Below are positions 1 to 64,000 of a stretch of 64,000 nucleotides of DNA, piece by piece. Made by a program: the position numbers and the translations under genes. The notes beneath the pieces are model-generated. The model ran no database searches and was not told the origin of the DNA. It saw only the letters and a program-made list of their open reading frames with translations. Position 1 is the stretch's first letter; each line of letters begins with the position of its first letter. Where the stretch lies: NCBI RefSeq assembly GCF_017939705.1, contig NZ_JAGKSQ010000003.1, positions 124,001-188,000 on the forward strand, given 5' to 3'. This DNA is from Halalkalibacter suaedae. Its GTDB lineage: Bacteria > Bacillota > Bacilli > Bacillales > Bacillaceae_D.

Positions 1-105
1 TTCTTGGCTTACCCATAGAATACCATAATAGAATAGAAGTGTGCATCCCATAAAAAGAAGAAATACCTTTACTGTCTGTCCAACTGCTTGTAACCATGAT
101 CTCAT
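1..105 (-). CDS. yqzK: YqzK-family (DUF4227) small membrane protein, 3' end outside window
   Basis: Partial gene running off the left edge. The reading frame opens MRSWLQAVGQTVKVF and continues into a hydrophobic stretch (FLLFMGCTLLFYYGILWV) like the single N-terminal membrane segment of B. subtilis YqzK. A GGGGGATGA ribosome binding site lies just upstream on the minus strand. In Bacillus this gene sits between fur and xerD, which fits its position downstream of fur here. Function is not known; about 35 residues are visible. Confidence 0.8.
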   Translation of the reverse strand, partial: MRSWLQAVGQTVKVFLLFMGCTLLFYYGILWVSQE

Positions 106-254
106 GTGGAATCATCCCCCCACTAATTTCAAGTCCTTTGTTACAAGCTATGCCAAAAACATCTACTATTATACCTATGAATCACTTTAATCATCTTATT
201 TACTTACGCATACTGAACATATACTTAATAGCTCTCAAGCTTCTCCTTTAATCA

Positions 255-299
255 AAAAGAACATTTCAAAAGTTCACAGCCCTTTTGAAATGTTCTTTT
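255..299 (-). terminator. Intrinsic terminator after fur
   Basis: Perfect 18-bp inverted repeat (arms 255-272 and 282-299, 9-nt loop) 25 bp past the fur stop codon, with an A run on the left that becomes a T run on the minus strand. It separates fur from yqzK. Confidence 0.85.
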
Positions 300-323
300 A
301 ATGTTTAGTATCACATAATTGAA

Positions 324-797
324 TTATTCCGTATCATTATCAGAAGCTGGTTCCTCTTCAACTACGTGACAGCGATGGCAAATGCCATGGAAAGTTAACC
401 TATGATCCTTTATTTTGAAATTCCAGTCACGTTCAACAATTTCTTCTACGTCTCCAAGTAAATCTTCTTGAATTTCATCAACTGCCCCGCATTCGATACA
501 AACAAGATGATGATGAAAATGTGCAGCACCCTCTTGTCTTAAATCAAAACGAGAAACACCATCTCCAAAATTAATTTTATCTACAATTTTTAATTCTGCT
601 AGAAGTTCAAGTGTTCTATACACAGTAGCTAGTCCAATTTCAGGTGCTTTATCTTTAACGAGGAGGTAAACATCCTCCGCACTTAAATGATCCTCTTCAT
701 TCTCAAGCAACACTCTAACAGTTGCTTCCCGTTGAGGAGTTAACTTATAGCTTTGTGAGTGCAGATGTTTTTTTATTCGCTCAAGTCTTTTCTCCAT
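324..797 (-). CDS. fur: Ferric uptake regulator Fur
   Basis: 157-residue Fur, almost collinear with B. subtilis Fur. The N-terminal winged helix (about 1-80) includes the conserved KLTPQREATVRVL and GLATVYRTLELL. The metal-binding dimerisation part carries AAHFHHHLVC, CIECG and the C-terminal CHRCH zinc motif. It is a cytoplasmic iron-dependent repressor of siderophore and iron-uptake genes. The start is set by GAGGAGG about 9 nt upstream. It has its own consensus promoter with a Fur-like box, so feedback on its own expression is likely. The C-terminal tail (VVEEEPASDNDTE) is acidic and slightly longer than usual. Neighbours (spoIIM upstream, yqzK downstream) match the B. subtilis order. Confidence 0.97.
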   Translation of the reverse strand: MEKRLERIKKHLHSQSYKLTPQREATVRVLLENEEDHLSAEDVYLLVKDKAPEIGLATVYRTLELLAELKIVDKINFGDGVSRFDLRQEGAAHFHHHLVCIECGAVDEIQEDLLGDVEEIVERDWNFKIKDHRLTFHGICHRCHVVEEEPASDNDTE

Positions 798-835
798 CTA
801 TTTAGCCTCCTCTCAGCCCACTATAACCTCCTTAT

Positions 836-880
836 ATTATAATCACTCAAAAAAACAGTGTCAATCGATAATGATTATTC
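836..880 (-). promoter_or_regulatory. fur promoter (sigma-A) with Fur/PerR-type box
   Basis: On the minus strand a perfect -35 TTGACA (859-864), 17-bp spacer and perfect -10 TATAAT (836-841) precede fur. Directly upstream, 866-880 reads GAATAATCATTATCG, 12 of 15 positions to the 7-1-7 Fur box TGATAATNATTATCA. Such a strong core with a metalloregulator box touching the -35 suggests tight control by Fur or PerR. Confidence 0.85.
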
Positions 881-906
881 TTTATCACCTTAAAATAATT
901 TTTAGT

Positions 907-921
907 TTATAATAATTATTA
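907..921 (-). promoter_or_regulatory. Candidate PerR box overlapping the spoIIM stop codon
   Basis: TTATAATAATTATTA differs from the PerR consensus TTATAATNATTATAA at only one defined position. It lies about 45 bp upstream of the fur -35 and overlaps the last codon of spoIIM. In B. subtilis fur is under PerR control, so the site is plausible, but AT-rich DNA makes chance matches possible. Confidence 0.5.
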
Positions 922-1557
922 AAAAGTATTAGTTATTACAAAACGCATTAAAATTGGAGAGACATATGCCTCAAAAGCAGATGCAAAGGCAAGTGCTGCA
1001 CTAACACAGAGAATTAAGACTGTGTATTTAAGAAATTGTGGGAAAATGGGTATATTCGTTCTCTTAACAAATTGTTGTCGAACCATCTTCAAACAAAATG
1101 AAATACTTGCTGTTCCAACAATAACGAAAGCAGGAACAAGGATGAAGTTCTGTGGCATAATTGATACAAAGGACAAGAAGAAACCCGACATACCTAATTG
1201 ATTTACTAAAAATCCAACTGTAAATCCAACGACTACACCTTTTAGAAATAATAGAATAAGTATAATTGGAAGACCAATAATGGATAAACCAAGGATCCAC
1301 ATTAAGCCAAAATATTTGGCATAATGGGCATAGCTCTGTGTGAAAATGACCGAGGGTTGAGCTAATTCTCCCTCATTAACATGTCCAAAAAATTGACTAA
1401 CGTACATATATAAGTCATGCTTTTGTGTCAAACTTAAGCTGTTAACAACTATAGCACCAAAGACAATTCCAATAAGAAATAACACAGTTGTGAATACATA
1501 GATCGTCCGGTTTTCTTCTAAATGATTCCCTATCATTTCTCTTATTCCGTACTTCAT
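919..1557 (-). CDS. spoIIM: Stage II sporulation protein M
   Basis: 212-residue integral membrane protein with five hydrophobic segments (about 22-42, 78-105, 107-125, 130-158, 175-195), the size and topology of SpoIIM. SpoIIM is part of the SpoIID-SpoIIM-SpoIIP engulfment complex, where it anchors the peptidoglycan-degrading machine to the septum in the mother cell. The context (EndoQ-like/nudF upstream, fur downstream) is the conserved Bacillus order. A GGAGGGTT ribosome binding site lies just upstream. It supports a spore-forming host. Confidence 0.95.
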   Translation of the reverse strand: MKYGIREMIGNHLEENRTIYVFTTVLFLIGIVFGAIVVNSLSLTQKHDLYMYVSQFFGHVNEGELAQPSVIFTQSYAHYAKYFGLMWILGLSIIGLPIILILLFLKGVVVGFTVGFLVNQLGMSGFFLSFVSIMPQNFILVPAFVIVGTASISFCLKMVRQQFVKRTNIPIFPQFLKYTVLILCVSAALAFASAFEAYVSPILMRFVITNTF

Positions 1558-1625
1558 TGCCGAACCCTCCTTATTAACTCTTACTTCACTCTATGAGCCA
1601 ATAGGTGATTCTATGACAATCTCTA

Positions 1626-2795
1626 TTAATTCTTTTCTATTATTTTTCCGTACACTCCTCCTCCACCTGTTTTGATAGATAATTCACCTTTTCTAGCTGA
1701 GAAGATCGCACGAACAATCTGAGGTGAGACAACCTTACTCAGTTCTTCTTCTGTTGCACTATGAATAATATTCATATCTGTTTGGAAATGACTGCGAAGC
1801 TTTTCTAGCGTTTTCTTGCCTAGTTTCGGAATAAACTCTAGTGGAATTTGATGAATATAGGGTGGTCTCTTCCTTACTGGTGTATGTAATGGTAGTTCAA
1901 GGATTCGTTCCGAGACACCTTTAATGAGCTTTGTCGATTGACAGGCTTCACAAGCACCTTTAGTGATCTTGCTCTGGCAGTCGGCACAAATTGATTGATA
2001 GTATTTGCCAAGTAGTGGATGTAGCCCAAAGTTCGTTTCGACCTCTCTTCCACCAATTCCCTTAAGTGCTAACCGAAATTCATCAAAACTCGGTTCATCT
2101 AAACGAAGAAATTGATACTCCCTTCCCATCTTTTCAAGGGAATGGGCATCAGAATTAGTTAGAAAAGGGTAAGATTCGAGTTCAGTAACAATTTGAGCCA
2201 TAGATGTGTCACTACTTAGCCCAAGCTCGACCGCATCAATCATGCTCGGATCAAATACTTCCGTTAGACTACTTTTTACACCTTTACCAAATAAACTTTT
2301 AAAAGGGGTAAAAATATGAGCAGGGATAAATAACCCATTCAATTCTTTCACTTTCTTCTGAAGGTTATTTCCATTCTCATACAATCTTTGTGAACTAAGG
2401 GTCGGGTTTTTCATTCGTACAGACATCCATGCACTAAACAATTCCATCGCTTCAATTGTCGGCATAAAAACCAGGACATGAATGGGTCCATGACAATTTT
2501 CATCATAGATTTCAATTTCTGTTCCAAGAAAGAGAGTGACCCTCCTAAATTGGACGCCACCGTCTTTCCTTTCATACGCTTCACCATCTGCAAGATATTC
2601 TTTGATCTCCTCTAAGGTTTCCTTCACATGACAATCAATCACGCCAATAATGTCTATGCCTTTTATATTTTCTGCGTAGTTAATAATATTCTCCAATGTT
2701 AAAGAAGGAGCAGCTGTAATTTTTACCGCTGCCCCTGAACGAGTACGTCCTATATGTATATGGAGATCCGTCACATATGAGTGCAAACAAGTCAT
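1626..2795 (-). CDS. EndoQ-type PHP-domain endonuclease (YqxK-like)
   Basis: 389 residues. The N-terminal PHP domain begins with the metal-binding DLHIHIGR (about 11-18); further metal ligands are in IGVIDCH, GTEIEIYDENCHG, PAHIF and TNSDAHS. A zinc ribbon-like CADCQSKITKGACEAC (about 268-283) is followed by a helix-hairpin-helix-like PKLGKKTLEKL near residue 325. This architecture matches endonuclease Q, which nicks DNA next to deaminated bases; the B. subtilis counterpart is YqxK. It ends 68 bp before spoIIM and starts 5 bp after nudF, so it is probably co-transcribed with nudF. Substrate specificity is inferred from the family. Confidence 0.8.
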   Translation of the reverse strand: MTCLHSYVTDLHIHIGRTRSGAAVKITAAPSLTLENIINYAENIKGIDIIGVIDCHVKETLEEIKEYLADGEAYERKDGGVQFRRVTLFLGTEIEIYDENCHGPIHVLVFMPTIEAMELFSAWMSVRMKNPTLSSQRLYENGNNLQKKVKELNGLFIPAHIFTPFKSLFGKGVKSSLTEVFDPSMIDAVELGLSSDTSMAQIVTELESYPFLTNSDAHSLEKMGREYQFLRLDEPSFDEFRLALKGIGGREVETNFGLHPLLGKYYQSICADCQSKITKGACEACQSTKLIKGVSERILELPLHTPVRKRPPYIHQIPLEFIPKLGKKTLEKLRSHFQTDMNIIHSATEEELSKVVSPQIVRAIFSARKGELSIKTGGGGVYGKIIEKN

Positions 2796-2800
2796 CCTCT

Positions 2801-3337
2801 CTATTTAGTAAGCTTCAGATATTGGATCGCATACATCGTTTTGGCATCGTGAATCAATTCTTCTTTTACCATAACCTCTGCCTCTTCTATAGTAACCTCC
2901 AACACATCTAAAAATTCATCTTCATCTGTATTCGCGTATCCTTTTTCTAGCTTGTCGGCAGCATATAGATAAATGATTTCATCTGCAAAACCAGGTGATG
3001 TATAGAAGGACGCCAGAAACTTCAGCTCTTTAGCTAAATATCCCGTTTCTTCTTCTAATTCTCTTTTGGCAGCCTTCTCTGGTTCTTCGTTCTCGTCAAG
3101 CTTACCTGCTGGAATTTCGACAATCACTTTCTTTAATGCCTTTCGGTACTGTCGAACTAAAACAATCTTTCCTTCTTTAGTAATTGGCACAACCGCTACA
3201 GCACCTGGATGTGTAACAATTTCACGGGTACTTGTCTTCCCATTTGGAAGCTCAACCTCTTCAAGATGTAGATCAATGATCTTCCCTTTATAAATTTCCG
3301 TTGACTTCGTGGTCTTTTCGAATAAATGATCCATCAA
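2801..3337 (-). CDS. nudF: ADP-ribose pyrophosphatase
   Basis: 178-residue Nudix hydrolase. The Nudix box (G-x5-E-x7-REL-x-EE-x-G) runs from GKLDENE to EEETG at about residues 76-98, with upstream VVPITKEGKIVLVRQYR and ETTGYL-type context typical of ADP-ribose pyrophosphatases. It hydrolyses ADP-ribose to AMP and ribose 5-phosphate. Tandem ATG codons (3337 and 3334) follow GGGGGAA, so either could be the start. First gene of a leftward nudF-EndoQ-spoIIM set, divergent from mciZ. Confidence 0.93.
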   Translation of the reverse strand: MMDHLFEKTTKSTEIYKGKIIDLHLEEVELPNGKTSTREIVTHPGAVAVVPITKEGKIVLVRQYRKALKKVIVEIPAGKLDENEEPEKAAKRELEEETGYLAKELKFLASFYTSPGFADEIIYLYAADKLEKGYANTDEDEFLDVLEVTIEEAEVMVKEELIHDAKTMYAIQYLKLTK

Positions 3338-3410
3338 ATTCCCCCGGTTCTTTTTATTTGTAATCTTACATAGAAGTGTACCATAGATCCTATTCGAAAG
3401 GACTGAGGAT

Positions 3411-3614
3411 ATGAAGGTTTACATTCATCAAAAGGGGTTCATTTTAGCAGGTAAAGCGTGGGAAATTCGGGCAAAATTAAAAGAGGCTAGTGCCTCCTTT
3501 AAGACGGTTGAGAATTGGATTGAAACGGTTCATTGTTCAGAGCCGGCTAGCAATGCTTCCGCAACTGCACAAAAAAAGAGCGGATCGTCTTCATATTTAC
3601 GTCCCATTGTCTGA
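3411..3614 (+). CDS. mciZ: MciZ-like inhibitor of FtsZ, C-terminally extended
   Basis: 67-residue ORF. Residues 1-40 align without gaps to the 40-residue B. subtilis MciZ: same MKV start, KG at 8-9, identical GKAWEIRAKLKE at 14-25, and W-I near the end. MciZ is a mother-cell peptide that caps FtsZ filaments and blocks Z-ring formation during sporulation. An AAAGGA site lies 8 nt before the ATG. Unlike B. subtilis MciZ there are about 27 additional residues (HCSEPASNASATAQ onward), encoded in antisense to the 3' end of the convergent DUF3866 gene (85 bp overlap). The divergent position next to nudF agrees with the Bacillus neighbourhood. A sigma-E promoter is expected but I see only a weak CATAGATC -10-like sequence at 3382. 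Confidence 0.85.
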   Translation: MKVYIHQKGFILAGKAWEIRAKLKEASASFKTVENWIETVHCSEPASNASATAQKKSGSSSYLRPIV

Positions 3615-4603
3615 ATGGGTAACAGAGCTCTATCAATCGCCCTTATCACAAGCTTATCAACTTCCCGTTCAGAAAAAACAATATGATGTTGCGTCGAAAA
3701 TGGATGGTACTCTTCAAGTTGTCTCTTAATATGATTTCCCTGTTCATCATTCATTTTCGGTAGATACAAATGTGCTGGCTTAAATGTGAACCGACATAGA
3801 GGTGTTAGGGTGTGGTGACTAATACCAATGTGACGACTCCGTTGATCGGCAAATGAAACACGTGGTATCCAAATTGGATTTCCATTTAGTGCACTTATCA
3901 TATGCGACCACTCCGCTTGTATCATGCCTGAGAACCCATACTGAGTCCCAGTTCCAACTACTCCTGGTCCAACCGAAATCAAAATAACATCTGACTTTAA
4001 CACATCATTTGCAAACTGCAAGGCTGAGGCGATTGTCGTCGCTTCGTAATCTCCACCAAACGCTTGCCCAACCGTAATTGAGGTAAAAGCCTCTTCCTGT
4101 TGTAGGAGACGATGCTGGTCACTCATTTGTAAAGGCAATGCCGCTTGATCATCAAAGATAACACAGCATTTCTTCTCAGGAAATTGGTCGTGCAGAAGAT
4201 AAAAAAACAATGGAACCATGCTATGTAATTCAGCTAGCCAGACAGATTGTCCCTCCAGAGTACAAGCTTTCTTAAAGTGGTCGTGGTAGGGACTTTCTGG
4301 TGACTCAACAGCCAACACACTATGTTGAATTGGCGTATACCTTGCCTTCATAATATGTCCATCATCTTCTCGTATTGAGTGATGTATTTCCGAAAGATGG
4401 GCTCTAACGATATCCCAACCACCTGTGCCTAAGTTTAATTCCGTCGCAGTTGTATTCACAAGGATACGATCAAGCTTATTGGCTCTCATAGATATGCTTT
4501 TGTATAGTAAGGCTCTCTTACTGCCTTTGTCAGTTTCTAGCTTTTGTATTTCCTCATCTTCATAAAGAATGTCTATAACGGTCATTACTAATTCCGTATA
4601 CAT
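3530..4603 (-). CDS. DUF3866 family protein
   Basis: 357-residue cytoplasmic protein without membrane segments. The conserved NTTATELNLGTGGWDIV (about 50-66), HSVLAVESPESP and GGDYEATTIASALQFAND with glycine-rich ISVGPGVVGTGTQYGFSG are recognisable hallmarks of DUF3866. Function is unknown; the glycine-rich stretches hint at nucleotide or phosphate binding, which is inference only. Its last 85 bp overlap the convergent mciZ ORF. Confidence 0.7.
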   Translation of the reverse strand: MYTELVMTVIDILYEDEEIQKLETDKGSKRALLYKSISMRANKLDRILVNTTATELNLGTGGWDIVRAHLSEIHHSIREDDGHIMKARYTPIQHSVLAVESPESPYHDHFKKACTLEGQSVWLAELHSMVPLFFYLLHDQFPEKKCCVIFDDQAALPLQMSDQHRLLQQEEAFTSITVGQAFGGDYEATTIASALQFANDVLKSDVILISVGPGVVGTGTQYGFSGMIQAEWSHMISALNGNPIWIPRVSFADQRSRHIGISHHTLTPLCRFTFKPAHLYLPKMNDEQGNHIKRQLEEYHPFSTQHHIVFSEREVDKLVIRAIDRALLPIQTMGRKYEDDPLFFCAVAEALLAGSEQ

Positions 4604-4656
4604 ATGATCACGCCTAACCTTACTTTTATAATCAGTGTAACCATATCATTTATTCT

Positions 4657-5172
4657 TTAAAACAAAGGTTTGATGAGCTCTTCTATCCCTTCATAGGTAA
4701 CCTCACCCGGAAGAACATGTTGAATGGTTCCATCTCGACTAATGATATAGGTCATTGGCATACCAGCTACTTTATATCGATCAGCAACATCACCCTTTTC
4801 ATCGAAAAACACAGGTAATGTAATGTTCATTTCTTCTATAAAAGCAGGTCCATCCTTGAGGGTTCTCTCAGTTGTTTGCATATTTACAGTTACGACAGAG
4901 AGGCCTTGCTCTCCGTAATCTTCCTGAAGCTTCATAAGTGCGGGCATTTCATCACGACAAGGCTCACACCAAGATGCCCACATATTTAAAACAATGACAT
5001 CACCGTGATAGTCATAAAGTTCTCCTTCAGATTGCTCGTGCATTGGCAATTGAAAATTCTCAGCGATCATTCCACGCTCATTACCGACTTCTTGTCGGTC
5101 AACGAAAAACACGACACAAAGTGCCAAAGCAATTCCGATCATGAGGACAATTCTCGTTCTTTTTTGTTGCAT
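4657..5172 (-). CDS. resA: Membrane-anchored thiol-disulfide oxidoreductase (ResA/TlpA type)
   Basis: 171 residues from the ATG at 5172, chosen because GGAGG lies 8 nt before it. A single N-terminal membrane anchor (IVLMIGIALALCVVFF) is followed by an extracytoplasmic AhpC/TSA-type thioredoxin fold with the active-site WASWCEPCRDEMP and the cis-proline loop MPMTYII. ResA-type proteins reduce apocytochrome c haem-binding cysteines outside the membrane; other TlpA family members have different partners, so the exact role is inferred. It stands alone here, not next to resBC. Confidence 0.85.
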   Translation of the reverse strand: MQQKRTRIVLMIGIALALCVVFFVDRQEVGNERGMIAENFQLPMHEQSEGELYDYHGDVIVLNMWASWCEPCRDEMPALMKLQEDYGEQGLSVVTVNMQTTERTLKDGPAFIEEMNITLPVFFDEKGDVADRYKVAGMPMTYIISRDGTIQHVLPGEVTYEGIEELIKPLF

Positions 5173-5312
5173 ATCTGCATCCTCCACTAAAAAACATTTC
5201 TTTAATTATAGGAATAATCGTAACAAAACTGCAAGCGAGAACGAATGTTGAAGCTATTTTTATTTTTCACTACTAACCCCGATTATTATATTTCCTAAAA
5301 TTAATTAACCGA

Positions 5313-6266
5313 CTAGCTAAATCGATTTCTAAAGCTTTCTACAACAGATTGATCAAGACCAGCTCCTATTAAGATTAAACATGGCACAACCTTTTCATCT
5401 AATGGCGTTAACTGAAGATATCCTGATGCAAACTGAAACGAAAATAAATGATGATCTGGAGACAACGCGATATACCCTTTTGCCCTTAATAATTTCGGTT
5501 GGTCCTTCAACCATTTTTCAAACATCCGTTTATCCATCGCTGGGATATGTTCGAGCTTGATTGCTTGGAAAGGATGGTCATGATGATGGTGATGACCATG
5601 TTCATGGGAATGCTTCTGATACGTCCATTCCTCTGTCTGCACTCTTTTAAGAAAAAGCAGTTCCTTGTCTACTTCTCCAAACGATGTTTGAACTATCTCA
5701 ACACCCTTTTGTTTCAATCTTTCAACACGTTCAATCACTTTCTTCATTTCCTTTTCATTAATCAGGTCTTTCTTGTTTAGGATCAATAGACTACTAGCCT
5801 TAACTTGGTCCTTTAGCATTTCCCTAATTTCTTTGGAGCTTTGAAATAAGCTTTGAAATTCTAGATAACGACTTGAGTCAACGACACCAATAATTGTATG
5901 CACTTCAACCTTGTTGATTAATGTAGGATGTGTTAATGCCTCTACAATCTCGATTGGGTTCGCAATCCCAGTTCCTTCAATAAAGAGGATGTCTATGTCT
6001 TGACGCTTTTCAAGGAAAGCAACTAGCTCTTCCTTCATATCTTCTTGAATTGTACAACAAATGCAGCCATCAAGTAGCTCAATCATTTCTTCATTATCGA
6101 ATAACTGCTTTTCCACATTCTCAGCACCTAACTCGTTCAATAAAATGGCAGGTTTTAGTTGCTTCGCTTTTGCATGCTCAACCATTTGCTTTAAGACGGT
6201 CGTTTTTCCACTCCCTAAAAAGCCAGTTATAATATAGACTGGAATCCTTTTGTCCACTAGAACCAC
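5313..6266 (-). CDS. CobW/COG0523-family GTPase metallochaperone
   Basis: 317 residues. P-loop GFLGSGKTT (about 15-23), the family-defining CICC zinc-binding motif (about 68-71), NKKD guanine specificity and a C-terminal CobW_C domain. A His-rich linker (about residues 219-231: HSHEH-G-HHHHH-DH) could hold zinc or nickel. The family (ZagA, YeiR, CobW) delivers Zn or Co to client enzymes in a GTP-dependent way. Starts at a GTG close to AAAGGAG; a second GTG 12 nt inside is an alternative. I saw no convincing Zur box upstream, so zinc regulation is not shown. Metal specificity is not determinable. Confidence 0.85.
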   Translation of the reverse strand: MVLVDKRIPVYIITGFLGSGKTTVLKQMVEHAKAKQLKPAILLNELGAENVEKQLFDNEEMIELLDGCICCTIQEDMKEELVAFLEKRQDIDILFIEGTGIANPIEIVEALTHPTLINKVEVHTIIGVVDSSRYLEFQSLFQSSKEIREMLKDQVKASSLLILNKKDLINEKEMKKVIERVERLKQKGVEIVQTSFGEVDKELLFLKRVQTEEWTYQKHSHEHGHHHHHDHPFQAIKLEHIPAMDKRMFEKWLKDQPKLLRAKGYIALSPDHHLFSFQFASGYLQLTPLDEKVVPCLILIGAGLDQSVVESFRNRFS

Positions 6267-6358
6267 ATCTCCTTTACTCTACCTACTATTAAAGTAGCAT
6301 ACCTGTATTACAGAACTCAAATAAGAATCTTTCTTATTTAAAATAAAAAAATACTGTA

Positions 6359-6402
6359 TTGCAAACGCCCGCTAACTGTATTATGATAAATAACACAGTT
6401 AG
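6359..6402 (+). promoter_or_regulatory. gntR operon promoter with palindromic operator
   Basis: -35 TTGCAA (6359-6364), 17-bp spacer, -10 TATGAT (6382-6387). A perfect inverted repeat CTAACTGT (6372-6379) / ACAGTTAG (6395-6402) brackets the -10, ideally placed for repression by the dimeric GntR-type protein encoded immediately downstream. Confidence 0.8.
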
Positions 6403-6438
6403 ATTAAACCATACATCTCTTTTCGAAAGGAGGAAGCT

Positions 6439-6825
6439 ATGTTTCAGTTAGATATTCGTAGTCGAAAGCCGATTTACGAGCAACTCGTTGATAAATTAAA
6501 AGAATTAATCATCCATGAAGTGTATCAAGCAGATCAGCAATTGCCCTCGGTCAGAGTATTAGCACAAGAGTTGACAATTAATCCAAACACAATTCAAAAA
6601 GCTTATAACGCCCTCGAAAACCAAGGCTATATTTATTCAATTCCTGGTAAAGGGAAATTTGTAGCACCCCAGTCTGAAGCGACAAATGACGAGAAGGTGA
6701 AGAAGATGAAACAAGATTTAGTCAAACTATTATCAGAAGCACTTTATTTAGGTATTGATAAGCAGGAATTACTTTCATTAATCGCACTTGCCGAACAAGC
6801 AGTGAAAGGAGGAGAAAAAGAGTGA
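6439..6825 (+). CDS. GntR-family regulator, YtrA subfamily
   Basis: 128 residues: an N-terminal GntR winged helix (RKPIYEQLVDKLKELI, QLPSVRVLAQEL, NPNTIQKAYNALE) and only a short C-terminal helical tail, the layout of the YtrA subfamily. YtrA-type repressors control adjacent ABC transporter operons, often in response to cell-wall-active peptides. An AAAGGAGGA site precedes the ATG. Its stop overlaps the GTG start of the ABC gene (GTGA), so the two are translationally coupled. The palindrome in its promoter is the probable operator. Confidence 0.92.
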   Translation: MFQLDIRSRKPIYEQLVDKLKELIIHEVYQADQQLPSVRVLAQELTINPNTIQKAYNALENQGYIYSIPGKGKFVAPQSEATNDEKVKKMKQDLVKLLSEALYLGIDKQELLSLIALAEQAVKGGEKE

Positions 6826-7721
6826 TACATGTACATGATCTCTACAAGCAATTTGAAAATTTTGAAGCAGTTAAAGGCATTGAGCTACATATCAAAAAAG
6901 GATCAATATACGGTTTACTTGGCTCGAATGGTGCTGGAAAGACATCGCTCCTTAAAACAATTGCAGGAATTTATAAACCTAATGCTGGCCAGGTACTGAT
7001 CGAGGACAAAGCCATTTTTGAAAATATTGAAATGAAACAGCGGGTAATCTTTTTAGCAGATCAGCTTTATTTCTTTCCTAACACAACCATCAAGCAAGCA
7101 GCACGTTTCCACTCTGATATATATACAAATTGGAACAATGAACGTTTTTCTAGATTACAAGAAATATTTAACATTGATATCAATAAGAAAGTTCATCGCC
7201 TATCAAAAGGAATGCAACGACAAGTAGCTTTTTGGTTAGCACTCTCTACAATGCCTGATATCCTTATTCTTGATGAGCCATTTGATGGCTTGGATGCTGT
7301 GATGAGACAAAAGATTAAAAACATGCTTATACAAGATGTAGCTGAACGTGAATTAACCATTCTAATTTCCTCACATAACCTCAGAGAAGTAGAGGATTTA
7401 TGCGACAGTGTCGGAATCATGCACAATGGAAAATTAATGATCGAGAAGGATCTTGATGATTTAAAATCAGACATCCATAAGATTCAGGTTGCTTTCAAAA
7501 CTGGTGTACCTGATGACTTTTTAAGCAATTACAATGTGCTGTATAAAGAAGAACGAGGTAGCGTGAAATTATTTATAGTTAGAGGCAAAGAGGATTCAAT
7601 TGAACACCATGTTCACTCGTACTCCCCTGCTATTTTTGACCTTCTGCCACTAACTCTCGAAGAAATATTTATTTATGAAATGAGGGACGTCGGCTATGCA
7701 ATCGAAAATATTGTCGTTTAA
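6822..7721 (+). CDS. ABC transporter ATP-binding protein (YtrB-like)
   Basis: 299 residues with Walker A GSNGAGKTS (about 34-42), signature LSKGMQRQ, Walker B LILDEPFDG and a switch-histidine SSHNL. GTG start overlapping the gntR stop. The next gene, a large membrane protein, overlaps it by 26 bp, so the two form one transporter. The C-terminal ~80 residues lie outside the core ABC fold. Substrate unknown; the YtrA-type regulator suggests an envelope-stress or peptide-related function. Confidence 0.9.
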   Translation: MIHVHDLYKQFENFEAVKGIELHIKKGSIYGLLGSNGAGKTSLLKTIAGIYKPNAGQVLIEDKAIFENIEMKQRVIFLADQLYFFPNTTIKQAARFHSDIYTNWNNERFSRLQEIFNIDINKKVHRLSKGMQRQVAFWLALSTMPDILILDEPFDGLDAVMRQKIKNMLIQDVAERELTILISSHNLREVEDLCDSVGIMHNGKLMIEKDLDDLKSDIHKIQVAFKTGVPDDFLSNYNVLYKEERGSVKLFIVRGKEDSIEHHVHSYSPAIFDLLPLTLEEIFIYEMRDVGYAIENIVV

Positions 7722-9693
7722 TCGTGGTATTATCACTCAGGATATTCGGAGCGTAGGGTGGATTGGTCTTGTTTATTTTATTTGTTTAATATTTGCCCTA
7801 CCTCTAAATATATTATTAGCTTACACAACTCAAACACCATTAGATCCTTTTATCCCTGCTGAATCACTCTTTCATCTACCGTTTGAGTTTGTTATTTTTC
7901 TAATATTCACGTTACCTGTTGTACTTGCTATCTTTCTATTTAGGTATATGCAAGCAAAACAGCCAAGTGATTTTGTCCATAGTTTACCAATAACAAGAGA
8001 ACAACTCTTTTTTCAGCATGTAGCTTTTGGAACGTTACTTCTTATTTTACCTGTACTATTAACCGGAATCATTTTATGGCTGCTAGGATTTTTTATCCCT
8101 GCTCCTGATCTACTATCCATCGGTTCGATTGCAGAATGGAGTGCGATTACGACTCTTTTTAATTTGTTTGTATTTTATACTTGTGTTTTCGTCGGGATGT
8201 TTACTGGTATGTCAATATTACAAGGAGCTTTTACCTATATCTTGTTTTTCTTTCCAGCTGGAATACTTGTTTTAATCATGACTAATCTACATTTTTATCT
8301 TTATGGTTTGTCCGTAAATACGATTAATTATGAAAGCTTAATACCATTTTCACGTCTATTAGAAATTCGGTTTCTCTTATTGGAAAACAGAATGTCGATA
8401 GGCGAAATATCAATTTACCTAGTCATCATGATTTTTTTCTTAGTTACTTCATTCTTTGTTTACAAGATACGTCAAGTTGAATCAGCAACATCTGCAATTT
8501 CTTTTAAACCATTAAAGCCAATTTTCAAGTATGGTTTTACATTTTCAACGATGCTTGTTGGTGGAGCTTATTATGGATCAATCCAAGAAAACCTAGGCTG
8601 GATTATTTTCGGTTATATAGCAGCTTCAATCTTTGGTTACTTGGTTGCCCAAATGATTCTAGATAAAACATGGAGAGTTTTCTCGAAATGGAAAGGCTAT
8701 GTCGTTTTCATCATTGCAATGGTCACCTTAGCAATTATCATCCATTTTGACATTACCGGCTTTGAAAAAAGAGTTCCTGAAGCCTCTAACGTCGAGCGTG
8801 TATACTTTGCCGAGGATAATTATTACTGGCATAGTCGCTATGATGAGGACATGTATGTAGATAACTTGAACCCTAGTGATTTCTATGAGAGTCCTGAAGT
8901 CATAGAAAGTATTAGGAGGTTACATCAACAAATTATTGAAGATAGAAATGTAGATATTTCACATCATGACCCAGCAGTTCAACCAGTTTCTATCGGCTAT
9001 GAATTAAAAGACGGGGGCTTAGTCGTTAGAGAGTACCTTGTCCCCTACAGGCAATATGCCGCATTTTATGAACAAATCTTGCAATCAGATGACTATCGCT
9101 CAAATCAAAATCCTGTTTTAACTATTGAAAATTCAAAAGAGATTAGTCATATTATGATTGAGTCTCATCGTACTCCAGGAAGAGTTACCTTAACCGAGGA
9201 ACAGCAAATAAGCGAATTTCATGCACTTCTTAAAGAAGATATTAACAATCAATCAGTTGAAGACTATCTTGTACCTGTGGAGTGGGATTCAAGTATTAAT
9301 TACCATCTACAAAATGGCAATGATAATTATATTACTTGGAAAAAGTCCTATACCGAGATTGATAACTGGCTGGAAACTCAGGGCTTACTTGAGGAGGCCC
9401 GTACGACAAGCAACGATTTGACACATGTTGCTGTAATGCCTCTAGAAAGCGGGGAAGATGTTCATTCCTATTTGAATGACAGTACTATGGAAACGGATTT
9501 TGACACTCTTCCTAATGTAATCCGAGTTGATCAATCCGACCAAATTGATTCTATACTTAAACAGAGTGAATGGGTCCAAAACGGAGCGTCCTACCTTGTT
9601 GCTCTGTATTATAAGGACGACACATATCCTGAACTCGCAACAATATCCAAAGACAAAGCACCCGAGTTTTTGACTGAAATGTTTTCCGAATAA
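7696..9693 (+). CDS. ABC transporter permease with large C-terminal extracytoplasmic domain
   Basis: 665 residues. About ten hydrophobic segments between residues 18 and 360 (first VYFICLIFALPLNILLAY, last VVFIIAMVTLAIIIHF), then a ~300-residue soluble acidic domain rich in Tyr and Asp (residues 365-665), which I place outside the cell. This resembles YtrC/YtrD-like permeases of Bacillus with a DUF6449-like tail. It overlaps the ATPase gene and ends the operon at a strong terminator. The sensory or ligand role of the tail is not known. Confidence 0.8.
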   Translation: MQSKILSFNRGIITQDIRSVGWIGLVYFICLIFALPLNILLAYTTQTPLDPFIPAESLFHLPFEFVIFLIFTLPVVLAIFLFRYMQAKQPSDFVHSLPITREQLFFQHVAFGTLLLILPVLLTGIILWLLGFFIPAPDLLSIGSIAEWSAITTLFNLFVFYTCVFVGMFTGMSILQGAFTYILFFFPAGILVLIMTNLHFYLYGLSVNTINYESLIPFSRLLEIRFLLLENRMSIGEISIYLVIMIFFLVTSFFVYKIRQVESATSAISFKPLKPIFKYGFTFSTMLVGGAYYGSIQENLGWIIFGYIAASIFGYLVAQMILDKTWRVFSKWKGYVVFIIAMVTLAIIIHFDITGFEKRVPEASNVERVYFAEDNYYWHSRYDEDMYVDNLNPSDFYESPEVIESIRRLHQQIIEDRNVDISHHDPAVQPVSIGYELKDGGLVVREYLVPYRQYAAFYEQILQSDDYRSNQNPVLTIENSKEISHIMIESHRTPGRVTLTEEQQISEFHALLKEDINNQSVEDYLVPVEWDSSINYHLQNGNDNYITWKKSYTEIDNWLETQGLLEEARTTSNDLTHVAVMPLESGEDVHSYLNDSTMETDFDTLPNVIRVDQSDQIDSILKQSEWVQNGASYLVALYYKDDTYPELATISKDKAPEFLTEMFSE

Positions 9694-9711
9694 ATGATGA
9701 GGTAGATACAC

Positions 9712-9747
9712 AAAACTCCTTTGAGAAATAATTCTCAGAGGGGTTTT
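9712..9747 (+). terminator. Terminator of the gntR-ABC operon
   Basis: AAAACTCCTTTGAGAA / TTCTCAGAGGGGTTTT hairpin with a 4-nt loop and a T run, 18 bp after the permease stop. Confidence 0.9.
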
Positions 9748-9892
9748 TCCGTATTTCACCTATTTATTGTTGGGAAGCTCAAGGACTCAACCGAATACCC
9801 GGAACACATTATATAAATGCCATTTCCAAAAAGATGAAGGATCTAATTTATCCCTAACATTCCAATCCAATCATTTCTTTTACCCACATGAA

Positions 9893-10306
9893 GCTGGGAC
9901 AAAAGTGATTTAACTAATGGAAAAACCGAACAATGGTGGGTGGCGGACGTAAACCGCTCCTGAAATATACTTCGCTTTCCGCGGGAAGCCGGTGAGCCTC
10001 CTCGTGCTTCGCACTGCGGGGTCTCACCTTTGGCTTTTAGGTGAGGCCACTGAAAAAGTCCCTTTGGGCAGGTGCGAGGAAGCAGCAATGGCTCCACACG
10101 TTGCACGCCTTCTATGAGAAACCCACTCATAGCGGGCTTAAGACAATGCAACGGTTTCGCTCATTGCTTAAAGGCCACTAAAGAAAGGTGAAGATCACAC
10201 CTTTTTCAGTGGCCTCTTTTAGGTCCCGCAGGAGTCTACGTATATTTCCCGCTACGCGATTGCATTATTCGGTATTTTAGTTAAGCACTTTAGTTATGTC
10301 CCCAGC
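9893..10306. repeat. Fold-back (imperfect palindromic) non-coding element
   Basis: About 414 bp with no credible gene. The ends are imperfect inverted repeats: GCTGGGACAAAAGTGATTTA at the left matches, on the opposite strand, GCTGGGGACATAACTAAAGT at the right. Matching blocks continue inward (CCGAACAATG versus CCGAATAATG; CGCTTTCCGCGGGAAG versus GTAGCGGGAAATATA), so a single strand could fold on itself. It includes a hairpin (10172-10215) partly duplicated at 24.6 kb. GC content is above that of its surroundings. Probably a MITE-like or REP-like element of this genus; no transposase is visible. Confidence 0.6.
10172..10215. repeat. AGGCCACT-type hairpin, copy 1
   Basis: Stem AGGCCACT / AGTGGCCT extended by A/T pairs and GGTG/CACC, preceded by CGCTCATTGCTTAA. 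A second copy with the same flank lies at 24616-24658, where the stem is AGGCCAGT / ACTGGCCT: both arms changed together, so pairing is preserved. Confidence 0.75.
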
Positions 10307-10335
10307 CTCAAGAAGTTAATTCCCTTTTCTCCTCT

Positions 10336-10467
10336 ATCAAAGCGGACGGGATGGGAGGGCCGACTCCTGCAGGATGGACGGGCAGGTGGAAATCCACCGG
10401 CAGAGCCGGTTAGTTCCACGCCCACCTGCGGAAAGCGTGCCCCCCATCCCGGTAGCGGTTTCGAAGC
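10336..10467. repeat. Structured 132-bp repeat, copy 1
   Basis: Nearly identical to 24420-24552. Predicted fold: outer stem CGGGATGGG / CCCATCCCG extended by GGGC/GCCC, a middle stem GGGC-AG-GTGGAA / TTCCAC-GCCC, and a terminal hairpin CCGGC-aga-GCCGG. In copy 2 the middle stem is GTTGAA / TTCAAC. GC-rich against an AT-rich background and in an intergenic region. Possible REP-type element or structured RNA. Confidence 0.75.
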
Positions 10468-10490
10468 CTCTCGTTATCGCAATTGACAAC

Positions 10491-10524
10491 AAAAAAGCTT
10501 GTAGACAAGCTCTGTCAACAAGCT
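10491..10524 (-). terminator. Terminator of the UPF0316 gene
   Basis: Minus-strand stem AGCTTGT / ACAAGCT followed by TTTTTT, 27 bp past the stop of the 10551-11093 gene. Confidence 0.85.
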
Positions 10525-10550
10525 GAGATACTCAAGCATTCAATTTTATC

Positions 10551-11093
10551 CTATGATGTCTTTAAAGCCTTTTCCTTCTTTTTCTTCATTGCCTTTGTAA
10601 TATAGCCACCTCTAAAATTACGTGGCTCATAGGAAACAATAAAAGCACTCGGTTCATACGTACTAACAATCTTAATGAACTCTCCTTCACGGTCACGCCT
10701 CGCTGTACAATCAAGACGGTAGCGACGAGCTTGGTTCATCCCTTCCACTTCTGCAGTAGAAACACTGAAGCCTTCATCCCTTAAATGACTTGTTAATTCT
10801 TCATTCTTGTTCATTATATTCACTTCAATTGAGACAAACCCAATAGCCAGCTTCTGCTCAATAATTTGACCAATATATAAACCAACACCAAAACCAATCG
10901 CATAGGACGCCATATTCCAGTAATTAGACAAATCACTAAAAACAATTCCTAGTGCAATCACATAAATAAACCCTTCCAGAACACCCAGGCCTGCTGCCTT
11001 TTCCTTCATTCCCTTAACCATCATGATCGTCCGTAATGTGAGGACTGGAACAAAAAGGAGCTGAGCAATAAAAATAATAAGCGGTTGAAGCAT
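10551..11093 (-). CDS. UPF0316 / DUF2179 membrane protein (YebE-like)
   Basis: 180 residues: three N-terminal membrane segments (about 3-20, 38-55, 62-78), then a cytoplasmic DUF2179 domain (about 85-165) with [13 protein letters not shown] and [13 protein letters not shown], and a basic tail ([12 protein letters not shown]). This is the architecture of B. subtilis YebE and other UPF0316 proteins, whose function is not established. Monocistronic with its own terminator; GAAGGTGAAAC precedes the start. Confidence 0.85.
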
Positions 11094-11288
11094 TGTTTCA
11101 CCTTCTTCCTAAAAAATTCAACTTTCGTAGTGTAACAGGAATTTCACTGTGAAGCTAGGGCTCAATAAAGATTTTTACTGGAAATTAGATTACTTGTTTC
11201 AATCTAGTAACAAATAATAGGTAATAGATTCAAAACTTTTGATATATGTTAGAATACTAGGTATTGAAAAGTAAAAGGAGCCAAGAAC

Positions 11289-12323
11289 ATGAAAAAAGTA
11301 TCACAAATCCTTCTTTCTTTTGGGAAAGACCTTAGTGGCTTCCTACTCCTTATAGGATTTCTTATTTTATTTTTTAACATTGAGTCTTTTAAAAATGATC
11401 AGGCTGGATTATCTGTCCCAGATGTGTGGTTAAACGTAAATACTATTTTTCTTAGTATTGTTTTTGAAGCAATCCCGTTTATCCTCTTAGGTGTTTTCGT
11501 CTCTGCACTCATCCAAATCTATATAAAAGAAGATTTGATCCAACGTTTCTTACCAAAAAATGCATACGCTGCTCTATTACCAGCTGCAATACTAGGAGCT
11601 ATTTTTCCAATTTGTGAGTGTGCGATCGTTCCAATTGTTAGACGACTCATTAAAAAAGGCATGCCGCTACATGTAGGTGTTGTTTTTCTAGTGGCTGCAC
11701 CTATCCTAAATCCAATTGTTGCAGCATCTACCTTCTTTGCGTTTAGAACCGATTTAACTGTCCTTTATGCGAGAATGGGACTTGCGTTCGTTCTTGCTAT
11801 TATTATTGGTGCCATTTTATATCTTGTATTCAAAAATCGTGATCAATTAAAATGGACAAAAGAGGAATTGGTCGGTAGACAAGTCGTCCTTGACATTATG
11901 CCGACTAAGAAAATGAATCGGATTAAACAAACCATGTATCATGCTTCAGATGAATTCTTTTTAATGGGTAAATACTTGATACTAGGTGCATTTATTGCTG
12001 CTTTGTTCCAAACGTTCTTAGATCGTAGCGTTCTTCAAGCAATTGGAAGCAATGAATGGAGTTCAACTGCAGTCATGATGGCCTTTGCCTTTTTACTATC
12101 TCTTTGCTCAGAAGCCGATGCCTTTGTGGCTGCATCCTTTGGGAGTACCTTTACAACTGGATCTATTATCGCATTCCTCGTATATGGTCCAATGCTCGAT
12201 CTAAAAAACACAATTATGCTATTTGCCTTCTTTAAGGCTCGCTTTGTTTTAGTATTCATATTAGTTGTGACAATAACCGTATTTGTCTCTGTATTAACCT
12301 TACAGCTTCTACAAATCGTATAG
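11289..12323 (+). CDS. Predicted permease, UPF0718/COG0701 (YcgR-like)
   Basis: 344-residue membrane protein with about eight to nine hydrophobic segments. Characteristic FPICECAIVPIVRRL (cysteine-containing, about 110-124), AAPILNPIV, and LLSLCSEADAFVAASF in the second half mark the COG0701 permease family (includes ArsP-like proteins). It is followed 13 bp later by a TIGR03943 protein; the two are a recurring gene pair and probably form one transport complex, with a metal as plausible but unproven substrate. GGAGCC precedes the ATG. Confidence 0.85.
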   Translation: MKKVSQILLSFGKDLSGFLLLIGFLILFFNIESFKNDQAGLSVPDVWLNVNTIFLSIVFEAIPFILLGVFVSALIQIYIKEDLIQRFLPKNAYAALLPAAILGAIFPICECAIVPIVRRLIKKGMPLHVGVVFLVAAPILNPIVAASTFFAFRTDLTVLYARMGLAFVLAIIIGAILYLVFKNRDQLKWTKEELVGRQVVLDIMPTKKMNRIKQTMYHASDEFFLMGKYLILGAFIAALFQTFLDRSVLQAIGSNEWSSTAVMMAFAFLLSLCSEADAFVAASFGSTFTTGSIIAFLVYGPMLDLKNTIMLFAFFKARFVLVFILVVTITVFVSVLTLQLLQIV

Positions 12324-12336
12324 GACGGTGAATTAA

Positions 12337-13293
12337 GTGAATCAAAAACAACCGGACATGGGCTTTCACGCTTATATTAGAGGGATTATCTTAATTGGTT
12401 TCTCGCTACTAATGTTGTCTTTTATTATTACTGGAACGATTACGTATTATATCGCACCGACAATGCTTCCATTTGTCTACTTTGCAACAGCTGTTTTCCT
12501 CATTCTTGGCGTTCTACAAATTGTCCGTAGTACGGCGAAAGGTCAAGAGGAGGAGCTGCTATGTGATTGTGGAACAGACCATAGTGTTCAAGGCTCACCT
12601 ATTGTTAAACTAATAATTTATGGTATTTTCGTTACACCGATTGTACTCGGATTTGTTCTTCCTGATAAATTATTAGATAGCTCCGTCGCTGCTAATCGTG
12701 GTATTCAATATGGGTCTGGTCTAAATGAATCAACTCAAGCTTCTCCTGCAACAACCGATACCTCTAGAGCTCAAGCATTTTTGGATGACCCCGATGCGTA
12801 CTATGCTGAACTTGAAAATGGCAGCGGCTCTAACACTGAAACAACTGTTTCTGCTGAGGAGTTTTACACAGAAGAAGGCTACAACCAATATTATGAAGAA
12901 CTCATAGACACCCTCCTTGCTGAAGAGCAAATTACTGTAACAGAGGAGAATTATCTAGATGTGATGACGGTTCTTGACCTTCATCTTGATCGATTTATTG
13001 GCAAGTCAATTGTGATAAGTGGTTTTGTTTACCGAGAACAGGACCTTGCAGAGAATAAATTTGTCGTCGCTCGTTTTGGGATGACTTGCTGTGTTGCAGA
13101 TGCATCCGTCTACGGAACAATGGTTCAAACAGAAGAAGCTTCGCAATTAGAAAATGATACTTGGATAGAAGTTCAAGGGATTGTTACTGAAACGACCTAT
13201 AATGATATGAGAATTCCTCTTATCGATCTACGTGAATTTGAGCAAATCGAGCAACCTGATACTCCATATGTTTACCCAAGATTTAGTTTTTAA
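12337..13293 (+). CDS. TIGR03943-family permease partner (YcgQ-like)
   Basis: 318 residues, GTG start after GGACGGTGAA. Two N-terminal membrane segments, a cytoplasmic-side CDCGTDH motif (about 78-84), a third membrane segment, then a large extracytoplasmic part whose C-terminal half contains FVVARFGMTCCVADAS (about 247-262), a hallmark of TIGR03943. A low-complexity S/T/E-rich linker (130-175) joins the halves. The paired cysteines and the COG0701 partner suggest metal transport. Ends at a terminator. Confidence 0.85.
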   Translation: MNQKQPDMGFHAYIRGIILIGFSLLMLSFIITGTITYYIAPTMLPFVYFATAVFLILGVLQIVRSTAKGQEEELLCDCGTDHSVQGSPIVKLIIYGIFVTPIVLGFVLPDKLLDSSVAANRGIQYGSGLNESTQASPATTDTSRAQAFLDDPDAYYAELENGSGSNTETTVSAEEFYTEEGYNQYYEELIDTLLAEEQITVTEENYLDVMTVLDLHLDRFIGKSIVISGFVYREQDLAENKFVVARFGMTCCVADASVYGTMVQTEEASQLENDTWIEVQGIVTETTYNDMRIPLIDLREFEQIEQPDTPYVYPRFSF

Positions 13294-13294
13294 G

Positions 13295-13335
13295 AGTCTA
13301 TTCAAAAGGGGGGTTTTTTCCGTTTTGAGTAGACT
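13295..13335 (+). terminator. Terminator of the permease pair
   Basis: AGTCTATTCAAAA / TTTTGAGTAGACT hairpin directly after the stop codon, with T runs in the loop and after the stem. Confidence 0.7.
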
Positions 13336-13361
13336 TTTGAACAACGATCAATTCCACACCA

Positions 13362-13392
13362 AAACGAGCCTATTATGTAAGGCTCGTTTTTT
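13362..13392. terminator. Bidirectional terminator between permease pair and EIIA
   Basis: AAAACGAGCC / GGCTCGTTTTTTT hairpin; the flanking A and T runs let it work for both convergent units, mainly the leftward EIIA gene whose stop is 5 bp away. Confidence 0.85.
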
Positions 13393-13396
13393 TAGA

Positions 13397-13921
13397 TTAA
13401 ACTGGAAGCATGACTCTTAGCAATGGCGTCTGCCCTGCTTCAACATCAACAATCTTGTCTTTCATCATTTGTTCAACCATTTCCATATTTGTAATGATAA
13501 CCGGAGTAATCGTACTCGCTGCCTTCTCCTTTATCAAATTCAAGTCAAAATCAACTAGTAGATCCCCCATTTTTACTTGATCCCCTTCTTTTACATGTAA
13601 AGTAAATCCATCACCGTTTAAGTTGACTGTATCAAGACCAATATGAATGAGAATTTCTAATTGGCCGGGTGTTCTAATTCCAATCGCGTGTTTTGTAGGG
13701 AAGACTTGAATCACCTCTCCCGACACTGGGGCAACAAGGCTACCTTCTTTGGGAGCTACAGCAAATCCGTCTCCCATCATTTTCTTACCAAAGGTTGGAT
13801 CTGGTACTTCCTCTATTGGAATCAGTGTACCCGTGACGGGAGATACAATTACTTCCTGTTCAGGCTTAGTAACCTCTTCTTTCTTTTTACCAAACAATTT
13901 CTCCAACATTATTTCGCTCAC
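13397..13921 (-). CDS. PTS glucose-type EIIA (Crr/YpqE-like)
   Basis: 174-residue single-domain EIIA-Glc. Active-site histidines correspond to H78 in PTKHAIGIR and H93 in [13 protein letters not shown]93 fits the phosphorylated residue. The entry [19 protein letters not shown] and [15 protein letters not shown] are standard. It accepts phosphate from HPr and passes it to an EIIB domain; no EIIBC is encoded nearby, so it probably serves sugar permeases elsewhere. The first ~22 residues are a charged extension; an internal Met at position 5 is an alternative start. Confidence 0.9.
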
Positions 13922-14064
13922 CCTCTCGTATTATCTTTTCAAATACAATACCCTTTCTGCTCTTTATGAAACACTTTTCTCAATACATCCAGATAAAGAT
14001 CGTTTAAAATACGAATGATTAATTGCAATAAAATAATTTCATTCGCCTTTAAGTAAAAAAACAC

Positions 14065-14093
14065 TTTAATTCACCTCGAATATCAGATATACT
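14065..14093 (+). promoter_or_regulatory. Possible promoter of the xpt operon
   Basis: TTTAAT (14065-14070), 17 bp, TATACT (14088-14093), about 30 bp before the riboswitch aptamer. The -35 is weak; placement is right. Confidence 0.45.
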
Positions 14094-14122
14094 TACTCCA
14101 TTAGATAAATACATACAAACAA

Positions 14123-14190
14123 TCTCGTATAATCGTGGGGATATGGCCTACAAGTTTCTACCGAACTACCTTAAATGGTTCGACTACGAG
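14123..14190 (+). promoter_or_regulatory. Purine (guanine-class) riboswitch aptamer
   Basis: Signature purine aptamer: P1 strand CTCGTATAAT, GATATGG, AGTTTCTACC, TTAAATGG and 3' P1 strand GACTACGAG. The base equivalent to position 74 of the B. subtilis xpt aptamer (in GACTA) is C, which specifies guanine/hypoxanthine rather than adenine. It sits in the leader of xpt and a purine permease. Confidence 0.95.
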
Positions 14191-14208
14191 TGATGTTTTG
14201 ACGTTCGT

Positions 14209-14266
14209 ACTCGAATATCAAAGTCTCACTTGTCGTATCTGTGGAGACTTTGGTGTTCGAGTTTTT
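14209..14266 (+). terminator. Riboswitch expression platform terminator
   Basis: Stem ACTCGAATATCAAAGTCTC / GAGACTTTGGTGTTCGAG followed by TTTTTT. The 5' arm (ACTCG) can alternatively pair with CGAGT at the end of the aptamer P1 helix (14187-14191), the usual antiterminator arrangement: purine binding stabilises P1 and frees the terminator. Confidence 0.9.
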
Positions 14267-14284
14267 TGTTTGTTACAGGGGTGA

Positions 14285-14884
<600 letters not shown>

Positions 14885-14898
14885 AAGGGGAGTACAAC

Positions 14899-16413
14899 AT
14901 GACATCTAAAACTATTCATTATCCTTTATATAAAAAAGAAGATACAGATGCCTTTTTTGCACTATTTCAAAATAACTTAGCCAACTTTGTCGTGATTGCT
15001 GTCACGATGCTAGGGATGGGATTTCCAGCAAGCATTGTATTTGGAAAAGTCATTCCTGGTGCTGCTGTTGCCGTCATGGCAGGGAATCTCTATTATGCTT
15101 ACATGGCGAAACAGCTTGCCCAAAAGGAAGGCCGAACAGATGTAACGGCTCTATCGTATGGAATCAGTACACCAGTCATGTTTGTCTTTCTATTCGGTGT
15201 CCTTGCTCCTGCTAATGCACTAACGGGTGACCATGAACTAGCATGGAAGATTGCTGTTGGTGCAGCCTTTTTAAGTGGACTTGTTGAAGTACTTGTAAGC
15301 TTCAGTGGAAATTGGATTCGCGATCGCCTGCCTCGAGCAGCTCTTCTAGGAGCGATTGCTGGTGTGGCGTTAACCTTTGTTGCAGGTGAAATGCTGTTTA
15401 ATACATTTTCAATCCCAGTTGTCGGTCTCGTATCTTTAGCTATTATTCTTATTGGAATCGTCGGCAAGCTTGCCATGCCATTTCGTATTCCTGCTTCCTT
15501 ATTTGCTGTCGTCGCTGGGACGATCTTAGCCTTCGCTCTAGGATATCAGTCTCCCACAGCGATTCAAGAAGGCTTAGCGAATATTGGGTTTTATCCGATT
15601 CTACCAACACTTGCTCCTTTTGAAGGAATGACATATTTATTTGGTAGTCTTATCGGGATCCTAGCAGTCTTAATTCCGATTACTCTCTATAACGCGATTG
15701 AGACGATGAATAATGTGGAAGCCATGTCTTCAGTTGGTGACTCGTATGACGTCCGAAAATGCCAAGCTGTTGACGGGGCTGGAACAATGATTGGAGCCCT
15801 TTTCGGCGGTTTGTTTCCAACGACTGTATATATTGCAACGGTTGGTTCAAAACAAATGGGTGCTGGTCGTGGCTATAGCATTTTAAATGCGATTGTCTTT
15901 GGACTTGCTGCTATGTCGGGTGTTATTGCTGCGATGGCAGCCATTATCCCACTAGCTGCCGTTGCCCCAATCCTTGTATTTGTTGGAATGTCTATGGTCG
16001 GTACCGCGTTTACTTCTAACGATAAAAAATACTATCCTGCTGTGGCGATTGCGATGTTGCCATACCTCGCGAACTACGTCATGACGCGTTTTAACAATGC
16101 AGCAGGTGAGGTAGTCTCAAATATCTCTCTTGGAATCGTTCCCTTAGGACAGGGTGCCTTGTTTACCGCTATCTTACTAGGGGCGATGACAGTTGCGATT
16201 ATTGATCGCAACTTCAAGCAGGCGATTATTTTCTCACTGATTGCTTCTCTGTTATCATTTGTTGGGTTTATCCATGCACCGAAATTAGCTATTAATGCTG
16301 CACCTGATTATACAATTGGGTATCTTCTTGTAGGGGTGTTATTCGGGTATTATGCTTGGAAAGAAGCAAAAGCTAGTGGTCAGGTAGAAGTTGATAGGAA
16401 AGTAGCAGCATAA
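14899..16413 (+). CDS. Purine permease (NCS2/NAT-related, xanthine-uracil type)
   Basis: 504 residues, about 13 membrane segments. Starts after AAGGGGAG. Segments such as NNLANFVVIAVTMLGMGFP, DVTALSYGISTP and TLYNAIETMNNVEA mark it as a xanthine/uracil/vitamin C permease relative. It does not look like classical PbuX, which normally follows xpt in B. subtilis. Co-transcription with xpt behind a guanine riboswitch implies import of a purine base, most likely xanthine or guanine/hypoxanthine; the substrate is inferred. Ends in a terminator 8 bp later. Confidence 0.85.
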   Translation: MTSKTIHYPLYKKEDTDAFFALFQNNLANFVVIAVTMLGMGFPASIVFGKVIPGAAVAVMAGNLYYAYMAKQLAQKEGRTDVTALSYGISTPVMFVFLFGVLAPANALTGDHELAWKIAVGAAFLSGLVEVLVSFSGNWIRDRLPRAALLGAIAGVALTFVAGEMLFNTFSIPVVGLVSLAIILIGIVGKLAMPFRIPASLFAVVAGTILAFALGYQSPTAIQEGLANIGFYPILPTLAPFEGMTYLFGSLIGILAVLIPITLYNAIETMNNVEAMSSVGDSYDVRKCQAVDGAGTMIGALFGGLFPTTVYIATVGSKQMGAGRGYSILNAIVFGLAAMSGVIAAMAAIIPLAAVAPILVFVGMSMVGTAFTSNDKKYYPAVAIAMLPYLANYVMTRFNNAAGEVVSNISLGIVPLGQGALFTAILLGAMTVAIIDRNFKQAIIFSLIASLLSFVGFIHAPKLAINAAPDYTIGYLLVGVLFGYYAWKEAKASGQVEVDRKVAA

Positions 16414-16421
16414 TTAGAAGA

Positions 16422-16448
16422 GGAACGCCGTGTTGGCGTTCCTTTTTT
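16422..16448 (+). terminator. Terminator of the xpt operon
   Basis: GGAACGCC-gtgtt-GGCGTTCC then TTTTTT. The same 8-bp stem recurs at 18189-18214. Confidence 0.92.
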
Positions 16449-16775
16449 GATTGTTAATTGATTGGTAAAGAGAAATTGGCTGTGGTACATTTCCACTTTC
16501 TGTTGTTTGCCTATAATAGAACGTCAACAATTTTCAAGAGAAAGAGTCTGATCTATCTTTACTTTACCAAGAAATTAAACTTTGTTGAGCCATAATCGGG
16601 CTAATTGTGAAGTACTCTTTTCTATTGAACAGTATCGTTGTACGGTGCAGCAAATCACTCAGTTGTTTTACTTTTCTTTATTAACGTAAGCACCCCTTAA
16701 GCTGGATTTTTCCACACGATCTTTAATATAAATCTTACAACTTTACTGAAGGAATGAATTAAATTGCCATCTTAA
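16449..16775. other. Non-coding interval, no gene recognised
   Basis: AT-rich DNA with stop codons in all frames. Only feature noted is a copy of a ~27-bp motif at 16673-16702 that recurs twice near 39.75-39.86 kb. Confidence 0.5.
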
Positions 16776-17009
16776 CTATCCCAATTTATTTATAACAATG
16801 GATAATTTATAGTTTGCATATCTATTTAAGTCTAGCAAAAATTGATCTAATTCTTCATTGGACGGAAATCTAGATTCAAGTATATAACAACCGTCTCCGC
16901 TTATTTTGTAGTTATTTATTATGTATCTCTCTTGTGTTTTTATAAATGAAAGATATGGTTGATGATTAGCGCTTTGAGTAATGATCGTAATAAAAGCATA
17001 TATAAAACC
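16776..17009 (-). pseudogene. Lrp/AsnC-family regulator, C-terminal fragment only
   Basis: Minus-strand frame ending at TAG (16776-16778) reads GFIYAFITIITQSANHQPYL ... YKISGDGCYILESRFPSNEE ... NYKLSIVINKLG. This is the RAM/ligand-binding domain of Lrp/AsnC regulators (YKISGDGCY-LE--FPSNEELD-FL is typical). There is an in-frame stop immediately upstream (17010-17012), no start codon and no helix-turn-helix, so the gene lost its DNA-binding half. A remnant at the edge of an AT-rich accessory patch. Confidence 0.75.
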
Positions 17010-17035
17010 CTAATTTACCTTGAATGAGAACTTTT

Positions 17036-17434
17036 TTAATATCTTATAATCTTTATCGCATCATTAGATGGTGTCAATTCCGTTAGAGAAAAATCTCCTC
17101 GTTGCCGCTCGATTTCTGCATATTGAACAACCTTTTTTTCATAAAGAAAAACTAGTAAATAAATATCATCTCTACTACCGATACCGCTCGGATCTTTAAA
17201 ATCAACACCAAGCTTTTTGTTTATATCATCTTCCATAGTATAAGGGCGAAATAGTACGGCTCTATCCCAATTAAATTTAGTATAAGTTTTCAAGTTTATC
17301 TCACTATTATTCTTATCCTCTACAACCGAATAAATCGATTCCTCTAAATCAGTATTTCGTTGAACATTATTTTGATTGCACCCGACCAAAAATGTAAAGA
17401 AAACTATACAAATTAATAATATTCTCTTTTTCAT
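17036..17434 (-). CDS. Small lipoprotein, unknown function
   Basis: 132 residues. Signal peptide MKKRILLICIVFFTFLVG with lipobox LVGC, so lipidated at Cys19 and exported. The mature part is polar and has no family I recognise. AGAGATATT precedes the ATG. Lies between the Lrp remnant and a small membrane protein in an AT-rich patch. Confidence 0.6.
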   Translation of the reverse strand: MKKRILLICIVFFTFLVGCNQNNVQRNTDLEESIYSVVEDKNNSEINLKTYTKFNWDRAVLFRPYTMEDDINKKLGVDFKDPSGIGSRDDIYLLVFLYEKKVVQYAEIERQRGDFSLTELTPSNDAIKIIRY

Positions 17435-17534
17435 TTAATATCTCTCCCAAATAGTTGTTCAAAAACAAACCTCCCATTTAAAGTAATTTGCCCAAAAGTT
17501 AAAGAAGCGACAGATCTGTTTCGCTATCACCCCT

Positions 17535-17831
17535 TTAGTTGAGTTTTAACTTTTTTTTATAGTAGAAAACAAAACTAATAACCATCACAATGATTGCAGT
17601 CCCGCCTATAATATAAACCCCATCCCAGTCATTTGACTTCCCAGTTAATACCCAGACTTGATGTGGAATAAAAACCAATGCTGCAATTGTTGGAATACCG
17701 CATAGAAGTAAACTAATATTTTGCTTAATTTCTTGCATAGTTGATTTATTTTTACTCTTTTCAATCAATATCATCTGTCTTAATGAAAGTAATAAAACAA
17801 GTATAACAGTAATTAACAATATAAAATTCAT
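17535..17831 (-). CDS. Small membrane protein, unknown function
   Basis: 98 residues with three hydrophobic segments (about 2-22, 41-62, 72-90) and a basic C-terminus. AAGGAGGTC lies 8 nt before the ATG, a strong ribosome binding site that supports expression. No recognised family. Upstream of and in the same direction as the 17036-17434 lipoprotein gene, about 100 bp apart. Confidence 0.65.
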   Translation of the reverse strand: MNFILLITVILVLLLSLRQMILIEKSKNKSTMQEIKQNISLLLCGIPTIAALVFIPHQVWVLTGKSNDWDGVYIIGGTAIIVMVISFVFYYKKKLKLN

Positions 17832-18188
17832 TTAAAAGACCTCCTTATAATATTTAATCTACCATAAAAACCCATATCCTTGATAAATTATTCTGTCAGT
17901 TAGTTTAAGTGAATAACTTCACAAGGTTGCATATCTTCATACTAAAATCATACCAGAGAATAACGATTTATTGTTCATATTTTCCACATTTATGTAAAAC
18001 GATATTACGTAGTATCCGTCTAATACGTAAATAAAGACTTTCAAAATTAGTAGAAATGCAATCTTAAATCCCATGTCAGATATGGTAAATTTCAATAGTT
18101 GTATAAGATGTCTCATTCGAAAAATTTGTTCCAACCGCTAGTCCAAAATGCTTTTGAATCATTGCTCTCAAAGTTCTTTCCTAAGCAA
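17832..18188. other. Non-coding interval
   Basis: AT-rich. A minus-strand frame at 17937-18134 encodes a hydrophobic 65-residue peptide from TTG without a ribosome binding site; I do not accept it as a gene. Confidence 0.4.
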
Positions 18189-18214
18189 AAAGGAACGCCA
18201 ATATGGCGTTCCTT
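18189..18214 (-). terminator. Terminator of wrbA
   Basis: AAGGAACGCC-aatat-GGCGTTCCTTTT hairpin 9 bp past the wrbA stop, T-rich on both strands. Same stem as the xpt-operon terminator. Confidence 0.9.
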
Positions 18215-18222
18215 TTCATAAA

Positions 18223-18831
18223 TTATAGATTACCTGTTACAGCCTTCGCTACATCAACTGTACGCTTCGCTTGATGCTTAACTGCACCTTCAACTTCTTC
18301 AACCATCTTACCTTCTTGTGTAACTGTTACACTTGTTCCGTATGGATTTCCACCTGCTCCGAAAAGAACTGGATCCGTATAACCAGGTGCTGCTACAATT
18401 GCACCCCAGTGGTACATTGTTGTGTAGATTGAAAGAATAGTTGCTTCTTGACCTCCGTGAGGGTTACCAGCTGAAGACATTGCACTTACTACTTTGTTAG
18501 CTAACTTCCCTTGTGCCCATAGACCACCTGTCGTGTCAAAGAATTGCTTTAACTGTCCTGGAATGTTCCCGAAACGAGTTGGAGCACTAAAGATAAATGC
18601 ATCTGCCCATTCAAGATCATCATTCGTTACTACCGGTACATCGGCAGTGGCTTCAGCATGCGCTTTCCATGCTGGGTTAGAATCAATTGCTTCTTGTGGA
18701 GCAAGCTCAGGTACTTTAAGAATCTTCACTTCTGCACCAGCTGCCTCAGCACCTTCTTTTGCCCATTTTGCTAACTCATAGTTTGTACCTGTAGAACTAT
18801 AATAGATTACTGCTAATTTTACATTTGCCAT
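18223..18831 (-). CDS. wrbA: WrbA-type NAD(P)H:quinone oxidoreductase
   Basis: 202-residue flavodoxin-like protein from the ATG at 18831 (MANVKLAVIYYSSTGTN), chosen for the GGAGGAA 6 nt upstream. FMN phosphate loop YYSSTGTNYELAKWA, then SAPTRFGNIPGQLKQFFD and AMSSAGNPHGGQEAT typical of WrbA. It reduces quinones by two electrons and protects against oxidative stress. The frame stays open upstream (MGILDLFKSKNKETEGGNT, ATG at 18888, with its own CGAGGA), so a longer form is possible; the EGGNT there is the translated ribosome binding site. Confidence 0.9.
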   Translation of the reverse strand: MANVKLAVIYYSSTGTNYELAKWAKEGAEAAGAEVKILKVPELAPQEAIDSNPAWKAHAEATADVPVVTNDDLEWADAFIFSAPTRFGNIPGQLKQFFDTTGGLWAQGKLANKVVSAMSSAGNPHGGQEATILSIYTTMYHWGAIVAAPGYTDPVLFGAGGNPYGTSVTVTQEGKMVEEVEGAVKHQAKRTVDVAKAVTGNL

Positions 18832-19145
18832 TGTATTTCCTCCTTCAGTTTCCTTGTTTTTGCTTTTAAATAAATCTAAAATTCCCATAAGTATTCCTCG
18901 TTTTCTGTACATATGCGACTGATCGTTAACGATCACCCCCTATATAGACTATCTTTCCAAAAAACTCTCTTTGGCATGAAATAGTTCTATAATGAAACAT
19001 TATGTTGGGTAAAACAGACATCCTTTTCACCCAATTAGAATGGTCACATGTGCAACTTGCTTTTGTCTATTTATCTTTTTAATCTAGATTGATCTTACAA
19101 CACCTATAATTCCATGTCAAATGTTTCGATATCAAACTATAGTCC

Positions 19146-19886
19146 TTAATGTTCATAAATCATTTTCTTCGTCATTCCACCGTCAATTGTAATATTCTCA
19201 CCGTTGATAAAAATATTGTCTTCATTTGTTAAAAATACACAGGCTCGAGCAATATCATCTGGCGTGCCAACTCTATTTGAGAAATGCTGTTCGTGATCAA
19301 TCTTTCTTAATTCATCCCTTTTACCAGTATGTATCCAGCCAGGACTTAATGCATTCACTTGAATTCCGTCTTCTTGAAGGGACGCTGCAAGTGCATGTGT
19401 TAGGGCTACAATCGCTCCTTTTGAAGCGGCATATGCCTCAGAATTCGGCTCCGACATTTCTGCACGTGTTGAAGCAATATTAACAATTGATCCCTTTTTC
19501 TTCTTCTTCATTACCTTTGCTGCCTCACGAGATAATAAAAAGACACCTCGTACATTTGTTTGCTGAATATCATCCCATTGCTCTAGCGTTAATTCATATG
19601 GTGATCTAAATTGCGACAGCCCTGCATTATTAATAACAATATCGATTTGACCGTAATGCATTTCTGCATACTGAACAATTTCAATAATGTCTTCTTCCTT
19701 ACGCACATCACATGTTAACCCAATTGCTTCTCCACCATTTTTTAAAATATGAGAAGATGTCTCCTTAGCCTTTTCCCCATCTAGATCTGTAACAATCGTG
19801 ATATAGCCAATTTCTCCATATTTTTTTGCGACCGCTGCTCCAATTCCTTGTCCTGCTCCTGTTACGATAACAACTCGCTTATCCAT
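19146..19886 (-). CDS. Short-chain dehydrogenase/reductase
   Basis: 246 residues from ATG 19886 (AGAGGATGA upstream). Rossmann TGAGQGIG (about 9-16), NNAG (about 86-89), catalytic Ser in NIAST and Y-x3-K in YAASKGA, PGWIHTG after it: a classical SDR using NAD(P)H. Divergent from the carotenoid operon across a shared 90-bp control region; whether it works on a carotenoid intermediate is unknown. Substrate not predictable. Confidence 0.9.
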   Translation of the reverse strand: MDKRVVIVTGAGQGIGAAVAKKYGEIGYITIVTDLDGEKAKETSSHILKNGGEAIGLTCDVRKEEDIIEIVQYAEMHYGQIDIVINNAGLSQFRSPYELTLEQWDDIQQTNVRGVFLLSREAAKVMKKKKKGSIVNIASTRAEMSEPNSEAYAASKGAIVALTHALAASLQEDGIQVNALSPGWIHTGKRDELRKIDHEQHFSNRVGTPDDIARACVFLTNEDNIFINGENITIDGGMTKKMIYEH

Positions 19887-19908
19887 TTTACAATCATCCT
19901 CTCTTTGT

Positions 19909-19948
19909 TGTACATTTGTTGTACATCTTAATTTAATCTGCTTATAAT
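19909..19948 (+). promoter_or_regulatory. Carotenoid operon promoter with TGTACA-N5-TGTACA operator
   Basis: -35 TTGTAC (19919-19924), 18-bp spacer, -10 TATAAT (19943-19948). Two palindromic TGTACA hexamers (19909-19914, 19920-19925) separated by 5 bp overlap the -35 and sit inside an 11-bp tandem repeat TTTGTTGTACA. The site also lies at the 5' end of the divergent SDR gene, so one regulator could control both. Confidence 0.7.
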
Positions 19949-19977
19949 AAGGGTAACTGCGACGAGGGGGATTTGTC

Positions 19978-20766
19978 ATGTTAGGCAACTTTGATAAACG
20001 GCTCTATCAATTTTTTATTTTATGGTATGGATGTGGCGTAGTCTTGCTTGCATTTGATCTTCTCCCTCCTTTTTTAGAATGGGCGAATACCGTTTTCCTC
20101 ATACTAGCTGGTTTGCTAGGTGGCGTGTTTTTTATGAGGAATTATGGGACTGTAATAGGGAGTTTTCTAGCAATCTTGATTATCATTTTTACCATTTTTA
20201 TAGAATGGATTGGTGTGCAGTTTGGTTTGTTCTTTGGTCATTATTATTATAATCCCGATTTTGGTCTAGTTCTTTTCGATGTCCCAGTTACAATCGGGTT
20301 TGCATGGTTAATGGTGATTGCAACAACACATGTTATCGCCAAACAAATCACTCATTCCCAAAAAAACGTAACATTTCAATGGTTATCATATAGTCTAATA
20401 GGTTCGATCGCTGCAGTAATTATGGATCTAATTCTTGACCCTGTAGCCTTTATTATTAAAGAATATTGGATTTGGAATGGTACTGGGCTATATTACGGTA
20501 TTCCTTTTTCTAATTTTCTTGGTTGGTTCTTTCTAGCTTTTACCTTACATACTTTTCTCTTCCTTATTCTACACATTTTGAAACGTTGGAAGACTAACCG
20601 CGATGAGGGCTGGATGCAACGAATGGTAATCCTTTATCATCTAATTATTTTTATGTTTGTCATTATAGCTGCAACTGGTCAATTATGGTTAGCAATAGCT
20701 ATTACTCTTTCTCTTGTAGGAGCACTATTTTATCTATATAAGAGATTTAAGGAAGTGACTCCATGA
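19978..20766 (+). CDS. Carotenoid biosynthesis membrane protein (CruF/DUF422 type)
   Basis: 262 residues, about seven membrane segments. EWIGVQFGLFFGHYYYNP (about 80-97) and MDLILDPVA resemble the DUF422/CruF family, whose characterised members hydrate carotenoid end groups (bisanhydrobacterioruberin hydratase). GAGGGGGAT precedes the ATG. First gene of a four-gene rightward operon; its stop overlaps the next start (ATGA-type). Its reaction on a C30 backbone is not established. Confidence 0.75.
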   Translation: MLGNFDKRLYQFFILWYGCGVVLLAFDLLPPFLEWANTVFLILAGLLGGVFFMRNYGTVIGSFLAILIIIFTIFIEWIGVQFGLFFGHYYYNPDFGLVLFDVPVTIGFAWLMVIATTHVIAKQITHSQKNVTFQWLSYSLIGSIAAVIMDLILDPVAFIIKEYWIWNGTGLYYGIPFSNFLGWFFLAFTLHTFLFLILHILKRWKTNRDEGWMQRMVILYHLIIFMFVIIAATGQLWLAIAITLSLVGALFYLYKRFKEVTP

Positions 20767-21485
20767 TTAAAGCTGAAAAGAACAAATGGTTTAATCATAT
20801 GTTTCATTTATATACAAAACATTGGCTTTTGAAGAGATCCTTTTACCGGATTCACATACGAGGTTGCCTTCCTACTTCTAAGGAGCCATTGCTTCTAGTT
20901 GCCAATCATAGCAACTGGTGGGACGGCCTAATTGCATTTTATTTATCTATGTCTGTGTGTAAACACGATTGTTATGCAATGATGAGTGAAGATGGGTTAA
21001 TAGCCTTCCCTTTTTTCAAAAAACTTGGGGCTTTCTCAGTAAACCCTGCAAAGCCCAGATCACTTGTTCAGTCAATGACCTATGCAACAGATCTATTACA
21101 TCAAAACAAAGCGATATGGGTTTTTCCTCAAGGTGAGGAGGAACATCTAGAGAAAAGACCTTTACAATTGCATGACGGAACCTCCTACTTACTAGAGCGT
21201 GTGCCTCATGCTCACCTGATCCCAATTACTTTTTACTATACTTTCCTTCACAATCAACGTGCTGAATTATTTATCGATATTGGAAGAGATCTAACACCTA
21301 CTATGAAAAGCTTCAACAAAAAAGAAAAGACGATAAAATTGGAAAGTCATCTAACCGAACAGCTTAATAGCCAACGCGAAGCAATCATTACTGAATCAAC
21401 AGAAGATTATCAAGTATTGCTATACGGACAAAAGACAGTTAGTGAATGGTTTTCAGCGATGACTACAAATATACGGAAGGGATAG
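20763..21485 (+). CDS. PlsC-type acyltransferase of the carotenoid cluster
   Basis: 240 residues. 1-acylglycerol-3-phosphate acyltransferase fold: catalytic NHSNWWDG (NHx4D motif, about 45-52) and FPQGEEEHL (about 122-130, equivalent to the FPEG motif). Starts inside the previous stop (4-bp overlap). Within this cluster it probably adds a fatty acid to the glycosylated carotenoid, as the unrelated CrtO does in staphyloxanthin synthesis; this role is inferred from context. Confidence 0.8.
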   Translation: MIKAEKNKWFNHMFHLYTKHWLLKRSFYRIHIRGCLPTSKEPLLLVANHSNWWDGLIAFYLSMSVCKHDCYAMMSEDGLIAFPFFKKLGAFSVNPAKPRSLVQSMTYATDLLHQNKAIWVFPQGEEEHLEKRPLQLHDGTSYLLERVPHAHLIPITFYYTFLHNQRAELFIDIGRDLTPTMKSFNKKEKTIKLESHLTEQLNSQREAIITESTEDYQVLLYGQKTVSEWFSAMTTNIRKG

Positions 21486-21491
21486 AACTCT

Positions 21492-22598
21492 ATGCTCACA
21501 TCGATTTTAGTCACCATGCTCCTTTTCATTCTTACTTGGACAATTTTCAATAATCTTTTTTTAAAGTCATTACCAACCAATACGTATCATACTGATGACC
21601 CAACAGTAACCATCCTTGTTCCCCTTCGTAATGAGGAAAGAAATGTCGTCCCACTGTTAACTAACTTCAGTAAATTAACCTATTCACATCTTCGTTTTGT
21701 GTTTTTAGACGATGAATCAACAGATCAGACTAACCAACTGCTCCATTCAAACAGTCATTTACTTGACCATAGTAAAATTATCAAAGGAACATCATTGCCA
21801 ACTAACTGGGTTGGTAAAGTCCATGCATGTTATCAGCTCAGCCAACATGCTGAAAGTGAATACCTGCTCTTTCTCGATGCTGATATTCGTTTACAGCCAG
21901 ATGCGATTGAACGAAGCATAGACTTGCTGGAATCCGAACAAGCTGGGATGCTCACAGGATTTCCTCGTTTTCCTACAAACACATGGCTCAGTAAGCTGCT
22001 CGTTCCACTCCAACATGTCATTATTCTACTGCATTTACCACTTGCGATTGCCAATAAAACGACACGACCAGCTTTTAGTGCTGCACATGGTGCCTTTATG
22101 CTTTTTAAAAAGGAAGCCTACGAGAAGATTGGTGGTCATCTTGCTGTGAAAGACTCACTTGTTGAAGATATCCATTTGGCCAAAGCAATGAAACGAGCAG
22201 ACGAGAAAGTATGTTTAGCAAATATTACCGATGCTGTTTCTTGTTATATGTATGAAACCAACAAAGAAGTCTGGAATGGTTTTGCGAAGAATATATTTCC
22301 TGGCTTAGGTCGATCACTAGCTCTAGCAATTGCTGTCTCTATCTTTTACTGCTTCCTATTTATTTTTCCGTTACCTTTAGCCTTAATCGGATTAATGACC
22401 GACCATATTACCTGGACTCTTCCACTCTTACTTGTTTGGATCATTCGCTTGTATATTGATTGGAAAACAAAGCAAGATCCTTTTCTTTGGCTACTAATGC
22501 CAGTAGCTGCTCTTGCTCTCCTTATCACCTTATCTTATTCCATTTTCATTGGGGTATCTGGTAAAGGCTTTGAATGGAAAGGACGACGTTATCTATGA
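21492..22598 (+). CDS. crtQ: Family 2 glycosyltransferase (CrtQ-like)
   Basis: 368 residues: N-terminal membrane anchor, GT2 domain with TILVPLRNEERN, FVFLDDESTD, LLFLDADIRL (DXD) and KDSLVEDIHLAKAMKRA, then two to three C-terminal membrane segments (about 270-360). The layout is that of CrtQ, which glucosylates diaponeurosporenoic acid at the membrane. Overlaps the crtP start by 4 bp (ATGA). Confidence 0.82.
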   Translation: MLTSILVTMLLFILTWTIFNNLFLKSLPTNTYHTDDPTVTILVPLRNEERNVVPLLTNFSKLTYSHLRFVFLDDESTDQTNQLLHSNSHLLDHSKIIKGTSLPTNWVGKVHACYQLSQHAESEYLLFLDADIRLQPDAIERSIDLLESEQAGMLTGFPRFPTNTWLSKLLVPLQHVIILLHLPLAIANKTTRPAFSAAHGAFMLFKKEAYEKIGGHLAVKDSLVEDIHLAKAMKRADEKVCLANITDAVSCYMYETNKEVWNGFAKNIFPGLGRSLALAIAVSIFYCFLFIFPLPLALIGLMTDHITWTLPLLLVWIIRLYIDWKTKQDPFLWLLMPVAALALLITLSYSIFIGVSGKGFEWKGRRYL

Positions 22599-24079
22599 AA
22601 AACATTGCAATTATAGGGGCTGGTTTAGGCGGTCTTGCGTCGGCCATTTTGCTTGCCTACGAAGGCTTCAATGTAGAAGTATACGAGAAAAATCAACATG
22701 TAGGTGGTAAGATGATGCGAGTCAATCTTGGTGAAGCCAAATTTGATTTTGGTCCTAACACAATCACAATGCCACATGTATTCCAAAACATTATCGAACG
22801 AACTGGAGCAAATCCTGACGACTATTTTCAGTTCATTCAGCTAGATTCTCATACACGTAATCATTTTCCGAATGGAGAATCATTAGATCTGTCTACTGAC
22901 ACTCAATCAATGAAAAAGCAACTCTTACAAATGGACCCATATGCCGCCAAAAACTATGACGCCTATTTAGAAGAAGTTTCTCGTCTATTTAAATTGTCTA
23001 ATAAATATTTTTTACCTAAGACGTTTACAAGCTGGAAAGACTATCTATCGCCATCACTCGCGGCAGCTCTATTTCGAGTACGACCACTTGAAAGCTTAGA
23101 TCATTTCCATCGACGCTATTTCAAAAATAATAGTCTCATTCAGATGATGAATCGATATGCAACTTATATCGGATCGTCCCCATATTTAGCACCTGCGACC
23201 TTTGCAATGATTTCTTATTTAGAGCTAGTTGAAGGGGTCTATTATGTTAAAGGCGGTAACCCAGCGATTGCTGAAGGTTTTTTCAAGCGAGCAAAGGAAC
23301 TCGGTGTCACCTTTCATCTTGGATCAGAAATCAATAGTATTGATGTTCAAAACAAGCATGCCAAGACTATCATCAGCAAAGATGGCAAGACAAAAGAAGT
23401 CGACCTTGTTATTATGAATGGCGACTTATTACGAAGCTATCCTACCTTAATTAAAAAAGAACATAGAAAGCATTTATCAGACAAACGACTAGATTCCTAT
23501 GAGCCGTCTATTTCAGCCTTTGTCATTCTAGCTTCTCTAAAGAAAAGACTGCCTGGACTCATTCATCATCAGGTTTTTTTCAGCGAATCATATCAAAATG
23601 AATTTAATGATCTATTCAATAAGAAGGTTTATTCCAATGATCCTACTATTTATATTTGTAATTCATCATATACGGATCAATCCATTTCCCCTCAAGGCGA
23701 TAATTTATTTATTCTCATTAATGCTCCTTCGGGAACAAATACGACTGAAAAAGAACTAAACAATTATAAGAACAGAATTTATCAGCTATTAGCTGATAAA
23801 GGCTATGATATTCGTCCATATCTGATAGAAGATCGAATTATTAGCCCACAGAATATCTCAGATCAGTTCTACGCTTACAAAGGAGCACTATACGGACCAT
23901 CCTCCAATAACCTACGGGATTCATTCCTGCGCCCACCTAATCAATCTCGAGACGTGAATAATCTCTATTTTGTCGGTGGCTCAACCCATCCTGGTGGAGG
24001 ATCACCAATGGTCACATTAAGCGGGATGAATGTTGCTGATCTTATCGTTCAACGAATAAAAAAGAGACCCAGACAATAG
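22595..24079 (+). CDS. crtP: CrtP/CrtNb-type C30 carotenoid oxygenase
   Basis: 494 residues from ATG 22595 inside the GT2 stop, with GGAAAGGA upstream. N-terminal FAD motif IIGAGLGGLASA; YIGSSPYLAPA, VYYVKGG and C-terminal YFVGGSTHPGGGSPMVTLSG follow S. aureus CrtP (diaponeurosporene oxygenase) more closely than CrtN. It likely oxidises the terminal methyl of diaponeurosporene/diapolycopene to aldehyde or acid, giving the acceptor for CrtQ. Last gene of the rightward operon. Confidence 0.82.
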   Translation: MKNIAIIGAGLGGLASAILLAYEGFNVEVYEKNQHVGGKMMRVNLGEAKFDFGPNTITMPHVFQNIIERTGANPDDYFQFIQLDSHTRNHFPNGESLDLSTDTQSMKKQLLQMDPYAAKNYDAYLEEVSRLFKLSNKYFLPKTFTSWKDYLSPSLAAALFRVRPLESLDHFHRRYFKNNSLIQMMNRYATYIGSSPYLAPATFAMISYLELVEGVYYVKGGNPAIAEGFFKRAKELGVTFHLGSEINSIDVQNKHAKTIISKDGKTKEVDLVIMNGDLLRSYPTLIKKEHRKHLSDKRLDSYEPSISAFVILASLKKRLPGLIHHQVFFSESYQNEFNDLFNKKVYSNDPTIYICNSSYTDQSISPQGDNLFILINAPSGTNTTEKELNNYKNRIYQLLADKGYDIRPYLIEDRIISPQNISDQFYAYKGALYGPSSNNLRDSFLRPPNQSRDVNNLYFVGGSTHPGGGSPMVTLSGMNVADLIVQRIKKRPRQ

Positions 24080-24419
24080 TCATTTAAATAATAGAAAATT
24101 CTAATAACGATAGTTGAAGGATCTAAACGCTATATCTGTAATCTAGACCTGTCTCCTTATTTTTTTTCTAGGTTCATGATTCATTTGAGATTAACTACTA
24201 AGATTGTAATAGCACTCTGAACTGAAATTCTTCGGTATACTGAAATGCCTTTTGGTCAAGGTGCTCGTTGGATTTTAAGGTGACTGAATAGGTAGAGGTT
24301 TTGTGATCAGAATCCAATAAAGAAAACTACCTATACTTGACTACTTCTTTTCATCCAAAAAGTATTTAATACCCCTTGATATTCACTGTGAAGAGAAGAA
24401 AAATTCGATCCTACCTATC
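24080..24419. other. Intergenic DNA with a possible coding remnant
   Basis: A minus-strand frame at 24198-24326, open between two stops and lacking a start, reads FSLLDSDHKTSTYSVTLKSN then EHLDQKAFQYTEEFQF. It looks protein-like but I do not recognise it. Otherwise nothing seen. Confidence 0.35.
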
Positions 24420-24552
24420 ATCAAAGCGGACGGGATGGGCGGGCCGACTCCTGCAGGATGGAAAGGGCAGGTTGAAATCCACCGGCTCAGCCGGTTAGTT
24501 CAACGCCCTCCTGCGGAAAGCGTGCCCCCCATCCCGATAGCGCGATCGAAGC
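24420..24552. repeat. Structured ~133-bp repeat, copy 2
   Basis: Second copy of the element at 10336-10467, about 90% identical. Middle stem GTTGAA / TTCAAC versus GTGGAA / TTCCAC in copy 1: a compensatory pair change. Lies between the convergent carotenoid operons. Confidence 0.75.
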
Positions 24553-24615
24553 GACTGTTTACGGCCATTCTCCTTAAATACCAATAACCTGTCGTCCGTC
24601 TCGCTCATTGCTTAA

Positions 24616-24658
24616 AGGCCAGTAAAAAAGATGATAATCACACCTTTTTTACTGGCCT
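24616..24658 (-). terminator. AGGCCAGT-type hairpin, copy 2, terminator of the crtM operon
   Basis: Stem AGGCCAGTAAAAAAG / CTTTTTTACTGGCCT, 7 bp past the crtM stop, ending in A/T-rich DNA. Shares the preceding CGCTCATTGCTTAA with copy 1 at 10172-10215. Confidence 0.7.
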
Positions 24659-24664
24659 CTATTA

Positions 24665-25504
24665 TTACCCTTGCATTTCCATCAATATCACTTCTTTTTC
24701 CTCTTTTGACACATAGTTTCTCTCAGTAAACACATCATAATTGTTGCTTCTAACAGAAGTTAGAATCGCACGATATAAGTATGCAGATGCTTTGACTGGC
24801 ATCCTTGCATCAATGGGATAGAGGTCAATCGTTTTCAACGATAATGTAAATAACTCTTCTGCACGCTCAGCAACGTCTTCCCACACTTTTATAAAAGTAG
24901 GTGTAACAACACCCTCCATTAGTTCTTCCTTGGTAAGCCCATGCTTTTTCATAATATCCGCAGGTAAATAGATTCGATTACGTTCTAAATCCTCACCAAC
25001 ATCCCTAAGAATATTTGTTAATTGCATCGCTAATCCTAAGGCGATCCCACCTGCACGAAGCTCTTGATGATTTTGAGGCGCTAAAATGGGTAATAACATT
25101 AAACCAACCGTACTTGCAACATGATATGAATAATGCTCAAGCTCTTCCATTGTTTCGTAGCTATGCTTCGTTAAATCCATCCGTTGTCCTCTGATCATGT
25201 CTAGAAACGCATCTGTATCCATAGAAAAACGTTTAAATACATCATCTAAAGCAATCCATTTAGAATCATTTAAATCAAACTCACCTGTTAGAAAGCGTTT
25301 AAAAGATTGTTCAAATGCTTGTAGCTCCTTTTCCGGAAACTTGCCTTCATCAACGATATCGTCTATTTCACGACAAAAAGCATACACCGCCCACACCGCT
25401 CTTCTTTTTAAAGCAGGGAGCAAGCTAAAAGCCTTTGTAAATGTTTTTGAATGTTTATTTATAACTTTATAACAATCATCATAAGCAACATCCACTCTAG
25501 TCAT
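24665..25504 (-). CDS. crtM: Dehydrosqualene (C30) synthase
   Basis: 279-residue squalene/phytoene synthase. First aspartate-rich motif REIDDIVDEGK (about 45-55), second LTNILRDVGEDLERNRIYLP (about 155-175), plus MDLTKHSY. The associated CrtN/CrtP genes point to condensation of two farnesyl-PP to 4,4'-diapophytoene rather than C40 phytoene. Last gene of the leftward operon, 13 bp after crtN (AGGGGAGA upstream). Confidence 0.9.
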   Translation of the reverse strand: MTRVDVAYDDCYKVINKHSKTFTKAFSLLPALKRRAVWAVYAFCREIDDIVDEGKFPEKELQAFEQSFKRFLTGEFDLNDSKWIALDDVFKRFSMDTDAFLDMIRGQRMDLTKHSYETMEELEHYSYHVASTVGLMLLPILAPQNHQELRAGGIALGLAMQLTNILRDVGEDLERNRIYLPADIMKKHGLTKEELMEGVVTPTFIKVWEDVAERAEELFTLSLKTIDLYPIDARMPVKASAYLYRAILTSVRSNNYDVFTERNYVSKEEKEVILMEMQG

Positions 25505-25517
25505 TGCTATCTCCCCT

Positions 25518-26972
25518 TTACGATGAAGCTAATCGATTTTTTTCATCTTTCAGATAATCTGCTAGTAATTTTGCTCCTTGCATGACAATCGGTATTCCCC
25601 CACCCGGATGAACAGAAGCTCCAACCGCGTAGATATTATTATATGAAAATGGCCTCAATTGGGGTCTAAATACCCCCGATTGTGTCAGTGTCGGAGCAAT
25701 ACCGAAGCTTCCACCCTCGTACAATCCTTCTTGTTCTGCATCAGCTGGTGTACGAATCTCCATCCAATCGATCGCTGCCTTAATTCCTTTAAACCCTCTA
25801 TTTTCTAAAATATCTAGTCGATTATCGACGTATTTATCAATCTTAGTCCAATTAATATTACTACCAGATGGAACCGGAATAAGAACATACATGACAGCTT
25901 TTCCATGTGGTGCTAATGAGGAATCGATCTTTGACGGATAAAAAACATACATTGAAGGATCTTTTGGAAGTTGTTTATCAACAAATACATCTTTCATATG
26001 CTTGTCAAAGTCATCTGACATGATAAATTGATGGACATCAGCCTCTTCAAATGGGCGACTTAGGCCTAAATACAAAAGTAAGCAAGCAGACGAGGGTGTG
26101 TATGATTTGTTTGACTGTTCTTTCGGAACCAGCTTTCTTGCTAATGGAAAATCTCCATTCAATACAAAACGATCGGCTTCTGCTAACTGCCCATCTATCC
26201 AAACACCCCTACAACTAGATTGACTTGTTTCAAGCGAGGTTACTTCATGACCTAGCATGATCGTAACACCACGCTCTCTTAATTTACTCTCTAGCAATGA
26301 TACAATTGACGCATATCCGCCCTTAACATACCAAATTCCATGATAATGCTCACTGAATGGAACTAGTGAATACATCGCTGGAGACCGAAAAGGTGAACCG
26401 CCTATATATAAGGTTTGAAATGAAAAAGCCTCCTGAAGCCTAGGATGCGAGAAAAATTGCTTCACCTGTTCTCTAACGGTCTGGTAAGCTTTTAATTTCC
26501 ATAATGTTTTCAATGTACTCGGATTAAAAAAATCATTCTTTCTCACAAAGGAACGATCAAGAAAAGCAGACTTCCCTTGATCAAATCGCCATTTCATTTG
26601 ATCTAAATATGTCAAAAAACCATTTTCTTGCCCGGGAAATTGTCGAGAGATCTCATTAATTTGTTTTTCAGTGTCGCTCCATTTATAAAAATCCATTCCG
26701 TCCGGATAATTTAGTTTATAGAGAGGATCAATTCTGAGCAGTTCAATTTCACTGCGTTTGATCCCTACTTCCTCTAAAATCGTATAAATCATATCAGGGA
26801 GCAGAACAATCGTTGGCCCTTTATCAATCCGGTACCCTTGATGTTCAACAAATGCTAACCGACCACCAAGCTGAAAATCTTTTTCATAGATTACTACCTC
26901 ATCACCTTGTTGCCTTAAATAGAGGGCTGTAATTAAACCTCCAATTCCACCGCCAATTATCGCTGTCTTCAT
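25518..26972 (-). CDS. crtN: Dehydrosqualene desaturase CrtN
   Basis: 484 residues. FAD motif IIGGGIGGLITALYL at the N-terminus, KGPTIVLLPD and FSFQTLYIGGSPFRSPAMYS like S. aureus CrtN (FQTLYIG--P-R-P--YS), C-terminal GASVHPGGGIPIVMQGAK. Performs successive desaturations of diapophytoene to diaponeurosporene or diapolycopene. Starts within the stop of the upstream gene (ATGA overlap), so translationally coupled. Confidence 0.87.
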   Translation of the reverse strand: MKTAIIGGGIGGLITALYLRQQGDEVVIYEKDFQLGGRLAFVEHQGYRIDKGPTIVLLPDMIYTILEEVGIKRSEIELLRIDPLYKLNYPDGMDFYKWSDTEKQINEISRQFPGQENGFLTYLDQMKWRFDQGKSAFLDRSFVRKNDFFNPSTLKTLWKLKAYQTVREQVKQFFSHPRLQEAFSFQTLYIGGSPFRSPAMYSLVPFSEHYHGIWYVKGGYASIVSLLESKLRERGVTIMLGHEVTSLETSQSSCRGVWIDGQLAEADRFVLNGDFPLARKLVPKEQSNKSYTPSSACLLLYLGLSRPFEEADVHQFIMSDDFDKHMKDVFVDKQLPKDPSMYVFYPSKIDSSLAPHGKAVMYVLIPVPSGSNINWTKIDKYVDNRLDILENRGFKGIKAAIDWMEIRTPADAEQEGLYEGGSFGIAPTLTQSGVFRPQLRPFSYNNIYAVGASVHPGGGIPIVMQGAKLLADYLKDEKNRLASS

Positions 26973-28480
26973 TGAACTAATCTCCCTCGTTTTTGCTGAT
27001 CTTGATCGATTAATAGATTTGCAGTTATTCGAGCAGATTCAAAAATGGTAGGGAGTCCACTACCTGGATGTGTTCCTCCCCCAACTAACCAGCAATGGTC
27101 AAGCTCCTGAAATTTATTATGTGGTCTGAAATACATCATTTGCTTCAAATGATGAGCAAGGTTAAATGTCGCCCCTTTATAAACATAGTGATCTCTTTCC
27201 CAGTTAACAGGAGTAATGACTTCATCAAAAATGATGGCTTCTTTTAATCCTTTGAATTCTGTCTTTTTCTCAACTTGTTCATAGATTAAATCTCGAAACT
27301 CATCCTTATGCTGCTCCCAATCTACTAAACTGAAATTATTAGGAACTGGGGCAAGTAAATAAATCGATGAATGTCCTTTTGGTGCAAGACTACTGTCAGA
27401 CACACCTGCATTTTGAATATAGATCGATGGATCTGCTGATAGTGTTTTGGTTTTCGTGATTTCCTCGACGTTTTTTCTGTAATCGTTCGAAAAAACAACT
27501 GTATGATGCGGAAGGTCATACGTCCGATCAACTCCAGCATAAACCATGAAAGTTGAACAGGAATAGTCTTTCTTCGTCAGCTTTTCTTTAGAATATTGCT
27601 TTAAGTCTTCGTCCACTAATGTTGACATTGCATGAGCGAAATCCGCATTTATAATGACCTCGTCGCAATTAACCTTTTCGCCATTGTTCAGTTCTACACC
27701 ATAAATCGATTTATTTTTAATTAATAATCTCTTAATTCCGGTTTGGAGATGAATCTTCCCTCCGAATTCCTTTACAACTTGAGCCATAGCTTCTGGAATT
27801 TGATTCAATCCTCCCCTTGGATGAAAAATTCCGTATTTATGCTCCATATAAGATAAAATACTAAATGCTCCAGGACATTCCCAAGGAGACATCCCTAGGT
27901 ATTTAGATTGGAAGGTAAAAGCTAACTTCAGTCTTTCATCAGAAAAAAAAGAACTTAAGACTTGATACACGGACTGATGTAAAGAGAGATGTGGTAGGGC
28001 TTTCATTGTTCGCCACCGACCATAATCAAGTAATGAGCTATGTCGATTTTGAAGAATGGGCATTAGGGCATCCATTTTCTTTTCGGTTTCCTTCATAAAT
28101 CGACTGTAACCTTCTCCATTCCCGGGAAACATCGCTTCGATTAACTTCTTAGTCTCATTTGGATTACGTGAGGGTGAAAATGCAATATCATCAAAGCGTA
28201 ATTGGTACATTGGATCAATTTCTATTAAATCGAGATAATCGTCCATTTTGCGTCCGACCATAGCAAATAATTCCTCCACAATATGAGGCATGCTCAAAAA
28301 TGTCGGTCCTCTGTCAAATGTAAAACCATCTTTCTTCAGAGCAGACGTCCTGCCACCAACATAGGCTTGCTTTTCGAATACCTCGACGTCATAGCCTTGG
28401 CCAGCAAGTAACATTGCAACTGCCATCCCACCGGGTCCTGCCCCAATTATGAATATTTTCTTTGCCATGATTGCTCTCAT
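26969..28480 (-). CDS. Second CrtN/CrtI-type carotenoid desaturase/oxygenase (CrtNc-like)
   Basis: About 503 residues from ATG 28480 (AGGTGAAGGG upstream; ATG 28468, giving MAKKIFIIGAG, is the alternative). FAD motif IIGAGPGGMAVAMLL, RGPTFLSMPH, FQSKYLGMSPWECPG and GGGTHPGSGLPTIFESAR. A third family member besides CrtN and CrtP, as in halophilic Bacillales that make apo-8'-lycopenoate-type or diapolycopenoate pigments. Its precise step is unresolved. Head of the leftward crtNc-crtN-crtM operon. Confidence 0.82.
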   Translation of the reverse strand: MRAIMAKKIFIIGAGPGGMAVAMLLAGQGYDVEVFEKQAYVGGRTSALKKDGFTFDRGPTFLSMPHIVEELFAMVGRKMDDYLDLIEIDPMYQLRFDDIAFSPSRNPNETKKLIEAMFPGNGEGYSRFMKETEKKMDALMPILQNRHSSLLDYGRWRTMKALPHLSLHQSVYQVLSSFFSDERLKLAFTFQSKYLGMSPWECPGAFSILSYMEHKYGIFHPRGGLNQIPEAMAQVVKEFGGKIHLQTGIKRLLIKNKSIYGVELNNGEKVNCDEVIINADFAHAMSTLVDEDLKQYSKEKLTKKDYSCSTFMVYAGVDRTYDLPHHTVVFSNDYRKNVEEITKTKTLSADPSIYIQNAGVSDSSLAPKGHSSIYLLAPVPNNFSLVDWEQHKDEFRDLIYEQVEKKTEFKGLKEAIIFDEVITPVNWERDHYVYKGATFNLAHHLKQMMYFRPHNKFQELDHCWLVGGGTHPGSGLPTIFESARITANLLIDQDQQKRGRLVQ

Positions 28481-28508
28481 CCCTTCACCTACAAAACCTA
28501 AACAAAGA

Positions 28509-28546
28509 TTATACAAATAGTATAACTAAATCTAATTTCTTTGCAA
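28509..28546 (-). promoter_or_regulatory. Promoter of the leftward carotenoid operon
   Basis: On the minus strand: TTGCAA (28541-28546), 16-bp spacer, TATACT (28519-28524). A perfect palindrome TTATAC-N5-GTATAA (28509-28525) covers the -10 and is a probable operator. Confidence 0.7.
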
Positions 28547-28562
28547 ATAATCCGCCTCACGC

Positions 28563-28607
28563 AAAAAAAGTGCTTCAATGATCATCATATAATGACATTG
28601 AAACACT
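28563..28607 (-). terminator. Terminator of the histidine kinase operon
   Basis: AGTGTTTCAATG / CATTGAAGCACT stem on the minus strand followed by TTTTTTT, 22 bp past the kinase stop. Confidence 0.88.
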
Positions 28608-28629
28608 AAGGTGGTACTATTTCATCTAG

Positions 28630-31482
28630 TTAATTATCCTCATCAGAGTCCTGCTGTTCGCCATGAAGAAGAACTTGAACAATCGCATCAGATAATTCAT
28701 GTGGAGGATAAGGTTTTCTTAAATATTGTGTGATATGATACTTGTCCGATTTTTCTTGGACTTCATCAAGTGCCGAAGAAATAAATACTGGTAATTTCTT
28801 TGTCTTTTCATCTTCTCGCAACTCTTTAATAAACATCCATCCATCAATTTCATCTGACAGGATTAAGTCAACAACGACTACATCTAAGTCTTGTTTCTTT
28901 AAATAACTCAAGGCTTTATTTGGAGAAAAGAAATGATGGACTTCAAAGCCCTTTGACTTCAGTTCATCCGCTAGCAATACTGCTAAACTCTTATCATCCT
29001 CTAGTATTAAAACCTTTTTTGGTTTGACGCCAGATCCATATGGATTGACTAGCTTGACTTCCTCAATCATTGAATCCTTAATTGGAAATTCGATTTCAAA
29101 CGTTGTACCTTCTCCAACAACCGAACGAACGGAAATGTTTCCATCATGCGCTTCAATAATTTCCTTACAAATTGGTAGACCCAAACCAGTTCCACCAATC
29201 TTGCGTCGATCACCATTATCAATTCGATGGAATTTCCTAAATAATTTCGGTATCTCTTCCTCAGGTATTCCTAAACCTTGATCCTGGACCTCAATAACAA
29301 GGTTAGCCCCTCGATTATAGCTTATTAATTCAACCGGTCCGCCATCTGGTGAGAATTTAACTGCATTGCTAATTAAGTTTGTAAACAATTGTTCAATTCT
29401 TTCAGCATCTGCTAGTAGCTCTGTCGCCACTGCGGAATCCTTAATAACAAATTGATGCAACGGTGCGTTAGGTTCAAAGCGTGTGATGACTTCTGTTAAG
29501 ATTTCATTTATATTTACTTTTTCACGCTTGTACTCCTGTTGACCTGATTCCATTCGTTGTAAATCGAGAAAATCATTGATTAAATTAGTTAATCTCATTG
29601 CTTCCTTATGAATCGTCTCTAAATACTTTCTCTGGCGTTCAGGTTTCAATTCACGATTAAGCATTAATTCTGTGAAACCGAGAACACTAGATAGTGGTGT
29701 CCGGAGCTCATGACTAACCGTACTTACCAGATCTGATTTCATTTGATCAACTTCATTTTGTGTAGTAATGTCCCGATGTACAAATATTTTTGCAATCTCA
29801 GTTCCATTCTGTTCCAAAGGCTCTGTATACACTTCAAATATTCTCTTATCCGGACTAGTCATATATTGGAACGATTGACGTTTGCCTTTTTCCACTAGCA
29901 TTTGTTGGAAGAAGGCTCGTAAATCTGCTGCTTCCTCAACCCTTTCCTCAAATAACTTAAACCAATCTTCAAATGCCGAATCCTTTAATACAGCACTATC
30001 TACACAAGTAATAATCCGACATAGCTCATCATTAAATTGTAAGAGCTTACCTTCGGATGATACAAGCTGGATTCCTTCATTAACATTGTTCAAAATATCT
30101 TGACTTAATTTTGTTTCAAGTAATTTTTGACGATGTAGAAGTGAGCGCTCAATTGCAATCGACGTTTGATGAAGAAGGCCTTTTAATTCATCAATTTCGT
30201 CACCCGTAAGTGCTTTACCGACCTTAGTCATTGCAAATAGTGCAATCAGTTCAGCATTCGAGGTGTAAACTGGAATATAGTAATCAAAAGCCATAATCGA
30301 TTGTTCAGAAATTCCTCTTTCAAAAGGAGATGCTTCTCTCGAGACAATATACTCTCTTTTCTTATCAATTATAAGTTGTTCCAACCCTTGATGGTAATAT
30401 TCAAAGAATTCTTTCATACGACGGGCGGGTACACCATATGTTTGGTAAGTGTGATCCTCTGTTAGGAAGTAAATAAGTTGACTTGGCTCGTAGAGGTCAG
30501 ATAAATGGGTGACACTCTCTCTCAAAAGCTCTTCTAAATTAGGTGTAACTGATATCGCACTAATTAAATCATTATATTTTGTTAACACATGCCTTGTTGC
30601 TTCGGCATCCTCTAATGACAAGGTTAATTGTTTCTGTTGATACTCTAATTCATCTTGTTGTGATAGTAATTCTTCATTTTGTGCGACTAGCTCTTCTTCC
30701 TTTTCTTGTAATGCTTTAATCATACCAGTGAATGCTCGTGTTAGGATTCCTAATTCATCTTTACGATCTGAAGTAGGTGGGATTACGTCCTTTCCTTCTG
30801 TAACGAGCACAGATGCTTCTGTTAATTCCTTCAAAGGTCTACCGATATTTCTTAAGAAACCTCTAACTGAAAAGAATAGTGTTGTCACAACAAAAATAAT
30901 GAATGCGATATTTATCCATACAAAACGATGCATGTCGTTAATATATTGCTGAGTAGCTGAATGCACCTCATCATTTTTCTCATCAACATAATTTGAGAAT
31001 TTTTCCATAAGGCGGTCTACCGTCACATTCCCACGATTTTTCGCATATTCTGTTAAGCTTTCCCGATCATTATTCTCAACATAGCCAAATGCTTCACTAA
31101 GATTTGTTTCATATAAATTTAACTCAACACGGATTTCTGTAATGAAATCAAGATCTTCCTTTGTGAGGGTTAGTGTCGAAAAGGTATCTAGTGAGTTTTT
31201 CAAGGAATAAATAGCCTGCTCCGCTTTTCTTCTTTCTTCCTCAGCATCATCAAAAGCATAGTAACCACGAACATGAATAATTGTATCCTTGATATACTGG
31301 TCCATATCAAGAACCAGCTCTTGCTTTTCATTTAGGGACTGTATTTCCGTTTCATATTTGTGCTGAATTGAATTGGAATAATAGATAATGAGTCCACCGA
31401 TAACTAAAATAGCTAATCCGACTAACAGCATTGTGGAGGTCAGTTTACGATTAAGACTTTTTTCAATAAATTGCTTAATCAC
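28630..31482 (-). CDS. Hybrid sensor histidine kinase (HAMP-GAF-PAS-HisKA-HATPase-REC)
   Basis: 950 residues. TM1 (about 17-35), helical extracellular sensor (36-185), TM2 (about 190-212), HAMP, coiled coil (255-300), GAF-like domain (about 300-460), PAS-like domain (465-585), HisKA with SHELRTPLSSVLGFTE, HATPase with NLISNAVKFSPDGG and GGTGLGLPICKEI, then a C-terminal receiver (825-940) with EDD, phosphoacceptor in VVVDLILSDEIDG and K in YLRKPYPP. Its start overlaps the end of the lone receiver gene by 8 bp. It fits as the input of a phosphorelay ending in the HPt-REC-GGDEF-REC protein of the same operon. Confidence 0.9.
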   Translation of the reverse strand: MIKQFIEKSLNRKLTSTMLLVGLAILVIGGLIIYYSNSIQHKYETEIQSLNEKQELVLDMDQYIKDTIIHVRGYYAFDDAEEERRKAEQAIYSLKNSLDTFSTLTLTKEDLDFITEIRVELNLYETNLSEAFGYVENNDRESLTEYAKNRGNVTVDRLMEKFSNYVDEKNDEVHSATQQYINDMHRFVWINIAFIIFVVTTLFFSVRGFLRNIGRPLKELTEASVLVTEGKDVIPPTSDRKDELGILTRAFTGMIKALQEKEEELVAQNEELLSQQDELEYQQKQLTLSLEDAEATRHVLTKYNDLISAISVTPNLEELLRESVTHLSDLYEPSQLIYFLTEDHTYQTYGVPARRMKEFFEYYHQGLEQLIIDKKREYIVSREASPFERGISEQSIMAFDYYIPVYTSNAELIALFAMTKVGKALTGDEIDELKGLLHQTSIAIERSLLHRQKLLETKLSQDILNNVNEGIQLVSSEGKLLQFNDELCRIITCVDSAVLKDSAFEDWFKLFEERVEEAADLRAFFQQMLVEKGKRQSFQYMTSPDKRIFEVYTEPLEQNGTEIAKIFVHRDITTQNEVDQMKSDLVSTVSHELRTPLSSVLGFTELMLNRELKPERQRKYLETIHKEAMRLTNLINDFLDLQRMESGQQEYKREKVNINEILTEVITRFEPNAPLHQFVIKDSAVATELLADAERIEQLFTNLISNAVKFSPDGGPVELISYNRGANLVIEVQDQGLGIPEEEIPKLFRKFHRIDNGDRRKIGGTGLGLPICKEIIEAHDGNISVRSVVGEGTTFEIEFPIKDSMIEEVKLVNPYGSGVKPKKVLILEDDKSLAVLLADELKSKGFEVHHFFSPNKALSYLKKQDLDVVVVDLILSDEIDGWMFIKELREDEKTKKLPVFISSALDEVQEKSDKYHITQYLRKPYPPHELSDAIVQVLLHGEQQDSDEDN

Positions 31483-31840
31483 GAGTCAATTCCTCCACTG
31501 TATCTAGCAATTCTAATGGGCTAAATGGCTTTGTTAGAATACTATCAGCCCCGCTATCCAACATTTCTTCCTTATCTTTCGCTTGACTTTTCGCTGTTAA
31601 CATTAGTACCTTTTGATGTTTAAGCTCAATTCTTTGACGTATTTCTTGTAGAACTTCAATTCCAGTCATTTGAGGCATCATATAATCTAAAATTAATAAT
31701 TCATATTTATTTTTTTCAAGCAATTGTAATGCCTCTTCACCGTTAGCTGCTTCATCAATTTCATACTCTTCTTCTTCAAGAGTATCTACAATAAGCATTC
31801 TAAGTACCTCTTCATCATCTGTTACTAAAATTCGTTTCAT
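31475..31840 (-). CDS. Single-domain response regulator
   Basis: 121 residues, only a receiver: DDEE at the N-terminus, phosphoacceptor Asp in ELLILDYMMPQMTG, T in MLTAKS, K in ILTKPFSP. CheY/Spo0F-like. Between the glycosyltransferase and the hybrid kinase, so a likely phosphate shuttle or direct effector on the synthase. Confidence 0.92.
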   Translation of the reverse strand: MKRILVTDDEEVLRMLIVDTLEEEEYEIDEAANGEEALQLLEKNKYELLILDYMMPQMTGIEVLQEIRQRIELKHQKVLMLTAKSQAKDKEEMLDSGADSILTKPFSPLELLDTVEELTRD

Positions 31841-31852
31841 TATCTGCTCCTT

Positions 31853-33259
31853 CTATTCTGTATCTTTTGAAATTCCTTTTCTCGTCATGACCCCCCAGTC
31901 TGATCTTTTCCTAATCCCTTGCCAAATTCCTAGTAATCTCCACCAAATATTTATTGGACGATACCAAAAAACCTCTGTGAAAGAATATAGGAATAGACGA
32001 ACCAAATGACGTTTCTTAGGATAGCGTCGTAAACTCCATTCTTCGAGCAAGACACCACACATTGACAAATAACTTCCATAGAACCAAGTAACCAGAAATA
32101 GAGTTAAGGTTACCTCAAAAGAAATAAATTCAAATATGAGACCTGAAATCATGTAAATGTAAGCAAATGCTTCAAATACCGCTCCCATTAGTTCAATTAG
32201 GAAGAAGTATGGCATTGAAATAAGTCCAACCTTTTTGTAACGTGGATTTAGCATCATCGTTCGGTGTGTTCTTAACGTTTCAAATAGTCCTCTTTGCCAT
32301 CTTGTTCGCTGTCTCTTCAGGATAGAAAATGTGTCTGGAGCTTCCGTCCAACAAACAGGATCAGCAATATATTGAATCCGTTCATTCGTTCCTTCTTCTG
32401 CGATTAGCTTGTGCAACTTAACAACAAGCTCCATGTCTTCACCGACAGTCCCAGGTTCATATCCTCCTGCTCGAATGACCCAGGATTTGTTAAATATCCC
32501 AAAGGCTCCAGAAATAATTAACAAAAGGTTATGTCGACTTAAGCCAATTCGTCCGATTAGAAAGGCTCTTAAGTATTCAATGATTTGCATAACAACTAAA
32601 GGACTTTTTGGGAGGTCAACTTCCATTACTTCACCGCGTTCAATCTTACAACCATTTGCGATTCTAATACTTCCACCTGTTGCAATAACTTGTTCGTTCG
32701 AATCGATAATTGGCTTCATTACTTTGAGTAACGCATCTCTTTCTAGAATCGAATCTCCGTCTAGGGAACATACATATGGATAACGAGAGACATTGATCCC
32801 CGCGTTCAATGCATCAGCCTTGCCCCCATTTATTTTATCGACAATATAAAGGTAATCGAATAGCTTAGAACGATAAATTCTTATAATTTCTTTAGATGGA
32901 ACTTGTTTTCTAACTACAAGTGGGATTTCAATCATCTGATATGCATCGATCATCTTATTAAGGGTTTTATCTGTTGAGCCATCATTAATAACAATAATCT
33001 CAAATTGTTTATAATTCATACTCAGTAGTGATCTGACACTACTTACAATTCCTGCTTCTTCGTTATAAGCAGGAACAAGAATAGAAATCGGCTTTATTTC
33101 ATCACTTAGAAGTAAATCCTCATAAGGCTCTTTTTTATTAAGATCTCTTTCTCTTCTTAGAATAATCGCTGAAAATAAAAAAAGGATTAAATAAAAAAAA
33201 GAAGCTAAGGACATATAGATTATAATGATGTACCCAAGGTAGTCTACAATCATATTCAT
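31853..33259 (-). CDS. Membrane-bound processive-type GT2 glycosyltransferase
   Basis: 468 residues. N-terminal membrane segment, GT2 catalytic domain with ISILVPAYNEE, IIVINDGSTD, YVCSLDGDS (DXD), GEDMELVVKLHK and QRTRWQRGL (QxxRW motif of processive synthases such as cellulose and hyaluronan synthases), then about four C-terminal membrane segments. No PilZ domain. It probably polymerises and exports a polysaccharide. Overlaps the HEAT gene by 4 bp. Confidence 0.87.
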   Translation of the reverse strand: MNMIVDYLGYIIIIYMSLASFFYLILFLFSAIILRRERDLNKKEPYEDLLLSDEIKPISILVPAYNEEAGIVSSVRSLLSMNYKQFEIIVINDGSTDKTLNKMIDAYQMIEIPLVVRKQVPSKEIIRIYRSKLFDYLYIVDKINGGKADALNAGINVSRYPYVCSLDGDSILERDALLKVMKPIIDSNEQVIATGGSIRIANGCKIERGEVMEVDLPKSPLVVMQIIEYLRAFLIGRIGLSRHNLLLIISGAFGIFNKSWVIRAGGYEPGTVGEDMELVVKLHKLIAEEGTNERIQYIADPVCWTEAPDTFSILKRQRTRWQRGLFETLRTHRTMMLNPRYKKVGLISMPYFFLIELMGAVFEAFAYIYMISGLIFEFISFEVTLTLFLVTWFYGSYLSMCGVLLEEWSLRRYPKKRHLVRLFLYSFTEVFWYRPINIWWRLLGIWQGIRKRSDWGVMTRKGISKDTE

Positions 33260-34293
33260 TGATCACCAACCTCCTGCCCTAACCACTGATAAGCAATATC
33301 TCTCGCAAATGCATCTTCATTTTTCTTATATACATGCTCCAACATAAGCAGGCCATCAGGAAAATTGACTAGGGCCTCGGCTGCCGATTGCCTTACCCAC
33401 CAATTTGAATCCGAAAGAAGTTTAATTAATATTTCTGTAAATCGTTGTTTTCGATGTCTACTAACAATCTTGGCAAATAACATTCTTTCAACCCATTCTC
33501 CAGATTCGTGAAAATGGATATAGAATTGATCTTCTGGAAGTTGATCAAAATAAACCAAGGCTTTAAGCCCCCTTACCCTCAATTCCAAAGAAGGTGACTC
33601 CAGTAGATTAATGAATATTGGCTGTGCTGAAATCGTTATAGATTCAGTCACGACATCTAACAAAGCAATCTGGACTATTTCAGTAAAATGATCGATCTCC
33701 ATTAACTGCTCCAGTATTAAATCATCTTTGTAACGCCTGAAGCATTCCTTTAGCAAAAAATCAGGCCACTCTCCGCTAGACGCTGTTAATTTTTTGAGTA
33801 ATCTTGTATCCTGCAAAGTAGCTAATGTCCGTGCCATCTGATACGTTTCATCCCTTTGAGAATTCTGTTCAGTAAAGGCTGTCCAGATGTCGTCTTTTAG
33901 TTCAGCTAATTTAAAATCTTCGATGAAATAAAGTGTATTCATTCGCGTACTCCAAGAACGTGCCTTTAATTTCTGACGATAATTTTCAGCTAACTCCAGG
34001 CTAGTTAATACGTTCAGGCGTTCAACGATATCCTCATCTGCTATTAATTGTTTATATTGTCCAACTCGTTCCTCAAGAATTTCAAAAAACAGCTCATCCC
34101 TTTTAAAATGGCGGCGAATCCTTGGAATTTCTCCCTTAGCAAAAAGATCAAGCTCTTTATTTAAAACGACCTCAACCCTTTGTTTTTCTTCACTCAATTG
34201 TTGCTGTGCCTGCTTTCTAATTAAGAGATAGATTAGAAGTAATATGTTAAGGAGGAGCAGTGATAAGATCAGTACGATAAACAGGCCCATCAA
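33256..34293 (-). CDS. Membrane-anchored HEAT-repeat protein
   Basis: 345 residues: N-terminal membrane anchor (LFIVLILSLLLLNILLLIYLL), coiled stretch, then repeated helical pairs recognisable as HEAT repeats, clearest at the C-terminus (LLSDSNWWVRQSAAEALVNF, preceded by LLESPSLELRVRGLKALVYF). Such repeats bind proteins. Coupled by a 4-bp overlap to the GT2 synthase, so it is a candidate scaffold or regulatory subunit of the synthase. Confidence 0.8.
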   Translation of the reverse strand: MMGLFIVLILSLLLLNILLLIYLLIRKQAQQQLSEEKQRVEVVLNKELDLFAKGEIPRIRRHFKRDELFFEILEERVGQYKQLIADEDIVERLNVLTSLELAENYRQKLKARSWSTRMNTLYFIEDFKLAELKDDIWTAFTEQNSQRDETYQMARTLATLQDTRLLKKLTASSGEWPDFLLKECFRRYKDDLILEQLMEIDHFTEIVQIALLDVVTESITISAQPIFINLLESPSLELRVRGLKALVYFDQLPEDQFYIHFHESGEWVERMLFAKIVSRHRKQRFTEILIKLLSDSNWWVRQSAAEALVNFPDGLLMLEHVYKKNEDAFARDIAYQWLGQEVGDQ

Positions 34294-34302
34294 ATATCCT
34301 CC

Positions 34303-35910
34303 TTACATAAAGCTTCGTTGAATTAAGCGTTTAATCCTAGCCAATAACTCGTCTAACTTAAAAGGCTTCGTCACATAATCATCTGCTCCCATTTCAAGAG
34401 CTTGTACCACTTCTTTTTCATTATTGCGAGCCGTTAACATTAGAATAACTATTTGAGCTTCAGGGTACTCAGCTCTTAATTTTGTAACCAACTCGAGACC
34501 ATCAATCCTCGGCATAATTCGATCCAAAATAATAATATGACGTTCTCGAGGCTTATACCAATCAGATTTCAGGAATGCTTCTCCGTCCCGAAAACTTAAC
34601 GAGTTGATCTTGACCCCTTTAACATTAAGCTGTTGGATATTTTCACTTAGAATTTGTCTAATAATCGGATCATCATCGACAACATAAACATGAACATGAT
34701 TATGCATCTTCTTGACTGTATTATGATCAGAGACCGCAATTTGATTGCGTCCATTCCCCTTCGCTTCATATAATGCTTGATCGGCTTCTTCAATTAAAGA
34801 TTGAATTGATGTTGCAGCTTCCTTCATTTCAGTTAAGCCACCTGAAAACGAAAGATGAAACATCCCTTCATTTACTTTAAAAGGAACTTCATGAAAATCG
34901 ACTAGAAAGCGTTTAAGGAAGTTCATGGCCTGTTCCTTTGTCGTATGAGGAAAAATAACTAGAAATTCCTCTCCACCTAATCGAAAGACTAGATCAAGCT
35001 TTCTTTTTGATTCATTTAAAAACTCGACAAACTTCACTAAGACCTTGTCTCCAATATTATGACCATACTGATCATTTACTTGTTTAAAATGATCAAGATC
35101 AAGTAAAGCAAGAGCAAAGGGTTCATTATATCTATGGTACGCCTCAATCAGACGGTTTGACTCAATTTCTAAAAAGCGTCTTGAAAAAGCACCTGTTAAT
35201 TCATCAATCATCACTGAATTCTGAACCATTTTTCTAAGCTTCAATCTATTCTCTAAGCGAACAAGAAAGGATTCCTTGACTAAAGGTTTCTTAAAATAAT
35301 CGCTAACGCCTTTTCGATATGCTTCAAGCTCGATTTTGTCATCAGCTTCTCCCGTAATCATCATAACTGGTATAAACTCTTTAGAGGCCTTTTCCATTAG
35401 CTGGTCGAGTAACCGAAATGAGACCACATCAGGCATGACTAAATCAAGAATAATACAATCTGGTCGCTGATTCATGTAGATTTGTAGCCCTTTTTCGCCT
35501 GAGAGTGCTGCAAGTACAACATATCCCTTACCTTCAAGTAATCTTTTCATAAAGTCAACAAAATAATGATCATCATCAATTAAAAGAATCAATGGTTTGA
35601 GATCGTTGATAACTGCTGGTGACTCATCCTCCATTTCTAATTGCTCTGTTGGCTCTTCATTGCCCCCAATAAGACCAACTAATAGTGGCTCGATTTCCTC
35701 ATAAGACCAATGTGCTTTATCTTGCTTCTTAACATACGCTAATTGATCTTTGGCAATATCCGCAAATTCATGAAGTCCGATCGTCCCACCTGTACCAACA
35801 ACTGTATGAAAAAACCTAACCACATCATTCTGATCAACGACTCCTGCTTGTTGCCATTTAGAGATTGTTTCTTCCATACGCTCAATGAATTTTAATTGAT
35901 ACCGTTCCAT
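34303..35910 (-). CDS. HPt-REC-GGDEF-REC diguanylate cyclase
   Basis: 535 residues. N-terminal HPt-like domain with FFHTVVGTGGTIGL (His about 34), receiver 1 (about 108-225; LIDDD, CIILDLVMPD, FKKPL), GGDEF domain (about 230-400) with intact RLGGEEFLVIF and an I-site RKLD exactly 5 residues before it, and receiver 2 (about 410-530; VVDDD, IIILDRIMPRIDG, TKPFKL). Expected to make c-di-GMP under phosphorelay control with product inhibition. First gene of the leftward five-gene operon. Confidence 0.9.
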   Translation of the reverse strand: MERYQLKFIERMEETISKWQQAGVVDQNDVVRFFHTVVGTGGTIGLHEFADIAKDQLAYVKKQDKAHWSYEEIEPLLVGLIGGNEEPTEQLEMEDESPAVINDLKPLILLIDDDHYFVDFMKRLLEGKGYVVLAALSGEKGLQIYMNQRPDCIILDLVMPDVVSFRLLDQLMEKASKEFIPVMMITGEADDKIELEAYRKGVSDYFKKPLVKESFLVRLENRLKLRKMVQNSVMIDELTGAFSRRFLEIESNRLIEAYHRYNEPFALALLDLDHFKQVNDQYGHNIGDKVLVKFVEFLNESKRKLDLVFRLGGEEFLVIFPHTTKEQAMNFLKRFLVDFHEVPFKVNEGMFHLSFSGGLTEMKEAATSIQSLIEEADQALYEAKGNGRNQIAVSDHNTVKKMHNHVHVYVVDDDPIIRQILSENIQQLNVKGVKINSLSFRDGEAFLKSDWYKPRERHIIILDRIMPRIDGLELVTKLRAEYPEAQIVILMLTARNNEKEVVQALEMGADDYVTKPFKLDELLARIKRLIQRSFM

Positions 35911-36017
35911 TTAGTTCTCCTTTTCCCCAGACCTTCTTATGAATAGTAATATGTATAAGTAGTATAACGGAATTCTACAGGATTCGACTAATATTAACAA
36001 TAGGCTAAACCTAATGA

Positions 36018-36060
36018 AAAGGGGTTTCTCAAAAATGCAAACACTTTTGAGATACCCCTA
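36018..36060 (-). terminator. Terminator downstream of the asparagine synthetase remnant
   Basis: Minus-strand AGGGGTATCTCAAAA / TTTTTGAGAAACCCCTTTTC hairpin between the fragment at 36198 and the GGDEF gene. Confidence 0.75.
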
Positions 36061-36197
36061 AGAATACAGAGATCAAATTAATTTTAATAACACGTTTAAT
36101 AATTAATTTAACCCCTCAAATTAGAAACTATCCTAAGGCCTACCAACTTCAAAGTATTTAGCTTCGAAGTCATATATATCTTTAGACATATAAGAGC

Positions 36198-36908
36198 CTA
36201 TTCCTTTATTTTGACATTATATTTTGTTAACCAATAGTCCATTTGAATAAAATGAGCCAATAGTTGTGGACCTGCCATTAATTGCCCAAAATATGGCTGG
36301 CCAGTTGGAAAGCCTCCGGAGTCAGCGATTTCCTTTAATGCATCTTTGTTGATAAATTCAAATATGGCTGCATCCTTTTGGGCTAATATATCCTGCATTC
36401 CTTTTTGAACTGCTGCTGTGTAGTTCGGATGATAAGTCTTTGGATATGGACTCTTTTTTCGATACAGGACATCATGTGGTAGCAATCCTTCTAGTGCTTT
36501 TCTTAAAATTCCTTTTTCACGCCCTTCAAGACGCTTCATTTCCCATGGGATGTTCCAGACATACTCAACTAATCGATGATCAGAAAATGGTACACGGACC
36601 TCAAGACTAGCTCCCATACTCATTCTGTCTTTGCGGTCAAGGAGATTCGTCATAAACCAAATGATATTTAGGTAGGATATCTCTCGACGTCTGGCCTCTT
36701 CAGGAGAATCACCATCAAACCTAGGAGTTTCTTTAATTGTTTCTTTATAGCGATCATACACATATTGCTTTAAGTTTAGTTTCTTCTTCCATTTATCATT
36801 AAGTAAATTCTCTCTCTCATCTATCGAACGCATCCAAGGAAATCCATCAATGTACATGACTTCCCCTAAGTAAAACATAATACAGGTTAAGTAAATGTTG
36901 ATACATCA
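36198..36908 (-). pseudogene. Asparagine synthetase (AsnO/AsnB type), C-terminal fragment
   Basis: The 226-residue frame (ATG 36878) matches only the last third of ~610-residue asparagine synthetases: DRKDRMSMGASLEVRVPFSD, RLVEYVWNIPWEMK, EGREKGILRKALEG, YRKKSPYPKTYHPNY. The glutaminase domain and the ATP pyrophosphatase P-loop are absent. The frame is closed upstream by TGA at about 36909. A perfect 9-bp inverted repeat (36894-36915) sits at the break. Not expected to be active. Confidence 0.85.
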
Positions 36909-37276
36909 ACATTTTCAGCCTTTGCAATTCCATAGGTTATTATCAAGGTTCCTCTGTTCTGTTTTTTCTGTTCCTTCATTAATATAGAACAATAGTATTA
37001 GTGTGACCGCTTGAATGAGTTGACACAGCTTTTCTTGAGAAAATGAAACACTTTTTTTCAGTTTAGACTTCCATTTTTTTGAAAAAGTGTGTGTGATGGT
37101 TATAACGATAATATAAGCACTGTTTGTCTTTACATTATCTACGTGCACAAAAAGTGTAGATAAACTAAACTAATAATTATGCACATTAACAAAGTTGTAC
37201 TTGTTGCACTACCTGGCAGAATAGAGCAATAACCAATTGGTAATACGTGGTAACTTGTATTAAAGGGGGAGTTATC
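36909..37276. other. Non-coding interval
   Basis: AT-rich, no convincing gene; a 77-codon minus-strand frame here has no ribosome binding site and unlikely composition. Contains the leader of the small gene at 37277. Confidence 0.4.
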
Positions 37277-37503
37277 TTGGATACATCAATGTTTAATAGT
37301 ATCGTTGGGTTTTTAATACCATTGATACTAATTATAGCTTCTGTTTATTTGACAATAAAAATCAATTATCTAAAAAGGTTTACACCAACTATAATGCTTG
37401 TGTTGTTGGCTATTTTAGTTTTTTAGTTCCACCAATTCTTGCCTCTTTTGACGTAATTGGGGAAGGTTTTGGTATAGCAATTATAACTGCTTATTCTCAT
37501 TAG
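37277..37503 (+). pseudogene. Small membrane protein gene with a -1 frame break
   Basis: TTG start after AAAGGGGGA; 49 codons (MDTSMFNSIVGFLIPLILII, then SVYLTIKINYLKRF) to TAG at 37424. At the T6 run just before the stop (GTT TTT TAG), the -1 frame continues as LVPPILASFDVIGEG and FGIAIITAYSH to TAG 37501, restoring a sensible ~75-residue protein with two to three hydrophobic segments. Either a one-base loss in the homopolymer or slippage on TTTTTT. A 12-bp perfect hairpin (37489-37515) carries the final stop in its loop. Confidence 0.6.
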
Positions 37504-37515
37504 ATGAGAATAAGC
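37489..37515 (+). terminator. Perfect hairpin around the final stop codon
   Basis: GCTTATTCTCAT-TAG-ATGAGAATAAGC: 12-bp perfect stem, 3-nt loop. No T run follows, so terminator function is uncertain. Confidence 0.5.
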
Positions 37516-37702
37516 ATTCCAGTACAAAGAATCGAACATCATCCATCTTTTCTTGATTATAACGTTTTAACCCTATGTCACTCCGTATATCAAAATACAC
37601 CTTTCGTTCCTTATTCGGAAAGCAAGTGCCTAAAAGTGCAATGAAACGAATCCGTTAAGGAAAAGAATGATAAAAAACGACAAGTATACGAAAATAGCCA
37701 TT

Positions 37703-37745
37703 AAAAGAGACTTCTTCACCATGTAAACGGTGTAAGAAGTCTTTT
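37703..37745 (-). terminator. Terminator of the 37756-38313 gene
   Basis: Minus-strand AAAAGACTTCTTACACC / GGTGAAGAAGTCTCTTTT stem-loop 11 bp after the stop. Confidence 0.8.
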
Positions 37746-37755
37746 CAGGAAAATA

Positions 37756-38313
37756 TTAAAGAGTTGGTTGTTTCTTTCTTATAAAGAAAAAGAGCGGACC
37801 GAGTATCGAAATCCTATATAATGGTGCTTTAAATCTAAGTAAGAAAAACAGCAAGGTCGGAGCACTTATTTTCCAGATAAGCAAAGGTTTCTTTGTGTAA
37901 ATATAGCCGAACGTAAACAGAAAAATATACATGAGCCATGACCAGAATATGTTCCAGCCATTTTTAAAGAAGATCATTTTTGTTTTTAATCCAAGAAATT
38001 CACAGAAAGCACATTTAAAAGACCATTTGAGGATATGTTTAATCTGTGAAGCTACATTCTCTTGTGGAAGGTTTTTCATGCATAATAAGAACAGCAAAGG
38101 GGTGATAAAGTAGATGTGAATAATGCGTAATTCCTTTAAATTCAAACTATTGGACTGAAACTCCCACAGGATACGCCGTTTAAAAAAATAGTAATAAGAC
38201 GAATTAACAAACGCAATGTATATTAGTGCTTTGAGAAACTTAGGAAGAAGTCGCCAGGTTTTATTTCGGAAATTTAAATGGATTAGGAATGTAGATAGAA
38301 TGATATGCCTCAT
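37756..38313 (-). CDS. Integral membrane protein, unknown function
   Basis: 185 residues, very hydrophobic and aromatic, about four to five membrane segments (about 28-45, 66-82, 115-135, 142-160), many Lys/Arg at segment ends. AAAGGATCATGAC is upstream. No family named with confidence; it resembles small Bacillus membrane proteins of the CBO0543 kind in size and rhythm. Has its own terminator. Confidence 0.6.
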   Translation of the reverse strand: MRHIILSTFLIHLNFRNKTWRLLPKFLKALIYIAFVNSSYYYFFKRRILWEFQSNSLNLKELRIIHIYFITPLLFLLCMKNLPQENVASQIKHILKWSFKCAFCEFLGLKTKMIFFKNGWNIFWSWLMYIFLFTFGYIYTKKPLLIWKISAPTLLFFLLRFKAPLYRISILGPLFFFIRKKQPTL

Positions 38314-38671
38314 GTCATGATCCTTTCAACCGTTATAGGCTAATACAGCAATAGGATATGCATTATTCTCATTAATAATGTAGATAAGATAAATGTAAGA
38401 AGGTAAAGAGTTACAGGTTGTTGGAAATAAGACATTTTAACTAACGAAGAAAAAATGTCACCTAATACCACTATATATGGGCTAGCTAATAGAAACTATT
38501 CCTTATTACGTATTTTAAGAAAGTGATGGCGTTGTCATAACGGAGCTCCATTTGCTTATTGAACTATGTAGCTGAATATGATCAAATGGAATAATATACC
38601 TATAAAATAAGGGGTTACTATGTTATTTTATGTTCAACCTAAGATGAGACAGTATTAGGGAGGAATGCTCT
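38314..38671. other. Intergenic region upstream of the DUF3231 gene
   Basis: Contains a 7-bp perfect inverted repeat CATTATT-ctcatt-AATAATG (38361-38380). TGAATA (about 38573) and TATACCTA (about 38597) could form a sporulation-type promoter, but the match is weak. Confidence 0.3.
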
Positions 38672-39682
38672 ATGCCAGAAAAACCTGCAATTACGTCATC
38701 AGAACTAGGTACGTTATGGCTTACTTATCAACAAAAAACAATGATTTTACGAATGTTAGAATATTTTATAGAAAAAGCCGATGACGAAAAAGCAAAGGAT
38801 ATTATGACAAATTTATATGGAGAAATTGATCTTTATATTGGTAAAATAACGGAAATTTTTAAAGATGAAGGTGCTGTCATTCCAGTCGGTTTTTCAGCTC
38901 AAGATGTCAACAAAGATGTGCCGAAATTATATGCTAATGGATTCGATATAATGTTTGTTCGTCTATTAAAAGAAATTAGTATGGCCATGCATTCATTAAA
39001 TATAACGATGGCATATCGAGAAGATGTTGTAATGATTTTTGATGGACTTACTGCCATTACCCAAAAGTATTACAATCTTTGCACACAATATTTGCTTGAA
39101 AAAGGGATGCTTGCTCGACCTCCTTATGTCTCAATGCCAAATTCAGTTGAGTTTGTTAAAGATACAAACTATTTAGGCGGACTCGCCATTAATCCATTTA
39201 GTGTAAAACGGACATTAAATACGGTAGAAGTTGCTCATCTTCATCATGCAATTGAATCAAATCTCACGGGGATGCAGCTGATTACTGGTTTTGCTCAATG
39301 TGCAAATGAAAAAGAAGTAAAAACCTTCTTCAATGAAGGGACAGAACTCGCTAAAAGTATTATAAAGGAATTAAGCGAAGTCTTACTCCAAAGTAATGTA
39401 CAAACCCCTGAAGTATCGGGTGGTAATCCAACTCGTTCAACGGTCGCTCCTTTTTCTGATAAACTTATGATGTATTGTACAAGTTTATTTTGTAGTTTTT
39501 CTATGGGAAGCAACTCACTAGGAACTGCTTTTAGTTTACGAAATGATTTACCAGCAAAAATGGCTATTTTTATGAAAGATATCTTTGAATATGCTCATAA
39601 AGGTGCAAAAATAATGATTAACAATGGTTGGATGGAAGAGCCGCCTCAGATGGAAGAACGAAAGCAAATAATTAATAAATAA
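38672..39682 (+). CDS. DUF3231 family protein
   Basis: 336 residues, soluble, largely helical, two similar halves of ~165 residues (TSSELGTLWLTYQQKTMILRM and VEVAHLHHAIESNLTGMQLI start each; helices with His/Glu spacing like ferritin-like bundles). Conserved SSELGTLW and IYIGKITEIF-type segments mark DUF3231, widespread in Bacillus, function unknown. GGGAGGAAT precedes the ATG; terminator follows directly. Confidence 0.82.
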   Translation: MPEKPAITSSELGTLWLTYQQKTMILRMLEYFIEKADDEKAKDIMTNLYGEIDLYIGKITEIFKDEGAVIPVGFSAQDVNKDVPKLYANGFDIMFVRLLKEISMAMHSLNITMAYREDVVMIFDGLTAITQKYYNLCTQYLLEKGMLARPPYVSMPNSVEFVKDTNYLGGLAINPFSVKRTLNTVEVAHLHHAIESNLTGMQLITGFAQCANEKEVKTFFNEGTELAKSIIKELSEVLLQSNVQTPEVSGGNPTRSTVAPFSDKLMMYCTSLFCSFSMGSNSLGTAFSLRNDLPAKMAIFMKDIFEYAHKGAKIMINNGWMEEPPQMEERKQIINK

Positions 39683-39690
39683 AAATTCTA

Positions 39691-39726
39691 AACACTTGAG
39701 GTGGAATTTTTCTCAAGTGTTTTTTA
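39691..39726 (+). terminator. Terminator of the DUF3231 gene
   Basis: AACACTTGAG / CTCAAGTGTTTTTT hairpin 9 bp after the stop. Confidence 0.92.
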
Positions 39727-39855
39727 GTTATTGAACGGGTGGCTTACGTTGAAGAAGGAAATCCGAAAGAACAACAGTGCATTCAAACAACGTCTCTTTT
39801 GACTAACTTTGTGAAGGAATGTACTTAAACAAACGGGTAGCGTTAGTTGAACAAG

Positions 39856-39899
39856 AAAGGACATAACATATTAGTCATATAAAATATGTTATGTCCTTT
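39856..39899. terminator. Long perfect hairpin at the host/prophage border
   Basis: 17-bp perfect stem (39856-39872 / 39883-39899), 10-nt loop, T-rich on the right. Terminates the leftward WYL gene (stop at 39936) or rightward readthrough; also a candidate landmark of the left prophage end. Confidence 0.7.
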
Positions 39900-39935
39900 A
39901 ATTTATTTATCTTTTTTAAAATTAGGTCTTGGTAA

Positions 39936-40235
39936 TTAATATCCCACTCGGTATTTTGCCTGAAACGCTATAAGCAGCTTGCGTTGCTGCACTTTGCGAT
40001 TAGCATATGCGAGAGGGTTGCTAGTTATGCATGGCTTTTTCTTGATGTCAGCAGATAGAATACTTTCTATTTTAAACATCCTTTTTTGTTTTCTAAAATA
40101 ACAGTAGCCAATAATATGATCTGCGTTGTAAGAATTAATGGTAACAAACCTTTGAGAGATTGAACCGTTCCCATCCATATATATTATTTGTATAGGTTGA
40201 CGGTTTTCTAAACTCACTTCAAACAAGCATCTCAT
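39936..40235 (-). CDS. Small WYL-domain protein
   Basis: 99 residues consisting of one WYL-like Sm-fold domain: IQIIYMDGNGSISQRFV (about 16-32) and IIGYCYFRKQKRMFKIESIL (about 41-60), followed by a basic tail (NRKVQQRKL). WYL domains sense ligands or nucleic acids in prophage and defence regulators. GAAAGGAG precedes the start. It follows the LexA-type gene by 2 bp, so the two are one operon. Confidence 0.78.
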   Translation of the reverse strand: MRCLFEVSLENRQPIQIIYMDGNGSISQRFVTINSYNADHIIGYCYFRKQKRMFKIESILSADIKKKPCITSNPLAYANRKVQQRKLLIAFQAKYRVGY

Positions 40236-40237
40236 AA

Positions 40238-40456
40238 TTAAGCTCCTTTCAATACACGTAATGTTCTAGGCTTCGATTCTATCCAATCAACATATCCCTT
40301 TTCCTTTAACGTCACTAAATAACGATGTGTGGTTGAAGGAGAACTATGTTCCAATAACGCTCCTAGTTCTCTAGAAGATGGTGCGAAACTATGTTTAGCT
40401 ATAAACGCCACAATACATGTAAGGACCTGCTTCTGCTTTAATGTAAGTTCCTTCAT
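40238..40456 (-). CDS. Stand-alone LexA-type DNA-binding domain protein
   Basis: 72 residues from ATG 40456 (GAGGGTG upstream). ELTLKQKQVLTCIVAFIAKH, APSSRELGALLEHSSPSTTH and GYVDWIESKPRTLRVLK match the N-terminal winged helix of LexA. The S24 autoprotease/dimerisation half is absent, so RecA-stimulated self-cleavage cannot occur. Probable repressor of the divergent promoters next to it, which contain SOS-box-like sites; perhaps WYL partner acts as sensor. Confidence 0.85.
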   Translation of the reverse strand: MKELTLKQKQVLTCIVAFIAKHSFAPSSRELGALLEHSSPSTTHRYLVTLKEKGYVDWIESKPRTLRVLKGA

Positions 40457-40486
40457 AAGAAACACCCTCTATTCATCTTTTATTAC

Positions 40487-40546
40487 ATTATATACGAACG
40501 TACATTCTAATTTCAAGTTGAGAAAGAACATTAGTTCGTATATAAT
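40487..40546. promoter_or_regulatory. Divergent promoters with SOS-box-like operators
   Basis: Rightward: TTGAGA (40518-40523), 17 bp, TATAAT (40541-40546). Leftward: TTGAAA (minus strand 40511-40516), 18 bp, TATAAT (40487-40492). Box 1 CGAACGTACATTCT (40495-40508) has 8 of 10, box 2 AGAACATTAGTTCG (40525-40538) 9 of 10 defined positions of CGAAC-N4-GTTCG, one in each spacer. The whole region is a large imperfect inverted repeat. Confidence 0.78.
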
Positions 40547-40568
40547 CAACTTAAAAAGAGGTGAAAAA

Positions 40569-40736
40569 ATGCTAACCGTAAATACTAGAGGAAATACTGG
40601 ACTTATCCATACAGATGATCACTTTATTATTATAGTGAACGGAAAGATGACAGAGCGTTTTGAATTCACAATAGAAAATATAGATGCTGCACTAACGGTA
40701 TTAAACAAAAGTATGAAATCAAACGAAAAAGTCTAG
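40569..40736 (+). CDS. Small phage protein, unknown function
   Basis: 55 residues from ATG 40569 (AAGAGGTG upstream), MLTVNTRGNTGLIHT ... IDAALTVLNKS. Hydrophilic beta/alpha composition, no recognised family. First gene to the right of the LexA-type switch, 9 bp before the next. Confidence 0.65.
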   Translation: MLTVNTRGNTGLIHTDDHFIIIVNGKMTERFEFTIENIDAALTVLNKSMKSNEKV

Positions 40737-40745
40737 GGTGATGAT

Positions 40746-41105
40746 ATGCACATCAAACCAGAGGAATTGAAGCTAGCAAGATTATTTATCTATTTACCAA
40801 TGGCCAGAAAAGTGATGGAGAAGGATCTAACAAAAGTAAATGCAGCAGGATTTAAGTTTAGTGAGCCTTACACAGAGATGATAGAAGGATGTATCGAGCG
40901 GATCGGCAAGGAGATATACAAAATAAAACGCGATTTGAATAAGATTGGATTGAAGGTATATGCTAAAGATCGGGTCCAGGGTGATTTGTTTGTAAGGTAT
41001 CTTGTTAAGTGTAGAGGTTTTGAGCAAGAGATGGCTATTCTTAGCGAAGTCATGAAGAATTCAGTCAGAGACATTATTATTAATTATATGGCTTTCAGGA
41101 GTTAA
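40746..41105 (+). CDS. Conserved phage protein, unknown function
   Basis: 119 residues, helical and basic: MHIKPEELKLARLFIYLPMA at the N-terminus, KRDLNKIGLKVY in the middle. AGGGTGATG precedes it. Belongs to a type of small protein seen in Bacillus prophages, function not known. Its 3' end overlaps by 45 bp a convergent small gene. Confidence 0.65.
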   Translation: MHIKPEELKLARLFIYLPMARKVMEKDLTKVNAAGFKFSEPYTEMIEGCIERIGKEIYKIKRDLNKIGLKVYAKDRVQGDLFVRYLVKCRGFEQEMAILSEVMKNSVRDIIINYMAFRS

Positions 41106-41213
41106 GTTAAGATGTTGTTGCACTAACCATTCAACAAGGTCCTTTTCATTCTCTTTTATCTCCCTCCCTATCTTATCCTCTAAATCTCTAATAAATTGCT
41201 CTTTATTCAACAT
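41061..41213 (-). CDS. 50-residue small protein, unknown function
   Basis: MLNKEQFIRDLEDKIGREIK then ENEKDLVEWLVQQHLNLTPE. Predicted helical, charged. A perfect AAGGAGG lies 8 nt before the ATG, and TTGATA-N17-TATATT forms a promoter on the minus strand, so it is probably real. Antisense overlap with the end of the 40746-41105 gene. An inverted repeat (GGTTAATTCC at 41214-41223, GGAATAATTAACC at about 41250-41262) flanks its -10. Confidence 0.6.
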   Translation of the reverse strand: MLNKEQFIRDLEDKIGREIKENEKDLVEWLVQQHLNLTPESHIINNNVSD

Positions 41214-41337
41214 GGTTAATTCCTCCTTTTAATTACAATATAATAGGAATAATTAACCATATCAATAGCAAAACTGTAAATAATTTGTTAATTAAGTAAT
41301 AACATAAGCCCCCACGCGAAGTGAGGGCATTTTGTTT

Positions 41338-42312
41338 TTATAGACCGATGTGTTTCCTTACTTGTTCGGCGGTATCGAAGCGATTTTTGCCACTTAAAAC
41401 AGTAAATTTGTCTGCCTTCAAACCGTCTTTGCTACCACCGATTACAAAAAGCTCCTTCGCCATTTGTTGTTTAGAAGCTAGTGTATGACTAACCACCGGT
41501 GCTCCTAATTTATTCATAGCCATCTCTGCTGCAGGGTAATCGGCAGATGAGTTAATAACAATTGCTTTCTCTAACATAAATGGTTCCTCCTTTTTTGGTG
41601 TAGACTGTGGTTTATTTGCTTCAATTAAACTTTTAATCTTATTTAGGGTTTGTTGACCGGCAATCCCATCTACAGCCAGGTTGTACCTTGCCTGAAATGC
41701 TTTTGTCGCCTCTTCTGTTTCTTTGCCAAAGTCTCCATCTGCTCCGAACCGAGGTAATTTCTCACCCAATGTGATGAGGTCCTTTTGTAATGAAGTGACC
41801 AATGATCCCTTGCACGTATAAAGAGAGCAATCCCTACCAAGTGTGGTTGAAGACGGGAGAGGTTGATTGCTACTAGGTGGCTTCACACCTACACGAAGCT
41901 GAGCAGTCGTTAAACCAAAAGTGTGTTGAAAGTGAGGGTAATCTTTAAAGCTAGTCCAACTACCGCCCCATTCTAAACCTAACGCTTCACCGATAGCTCC
42001 CATCCGTCTCCAACGATTATCTACTGTCCAGTTAGCTGATCCATCTGAATTCAGAACCACAAAATCGATAGCCAATCCAAAATTATGATACGAATAACCG
42101 CCTTTTGCATTAGTCACAATTGATCCTGTAGCAGTTCGACCTTTTGCGTATAGTGCGTTCTGTTCTGAGATGGTACGCAACCCATGAGTGATTTGAACAT
42201 AAATTCCTTCTTTGTGACAACGACGAACAATTTCTAAACCCCGCTCAGCAATGTAAGAGTGAACATTCGCCAAATGGCGTTGACTTCGTTCGATTAATGT
42301 ATTTAAATTCAT
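41338..42312 (-). CDS. Prophage endolysin (M15 peptidase + PG-binding + CWB2)
   Basis: 324 residues. Domain 1 (about 1-135): D,D-carboxypeptidase/L-Ala-D-Glu peptidase of the VanY/CwlK type with zinc ligands in SYHNFGLAIDFV and HFQHTF. Domain 2 (about 160-235): peptidoglycan-binding_1 repeat (VTSLQKDLITLGEKLPRFGA, TEEATKAFQ). Domain 3 (about 245-324): cell-wall-binding repeat 2 type (YPAAEMAMNKLGAPVVS, LFVIGGSKDGL). Degrades host peptidoglycan at lysis; last gene of the late operon, directly after the holin genes. Confidence 0.9.
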   Translation of the reverse strand: MNLNTLIERSQRHLANVHSYIAERGLEIVRRCHKEGIYVQITHGLRTISEQNALYAKGRTATGSIVTNAKGGYSYHNFGLAIDFVVLNSDGSANWTVDNRWRRMGAIGEALGLEWGGSWTSFKDYPHFQHTFGLTTAQLRVGVKPPSSNQPLPSSTTLGRDCSLYTCKGSLVTSLQKDLITLGEKLPRFGADGDFGKETEEATKAFQARYNLAVDGIAGQQTLNKIKSLIEANKPQSTPKKEEPFMLEKAIVINSSADYPAAEMAMNKLGAPVVSHTLASKQQMAKELFVIGGSKDGLKADKFTVLSGKNRFDTAEQVRKHIGL

Positions 42313-42497
42313 TATTTACCCTCTCCTTTCTGTTTTGCATCAACAACCGACTCACCGACGATATAAGTCACAGCTACACCGGCAACAGTTAAAATAGACT
42401 CCTCAGGCAAATTAAGACCTAAACCTTGATTAACAACAACTAGCAAACCAGTAACAACGGCCAGTAAAAATTTACGAGATAAAAATTTGTTTTTCAT
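42312..42497 (-). CDS. Small holin-like membrane protein
   Basis: 61 residues from ATG 42497 (AAGGGGG 8 nt upstream). Two hydrophobic segments (FLLAVVTGLLVVVNQGLG, ILTVAGVAVTYIVGES) with charged ends. Position between BhlA-like gene and endolysin, overlapping the endolysin start, supports a holin or holin accessory role. Confidence 0.7.
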   Translation of the reverse strand: MKNKFLSRKFLLAVVTGLLVVVNQGLGLNLPEESILTVAGVAVTYIVGESVVDAKQKGEGK

Positions 42498-42538
42498 ATA
42501 TAACACCCCCTTTCAGTGGAATAAGAAAAAGCGCAGCA

Positions 42539-42850
42539 TCAGCTACGCTCAATGTGGTACTTTTCCATTCGATCCATTCGTTTTTCAAGGGAACTAAGAG
42601 AACCTTGTATCTGTTCCAATGTCTCTGCCGTCTTGGCTTGACTTTCATTTGACCTCTCAAGGTGATCCATTAAGTTCTTTTCACGATTCGCTGATTCAAT
42701 TCGTTGATTTTCATACATAATAAGTAATTGAGCTTCACTCTCTGCTTTTTCTTTTCTCGTTTCACGTATAAAATAAGCTGCCAGGACGATACAAAGGATC
42801 GCCCAGACAGCCTGGCTTGTTGCTATTTCGCTTGCTACTTGGTATTCCAC
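42539..42850 (-). CDS. BhlA/UviB-type holin-like protein
   Basis: 103 residues, GTG start after AAGGAAGTG. Short N-terminal outside region, one membrane segment (AVWAILCIVLAAYFI), then a long charged coiled coil (RETRKEKAESEAQ onward). This is the BhlA/UviB layout. Part of the lysis cassette. Confidence 0.85.
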   Translation of the reverse strand: MEYQVASEIATSQAVWAILCIVLAAYFIRETRKEKAESEAQLLIMYENQRIESANREKNLMDHLERSNESQAKTAETLEQIQGSLSSLEKRMDRMEKYHIERS

Positions 42851-42865
42851 AGCGTCACTTCCTTA

Positions 42866-42902
42866 GGATAAAATAAAAAAGCCTTACTCGGCTTGTTGTT
42901 TT
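42866..42902 (-). terminator. Possible hairpin between tail and lysis genes
   Basis: AAAAAAGCC-ttactc-GGCTT; short stem, T-rich on both sides. Confidence 0.45.
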
Positions 42903-42955
42903 TACTTTTATTTTTGTATCCCGATAATTGTTGATCTGACATTTTCAGTCATCTA

Positions 42956-43246
42956 CTAACTTTTTAATTGTTTCATAACGTCTCTTACGTATTTTCTTTG
43001 ATTCACTTCATAGTTTGGCATCCCCATAGCTTCCAAATCTTCGTAATCAAACTCGTCTTCTTCAATATTCATATTTAATGTTTCAATTGTCCCGCATGAC
43101 GGACAAGGATCGGTGTCTAAATTTTCGTATTCTCCAAATTGTTCATTATAATTCGCCTTTTGACCAGCTCTAAGATGATGTTTGTAATCTGTATCGCAGT
43201 TTATACATCTTAAAAATATAACACCATTATTGAATTTTAATATCAT
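42956..43246 (-). CDS. Small zinc-ribbon-like phage protein
   Basis: 96 residues. CINC (about 14-17) and CPSC (about 48-51) could form a zinc site; the C-terminal half is acidic (NIEEDEFDYEDLEAMG). AGGAGTG precedes the ATG. Directly downstream of the tail fibre gene. No named family. Confidence 0.6.
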   Translation of the reverse strand: MILKFNNGVIFLRCINCDTDYKHHLRAGQKANYNEQFGEYENLDTDPCPSCGTIETLNMNIEEDEFDYEDLEAMGMPNYEVNQRKYVRDVMKQLKS

Positions 43247-43261
43247 GTTTTTACACTCCTT

Positions 43262-46200
43262 TTAAGCTGAGTATGATCCTCTCCAGTATCTGTATTGAAC
43301 TGAGTTACCTCCATTAAGATATAGCTGGAAACCCTCAGGTCTTATATCGTTTACTCCATTAGAACCTCCACCACTACCAGAGATAGTTGTTCTGGAGATA
43401 CTTGAAGGGGTATATGTCTTTTTACATCTGAATTGTACGATGACAGCCGCAATTGTTCCTGTTGTGTTGTAAGGCTCAATAGCACCTAGACCGCAAAAGC
43501 CATACTCAGCACCGCTTTTCAATATTTCAGTACCATCGCCAGCTAATGTTCCTCCAGACGTTTCGAGAAAACTACTAGCGTGTTTACCATCTACAGTATC
43601 AGCATCCAACCCACTACCAGAACCATCGTTGGATTGATTCCACACTTTACTACCATTGACCTTTAACTCCTTGTTAAAGTAGAACTCAGGTCTATCGGTA
43701 TAAATATGAGCGTAACTACTATTCATTGGACCTATATCGACATAGCCGTATGCGTTACTATGTCTTAAAGCATATGAAGATGACGATAGTCTTGAAGCAG
43801 TAGACCCAGTGCCTATCAAAGCATCCCCTATTAACTCCGTAACATCAGCATATATCCTCATAGTAGGTAAGTTTGTAAGTGACTCACTATAACCATTATA
43901 AGCTGATTTAGCTATAAAAGCATGTAGTGGTGTAACTACGGTACCGGTTGAATTGACGTTACCATTAGTGCCCATCTTAACCCTACCCAAAACAGGCCCA
44001 CTATCGAGAGTGACTTGGTTACCGCTGGAGCCGCTGTAAATTAACAGGTTATTCGTAGATATAGATCCACTAAAGTTCCCACTTGCGCCATCTAGGTCAC
44101 CTTTTAGAGTGACATTACCGTTACTATCCACAATAAATTGGTTGTTTACGTTGAGTCCGTTAAGAGATTCTATCTGTAAAGCGGTTATGCTGTTCATTAT
44201 CTTAGGGTTTACCATTATGGTTAGACCCTTACTGGTTTCCTTGTATGTGCCTGTTAAACTACTGTCGAATAACGGGTACCAGTTAGTGCCATCTTCTGAC
44301 ACTTCTAATCTGGTTTTATAGTATGTTCTACTATCACCATAGTAATGCCATACTTGGATATAATCTATATCTTCGTATACTGCTCCCAGATCGACTCTAA
44401 CCCAAGCGTGACCCGTAGGTCCATTATAGTAATAATTTGTGTTTATGTTTCCGTCGGTGATAACGCTTGAAGTAGTCCCAACGCTGCTAACCACGCCTTT
44501 ACCTAAAGCACGATTAGTTGAACCAGATATCGCTTGAATCTCAACCCAATGATTTCCCCCGTTAGAGGTGCTCCCATCAAGCCAATCTCTTATATATCTG
44601 ATTTTTCTAACAGCATTTACAAACCCATCCCTACCAGGAGGACCGACATCACCCATAGGACCTTTCTCTCCCGTATATCCTCTTGGTCCAGTAGGACCTG
44701 TAGAGCCTTGTGGTCCTTGAGGACCTGTGTTACCAGTGTCACCCTTATCTCCTTTGATCAACACCCAAGTATACTTAGATGGATCGGTACTATCAGCTGA
44801 TACATAGTCCGTATACGTACCAATATACGTCTTCCCAGTAGCAACTGTCGTACTAAATCCACTAGTTCCTGTAGAGTTTGTAGCCCATGCCGTATGGAAA
44901 TATGGAGTCTGTCCATCAGTACCTTTGGGTCCTTGAATACCCTGATCCCCATCAGCGCCTTTTATCAAACTCCACGCATAACTAGTATAGCTCGTACTAT
45001 CAGTAGCTGTGTTGTCGACATACATACCGATATAGGTTGCCGAAGCGAAATGACTTGTTGAGAAGTTCTGACCCGTACTCCCAGTTGCATACGCAATATG
45101 AGTGTAGCTATGCAACCCATCAGCACCCTTAGGACCTTGGATACCTTGGTCACCCTGAGGTCCTTGTATACCTTGAAGTCCTTGTGGACCTGTATTACCG
45201 GTATCACCTTTGTCTCCCTTTTCACCTTTAATCAGAGTCCATGTATATTTAGTTGGGTCGGTACTATCAGCAGATGTAAAATCTGTGTACGTACCAATAT
45301 GAGTCTTACCGGTTGAGTCAGTTGTACTGAATCCACTTGTACCAGTACTATTAGTAGCCCAGGCGGTATGGAAATATGGAGTTAGACCATCCGCACCTTT
45401 AGGTCCTTGTATACCTTGTGAACCATCAGCACCCTTTATAAGATTCCATGCATACTTGGTGTGATCTGTACTATCTGCTGATGTGTTATCAACATACATA
45501 CCAATGTATGTGGCAGAACTAAAATGGCTTGTAGAGAAATTCTGACCTGTAGTTCCTGTGGCGTAAGCTATGTGGGTGTAGCTGTTCAAGCCATCGGCAC
45601 CCTTGGGACCTTGTATACCTTGATCGCCTTCTGGTCCTTGTATACCTTGTAAACCCTGAGGACCTTGTTCACCGGTGTCCCCTTTATCTCCCTTCTCACC
45701 TTTAATCAGAACCCAAGCATACTTAGTCGGGTCTGTACTATCGGCGGAGTTAAAATCGGTATACGTACCAATATGTGTCTTACCAGATGACACTGTAGTG
45801 CTAAATCCGCTAGTACCTGTGCTATTAGTAGCCCATGCAGTATGAAAATATGGAGTTCTACCATCAGTACCCGCTGGTCCTTGAATACCCTGAGCTCCAT
45901 CGGCTCCCTTTATAAGTGTCCAGTTATAATCACTAGGGTTTGTGCTATCATTTTGACTATTATCGACATACATACCTATATGTGTTTTACCAACCGAATC
46001 ACTAACTGAAAATCCGCTTGTTCCTGCTGAATTGGTAGCATATGCTATGTGAGTATAACTGTGTAAACCGTCAGCACCTTTAGGTCCTTGGATACCTTGA
46101 TCACCTTCTGGTCCTTGGATACCTTGAAGTCCTTGTGGACCTTGTTCACCTCTATCTCCCTTAGGTCCCTGGAATAGAGCCCATACATAATCAGATGGAT

Positions 46201-47719
46201 TATTACTCTCACTAGAAGATGTATTGTTATGAGATATACCGATATATTTTTTGCCGGAAGGGTTGTCAGACATTCCGCCACCGTTAGAATAATCTGCATA
46301 CTTAATCCAGGTATAAGTCGGTACGCCATCATCGCCAGTAGGTCCTTGAACACCTTGGGGTCCTTTAAACAAAGACCAAGTATATTCGCTAGGATCTAAC
46401 GACGGAGTATCATCAGTTTTGTTATATGCTATACCGATATAGTCTTTACCTGTAGCGTCCGAACTCATGTTAAGACCTGAGTCGTTTTCAGCATACATTA
46501 TCCAAGTTATGCTTCCATTAATTGACACCCATTTTTTCAATAAAGAATCCCAAGTATGAGCTACCTCAACCGAACTTCCAGTCTTAACCCAAATGATATT
46601 AGCTTTACCTGACGGAGCAGTTGGCGACTTAATAATCTTTGTTGAATATTGTCGTTGTAGTTCCCGCCATGTCTTAAGGACGTCTTCTTGTTTATACTCG
46701 ACAACCTCGCCAAGCTTAAAAGATTTCTGAGATTCGTCAAAAACGGATCGATCAACAAAAATAACCCTCGAGTCCAAATACATTGGAGGGTTAAAGTGTT
46801 CATCTTTTACTTTTGCTGAATCACCAAGACGAGTGATCTCATGTTCATAGCCGAATATATGCTCGAGTGAAACGGCATCGAGCTCATATTCAACAGCTGC
46901 ATCGATACGCTTCTTTAATTCGGTTTCACCAAGTTGTGTAAGTCGATCAAGGGTCATCTCAGTATCGCTTGATTCTGGCTCATACAACTCAATAAGATGT
47001 TCACCTTTACGATTCCAGTTCTGGTAAGCTGAATCATTGGTTACGGTTGTCGTTAAACGAGTGCCATCCTGTCGTTCTGGACCTATACAATACAAAGCGG
47101 TCACGATACGTTCAGAAAGGATTCTACGTTTAATTCCTACTAAATCCTTACCAAAGCGAATCTCTTTCCCGCGGTTCAACCCACGACGTTTCACAAAGTC
47201 CACATACCGTCCTGTTACTTGATCACCGTTTACCACAATACGAAAACGAAGCTCACAATCAAAGAGGCTAGCAATAGCCTTCAGTGCTCCCCAAGCTCCG
47301 ACATGCCTTTCTATGGTCCAATTTTGAATCCCACTGTACTCGACAACACCAAGTTGCCAATCATCGATTCCTTCTAAGACAAACTGACCAGCACTTTTTA
47401 CCGTTTCCCCTTCACGAGTCTCAGGAGCGATAATTTTGAGCTTATCGAGCTCTTGATGAGAACCAATCGCATAGACCTCTTTTACACCGACCTCAGTAAG
47501 TTCCACCGTCTCATTGACGATAAACTCGTGATAATCCCCATCTTCACCAGGTATAAGCATGCGGGAACGCTTGTCAATCTTATCAACGTGATTAGTTAGT
47601 GTAGAGACTTCAAAATCATAAGTCTCAGTATTTTCGAGACCATTCTTATGACTATCTTCAATAACTTCATTGATCCAACCAATAATCTCATCCGTTTGAT
47701 GATGCAGAACATGAATCAT
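43262..47719 (-). CDS. Tail-tip/fibre protein with collagen-like repeats and F5/8-type domain
   Basis: 1485 residues. Residues 1-~360: Prophage_tail/baseplate hub-like domain (siphovirus Tal). Residues ~390-1010: eight ~75-90-residue modules, each a beta unit (e.g. YFHTAWATNSTGTSGFSTT, HIAYAT) ending W-x-L-x-KG and followed by Gly-X-Y runs such as GPQGLQGIQGPEGDQGIQG. Residues ~1025-1150: discoidin/F5-8 C-like domain (WVEIQAISGS, WVRVDLGAVYED). The C-terminal part is a beta-rich fibre region with a collagen-free head-binding-like end. Host receptor recognition is the likely role. Confidence 0.85.
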   Translation of the reverse strand: MIHVLHHQTDEIIGWINEVIEDSHKNGLENTETYDFEVSTLTNHVDKIDKRSRMLIPGEDGDYHEFIVNETVELTEVGVKEVYAIGSHQELDKLKIIAPETREGETVKSAGQFVLEGIDDWQLGVVEYSGIQNWTIERHVGAWGALKAIASLFDCELRFRIVVNGDQVTGRYVDFVKRRGLNRGKEIRFGKDLVGIKRRILSERIVTALYCIGPERQDGTRLTTTVTNDSAYQNWNRKGEHLIELYEPESSDTEMTLDRLTQLGETELKKRIDAAVEYELDAVSLEHIFGYEHEITRLGDSAKVKDEHFNPPMYLDSRVIFVDRSVFDESQKSFKLGEVVEYKQEDVLKTWRELQRQYSTKIIKSPTAPSGKANIIWVKTGSSVEVAHTWDSLLKKWVSINGSITWIMYAENDSGLNMSSDATGKDYIGIAYNKTDDTPSLDPSEYTWSLFKGPQGVQGPTGDDGVPTYTWIKYADYSNGGGMSDNPSGKKYIGISHNNTSSSESNNPSDYVWALFQGPKGDRGEQGPQGLQGIQGPEGDQGIQGPKGADGLHSYTHIAYATNSAGTSGFSVSDSVGKTHIGMYVDNSQNDSTNPSDYNWTLIKGADGAQGIQGPAGTDGRTPYFHTAWATNSTGTSGFSTTVSSGKTHIGTYTDFNSADSTDPTKYAWVLIKGEKGDKGDTGEQGPQGLQGIQGPEGDQGIQGPKGADGLNSYTHIAYATGTTGQNFSTSHFSSATYIGMYVDNTSADSTDHTKYAWNLIKGADGSQGIQGPKGADGLTPYFHTAWATNSTGTSGFSTTDSTGKTHIGTYTDFTSADSTDPTKYTWTLIKGEKGDKGDTGNTGPQGLQGIQGPQGDQGIQGPKGADGLHSYTHIAYATGSTGQNFSTSHFASATYIGMYVDNTATDSTSYTSYAWSLIKGADGDQGIQGPKGTDGQTPYFHTAWATNSTGTSGFSTTVATGKTYIGTYTDYVSADSTDPSKYTWVLIKGDKGDTGNTGPQGPQGSTGPTGPRGYTGEKGPMGDVGPPGRDGFVNAVRKIRYIRDWLDGSTSNGGNHWVEIQAISGSTNRALGKGVVSSVGTTSSVITDGNINTNYYYNGPTGHAWVRVDLGAVYEDIDYIQVWHYYGDSRTYYKTRLEVSEDGTNWYPLFDSSLTGTYKETSKGLTIMVNPKIMNSITALQIESLNGLNVNNQFIVDSNGNVTLKGDLDGASGNFSGSISTNNLLIYSGSSGNQVTLDSGPVLGRVKMGTNGNVNSTGTVVTPLHAFIAKSAYNGYSESLTNLPTMRIYADVTELIGDALIGTGSTASRLSSSSYALRHSNAYGYVDIGPMNSSYAHIYTDRPEFYFNKELKVNGSKVWNQSNDGSGSGLDADTVDGKHASSFLETSGGTLAGDGTEILKSGAEYGFCGLGAIEPYNTTGTIAAVIVQFRCKKTYTPSSISRTTISGSGGGSNGVNDIRPEGFQLYLNGGNSVQYRYWRGSYSA
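44640..46420 (-). repeat. Tandem repeats in the tail fibre gene
   Basis: Three two-module units with a period of about 480 bp: starts of the SYTHIAYAT module are near 46070, 45590 and 45110, each followed by a TPYFHTAWATNSTGTSGF module. Copies are close to identical at protein level but carry many silent changes. Allows copy-number change by recombination. Confidence 0.85.
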
Positions 47720-49170
47720 TTATAGCGCTCCCTCCATTCTGCTTTAAATTCCTGAATCGCATTTGCTGGGTTCAAGACAAGGACGTTATCTCCCTTTTTT
47801 AAGTGGAAGAACCTCGATCCGAAATCCTTCCTCATGAACAATTCATCATTTTTATAGATCGCCTCTTGTCCATGATCGAAACGAAAAACATCACCTGCTT
47901 GACCGATGTACTCTATTCCGTTGGGTTGATCTTTAATCCGTTGGACATCGATGCGGCGAATACGTGACTGTGTTGGAAAGGGATGACTACCATATGATCC
48001 AATATGCATCCCCACTGCAGCTAATGGTTTTTGATATTGGTTATTTAAATCATTAAAGAGATATGTCTTTTTATTCCTGGTATAAAGCTCACCATTTTCA
48101 TTAAATCCCTGTTGGGCAGCTGCAGCAGTAAAAACATTTCCCTCTTTTTGAATATCGATGTAACCAAAGAATTCTTTATAGTTCCACTTGTCAGATACAA
48201 AGAAGTGACTATCTGAACCATTCCTAATATTAATTTCAATATCCACTTCACCCGAAGCACGTCGAACTACTGCAGCTAGCTTTCCTATGATTAAGCCAGC
48301 TTCATCTAACAAGTAGACCTCTGCCCTTGTTCGAGCTCCGTTATTACTTCCTACGTTAAAATAGGCACGTACTAGATAATCATCTTCCGCACTACCAACC
48401 GATTGAGCCAAAGCAGGACCATGCCAAGCGTTGCCTGTTCCGTATGAAGTGGCAATATAATCTTGACTAGCAAGACCAAATTCGCCTGTTTTAACTCCAC
48501 CATCAGGTGTAAAAAGTGCACTTGTCCATTCAACGAATGATCCTTTTAGACTTTTTATGGTCTCCTTTTTCTGAAAAGGCGTTTCATCTACTTGTGATGG
48601 GCTACCAATTCTCATGTAGTCCTCGTCACCAATGATGTCTAGGAACTCAGTTGGCCCATTCAATGTGACGGTGAATGTTGGAGGAGTTGGGGCTGTACCG
48701 GTGCTTTGTACTATTACTGGCACTGAAGCGTCCAGTGTTGAAATTTCTTTGATGGAGTTAGCCTCTAGGTATGGATTAGGCATAGTAAGTCTGAGACTAA
48801 GCTCGCCATCCTCAGGTGTTAAATTGGAAATATCGTAATATTCCTCTTGCATGACCTCAATCTGGCGATCTGGCACTAAGTCTCGAATAATGATGAAGAG
48901 CTCATCACTAAAGAAAATATCATAGATATGATGCTTCTTCTCATCAAATTGTTTAGTACTATCAGCCTCAATTTGCATAACGATATCAACATAACGTTCC
49001 TCCTGTTGACTATTCGCCAAAAGGATTCCTGGACGGTTTTTAGTTTTCAACTTTTCCCTCGAGATATTAGGAGAGAGAATGTGAAAAGATTCTACCCAGA
49101 CACCGATCTCATGCATGTCAGCAATAATCTTATTGTCTTTTACAACATAAAAGTTGTATTGGCTCTTCAT
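47716..49170 (-). CDS. Distal tail protein (Dit-like)
   Basis: 484 residues from ATG 49170 (AAAGGAAGGTG upstream; the frame's earlier Met is inside the tape measure gene). N-terminal half resembles siphovirus Dit/tail component proteins (FHILSPNISREKLKTKNRPG, NPYLEANS at the end of the Dit core). The C-terminal ~280 residues include a lectin-like beta domain (WTSALFTPDGGVKTGEFGLA, AYFNVGSNNGARTR), an insertion seen in some Dits that bind host carbohydrate. Overlaps the next gene by 4 bp. Confidence 0.8.
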   Translation of the reverse strand: MKSQYNFYVVKDNKIIADMHEIGVWVESFHILSPNISREKLKTKNRPGILLANSQQEERYVDIVMQIEADSTKQFDEKKHHIYDIFFSDELFIIIRDLVPDRQIEVMQEEYYDISNLTPEDGELSLRLTMPNPYLEANSIKEISTLDASVPVIVQSTGTAPTPPTFTVTLNGPTEFLDIIGDEDYMRIGSPSQVDETPFQKKETIKSLKGSFVEWTSALFTPDGGVKTGEFGLASQDYIATSYGTGNAWHGPALAQSVGSAEDDYLVRAYFNVGSNNGARTRAEVYLLDEAGLIIGKLAAVVRRASGEVDIEINIRNGSDSHFFVSDKWNYKEFFGYIDIQKEGNVFTAAAAQQGFNENGELYTRNKKTYLFNDLNNQYQKPLAAVGMHIGSYGSHPFPTQSRIRRIDVQRIKDQPNGIEYIGQAGDVFRFDHGQEAIYKNDELFMRKDFGSRFFHLKKGDNVLVLNPANAIQEFKAEWRERYK

Positions 49171-49175
49171 CACAA

Positions 49176-51632
49176 TCACCTTCCTTTGTCTCGATCTATG
49201 AATTCTTTTATAGGTTTCCACAAAATCTTACCAACTGATCTGCCTTCCATAATAACGTCTGATGCCTCAATTAAAATATTCACGTCATTACTGACTTTTT
49301 GACGGTTTAACAAACCGTCAGATAAATGATTTTGAGCTTGTGCTATTAACTTTGCTATTTTCATAGCATGACTACCCTCAAAGGGAACAATACCCTCCTC
49401 AACGTCTCCAAAGCCAGCATTTCCAGCAACAAACGGCTTAGTCATAACACCACCAGTTTTATGCCACGATACATTAACTTTTGGCATACTAATATTAGGT
49501 GGAATCAAGTCAAACTTTCCTTTTATACTGAAATGAGGTAACTTAATCTTTGGTAAACTCCAATTCAGCCCTTTGAAGAGATTGCTGATCTTACTTCTTA
49601 AAATACTTGCTTTATCCATGATAGTGTCCCAATTTTTATACAGACTAACTCCAACTCCAATAACACTTGTTATAGGACTAATTAAACCTAATAACACACC
49701 TTTAAACGGACCCAATTTTTTTATAAATGCATCCCCCCTAGATGTCACCGTGTCCCAATTCTTATAAAGAGCTATACCAATAGCAATCAAAGCTGTAATA
49801 ACACCTATCACTATTAAAATAGGGGAAGCAACAGCACCTATAGAAATACCTAGTGCCCCTGATAAACCTATTAAAGAGGTTAATATAGGGGCCAGAACCA
49901 AACAAACACCAGTAATCGTACCGATCACGGTTATAATCGCAAGAATTGATGTTACTAATGTTGGATTATTTTTTGTCCACTGGGCTACACGGGAGATAAC
50001 ACCAGCAAAGATAAGTATCAATGGTTCGGATGCAACTTTTAGTTCATTAATTGCTTGTTTCATTTGCACAGCAGGAGTTTCATCAAGTCGTGAAACTGAA
50101 TTATTAAGGTTGTCTTGTCCCTGCTTCAGATTGACAATGGCATTGTCTGCATTGAGAATGGTGTCGATGATATTAACTCCTTGATCTTCCCACATAGTTC
50201 CAAAGATTTGAACACCCAAAGCATTCTTCTTAGTTTCATCATCCATATTTTGAAGGGCTATGGCGATTTCTTTCATCGCTTGAGAGCCACCTTCTCCACC
50301 TTTAGCAACAGCTTTTCCCCACTCAGTAAATTGATCAGCAGACAATTTAGTACCGTCAATTATATCCGAAATAGCATCCGGGACTGTGTATCCTAATTCA
50401 GCTACACGAATTCTTCCCTCTTTTAGACCGTCCATTAAGTTATCAATATTCCATGTACCTGTATCAACACCTGCTGCAAATAACCCTTGAATCTCTTTAG
50501 CCGAATAACCAGCCATTTGAAGTTGAGTACCATATTCAGCTATGATATCTAACTGTTCTGGTGGAAAACCCGTTTTGAGCAATGAATTTGTCATTCCGAG
50601 TGCTTCTTGATTAGAGATACCTAGTGCATTAGAGATTTCATTTGTTTCCTGTATTAGCTCTGTGAAGTCCACATCACCATAAGCTGTTACAATTGCACTA
50701 GCACCCTTTACAACTTCACTATTGGAAGCATTGCTTGCATCTTTATTTAAAGCCCATTGTCTACGTACACCTTCTAAGGCTGATTCAGCATCTACTCCAT
50801 ATGCTTCAATATCCTTTATCGCATCCCGAATAGTACCTTTTGCCGATTCGGGTACATCATATGAAATGTCTATCTTGGCTTTTAATGACGTTGCGTCTAA
50901 AGCCTGGCTAGATAGTCCCGCTACACCTAAACCACCTACTATTGCTCCTATTTCATTACCTAATCCATCCACAGACTTTGTTGCCTCGTCTGCATCTTTA
51001 GAGAGCTTGTTTAGATCTTTACGAACTTCTTTAATAGAGGAACCATCATCTATCTTATTAATAGATTGACGGACTTTATTAATATCAGCAGATGATCCTA
51101 ATGCTTCTTTAGATACCTTGTTAAATGCTTCATTTAGATCTTTAGAAGAAGCTGTGCCATTGTTAATAGCTTTCACTAAGTCAGATCCAAGTGTATCAGT
51201 AAAATCTTTAACATCTGTTCCGGTTGTAGTAAATAGGCCTTGTAGATTTTTGAGGGATTGTTGATACGTATTTTGTTGCTTAGTTGTGTTTGCGATTTGA
51301 TTTTCAACTTTTTGTTCAGCAATCTGAAAGGTTAGTAGCTTATCCTCAAGCTTTCCTACTTCGACAGAGTTTTCACCATACACCTCTTTAGCTTTAGAAA
51401 GTTGGCCTTGCACAGATTGCACTTTATTCTTTGCTACTTCATGCTGTTTTGATAAATTAGCTAGTTTGGCATCGAAGCGCTCGGTCTGTGACCCATTCTG
51501 CTTTAATTGTTCTTCCTGTAGTCTAAATTCTTTTCGTAATTTGGTACTTTCGGCATTCATTTCTCTAATACCGTCATTAAACTCTTTGTTAAATACCGTA
51601 AACTTTACTTTGGTTTCTGGATTTTTTGCCAT
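49176..51632 (-). CDS. Tape measure protein
   Basis: 818 residues: N-terminal coiled coil (about 15-130), helical core with TapeMeas_TM901-like region (EALGMTNSLLKTGFPPEQLD, GLFAAGVDTGTWNIDNL), then five to six hydrophobic segments (about 540-670), and a C-terminal end. Sets tail length and is ejected into the membrane during infection. It is short for the family, implying a tail of roughly 120 nm by the usual rule. Immediately downstream of the chaperone frameshift product. Confidence 0.92.
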   Translation of the reverse strand: MAKNPETKVKFTVFNKEFNDGIREMNAESTKLRKEFRLQEEQLKQNGSQTERFDAKLANLSKQHEVAKNKVQSVQGQLSKAKEVYGENSVEVGKLEDKLLTFQIAEQKVENQIANTTKQQNTYQQSLKNLQGLFTTTGTDVKDFTDTLGSDLVKAINNGTASSKDLNEAFNKVSKEALGSSADINKVRQSINKIDDGSSIKEVRKDLNKLSKDADEATKSVDGLGNEIGAIVGGLGVAGLSSQALDATSLKAKIDISYDVPESAKGTIRDAIKDIEAYGVDAESALEGVRRQWALNKDASNASNSEVVKGASAIVTAYGDVDFTELIQETNEISNALGISNQEALGMTNSLLKTGFPPEQLDIIAEYGTQLQMAGYSAKEIQGLFAAGVDTGTWNIDNLMDGLKEGRIRVAELGYTVPDAISDIIDGTKLSADQFTEWGKAVAKGGEGGSQAMKEIAIALQNMDDETKKNALGVQIFGTMWEDQGVNIIDTILNADNAIVNLKQGQDNLNNSVSRLDETPAVQMKQAINELKVASEPLILIFAGVISRVAQWTKNNPTLVTSILAIITVIGTITGVCLVLAPILTSLIGLSGALGISIGAVASPILIVIGVITALIAIGIALYKNWDTVTSRGDAFIKKLGPFKGVLLGLISPITSVIGVGVSLYKNWDTIMDKASILRSKISNLFKGLNWSLPKIKLPHFSIKGKFDLIPPNISMPKVNVSWHKTGGVMTKPFVAGNAGFGDVEEGIVPFEGSHAMKIAKLIAQAQNHLSDGLLNRQKVSNDVNILIEASDVIMEGRSVGKILWKPIKEFIDRDKGR

Positions 51633-51647
51633 AGTTAACCTCCCTTC

Positions 51648-51839
51648 CTACTCTGTTTGAGGATTGTTCTGCCATGAATCAAATGCAACCTTTCCTTCAT
51701 AAATGCGTTCTACCGATGCATAAGGGGTGTACCAAAAAGTATCTGGATCAATTCCACATACAGTGCAGTAAAGAACATATTTATCTTCTACACATTCAAT
51801 ATTAACTTTTGGGGCTTTTACTTTTTGCCCCTTTTGGAC
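51648..51839 (-). CDS. T part of tail assembly chaperone GT (reached by -1 frameshift)
   Basis: 63 codons open in the -1 frame from the slippery site to TAG 51648-51650: VQKGQKVKAPKVNIECVEDK then YVLYCTVCGIDPDTFWYTPY. No start codon or ribosome binding site of its own. Tryptophan-containing PDTFW-YTPYASVERIYEG fits T domains that recruit tail proteins to the tape measure. Confidence 0.85.
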   Translation of the reverse strand, partial: VQKGQKVKAPKVNIECVEDKYVLYCTVCGIDPDTFWYTPYASVERIYEGKVAFDSWQNNPQTE

Positions 51840-52306
51840 TTTTTTCCTGTACTTTTCACCAATCCTTGAGCAAAGTTATTCTTTTGCTGTCCCAACGCCA
51901 AGTCACCAATCAGCTCACCATATCTTGTCATTGTTTGTTCTAAGTCTTCATGGTAGAGCAAGCAAAAATCTTCAAATGTATATTCAAAATTTTTATTAAG
52001 CCCCACACAACCTAAGTAGATAATTTTCAAACATTGAATTTCATCCACTCCACCTAGCAAGTGAGCATATTCAGCTACACGTTCAGGATTTTTTTGAATT
52101 TCATCAATGTCTTGCTGATTAACACCAAACAACTTAGCAAAATCACTAATCAGTGAACCCTCTAGTAAACCCATATTACGACCAACCATAAGAGCATGAT
52201 TTGTCAACGCTGCAGGAACTTTTTTAGAATTAATGTAGCGTGTTTTGTGTTCACCTTCTTCTTCATAGACCTCAAGCTCTTTAAGTTCAATCATCCTAAT
52301 TTTCAT
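51818..52306 (-). CDS. Tail assembly chaperone (gpG-like)
   Basis: 162 residues, mostly helical (LLEGSLISDFAKLFG, ICLKIIYLGCVGL-like stretch), C-terminus lysine-rich (STGKKSKRGKK). Located between major tail protein and tape measure, the invariant place for G/GT chaperones. A fraction of ribosomes shifts at 51839-51845 to make the longer GT protein. Confidence 0.85.
   Translation of the reverse strand: MKIRMIELKELEVYEEEGEHKTRYINSKKVPAALTNHALMVGRNMGLLEGSLISDFAKLFGVNQQDIDEIQKNPERVAEYAHLLGGVDEIQCLKIIYLGCVGLNKNFEYTFEDFCLLYHEDLEQTMTRYGELIGDLALGQQKNNFAQGLVKSTGKKSKRGKK
51839..51845 (-). other. Programmed -1 frameshift site A-AAA-AAG
   Basis: On the minus strand the zero frame reads GGA AAA AAG TCC, i.e. 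the classical heptamer A AAA AAG in phase, 6 codons before the G stop (TAA 51818-51820). Slipping back one base opens a 63-codon frame. This is the conserved gpG/gpGT mechanism of tailed phages. Confidence 0.88.
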
Positions 52307-52328
52307 GATCTTCTCCTTTCAAATTAAT

Positions 52329-52360
52329 AAAAAAAAGAGTAGGAATTAACCTACTCTTTT
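52329..52360 (-). terminator. Terminator right after the major tail protein gene
   Basis: AAAGAGTAGG / CCTACTCTTTTTTTT hairpin overlapping the stop codon of the major tail protein. Inside the late operon, so it probably attenuates downstream transcription relative to the abundant upstream proteins. Confidence 0.85.
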
Positions 52361-52946
52361 AGGGGGTTGGTATTGCTTCGACTAACGCATAATCAAAAGA
52401 AGTATGCCAAGTTTCGGCAATAGTAGGATCATTTAACTCCGAAACCAAAGCTTCATAATATAAATGACCCTGGCCATCCGGATAACAACTAAATGCAATT
52501 TCAAGTTGAGCAACTTCATCTGCCCCATTTTCAATAGCAAATTTAAACCCTGTGGAACTAACAGCTTTTGGAAATGCGATTAACTTTGTCACTTCTTCAA
52601 ATTCATCAATGACATCGGCTGTATAAATAAATTCTTTTCCTTTTGAATCCTTTGAATATGAATAAATACCAGGCTTTAAATTGTCTGTTTTTAATCCAAA
52701 TAAATCTCTAACTACTTGAACAGGAATATGTCCAGAAACGGTGATATCCATTTTTTCTGGCTTCGACTTCTTAGCGACCTCCACACCTTCGCATCTTTTA
52801 ATAATTTCTCTTAGCGTCGTTTCACCTTCCACGCTGCCGACGCATCCAAACTTAGTTCCATTTGCGAATGAACCATCATTTTGTTTAAATTGAACACTTG
52901 AATTTTTGATCGAAACGGCATCAAAATTTTCTACTATAGTGGGCAT
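52359..52946 (-). CDS. Major tail protein
   Basis: 195 residues, beta-rich, of the siphovirus major tail tube type (MPTIVENFDAVSIKNSSVQF; YSKDSKGKEFIYTADVIDEF). Position between the HK97 gp10-like protein and the tail chaperone is diagnostic. Starts at the stop of the previous gene. High expression expected; followed by an internal terminator. Confidence 0.85.
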   Translation of the reverse strand: MPTIVENFDAVSIKNSSVQFKQNDGSFANGTKFGCVGSVEGETTLREIIKRCEGVEVAKKSKPEKMDITVSGHIPVQVVRDLFGLKTDNLKPGIYSYSKDSKGKEFIYTADVIDEFEEVTKLIAFPKAVSSTGFKFAIENGADEVAQLEIAFSCYPDGQGHLYYEALVSELNDPTIAETWHTSFDYALVEAIPTP

Positions 52947-53347
52947 TATTTCAATTCCTCCTTTAATTTCTCATCTGCTTTTGCATTTATTTCTTCAACT
53001 ATTTTATTAATACTTCGTTCTAAACCTATTTCCATAAATTCCTGTTCGTTTTTCCCTAGAGATGTACCGAGAGCATCATTTGGGAAGACAAGATAGTAAA
53101 ATTGGCGTTTAGGTTTAATCTCGAAACCTAAATTAAACTTCTCAGAGCGAAATGGTTTGCTAGTTTTTGCATGTTTCTTTTTTTTGTCAGATAGAGGCAT
53201 ACGTTCAATAATACTATCTGTAACTAACTCAATACCTGTTTTGTGCAGTACATCATTAATTATCTTCTCGACATTATCAGGTAGTTTTCTTAACTTATCT
53301 TCAAGTGCGGATAACTCCTTATAATCAAACTCAAATCGTACAGTCAT
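52946..53347 (-). CDS. HK97 gp10-like head-tail/tail component
   Basis: 133 residues. Helical N-terminus (YKELSALEDKLRKLPDNVEK) and conserved NLGFEIKPKRQFYYLVFPND, QEFMEIGLERS match the HK97 gp10 family of head-tail joining proteins. Overlaps upstream gene by 17 bp. Confidence 0.8.
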   Translation of the reverse strand: MTVRFEFDYKELSALEDKLRKLPDNVEKIINDVLHKTGIELVTDSIIERMPLSDKKKKHAKTSKPFRSEKFNLGFEIKPKRQFYYLVFPNDALGTSLGKNEQEFMEIGLERSINKIVEEINAKADEKLKEELK

Positions 53348-53726
53348 AGGTTATCTTCCTTTTAAAAATCGTTGTCACTTGATCAATAAAGTCATCAGTA
53401 TCTTTTTTCTGACCACTTTGTTTAAAAGTCCGATCAAATTCAATTGCTGAGATATTAGAGATTAAAGTAATGATGTCAATAGTATCCTCATCCACTAGAT
53501 CATTATTTTCACTAATAAAAACAATACTAACTTCTTGGTACACATTATTGACACCTGTACTCTGAATATCACCATAAACAACGATGAAATAATTATGACT
53601 AGATAATTCTTTTAATTCATCTTCGGCCACATTATCTTGAAAAACAGGAAGGTTAAAGTGAGTAGTTAAGTTATTCTTTATTGATTTTACTTGTTTATCC
53701 ATTAATCGTTTTGTTTTGACATTCAT
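53331..53726 (-). CDS. Probable tail terminator/completion protein
   Basis: 131 residues, mixed alpha/beta. Sequence similarity is not obvious to me; the position between the head closure and gp10/major tail genes suggests a neck or tail terminator protein. Confidence 0.6.
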   Translation of the reverse strand: MNVKTKRLMDKQVKSIKNNLTTHFNLPVFQDNVAEDELKELSSHNYFIVVYGDIQSTGVNNVYQEVSIVFISENNDLVDEDTIDIITLISNISAIEFDRTFKQSGQKKDTDDFIDQVTTIFKRKITYDCTI

Positions 53727-54068
53727 TTACTCACCTACTTTTTGCAAATAAAAGTATAGATACCGCTTTTCTCTGTCATGGTCTACCTTTATCACTTCAA
53801 ACTCATTGTTATCAATTACGCACAACATGTCACTCTTACTAATGTTTAGAAAAGAAGGGGGGAAGCGTGTTTTGATCTTTAAATCAAGACTACTCCCCAT
53901 TGAACCAGCAAACATATAGTCAGAATCACGTGCATTCATTAATCGGAATGCAAGTTTTCCTTCAGGTATAAATTCTTTACCTGCACGTTTACCTTTTTCA
54001 GTACGTCGAGTTACATTTCTTCCATATTCTAAGAAACCATCATTAAACGTCTCCCGATGTTGTTCCAT
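53727..54068 (-). CDS. Head closure protein (SPP1 gp16-like)
   Basis: 113 residues, beta-rich (EFIPEGKLAFRLMNARDSDY, RYLYFYLQKVGE). Size and place after the connector fit head-tail adaptors of the gp16 family. Overlaps the connector gene by 26 bp. Confidence 0.72.
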   Translation of the reverse strand: MEQHRETFNDGFLEYGRNVTRRTEKGKRAGKEFIPEGKLAFRLMNARDSDYMFAGSMGSSLDLKIKTRFPPSFLNISKSDMLCVIDNNEFEVIKVDHDREKRYLYFYLQKVGE

Positions 54069-54360
54069 CGATCACACCGACTTTCCCAAGAGCCACATTT
54101 AAGATAAGACGCCCTAGCTCGTGACGGTAATTTACCTCGAATTGATCGGCTGTATTATTATAGACATAGCGACAACGCTCGAGAAGAATCTCTTTAGGTT
54201 CAAGTTCCCTAACAAAATCAAAAGACGCACCTGTTAAATTCGACAAGTACGCCTCTGATTTAAGTATCATTTTTTTGAAATCATTATCTTCATCTGTCCA
54301 AGTGATCTGTAACTTACCTTTTAGCTCTTCTAGCAAGTCAGCTTGTACAATTGCATCCAT
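54043..54360 (-). CDS. Head-tail connector protein (gp6/gp15-like)
   Basis: 105 residues, all-helical: VQADLLEELKGKLQITWTDE, KMILKSEAYLSNLTG and RYVYNNTADQFEVNY are typical of the phage connector family (YqbG/gp6). Binds the portal after packaging. Confidence 0.8.
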   Translation of the reverse strand: MDAIVQADLLEELKGKLQITWTDEDNDFKKMILKSEAYLSNLTGASFDFVRELEPKEILLERCRYVYNNTADQFEVNYRHELGRLILNVALGKVGVIDGTTSGDV

Positions 54361-54361
54361 A

Positions 54362-54691
54362 TTATTTTCCTAAAACAAGATTGATAAGTTCATCCTTGTT
54401 GTTATCTGATTTATATTCAATGTTTTTGCTGTTTAGGTATGCCTGAAGATCTTCATTCTTGATCTTTTTAAGTTCAGTTGCAGTCAACTTAGATAGGTCG
54501 CCATCTTCACCGTCTGGTTCATTGTTTACCTCTTCACCAATAAAGACTCTATTGTACTTGTTATCCTTTGATTGGAGAACAGAAACTCGCTCTTCACTAG
54601 TTTCCTTGCCTTCTGCAGGGTAAGAGTCCCCTGTTTTATAGAGGACATTATGTTCTAAATCATTAAACGTATTTAATACTGTGTATCTCAT
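54362..54691 (-). CDS. Phage protein with C-terminal HeH/SAP-like domain
   Basis: 109 residues. N-terminal part beta-rich, reminiscent of capsid accessory proteins (MRYTVLNTFNDLEHN); acidic linker; C-terminal LTATELKKIKNEDLQAYLNS plus NKDELINLVL is a HeH/LEM-like helix-extended-helix. Located directly after the major capsid gene, a place often held by such small proteins. Confidence 0.7.
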   Translation of the reverse strand: MRYTVLNTFNDLEHNVLYKTGDSYPAEGKETSEERVSVLQSKDNKYNRVFIGEEVNNEPDGEDGDLSKLTATELKKIKNEDLQAYLNSKNIEYKSDNNKDELINLVLGK

Positions 54692-54722
54692 CTGATATTA
54701 CCTCCTAATTATATTTGGGTTA

Positions 54723-55958
54723 CTAAACAGCTGGTACTTCTTCAACTCCAAGATTGCTAATATCAAACACTTCAAACGAGTCAGCGTCTAATGGTCGTCC
54801 GTTGGCTAGTTGACGAATCAAGTAAAGACGTTGATCCTCGATCATGCGAAGTACATCGGTCGTTTCTAGCTTTTGTTCTGCCGCTACACCCATGAAGTAA
54901 TCTTTCGGCTTACCTGAAACCATTCGACCCAGTGGCATTGCAGGAGTTTCAACAATTGTTAAACCTGGTACCGCAAAATTATTATAAGTCCAAGTTCCGT
55001 CATCCTTTTGTTTTGCCCCAAGAGCAAAGAAACGAAGAGCATAATCTAAAGGATTGATAATTAATGTAACTCCAGTATAACGACGTGTTCCGTTCTTCGT
55101 TGTAGGAGCAAGGATTTTTTCACCAATTACTTTTGGAGTGAACTCTGTGAGAACTGTGGCTGTCTTATTTTGGTATGCTCCTCCAACAATGTCAGCTTCT
55201 AAATCCTTTAGCATACCAATCGGCTTTTTATTACCATCACCGTTAACAATTGCATTCTCTAATTCATCAGCAACAACTTCTCCCATAAACATACGAACGT
55301 AACGGTCTAACCACTCAGGACCGAGCTCAAACATAGCCTTAGAAACAACAAGGAAACCACTTAACTTGAACATACCCTGTTCAATTGTACGGAAGCCCTC
55401 GTCTAACATTTCTTGAATGGCAGAAGTTACATCTCCCCAGAAGGCTACAGGTTCACCTGGCTTACGAAGAACCCATGCGGTAGTAGCTCCTGTGCGTTGG
55501 AAATTTACTAAAGAGAGGAGTGGATGCTCCTTCTCTAAATCTTCAAACACACGTTCAAAAACGGTAGGAGGCATAAGCTTGACAACTTCATCAAAAGAGT
55601 TCGCTTCAATAGCAGCGTTATAGAATTTCTTCTCTTCTGTCGTAAGAACACGAACACCACGAGAAGCTAAGACTTGTGCATCCCACTGTTCCTCATCAGC
55701 ACGTTTGGCTTCTTTGACTACCGAATTCATCATGTCTTGAATGTGTACCATATTCGATTCAAAATTATTCATGATCGCCTCAGCGACACCATGTGCATCT
55801 CCAGATTCAAACACTTCTTGCATTGCTTTAATTCGCTCATCTTTATTTTGAATTTTTGCCTTGTCATCTAAATTTTGGATCCCTGTACCTCCAAAATGTT
55901 GCAAGTGCATTTTTAATGGACTTTCTTTTGTAACTACTTTATAAACATGCTTTGTCAT
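54723..55958 (-). CDS. Major capsid protein, HK97 fold
   Basis: 411 residues. N-terminal ~110 residues are helical and charged (delta/scaffold domain, removed by the protease). The capsid core includes TTAWVLRKPGEPVAFWGDVT, FKLSGFLVVSKAMFELGPEW and GDGNKKPIGML typical of phage_capsid family members. Downstream of the ClpP-like protease as usual. GGAGGATTAAC precedes the start. Confidence 0.9.
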   Translation of the reverse strand: MTKHVYKVVTKESPLKMHLQHFGGTGIQNLDDKAKIQNKDERIKAMQEVFESGDAHGVAEAIMNNFESNMVHIQDMMNSVVKEAKRADEEQWDAQVLASRGVRVLTTEEKKFYNAAIEANSFDEVVKLMPPTVFERVFEDLEKEHPLLSLVNFQRTGATTAWVLRKPGEPVAFWGDVTSAIQEMLDEGFRTIEQGMFKLSGFLVVSKAMFELGPEWLDRYVRMFMGEVVADELENAIVNGDGNKKPIGMLKDLEADIVGGAYQNKTATVLTEFTPKVIGEKILAPTTKNGTRRYTGVTLIINPLDYALRFFALGAKQKDDGTWTYNNFAVPGLTIVETPAMPLGRMVSGKPKDYFMGVAAEQKLETTDVLRMIEDQRLYLIRQLANGRPLDADSFEVFDISNLGVEEVPAV

Positions 55959-55981
55959 GTTAATCCTCCTGTGGCCAAAAT

Positions 55982-56004
55982 AAAAACGCCTATTATTGGC
56001 GTTT
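55982..56004 (-). terminator. Hairpin at the end of the protease gene
   Basis: AAACGCC-aataata-GGCGTTTTTA on the minus strand, overlapping the protease stop codon, between it and the capsid gene. Terminator-like; partial readthrough expected. Confidence 0.65.
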
Positions 56005-56700
56005 GAATCGGCTTATAATATTATTTTTTCCAGATGCCATAATCGGCTCCGGATTGTTCATACGGAATTTTTGGAGAATACTGTTCTTAAATTCTTCTGG
56101 ATCCTCAACAGCTGGTGTATTACTTACTTTATCGGCTAATCCCACTTCCACAGCTTCGTTGGACGTAAACCAAGTCTCATTAACAATCAATGTATCGATT
56201 TCTTCACGATCACCCTGATAACGAGTCATGTAAATATCAGCAAGTGACCTGTCAATACCCTCAAGAGCATTTAAAGTCTTGCGAATATCTGTCTTAGTTC
56301 CCATTGCTATTGTGGCACCCTCATGAATCATCATCATAGAACCAGTGTTCATGATTAGTTCATCAGCTGCCATTGCAATAATAGATGCTGCACTTGCTGC
56401 AACTCCATCTACAGCTACTATTACTTTCGCCTCGTGATTCTTCAACTGATTGTAGATTGCAATTCCATCAAATACATCACCACCATAGCTGTTGATATGG
56501 ACTTTAATATTTTGAGTGTTGATTCCCTTCAACATTGATTCAACATCTTTTGCTGTTACGTAGTCGCCCCACCATGATTCCCCAATGTCACCGTAAATTG
56601 TAATCTTGCTAGTATCCTCACTTATTGCCTCAGCTTTGAATACCTTATCAATCTTCGGCAGTTGGTTGAATTTATCATTTTTAAAACGCTTTGGTTTCAT
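55993..56700 (-). CDS. ClpP-type head maturation protease
   Basis: 235 residues, S14 family: HINSYGGDVFDGIAIYNQL, catalytic Ser in GVAASAASIIAMAAD, His in MMIHEGATIAMG, Asp later. Cleaves capsid delta domains during prohead maturation. Overlaps the portal gene by 4 bp. Confidence 0.9.
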   Translation of the reverse strand: MKPKRFKNDKFNQLPKIDKVFKAEAISEDTSKITIYGDIGESWWGDYVTAKDVESMLKGINTQNIKVHINSYGGDVFDGIAIYNQLKNHEAKVIVAVDGVAASAASIIAMAADELIMNTGSMMMIHEGATIAMGTKTDIRKTLNALEGIDRSLADIYMTRYQGDREEIDTLIVNETWFTSNEAVEVGLADKVSNTPAVEDPEEFKNSILQKFRMNNPEPIMASGKNNIISRFKRQ

Positions 56701-57854
56701 GTGTTCTCACCTCCTTCCAGAGTTTTGATATCTTGATAATTCTTTGTGACATATCTTTTATCTGCCCAATCCTCTTGAATTGGATCTCTTCCGACTAAAG
56801 CTAATATTTCATTAAAACTGAATCCAATAGCAAATAGCTTGTCAGCTGCGGCTGCAAGTTGAGTAATATCGACTACTTTTATTTGATTTGTGTCAATTTT
56901 CATATAAGTTCGTTCCAAAAACTGCTCCTTGTTGTACACTTTTCGGTTGAATTCATCCATAATCAACTCGACAATCGGTTTTATTCCAAACATAATAAAA
57001 CTATCAACAAGCTTTTCAACATCAGCAACATCCCCTTTAATTAAACCTCTAGGAATATGCAGTGGCATTGCGACAAAATCAATAATGTCGTTAACTATTT
57101 CACGGATATCACGGCTAGTACCATTATTCCCTGCGTTTCCCTTTTGACCATCACTCATGTCTTCCATTGTATAACCATCTTGTATTTGAAAAGCCGAACC
57201 CTCTTTGTCTGGATCAAACCAATTCTTTAACTGGCCTTCAAACATGGCATCAATTGCTTCTTGAGTCTCTTTATTTTGAGGTCTTAAGAAATCTCCCTTG
57301 ATTAAGTAACGCTTATTGTTTTTCCGTTTGTAATAATTCATACCGGATGCCAATAGCTTGCCGTAGTCTTCATAAAGGCTATTAATGACGTGCATAACAT
57401 TTCGATTGTTGAGCTTAATACTTAGCACATCAGATTCCAAAAACGTTTTTCCAATCTTCAAATCACCTATGATGACATCGCTGTACACATTTTCTTTAAA
57501 TGCAAATTCTTTCACTGAATAATCATCAGCCACATACAGCTGATCATCTTGCATAATAATCAACACTTCATTATTCATAATGAGATTGTTCACTAGACTA
57601 TGGATAAATTCTGTTGCATTCTGGTTTTGATTCGGCTGTACGTTAAGGAGATAATAATTCTCTCCTCGTTTTTCTTTACCTTTTTCAAACGTTTGAAATT
57701 CACACCTGCTGATTGTATTGGCAATCAGATCAATACATGACTCAACCGCTAAACGTTTGTAATATGCTTTGACATTTAGTTCGAAAAAATAACCGTCCAG
57801 CTTAATCGTATTGCTTGAACCAAACCATGTTCGAAACCAATCAAACGCGCCCAA
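56697..57854 (-). CDS. Portal protein
   Basis: 385 residues, HK97-type portal: VESCIDLIANTISRCEFQTF, GDFLRPQNKETQEAIDAMFE, VADVEKLVDSFIMFGIKPIV. Forms the dodecameric DNA channel at one capsid vertex. Between TerL and the protease. Confidence 0.9.
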   Translation of the reverse strand: MGAFDWFRTWFGSSNTIKLDGYFFELNVKAYYKRLAVESCIDLIANTISRCEFQTFEKGKEKRGENYYLLNVQPNQNQNATEFIHSLVNNLIMNNEVLIIMQDDQLYVADDYSVKEFAFKENVYSDVIIGDLKIGKTFLESDVLSIKLNNRNVMHVINSLYEDYGKLLASGMNYYKRKNNKRYLIKGDFLRPQNKETQEAIDAMFEGQLKNWFDPDKEGSAFQIQDGYTMEDMSDGQKGNAGNNGTSRDIREIVNDIIDFVAMPLHIPRGLIKGDVADVEKLVDSFIMFGIKPIVELIMDEFNRKVYNKEQFLERTYMKIDTNQIKVVDITQLAAAADKLFAIGFSFNEILALVGRDPIQEDWADKRYVTKNYQDIKTLEGGENT

Positions 57855-57873
57855 GTTCTCACCTCCCTTATGC

Positions 57874-59538
57874 TTAGTAATTGAACGATTTGAAGATTTT
57901 CTTCACATTATCTTTTGTTATTGCTGTTTGTTCTTTCAAAACAGAATCAAAATTCAACGCATGCAAAAAAGCGAAAAACCCATCGGTCTTCCGCTTTTCT
58001 TTATCGATCTTCTTATATTCAACATTTCCATTATGATGTTCTTCCTTATAAATATTTCCTACATACCAACGCATAAGGGGATCGTCACCGAAAACAATGG
58101 ATTGCTGTACAAACATCTCTTCAACCAGAGGAGACAGCATAGCATGTGTTGCAGGACCTCTTCGAACAATCTCCACATCAAATCCAGCTGTTGTGAATGC
58201 TTCTTTAAGGATTGTTGAACGGTATAAGTCCATACTAACCTTCAATATTCTGAACGTTTTAGCCTGCTCAACAAACCAGTTCAACACATGACTAGAATTA
58301 ATAGACTCATCATACACAACGGTTAATAACTTTTTCTCTATCGCTAAGGCAATGATCTCTGGATTAATGTCCTGTAGCTTTGGTGCTGTATGATGCATGA
58401 ATGTATGCTGCATCCAGTAACGCTTTCCATCAACTTTAAATAACAGACCCACAGAGCAAAAGTCTCTAATTTGTGCAAAGTCAACCGCACCGATTGCTTC
58501 AATACCTTTAAGATCTTCTGGAAGTGGCTGATCGGTAGCTAATCGTTCCTCATAGGTTGCAACTTCTTTTCGTGCATCTTCAACAGGTAAATTCATACGT
58601 TTCGTCATGAACTCTGTTCGCAAAGCACTATTCAGCTGCATGTCATGATATTCTTGCTTCATTTCTGTCTGTAAATGTTTGTTATAACGATATGAAGGAT
58701 TGGCTTTCTCCCACATATCAATGTCATCAACTTCTTTTTCATCGTCCAACTTACAAATGAAAGGGAACAACGTTGATTCGGGAAGTTCTTTGTTCAGGAC
58801 CATCTTAGCTTCTGCTTTTAGATCATCCAGGACTCCACCACGAATATAACCATCTGTTGTAATATAAAATGTCCGAGGATCTGGTTTCTTACCAAGACCG
58901 GACGTAAATACTTTTACATCTCCATAATTGTCATACTCATGTATTTCGTCAAAGATGATAACACCACTTCGCTTACCATCTTTTGTCCTTGCGTTTGATG
59001 TATTGTATTCCATTTTCGATTTCGTTTTTTTGTGCTGGATAAGAACCTTTGATTTGTAAAAAACCTTTTTCATTTTTTTAGAATGCTTCGGTTCATCCAG
59101 TACATTGTATACATCTTCAAACGATGTCTTTGCTTGTTTTTCCGATGTAGCGACAATATCGATGTCATAATTCTGTATCCCGTGATGTCCGGTCAACATA
59201 AAAAAGCTGTTGTAAGAAATGTAACCATTCTTACCAGCTCCACGACCAATCTCTATTAAAAAACGGTTAAACATTAGCCGACCATCTTCATACCTAACAC
59301 CAAAAATGAAAGCATTACAAAATCTTTGCCACACAAATAACTCAAACGGAAAATAGTCTGCTGGAACCTCTACAGATTTCTCAATAGCCTCTGCATCGAT
59401 CACGACACCTGGCTGATCTAACTTCCAACGTATAAAATCCATTAATAACTTTTGTTCGTTGCAAGCTTGGATCGTACCACTATCAACCATGTGCATGTAT
59501 TCATCGATGTACGGATGATACTTATACGTCGTTGGCAT
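57874..59538 (-). CDS. terL: Terminase large subunit
   Basis: 554 residues from ATG 59538 (AAGGA 8 nt upstream, inside the end of terS). ATPase: Walker A-like GRGAGKN (about 126-132), Walker B SGVIIFDEIHEY; nuclease domain from about 350 (AVDFAQIRDFCSVGLLF, VVYDESINSSHVL). HK97/phage Terminase_1-like. Packages DNA into proheads; the neighbouring HNH gene suggests a cos-type phage. Confidence 0.92.
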   Translation of the reverse strand: MPTTYKYHPYIDEYMHMVDSGTIQACNEQKLLMDFIRWKLDQPGVVIDAEAIEKSVEVPADYFPFELFVWQRFCNAFIFGVRYEDGRLMFNRFLIEIGRGAGKNGYISYNSFFMLTGHHGIQNYDIDIVATSEKQAKTSFEDVYNVLDEPKHSKKMKKVFYKSKVLIQHKKTKSKMEYNTSNARTKDGKRSGVIIFDEIHEYDNYGDVKVFTSGLGKKPDPRTFYITTDGYIRGGVLDDLKAEAKMVLNKELPESTLFPFICKLDDEKEVDDIDMWEKANPSYRYNKHLQTEMKQEYHDMQLNSALRTEFMTKRMNLPVEDARKEVATYEERLATDQPLPEDLKGIEAIGAVDFAQIRDFCSVGLLFKVDGKRYWMQHTFMHHTAPKLQDINPEIIALAIEKKLLTVVYDESINSSHVLNWFVEQAKTFRILKVSMDLYRSTILKEAFTTAGFDVEIVRRGPATHAMLSPLVEEMFVQQSIVFGDDPLMRWYVGNIYKEEHHNGNVEYKKIDKEKRKTDGFFAFLHALNFDSVLKEQTAITKDNVKKIFKSFNY

Positions 59539-60043
59539 CGTCATCATCCTTATCAATCTTAGATGCTCTCAATTCAAGCTCAGCTAGAATCTTCAACATT
59601 TGAGCACTCGTTTTGTTCAACTCATTAATGCTTTCGTTCTTTTTTTCGCCTGATTGCTTTCCGTTTGACCAGGTAACAACAACGCCGCGTCGGTCAATAT
59701 CATCAATTAGTCTATTTTTAATATCCCACATCGACATGTAATCACAAACTAAATCCTTAAAGTGACTACCGAACGTCCCATTCTCTTCAAGTTGGTTTAA
59801 AAGGTCGTTTTTTATTATTTCTCTAAGAGGGTTCACGTAATCTAATTGAGAATCGGGTTGCATTTCCTCAATTCCGGGTGCAATTTCTGGCTTAGGTGCA
59901 TCGTCTCTTTGCCAGTTGTACCTTTTTTTCCAGGACTTGACGGTATTAATAGAAACGTTGTATTTTTCAGCAATTTCTCTGTACTTCATTTTGTTCAAAT
60001 AGTCGATATGAGCGAGCTTGCGTATGTCTGAATTATTATTCAT
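59522..60043 (-). CDS. terS: Terminase small subunit
   Basis: 173 residues. N-terminal helix-turn-helix MKYREIAEKYNVSINTVKSW (about 20-39) for recognition of packaging DNA, central basic region, helical oligomerisation domain and acidic tail (KIDKDDDDANDV). Overlaps terL. The ~200 bp upstream hold inverted repeats that may be its binding site. Confidence 0.88.
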   Translation of the reverse strand: MNNNSDIRKLAHIDYLNKMKYREIAEKYNVSINTVKSWKKRYNWQRDDAPKPEIAPGIEEMQPDSQLDYVNPLREIIKNDLLNQLEENGTFGSHFKDLVCDYMSMWDIKNRLIDDIDRRGVVVTWSNGKQSGEKKNESINELNKTSAQMLKILAELELRASKIDKDDDDANDV

Positions 60044-60243
60044 TCATATACACCACCCCACTTTTTGTTCTGATTTTTTTACGTATGCACCCTCTTTTTC
60101 GGGAAATAATTTATGTTTCATAGGGTGCATACCGCCTGTTATGTGAAAAGAGCAAAAAATATTTTTACCGCTCTCCCCTCCCCGTTGAATGGGTCCCCAA
60201 AAAAATTGCGACTTTTTTGACCGGGGGGTGTTTATTTCCTTTG
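60044..60243. other. Candidate cos packaging region
   Basis: Non-coding interval between HNH and terS. Contains an 11-bp perfect inverted repeat GTATGCACCCT (60083-60093) / AGGGTGCATAC (60122-60132), a possible TerS-binding (cosB-like) site, and a G/C-rich block near 60165-60232 (CTCTCCCCTCCCC, GGGTCCCC, GACCGGGGGGTG) of the kind found at 3'-overhang cos sites of HNH/TerL phages. The long frame through it is judged non-coding. Confidence 0.5.
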
Positions 60244-60552
60244 CTACCATCTCTCCTCATTAATAAATTTATCTTTCTTCTTTTGTTGTTGATCTAACCG
60301 ATCATGCACGTCGTTATGACATCTGATACAAAGACACAACAAATTGTCCAAGGTTAAAGAAAGATCAGGTCGATGCTTCACCTCGTTGATATGGTGAACG
60401 TTCTCAGCTTTATGGTACTTGCCTTTCTCTTTACACATCTGGCATTCGTAGTTATCTCTTCTCAATGCTTCAGCACGTATCTGGAACCATTCTTTTGATT
60501 TGTAGAACTTCAATAGATTCCCTTCAATGATGTGTTGAATAATGCTACTCAT
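60244..60552 (-). CDS. HNH endonuclease (packaging-associated)
   Basis: 102 residues. CQMCKEKGKYHKAENVHHIN, then LLCLCIRCHNDVHDR: zinc-binding CxxC pairs and the HNH catalytic His/Asn. Next to terS/terL in cos phages this HNH is needed with TerL for cos cleavage. AGGAGGTGT precedes the start. Confidence 0.92.
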   Translation of the reverse strand: MSSIIQHIIEGNLLKFYKSKEWFQIRAEALRRDNYECQMCKEKGKYHKAENVHHINEVKHRPDLSLTLDNLLCLCIRCHNDVHDRLDQQQKKKDKFINEERW

Positions 60553-60572
60553 CGAACACCTCCTAACAAAAG

Positions 60573-60596
60573 AAAAAGCATTCCATAAAGGAATGC
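60573..60596 (-). terminator. Terminator of the 60609-61265 lipoprotein gene
   Basis: GCATTCC-tttat-GGAATGC followed by TTTTTC on the minus strand. Confidence 0.88.
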
Positions 60597-60608
60597 ATGA
60601 TTGTGATA

Positions 60609-61265
60609 TTATTCTAATTCTTCTAACGCGTCCGGATAAACAACCGAATCAAACTGTTCTCCAGTAGCTGCATCTTCATAGTTTATAATAACCTTATAAT
60701 CATCTGGATTAACTCCATCAAACAGTTGATAGTATAGGGCTCCGAATACTACACCTAACACAGCAAAACCATCAAAGCTATTCTCAAACTCTTCACGATT
60801 TACAACAACTTTAAATTCAGAGAACGAACCGTTTGCAACGACATCAACAATTGAAGGATATTCTCCACTTGTTTTTAGATTCTCGATCGATTGCGTCATA
60901 CTTGTTTTCATTTCTTCCATCATGTCTGCGTGTGTACCCTTCGACATCTTGTAGGTGTATGAACCATCGTCATTTGGAGTAACTGTGATTCCCTCAGCCT
61001 CTGCTTCAGCAATTGAAGATTCTACATCTTCCTCTTCAAACATGGTAGCTGGCATTGTGATCTCAACACTTAAAAGGTTTTTATCAACTTCAATATCTCC
61101 CTCTTCTTCAACAACCTCTTCTGGTTCTGTTGTTTCTTCCCGAATTTCATCTTCTTGATTATTCTCTCCTGCAGAAGCTGAAGTTCCGGTCTCTTCTTCT
61201 GCACCACATGCTACTAAGCTAACAGAAACTAAAGAGATCAGAAGAAAGTAAAATAAGTACTTCAT
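60609..61265 (-). CDS. Prophage lipoprotein, unknown function
   Basis: 218 residues. Signal peptide MKYLFYFLLISLVSVSLVAC with lipobox LVAC; acidic Glu-rich linker (21-60); folded domain about 65-218 (LLSVEITMPATMFEE, KGTHADMMEEMKTSM, GVVFGALYYQLFDGV). Anchored on the outer face of the membrane. Own terminator; next to the Ltp-type gene, so a lysogenic conversion gene, possibly also in phage exclusion. Confidence 0.75.
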   Translation of the reverse strand: MKYLFYFLLISLVSVSLVACGAEEETGTSASAGENNQEDEIREETTEPEEVVEEEGDIEVDKNLLSVEITMPATMFEEEDVESSIAEAEAEGITVTPNDDGSYTYKMSKGTHADMMEEMKTSMTQSIENLKTSGEYPSIVDVVANGSFSEFKVVVNREEFENSFDGFAVLGVVFGALYYQLFDGVNPDDYKVIINYEDAATGEQFDSVVYPDALEELE

Positions 61266-61360
61266 TTGTGTATGTCCCCCTTTTTGTTTACAGGGACCAT
61301 TATACTACTCTTCCACATTTATGGTAATGTATTTTTTGAAAGTTTCCAGGACTAAAGAAA

Positions 61361-61384
61361 AAGACACACAGTTAAGAGTGTCTC
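61361..61384 (-). terminator. Terminator of the Ltp-type gene
   Basis: AGACAC / GTGTCT stem on the minus strand followed by a T run, 12 bp past the stop. Confidence 0.7.
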
Positions 61385-61395
61385 AATGCTTTTAA

Positions 61396-61935
61396 TTAAT
61401 TTGGTAAATTTTCAAGAGCGTATTGGGCTTGTTCTTTTGTATATTGATCGCCGTATTCCGATGCAAGTTGGTCCAATAATTGTTGGTCAGACATTGGCGA
61501 AATCTCTTGATAGGTTTTTGCTGCTTCAAGAGCTTCTTCGTTATAGTCAACTTCTACATTTTCAATAGCATATTGAGCGGCGTCGTCTGGATATTGGTCC
61601 CCATACTCAGATGTCAATTGTTCAAAAAGTCCTTTTTCTGAAAATGGCATGATATCGACATAATTTTGAGCAGACCTTAAAGCATTTTGAAATTCACGCG
61701 GGACTTCAGCTGGTTCTTGCTCAGCTGGTTCGACCTCTACTACTTCTTCTTCTGCTACTTCTTCTGTTTCTTCAACCTCTGTTTCTTCATCAGCAATAGC
61801 ATCAGCTTCATTTTCTATTTCTGTTTCTTCCGTTGCTTGTGTTTCAGCAGGTACTTGCTCCTCTTCAACTGCTCCGCATGCAGTCATAACGGCAATCAAT
61901 AACACCATTATGGGTAAAGATAATAATTTTTTCAT
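61396..61935 (-). CDS. Ltp-type superinfection exclusion lipoprotein
   Basis: 179 residues. Signal peptide with lipobox (AVMTACG, Cys20), Glu-rich linker (25-75), then two copies of a ~45-residue helical repeat: ALRSAQNYVDIMPFSEKGLF ... EYGDQYPDDAAQYAIEN and ALEAAKTYQEISPMSDQQLL ... EYGDQYTKEQAQYALEN. This tandem repeat is the host-cell-surface-exposed Ltp domain, which in phage TP-J34 Ltp blocks DNA injection by related phages. Expressed from the lysogen as a single gene with terminator. Confidence 0.88.
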   Translation of the reverse strand: MKKLLSLPIMVLLIAVMTACGAVEEEQVPAETQATEETEIENEADAIADEETEVEETEEVAEEEVVEVEPAEQEPAEVPREFQNALRSAQNYVDIMPFSEKGLFEQLTSEYGDQYPDDAAQYAIENVEVDYNEEALEAAKTYQEISPMSDQQLLDQLASEYGDQYTKEQAQYALENLPN

Positions 61936-62049
61936 AGTAATTAGCCCCCTGTTTTTTTAATACAGGAACTATTATACTATTGTTTACATGAGAAGGAAAA
62001 GTTGCTGATTAAACACAATCTTCATCATATCTGATTTATGACAAAAGAA

Positions 62050-62082
62050 AAAGCACCTCAAATTTGGGATGCTTTGCTTTTT
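62050..62082 (-). terminator. Terminator of the 62090-62833 gene
   Basis: AAGCATCCCAAATTTGAGG / TGCTTTTTC imperfect hairpin on the minus strand, 8 bp past the stop. Confidence 0.65.
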
Positions 62083-62089
62083 CCTAAAG

Positions 62090-62833
62090 TTAATTTTCTG
62101 GATCGGTTTGGTTTAGTTTAGGTAATAACACTTGTACAAATTCTGTAGGCATTCTCTCTTTTATATCATCTGGTAAATAATTATAGGCCGTGGTTCCTAA
62201 AAGTGTTGCTAATTTCGGATGCTTTTGTGTCCACATGTATGTTTTAGTTCCAAACAATAACAACCAATTCTTTTTTGTTAAATGTTCTGATTGCAGTTTC
62301 AACTTTGAAATGTCCCTTTTTAAGCTGCTAATTTCAGAATTAAAATCTCCCTCTTTCTCTATATCATTTTGTATTTTTTCAATAAGGCTTTTTTCTAACT
62401 GATCCAACTTATTTTTTAGTTCTTCTACCTCCGAATTGGTAAATTCGGTTTCATCTTGATAACTACTTAATTTATTTGTGATCTCATCAATGTGCCTTTT
62501 ATTTTCTTCTGCACGCCTCATTTCAGGCGATGACTGTATTTCTTTATCAACATTTCCGATCCAAGTTTTTATTTCCTTTAACAAAGCGGATACTTCATCA
62601 ATATTACTGTATTGTTCCGTTTCATAAACCTCTCCCGGTGAATACGTTATGTCAAATTCTAAAGTACTCGTACTTTTAAACCTAAAAAAAATATCTTCTT
62701 TATATGTGTAAGAAATATTGAGCATTACAGTCTCATCCTCACCTTTTCGGTAAGTAATTGAGAAGTCTTCAGCTTCTACAAATCTACCTACTAGTCTATC
62801 TTTTATAGAATGGATAAATGCTTTTGAGAACAT
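62090..62833 (-). CDS. Coiled-coil prophage protein, unknown function
   Basis: 247 residues from ATG 62833 (AAAGGTGG 9 nt upstream). N-terminal beta-rich domain (about 1-85), long coiled coil (about 100-195, ELKNKLDQLEKSLIEKIQND), and a C-terminal part with a weakly hydrophobic stretch (NWLLLFGTKTYMW) and PKLATLLGTTAYNYLPDD. No recognised family. Single gene with its own terminator among conversion genes, so a candidate defence or exclusion gene. Confidence 0.65.
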   Translation of the reverse strand: MFSKAFIHSIKDRLVGRFVEAEDFSITYRKGEDETVMLNISYTYKEDIFFRFKSTSTLEFDITYSPGEVYETEQYSNIDEVSALLKEIKTWIGNVDKEIQSSPEMRRAEENKRHIDEITNKLSSYQDETEFTNSEVEELKNKLDQLEKSLIEKIQNDIEKEGDFNSEISSLKRDISKLKLQSEHLTKKNWLLLFGTKTYMWTQKHPKLATLLGTTAYNYLPDDIKERMPTEFVQVLLPKLNQTDPEN

Positions 62834-63057
62834 ATAATTAAACCACCTTTCGACCAATTTAACTATATATTAACAAATTTTAATTCTCACTACTATTTTT
62901 ATCATTCTCAATGTCACATATCTTAGAGGGAGTTATATTCACCGAAATCTCAAAACCCTTGCCCTATATATCTTCGCCCTGCTTACATAAACCAATGTCA
63001 CAACTTCTAAATTATGTGACATTGTAGGTATAAAAAGAATCTATCAATAGCCATCAA
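62834..63057. repeat. Intergenic region with three copies of CAATGTCACA
   Basis: CAATGTCACA at 62909-62918 and 62993-63002, and inverted as TGTGACATTG at 63015-63024; the last two form a 10-bp stem-loop past the recombinase stop. Could be recombinase arms/operators or a terminator. Confidence 0.5.
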
Positions 63058-63603
63058 TTAGACTATTTTAAATTTCCTCATGGCGTTATCCATTGCATCT
63101 TGATCAATGCCTATATAACGAAGAGTCTCTGCTTGATCAGTATGATTCAGTAGCTTCTGGAGCAGTGCAATATTCTTCGTTTGTGTGTAAAAATGATATC
63201 CGAACGTTTTACGAAGTGTATGGCATCCGATTGCATCCAACCCATGAACTTCAGCTGCTTCGCGTAATATCCGATAAGCTGTTTCTCTAACAATCGGCTT
63301 ATTTCTGCCTTTACGTGATTGAAAGAGGTAATCATCTGATTTCATGCCAGCACAATATTTCTCCAACTCTCTATGAAGACCAGGAGTAACCCGTTGGCGC
63401 TTTTGCTTCTTTGTTTTGAACTCTCTCAAACTAAGATAATGACCGCTGACGTCTCTAACCTTCAAATTAAGAATATCTTTTATCCTAAGTCCGGTATTAA
63501 TTCCAAGAAAAAAAATCATATAATTACGCTCGTTTTCCTTACGTAAAAACTCCGCAATTTCTTGAATCTTCTTGGTGTCTCGTATTGGTTGGACGAAATT
63601 CAC
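63058..63603 (-). CDS. Small tyrosine recombinase
   Basis: 181 residues, only the catalytic domain: Arg in NTGLRIKDIL, Lys in KTKKQKRQ, HxxR in CHTLRKTFG, His in NHTDQ (normally H-S/T), Tyr in ETLRYIGI. Lacks the N-terminal core-binding domain of full integrases. Such short recombinases lie near the late regulator and terminase genes in many Firmicutes prophages, and are probably not the prophage integrase. GGAGTG precedes the start. Confidence 0.85.
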   Translation of the reverse strand: MNFVQPIRDTKKIQEIAEFLRKENERNYMIFFLGINTGLRIKDILNLKVRDVSGHYLSLREFKTKKQKRQRVTPGLHRELEKYCAGMKSDDYLFQSRKGRNKPIVRETAYRILREAAEVHGLDAIGCHTLRKTFGYHFYTQTKNIALLQKLLNHTDQAETLRYIGIDQDAMDNAMRKFKIV

Positions 63604-63674
63604 ATACCATCACACTCCTTTCAAAAAATTCCTTTCATATAGAGGTGGCAAACGGGCGACAAAGAAATAAAAAA

Positions 63675-63696
63675 CTCCACTAATTAGCTAGTGGAG
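63675..63696 (-). terminator. Terminator overlapping the stop of the late regulator
   Basis: CTCCACTA-gctaat-TAGTGGAG followed by TTTTTTA on the minus strand; the TAG stop codon (63680-63682) lies in the stem. Confidence 0.85.
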
Positions 63697-64000
63697 CACA
63701 GAAAAGAGAAGTTGATTTCTTAATTTTTATCTTTTCATCGCATCTTTTCATAATATTATTTATTGTCCCTTTGCATATCCCTAGCAATCTAGCTGCTTCA
63801 GTTCTGGTATACGCTTCACCACGAACAAGTAAGTAAACCTCTTTTTCTCTTCCTGTTAGAATACTAAGAGCATCCTCAATTCGTTCCTTTTCGTATTCAG
63901 ATATTCCAGTATGGCTTGTGCTGCTCTCAGCAACAAAGGATTGCATTAATAATGGATCTAGAGGTTGCTCATTTTGATATGCTGCCCTTCTCTCGATTCC
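63680..64000 (-). CDS. Sigma-70 region 4-like phage late regulator, 5' end outside window
   Basis: The frame is open to the right edge (GIERRAAYQNEQPLDPLLMQ ...), so it is longer than the 88 residues from the internal Met at 63946. C-terminal region: IEDALSILTGREKEVYLLVRG and YTRTEAARLLGICKGTINNI, a sigma region 4 type helix-turn-helix. Such proteins (ArpU-like) switch on the late operon. Ends in a strong terminator. Confidence 0.8.
   Translation of the reverse strand, partial: GIERRAAYQNEQPLDPLLMQSFVAESSTSHTGISEYEKERIEDALSILTGREKEVYLLVRGEAYTRTEAARLLGICKGTINNIMKRCDEKIKIKKSTSLFCAPLAN

Follow-up and report, generated by a model that had tools for sequence, protein, structure and literature searches.

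A repeat that occurs twice in the window (the whole 64,000-nucleotide stretch of Halalkalibacter suaedae DNA analysed here) raises the question of what keeps the arms of a dispersed hairpin paired while its letters change: host use of a folded RNA, or pairing of a DNA that moves. The first-pass annotation had placed copies at 10336-10467 and 24420-24552; coordinates and strand were borne out, and the two copies, on the same strand, are 91% identical over positions 7-138 of the query.

10336 to 10467, + strand: hairpin copy 1, family A (159.4 bits to model R1)
10362 to 10367, + strand: GACTCC, 5' half of the conserved internal loop, copy 1 (window sequence)
10430 to 10436, + strand: GGAAAGC, 3' half of the conserved internal loop, copy 1 (window sequence)
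24420 to 24552, + strand: hairpin copy 2, family A (154.5 bits to model R1)
24446 to 24451, + strand: GACTCC, copy 2 (window sequence)
24515 to 24521, + strand: GGAAAGC, copy 2 (window sequence)

Each copy folds into one long imperfect hairpin of about 125 nt (copy 1, -71.8 kcal/mol, z -4.4; copy 2, -70.2 kcal/mol, z -4.9), with 0 of 200 shuffles folding as well in either case, and each (L001 and L030) lies between convergent genes. In the H. suaedae genome, we scored at least 40 copies from 99 first-look candidates. Further, 10 of the 13 genomes of the genus, H. suaedae included, carry copies, their number ranging from a few to dozens, which shows that the repeat is genuine and is neither an assembly artefact nor confined to assembly repeats. 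A pattern scan of named genomes returned at least 57 stretches, mostly from Halalkalibacter species but also from Alkalihalobacillus, Alkalicoccobacillus, and Bacillus sp. JCM 19034 and 19041. Copy 1, used as a query against phage and plasmid collections, gave no match. The earlier suggestion that the repeat is possibly not described has held up so far: a search of Rfam at the gathering threshold and at E values up to 5 returned no match over a curated threshold and nothing credible below it (the lowest E value, 0.0087, was to a microRNA family on a neighbouring element at 10170-10217 and lay far below the threshold of that family), and a literature search that included core sequence strings yielded, among the matches listed, no paper describing the hairpin or its superfamily.

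We measured covariation by pair counts, with shuffle and slide controls, in a within-family alignment of 55 copies from 10 genomes (H. suaedae and nine others of the genus). The compensatory change reported between the window copies (GTGGAA/TTCCAC to GTTGAA/TTCAAC) is real, as the pair concerned is intact in all 55 copies (U-A in 33, G-C in 22). In 3 copies, A-U replaces G-C at a second pair, and in 1 copy U-A replaces C-G at a third. Cells changed on both sides numbered 26 against a shuffled mean of 9.0 (0 of 500 shuffles as high), and pairs with both-sided change numbered 3 against 1.2 (6 of 500); when the partner was slid by 1-3 columns, at most 1 was left. The number of further pair types (12 compared with 11.2 in shuffles; 89 of 500) was not beyond chance. 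Covariation support inside family A is, at 3 of 40 pairs, modest. It is stronger across the wider superfamily, which we found as weaker model matches and which consists of hairpins with unlike stems and a common internal loop, GACTCC / GGAAAGC. We drew 36 sequence clusters from 203 distinct instances, at least five of them belonging to family A and set apart from one another by small insertions, and one (L337) apparently a chance match. The outer arms of these 36 clusters average 34% identity, and yet they pair at -20.7 kcal/mol with their own partner compared with -9.4 kcal/mol when swapped, the own arms doing better than 95% of swaps in 28 of the 36; for the inner 14 nt, the difference is smaller (-11.4 own compared with -9.3 swapped). 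The earlier observation that CCGGC/GCCGG stays constant while the loops change applies to most copies, the exception being L027, which has CTGGC/GCCAG. These results support a force that maintains pairing, which was one part of the original proposal of selection for a functional RNA or cruciform; the other part, a functional RNA at the two window loci, is not supported, and covariation beyond the controls is equally compatible with pairing of DNA.

The carrier of the hairpin is seen in full in Halalkalibacter urbisdiaboli (L085), where it forms part of an IS1182-family insertion sequence and is located between the start of the transposase gene and the end of the element. This unit is 1.43 kb long and is flanked by 30-bp direct repeats that are a duplicated palindrome; its transposase scores 337 bits against the IS1182 family model (NF033551; cut-off 270), and the gene holds a scaffold gap of 10 N. 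The unit opens with an inverted repeat of the CAGACTGTAGACAAA / CAGCCTGTCGACAAA type and, after a short spacer, the large hairpin; next come a promoter-like stretch and the transposase gene, and a terminator-like hairpin precedes the inverted repeat at the opposite end. Many copies are embedded in a palindrome that can itself form a hairpin and is present in duplicate, once on each side. The full-length element has a single promoter-like site, located between hairpin and transposase gene, a number within chance (1 compared with 1.8 in shuffles). Ten further loci of H. urbisdiaboli match the L085 unit (84-100% over more than 400 bp), and transposase matches were obtained at 33 collected loci, some of which cover one same place. 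In H. suaedae, a search at E values up to 1e-5 found a single transposase remnant, which adjoins a hairpin and scores 90 bits, below the family cut-off, compared with the at least 40 hairpins of this genome.

We found both ends of 24 family A units, including L004, L013, and L018 of H. suaedae, and the ends are as in the full-length element. Direct repeats of at least 12 bases flank 14 of the 24 (the chance maximum, from shuffled flanks, is 10), and in 10 of those 14, of which 6 are from H. urbisdiaboli, the repeat folds into a hairpin; the other 10 of the 24 have no direct repeat beyond chance, which counts against the IS1182 reading. Clear examples with target repeats in H. suaedae are L013 (415 bp) and L018 (460 bp). 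A search for the right end in this genome gave 11 sites, all of them beside a family A hairpin (full in 8, 109 nt long in 1, and partial in 2). Outside family A, both unit ends were traced for just ten hairpin-bearing copies, the intact ones of G275 and G219, which represent two other families; all ten are flanked by direct repeats, palindromic as exact repeats in 8. Target duplication, reported at palindromic sites for some IS1182 members, was seen in these ten and in the 14 family A units, with palindromic repeats in 8 and 10 of them, respectively. In the window, we recognized the following parts of such units.

10319 to 10335, + strand: conserved flank of the IS1182-type unit, copy 1 side (alignment to L085 and to L013 of the same genome)
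10497 to 10525, - strand: transposase-proximal end of the IS1182-type unit with inverted repeat CAGCTTGTTGACAGAG..., copy 1
24299 to 24419, + strand: left part of a larger unit (about 24299-24605), copy 2 (88% to C27:25574-25876)
24586 to 24605, - strand: transposase-proximal end, incomplete, copy 2 (against L007 and L012 of the same genome)
9953 to 10262, outer limits approximate, - strand: hairpin member of the sister family B3 (window sequence)

Both window copies are truncated, and the only unit end that remains is the transposase-proximal one. Beyond 10319-10335, the remainder of that side of the copy 1 unit is absent, and a second repeat unit, of family B3, is found there instead. At copy 2, which lies in a larger unit common to a sub-group of H. 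suaedae copies, the transposase-proximal end is cut off by another repeat. Overall, we conclude that an IS1182-family insertion sequence, and the transposase-less units derived from it, carry the repeat as their internal hairpin, and that this hairpin lies inside the moving unit, is kept after loss of the gene, and covaries in its pairing. Judged from their ends and flanks, the H. suaedae copies are apparently non-autonomous IS1182-family derivatives. The repeat is a feature of mobile DNA rather than a demonstrated regulatory RNA.

We note several other elements in the window. The B3 member, whose loop halves are GCTTTCC (9974-9980) and GGAGTC (10231-10236) and whose type of unit is also present in G109, is interrupted inside its loop by a 174-bp element (10043-10216) whose inverted ends measure 16 bp (GAGGCCACTGAAAAAG) and which is flanked by direct repeats of 8 bp (TTTTAGGT, 10035-10042 and 10217-10224); a piece related to this element lies beside copy 2 at 24598-24629. 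A purine riboswitch (Rfam RF00167, 85.9 bits) is found at 14105-14206, upstream of the ORF at 14291-14884, which we take to encode a xanthine phosphoribosyltransferase. Further, three direct-repeat copies, 474-477 bases apart and 74-79% identical, occur at 44706-46170, and inverted repeats of 31 nt that are 90% complementary lie 1.7 kb apart at 16417-16447 and 18187-18217.

The superfamily reaches well beyond the genus. Of 299 genomes of the order, 185 matched a strict pattern for it, as did 82 of 116 genera, and the same pattern read backwards as a control gave 0 in every row; H. suaedae has 147 strict-pattern matches, the form of the pattern also fitting family A. Both loop halves are exact in 19 of the 27 other-family model matches listed, the remainder differing mostly on the 3' side. 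Single matches occur in 16 viral contigs, and relatives lie on plasmids of Priestia, Peribacillus, Niallia, and others. The nine copies aligned from one genome all share a unit of roughly 300 bp whose 40-bp inverted ends, of the GAGGCTGGGACA type, differ from those of family A and are seen also in some IS1182 elements; in G209 and G268, the limits of the hairpin-carrying unit were sought and not found. Among the 299 genomes, an IS1182 transposase is present in 11 of the 38 with at least 40 copies compared with 60 of the 114 with none, and its presence falls slightly with hairpin number (rank test p 0.025). As the presence of an IS1182 transposase does not increase with the number of hairpins, spread of the whole superfamily by IS1182 cannot be demonstrated, and we rejected it as carrier of the entire superfamily. 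In Halalkalibacter wakoensis (L106, L119, L129, L135, and L137), family B2 units terminate in a sequence resembling AGGCCACTGAAAAAGTGC (degenerate in some units), next to which stand CCTCTATT or AAATAGAGG, the bases of the family B1 hairpin loop, an arrangement that resembles the insertion of one hairpin unit into another.

How the hairpin came to lie inside IS1182 elements can be approached by comparing elements with and without it. The motif hairpin was found at 6 of 29 IS1182 loci of the order, in every case antisense and 87-219 bases upstream of the transposase match, one of the six having a further hairpin downstream in the opposite direction. When loci were fetched from these six genomes, which had been chosen because one copy had shown the hairpin, it was upstream in 15 of 15. 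In sister IS1182 elements that have no hairpin (L293, L296, and L299), the end runs straight into the promoter-like stretch; at L288, the hairpin is behind this stretch and not before it, which counts against the arrangement. Compared with the hairpin-less L154, L085 retains a fossil IS end between hairpin and gene (score 24; shuffle maximum 15), as do L376 (score 22; maximum 16) and L378 (score 29; maximum 18), with 0 of 500 shuffles as good in each case; for L371, 24 of 500 shuffles did as well, and no clear fossil end was recognized. We mapped the hairpin on a quick, long-branched tree of 44 transposase rows, 10 of which have it. Seven changes are needed, at least 6 of them forced by starred branches, and the trait is somewhat clustered, as few changes being enough in 31 of 500 shuffles. 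Because a decayed second, old IS end lies behind the hairpin in two lineages, the most economical reading is capture of the hairpin between a pair of IS1182 ends on two or more occasions, and the hairpin looks like a module captured by IS1182 elements more than once.

These observations suggest how the repeat may have spread. The palindrome preference of an IS1182-type element would make large dispersed hairpins natural landing sites, and landing beside a hairpin would make its capture likely. Once captured, the hairpin would be copied with every unit, even after loss of the transposase gene, so that pairing would be kept at the level of the propagating DNA and not by host use at each site; the benefit might be a folded DNA site in transposition or a barrier to read-through. 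We consider it probable that the repeat is, as a whole, such an IS1182-internal hairpin, captured between IS ends and propagated with the units, its pairing kept on propagating DNA. The findings agree better with a DNA hairpin or cruciform that acts for the mobile element than with a functional RNA. We are more tentative about extending this to the superfamily: the GACTCC / GGAAAGC hairpin is possibly, though rather doubtfully, an independent structured module that spreads as a preferred landing site and is captured and carried by palindrome-seeking transposons.

Several other explanations have to be weighed against this one. If copies were transcribed and acted as functional RNA or host cis-regulatory elements, the fold regulating neighbouring genes (e.g. 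as a 3' end or attenuator), one would expect the long fold with compensatory changes and an internal loop kept across families, and the sites in H. suaedae would agree, since 19 of 29 classified copies lie between convergent genes and 0 between divergent ones. However, this convergent bias is absent from other genomes (24 classified copies: 6 convergent, 16 tandem, and 2 divergent), and insertion into terminator-like palindromes would by itself account for it. In two strains of H. oceani, four orthologous pairs were compared, and in all four the hairpins resemble each other more than do their flanks (clearly in two and marginally in two), which would be in keeping with a host use as well; some stem positions in these pairs are broken. 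Empty sites were also sought: the four H. oceani pairs were all occupied, and in the genus the flanking genes were just 64-69% identical, the relatives being too distant. A copy number of 0 to dozens within one genus and membership of mobile units with palindromic target repeats further argue against a host role. Selection on an RNA strand should tolerate G-U and not A-C; in 95 distinct copies, G-T variants (54 cells) and A-C variants (48 cells) are balanced and so give no pointer to selection on one RNA strand. A host RNA is therefore, in our judgement, improbable. A similar standing is held by the proposal that a single-strand (HUH, Y1) transposase of the RAYT kind moves the hairpin as a REP-like element. 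It is a dispersed extragenic palindrome, a Y1 gene is present in 20 of 22 genomes with at least 60 copies compared with 75 of 114 with none (rank test of Y1 against hairpin number, p 0.03; any-versus-none, p 0.09), and 25 of 30 compared Y1 proteins, that of H. suaedae included, link into one cluster; the genomes in the rank test are, however, not independent. All 16 hairpin-rich genomes searched have one to five Y1-type genes (L341-L370), some with common neighbours. No hairpin lies within 1.5 kb of any of 30 Y1 loci from these high-copy genomes (30 of 35 matches), and the only Y1 gene of H. suaedae (L031, G000:C11:821330-821662) is flanked by a different, inverted repeat, GGGACGGTTCTC, which may be its own REP-like partner. 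We rejected REP/RAYT membership on this absence of the repeat from the flanks of Y1 genes; the IS1182-type ends and long target duplications of family A units are likewise not expected of a REP, and we hold this origin to be improbable.

The hairpin could also serve the element itself as a barrier between IS end and transposase promoter, blocking transcription from outside. Its similar antisense position upstream of the gene in all six hairpin-bearing loci of the order would suit this role, insertion at terminator-like sites would expose the element to read-through, and the family A stem is followed, in the direction of the gene, by GCTTT(TTT). Sister elements manage without a hairpin, though, gene-less copies retain it, and families B1-B3 have, among the matches listed, no comparable T run after the stem, making this role unlikely. 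Finally, pairing may be kept with no selection at all. Long quasi-palindromes are corrected against their own other arm, so that templated repair of imperfect palindromes could change both arms together while recent spread keeps copies alike; the few independent double changes in family A (3 pairs of 40) are in line with this. Against it, the mismatched loop has remained uncorrected in the 19 of 27 listed model matches with exact halves, despite their differing stems (the 36 clusters, having been chosen by the loop letters, were left out of this judgement), and in L165 the loop-closing pair itself is changed on both sides. Because the mismatched loop is kept, templated repair is unlikely as the only cause of the covariation, and we give this explanation a low probability. 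The IS1182-internal hairpin, captured and propagated with its units, is the reading we retain.

With this reading, compensatory changes that would pass for those of a regulatory RNA have an explanation in mobile DNA, and Bacillus relatives harbour a very common repeat superfamily for which we found no name. The finding has a bearing on annotation, as covariation tools may call the hairpin an RNA and a "hypothetical protein" is annotated under a relative of it in 2 of 8 plasmid records. If capture through target choice is true, it would offer a testable route by which insertion sequences acquire non-coding passengers, paralleling the gene capture reported for IS1272 in the available part of PMC4923244; and if the landing-site proposal is true, the module would be a mobile passenger whose sole fitness trait is its fold.

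Among known systems, REPs with a GTAG or CGTC tag are palindromes of 20-40 bp carrying this tetranucleotide, as defined in the accessible portion of PMC3733652; our hairpin is, like them, dispersed, intergenic, and palindromic, but at about 125 nt it falls outside that definition and is absent beside the Y1 gene in 30 of 30 loci. Stem-loop families are also described for Bacillus halodurans and Bacillus anthracis (Bhal-1/2, Bant-1, and bcr1; Bhal-1 is 74 bp long with 36 copies) and are, like ours, intergenic repeats of Bacillus relatives; Bhal-1 was compared by description and not by sequence, and no mobile unit is given for it in the available text of PMC2267715. The IS1182-derived MITEs of Methanosarcina acetivorans (160 and 169 bp, with direct repeats of apparently 4 and 0 bp, according to the accessible sections of PMC3852290) are likewise short units with IS1182-type ends and no transposase, whereas the H. 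suaedae units with target repeats are 415-460 bp long and contain a structured hairpin module. A further known system is that of IS1272 and TnSha1 of the IS1182 family, which, in the available part of PMC4923244, insert into hairpin and terminator structures, TnSha1 having taken up a passenger gene flanked by the IS and, on the other side, by IRL', a diverged second end. The transposase family, the hairpin or terminator targets, and a passenger beside a second diverged end are shared with our elements. IS1272 is reported to remove part of the target palindrome without making a duplication, unlike the units described here, in which the palindrome is duplicated (12-34 bp), as at the palindromic sites of some IS1182 members in a review cited in the same source; and the passenger is, in contrast to that of TnSha1, a non-coding hairpin and not a gene.
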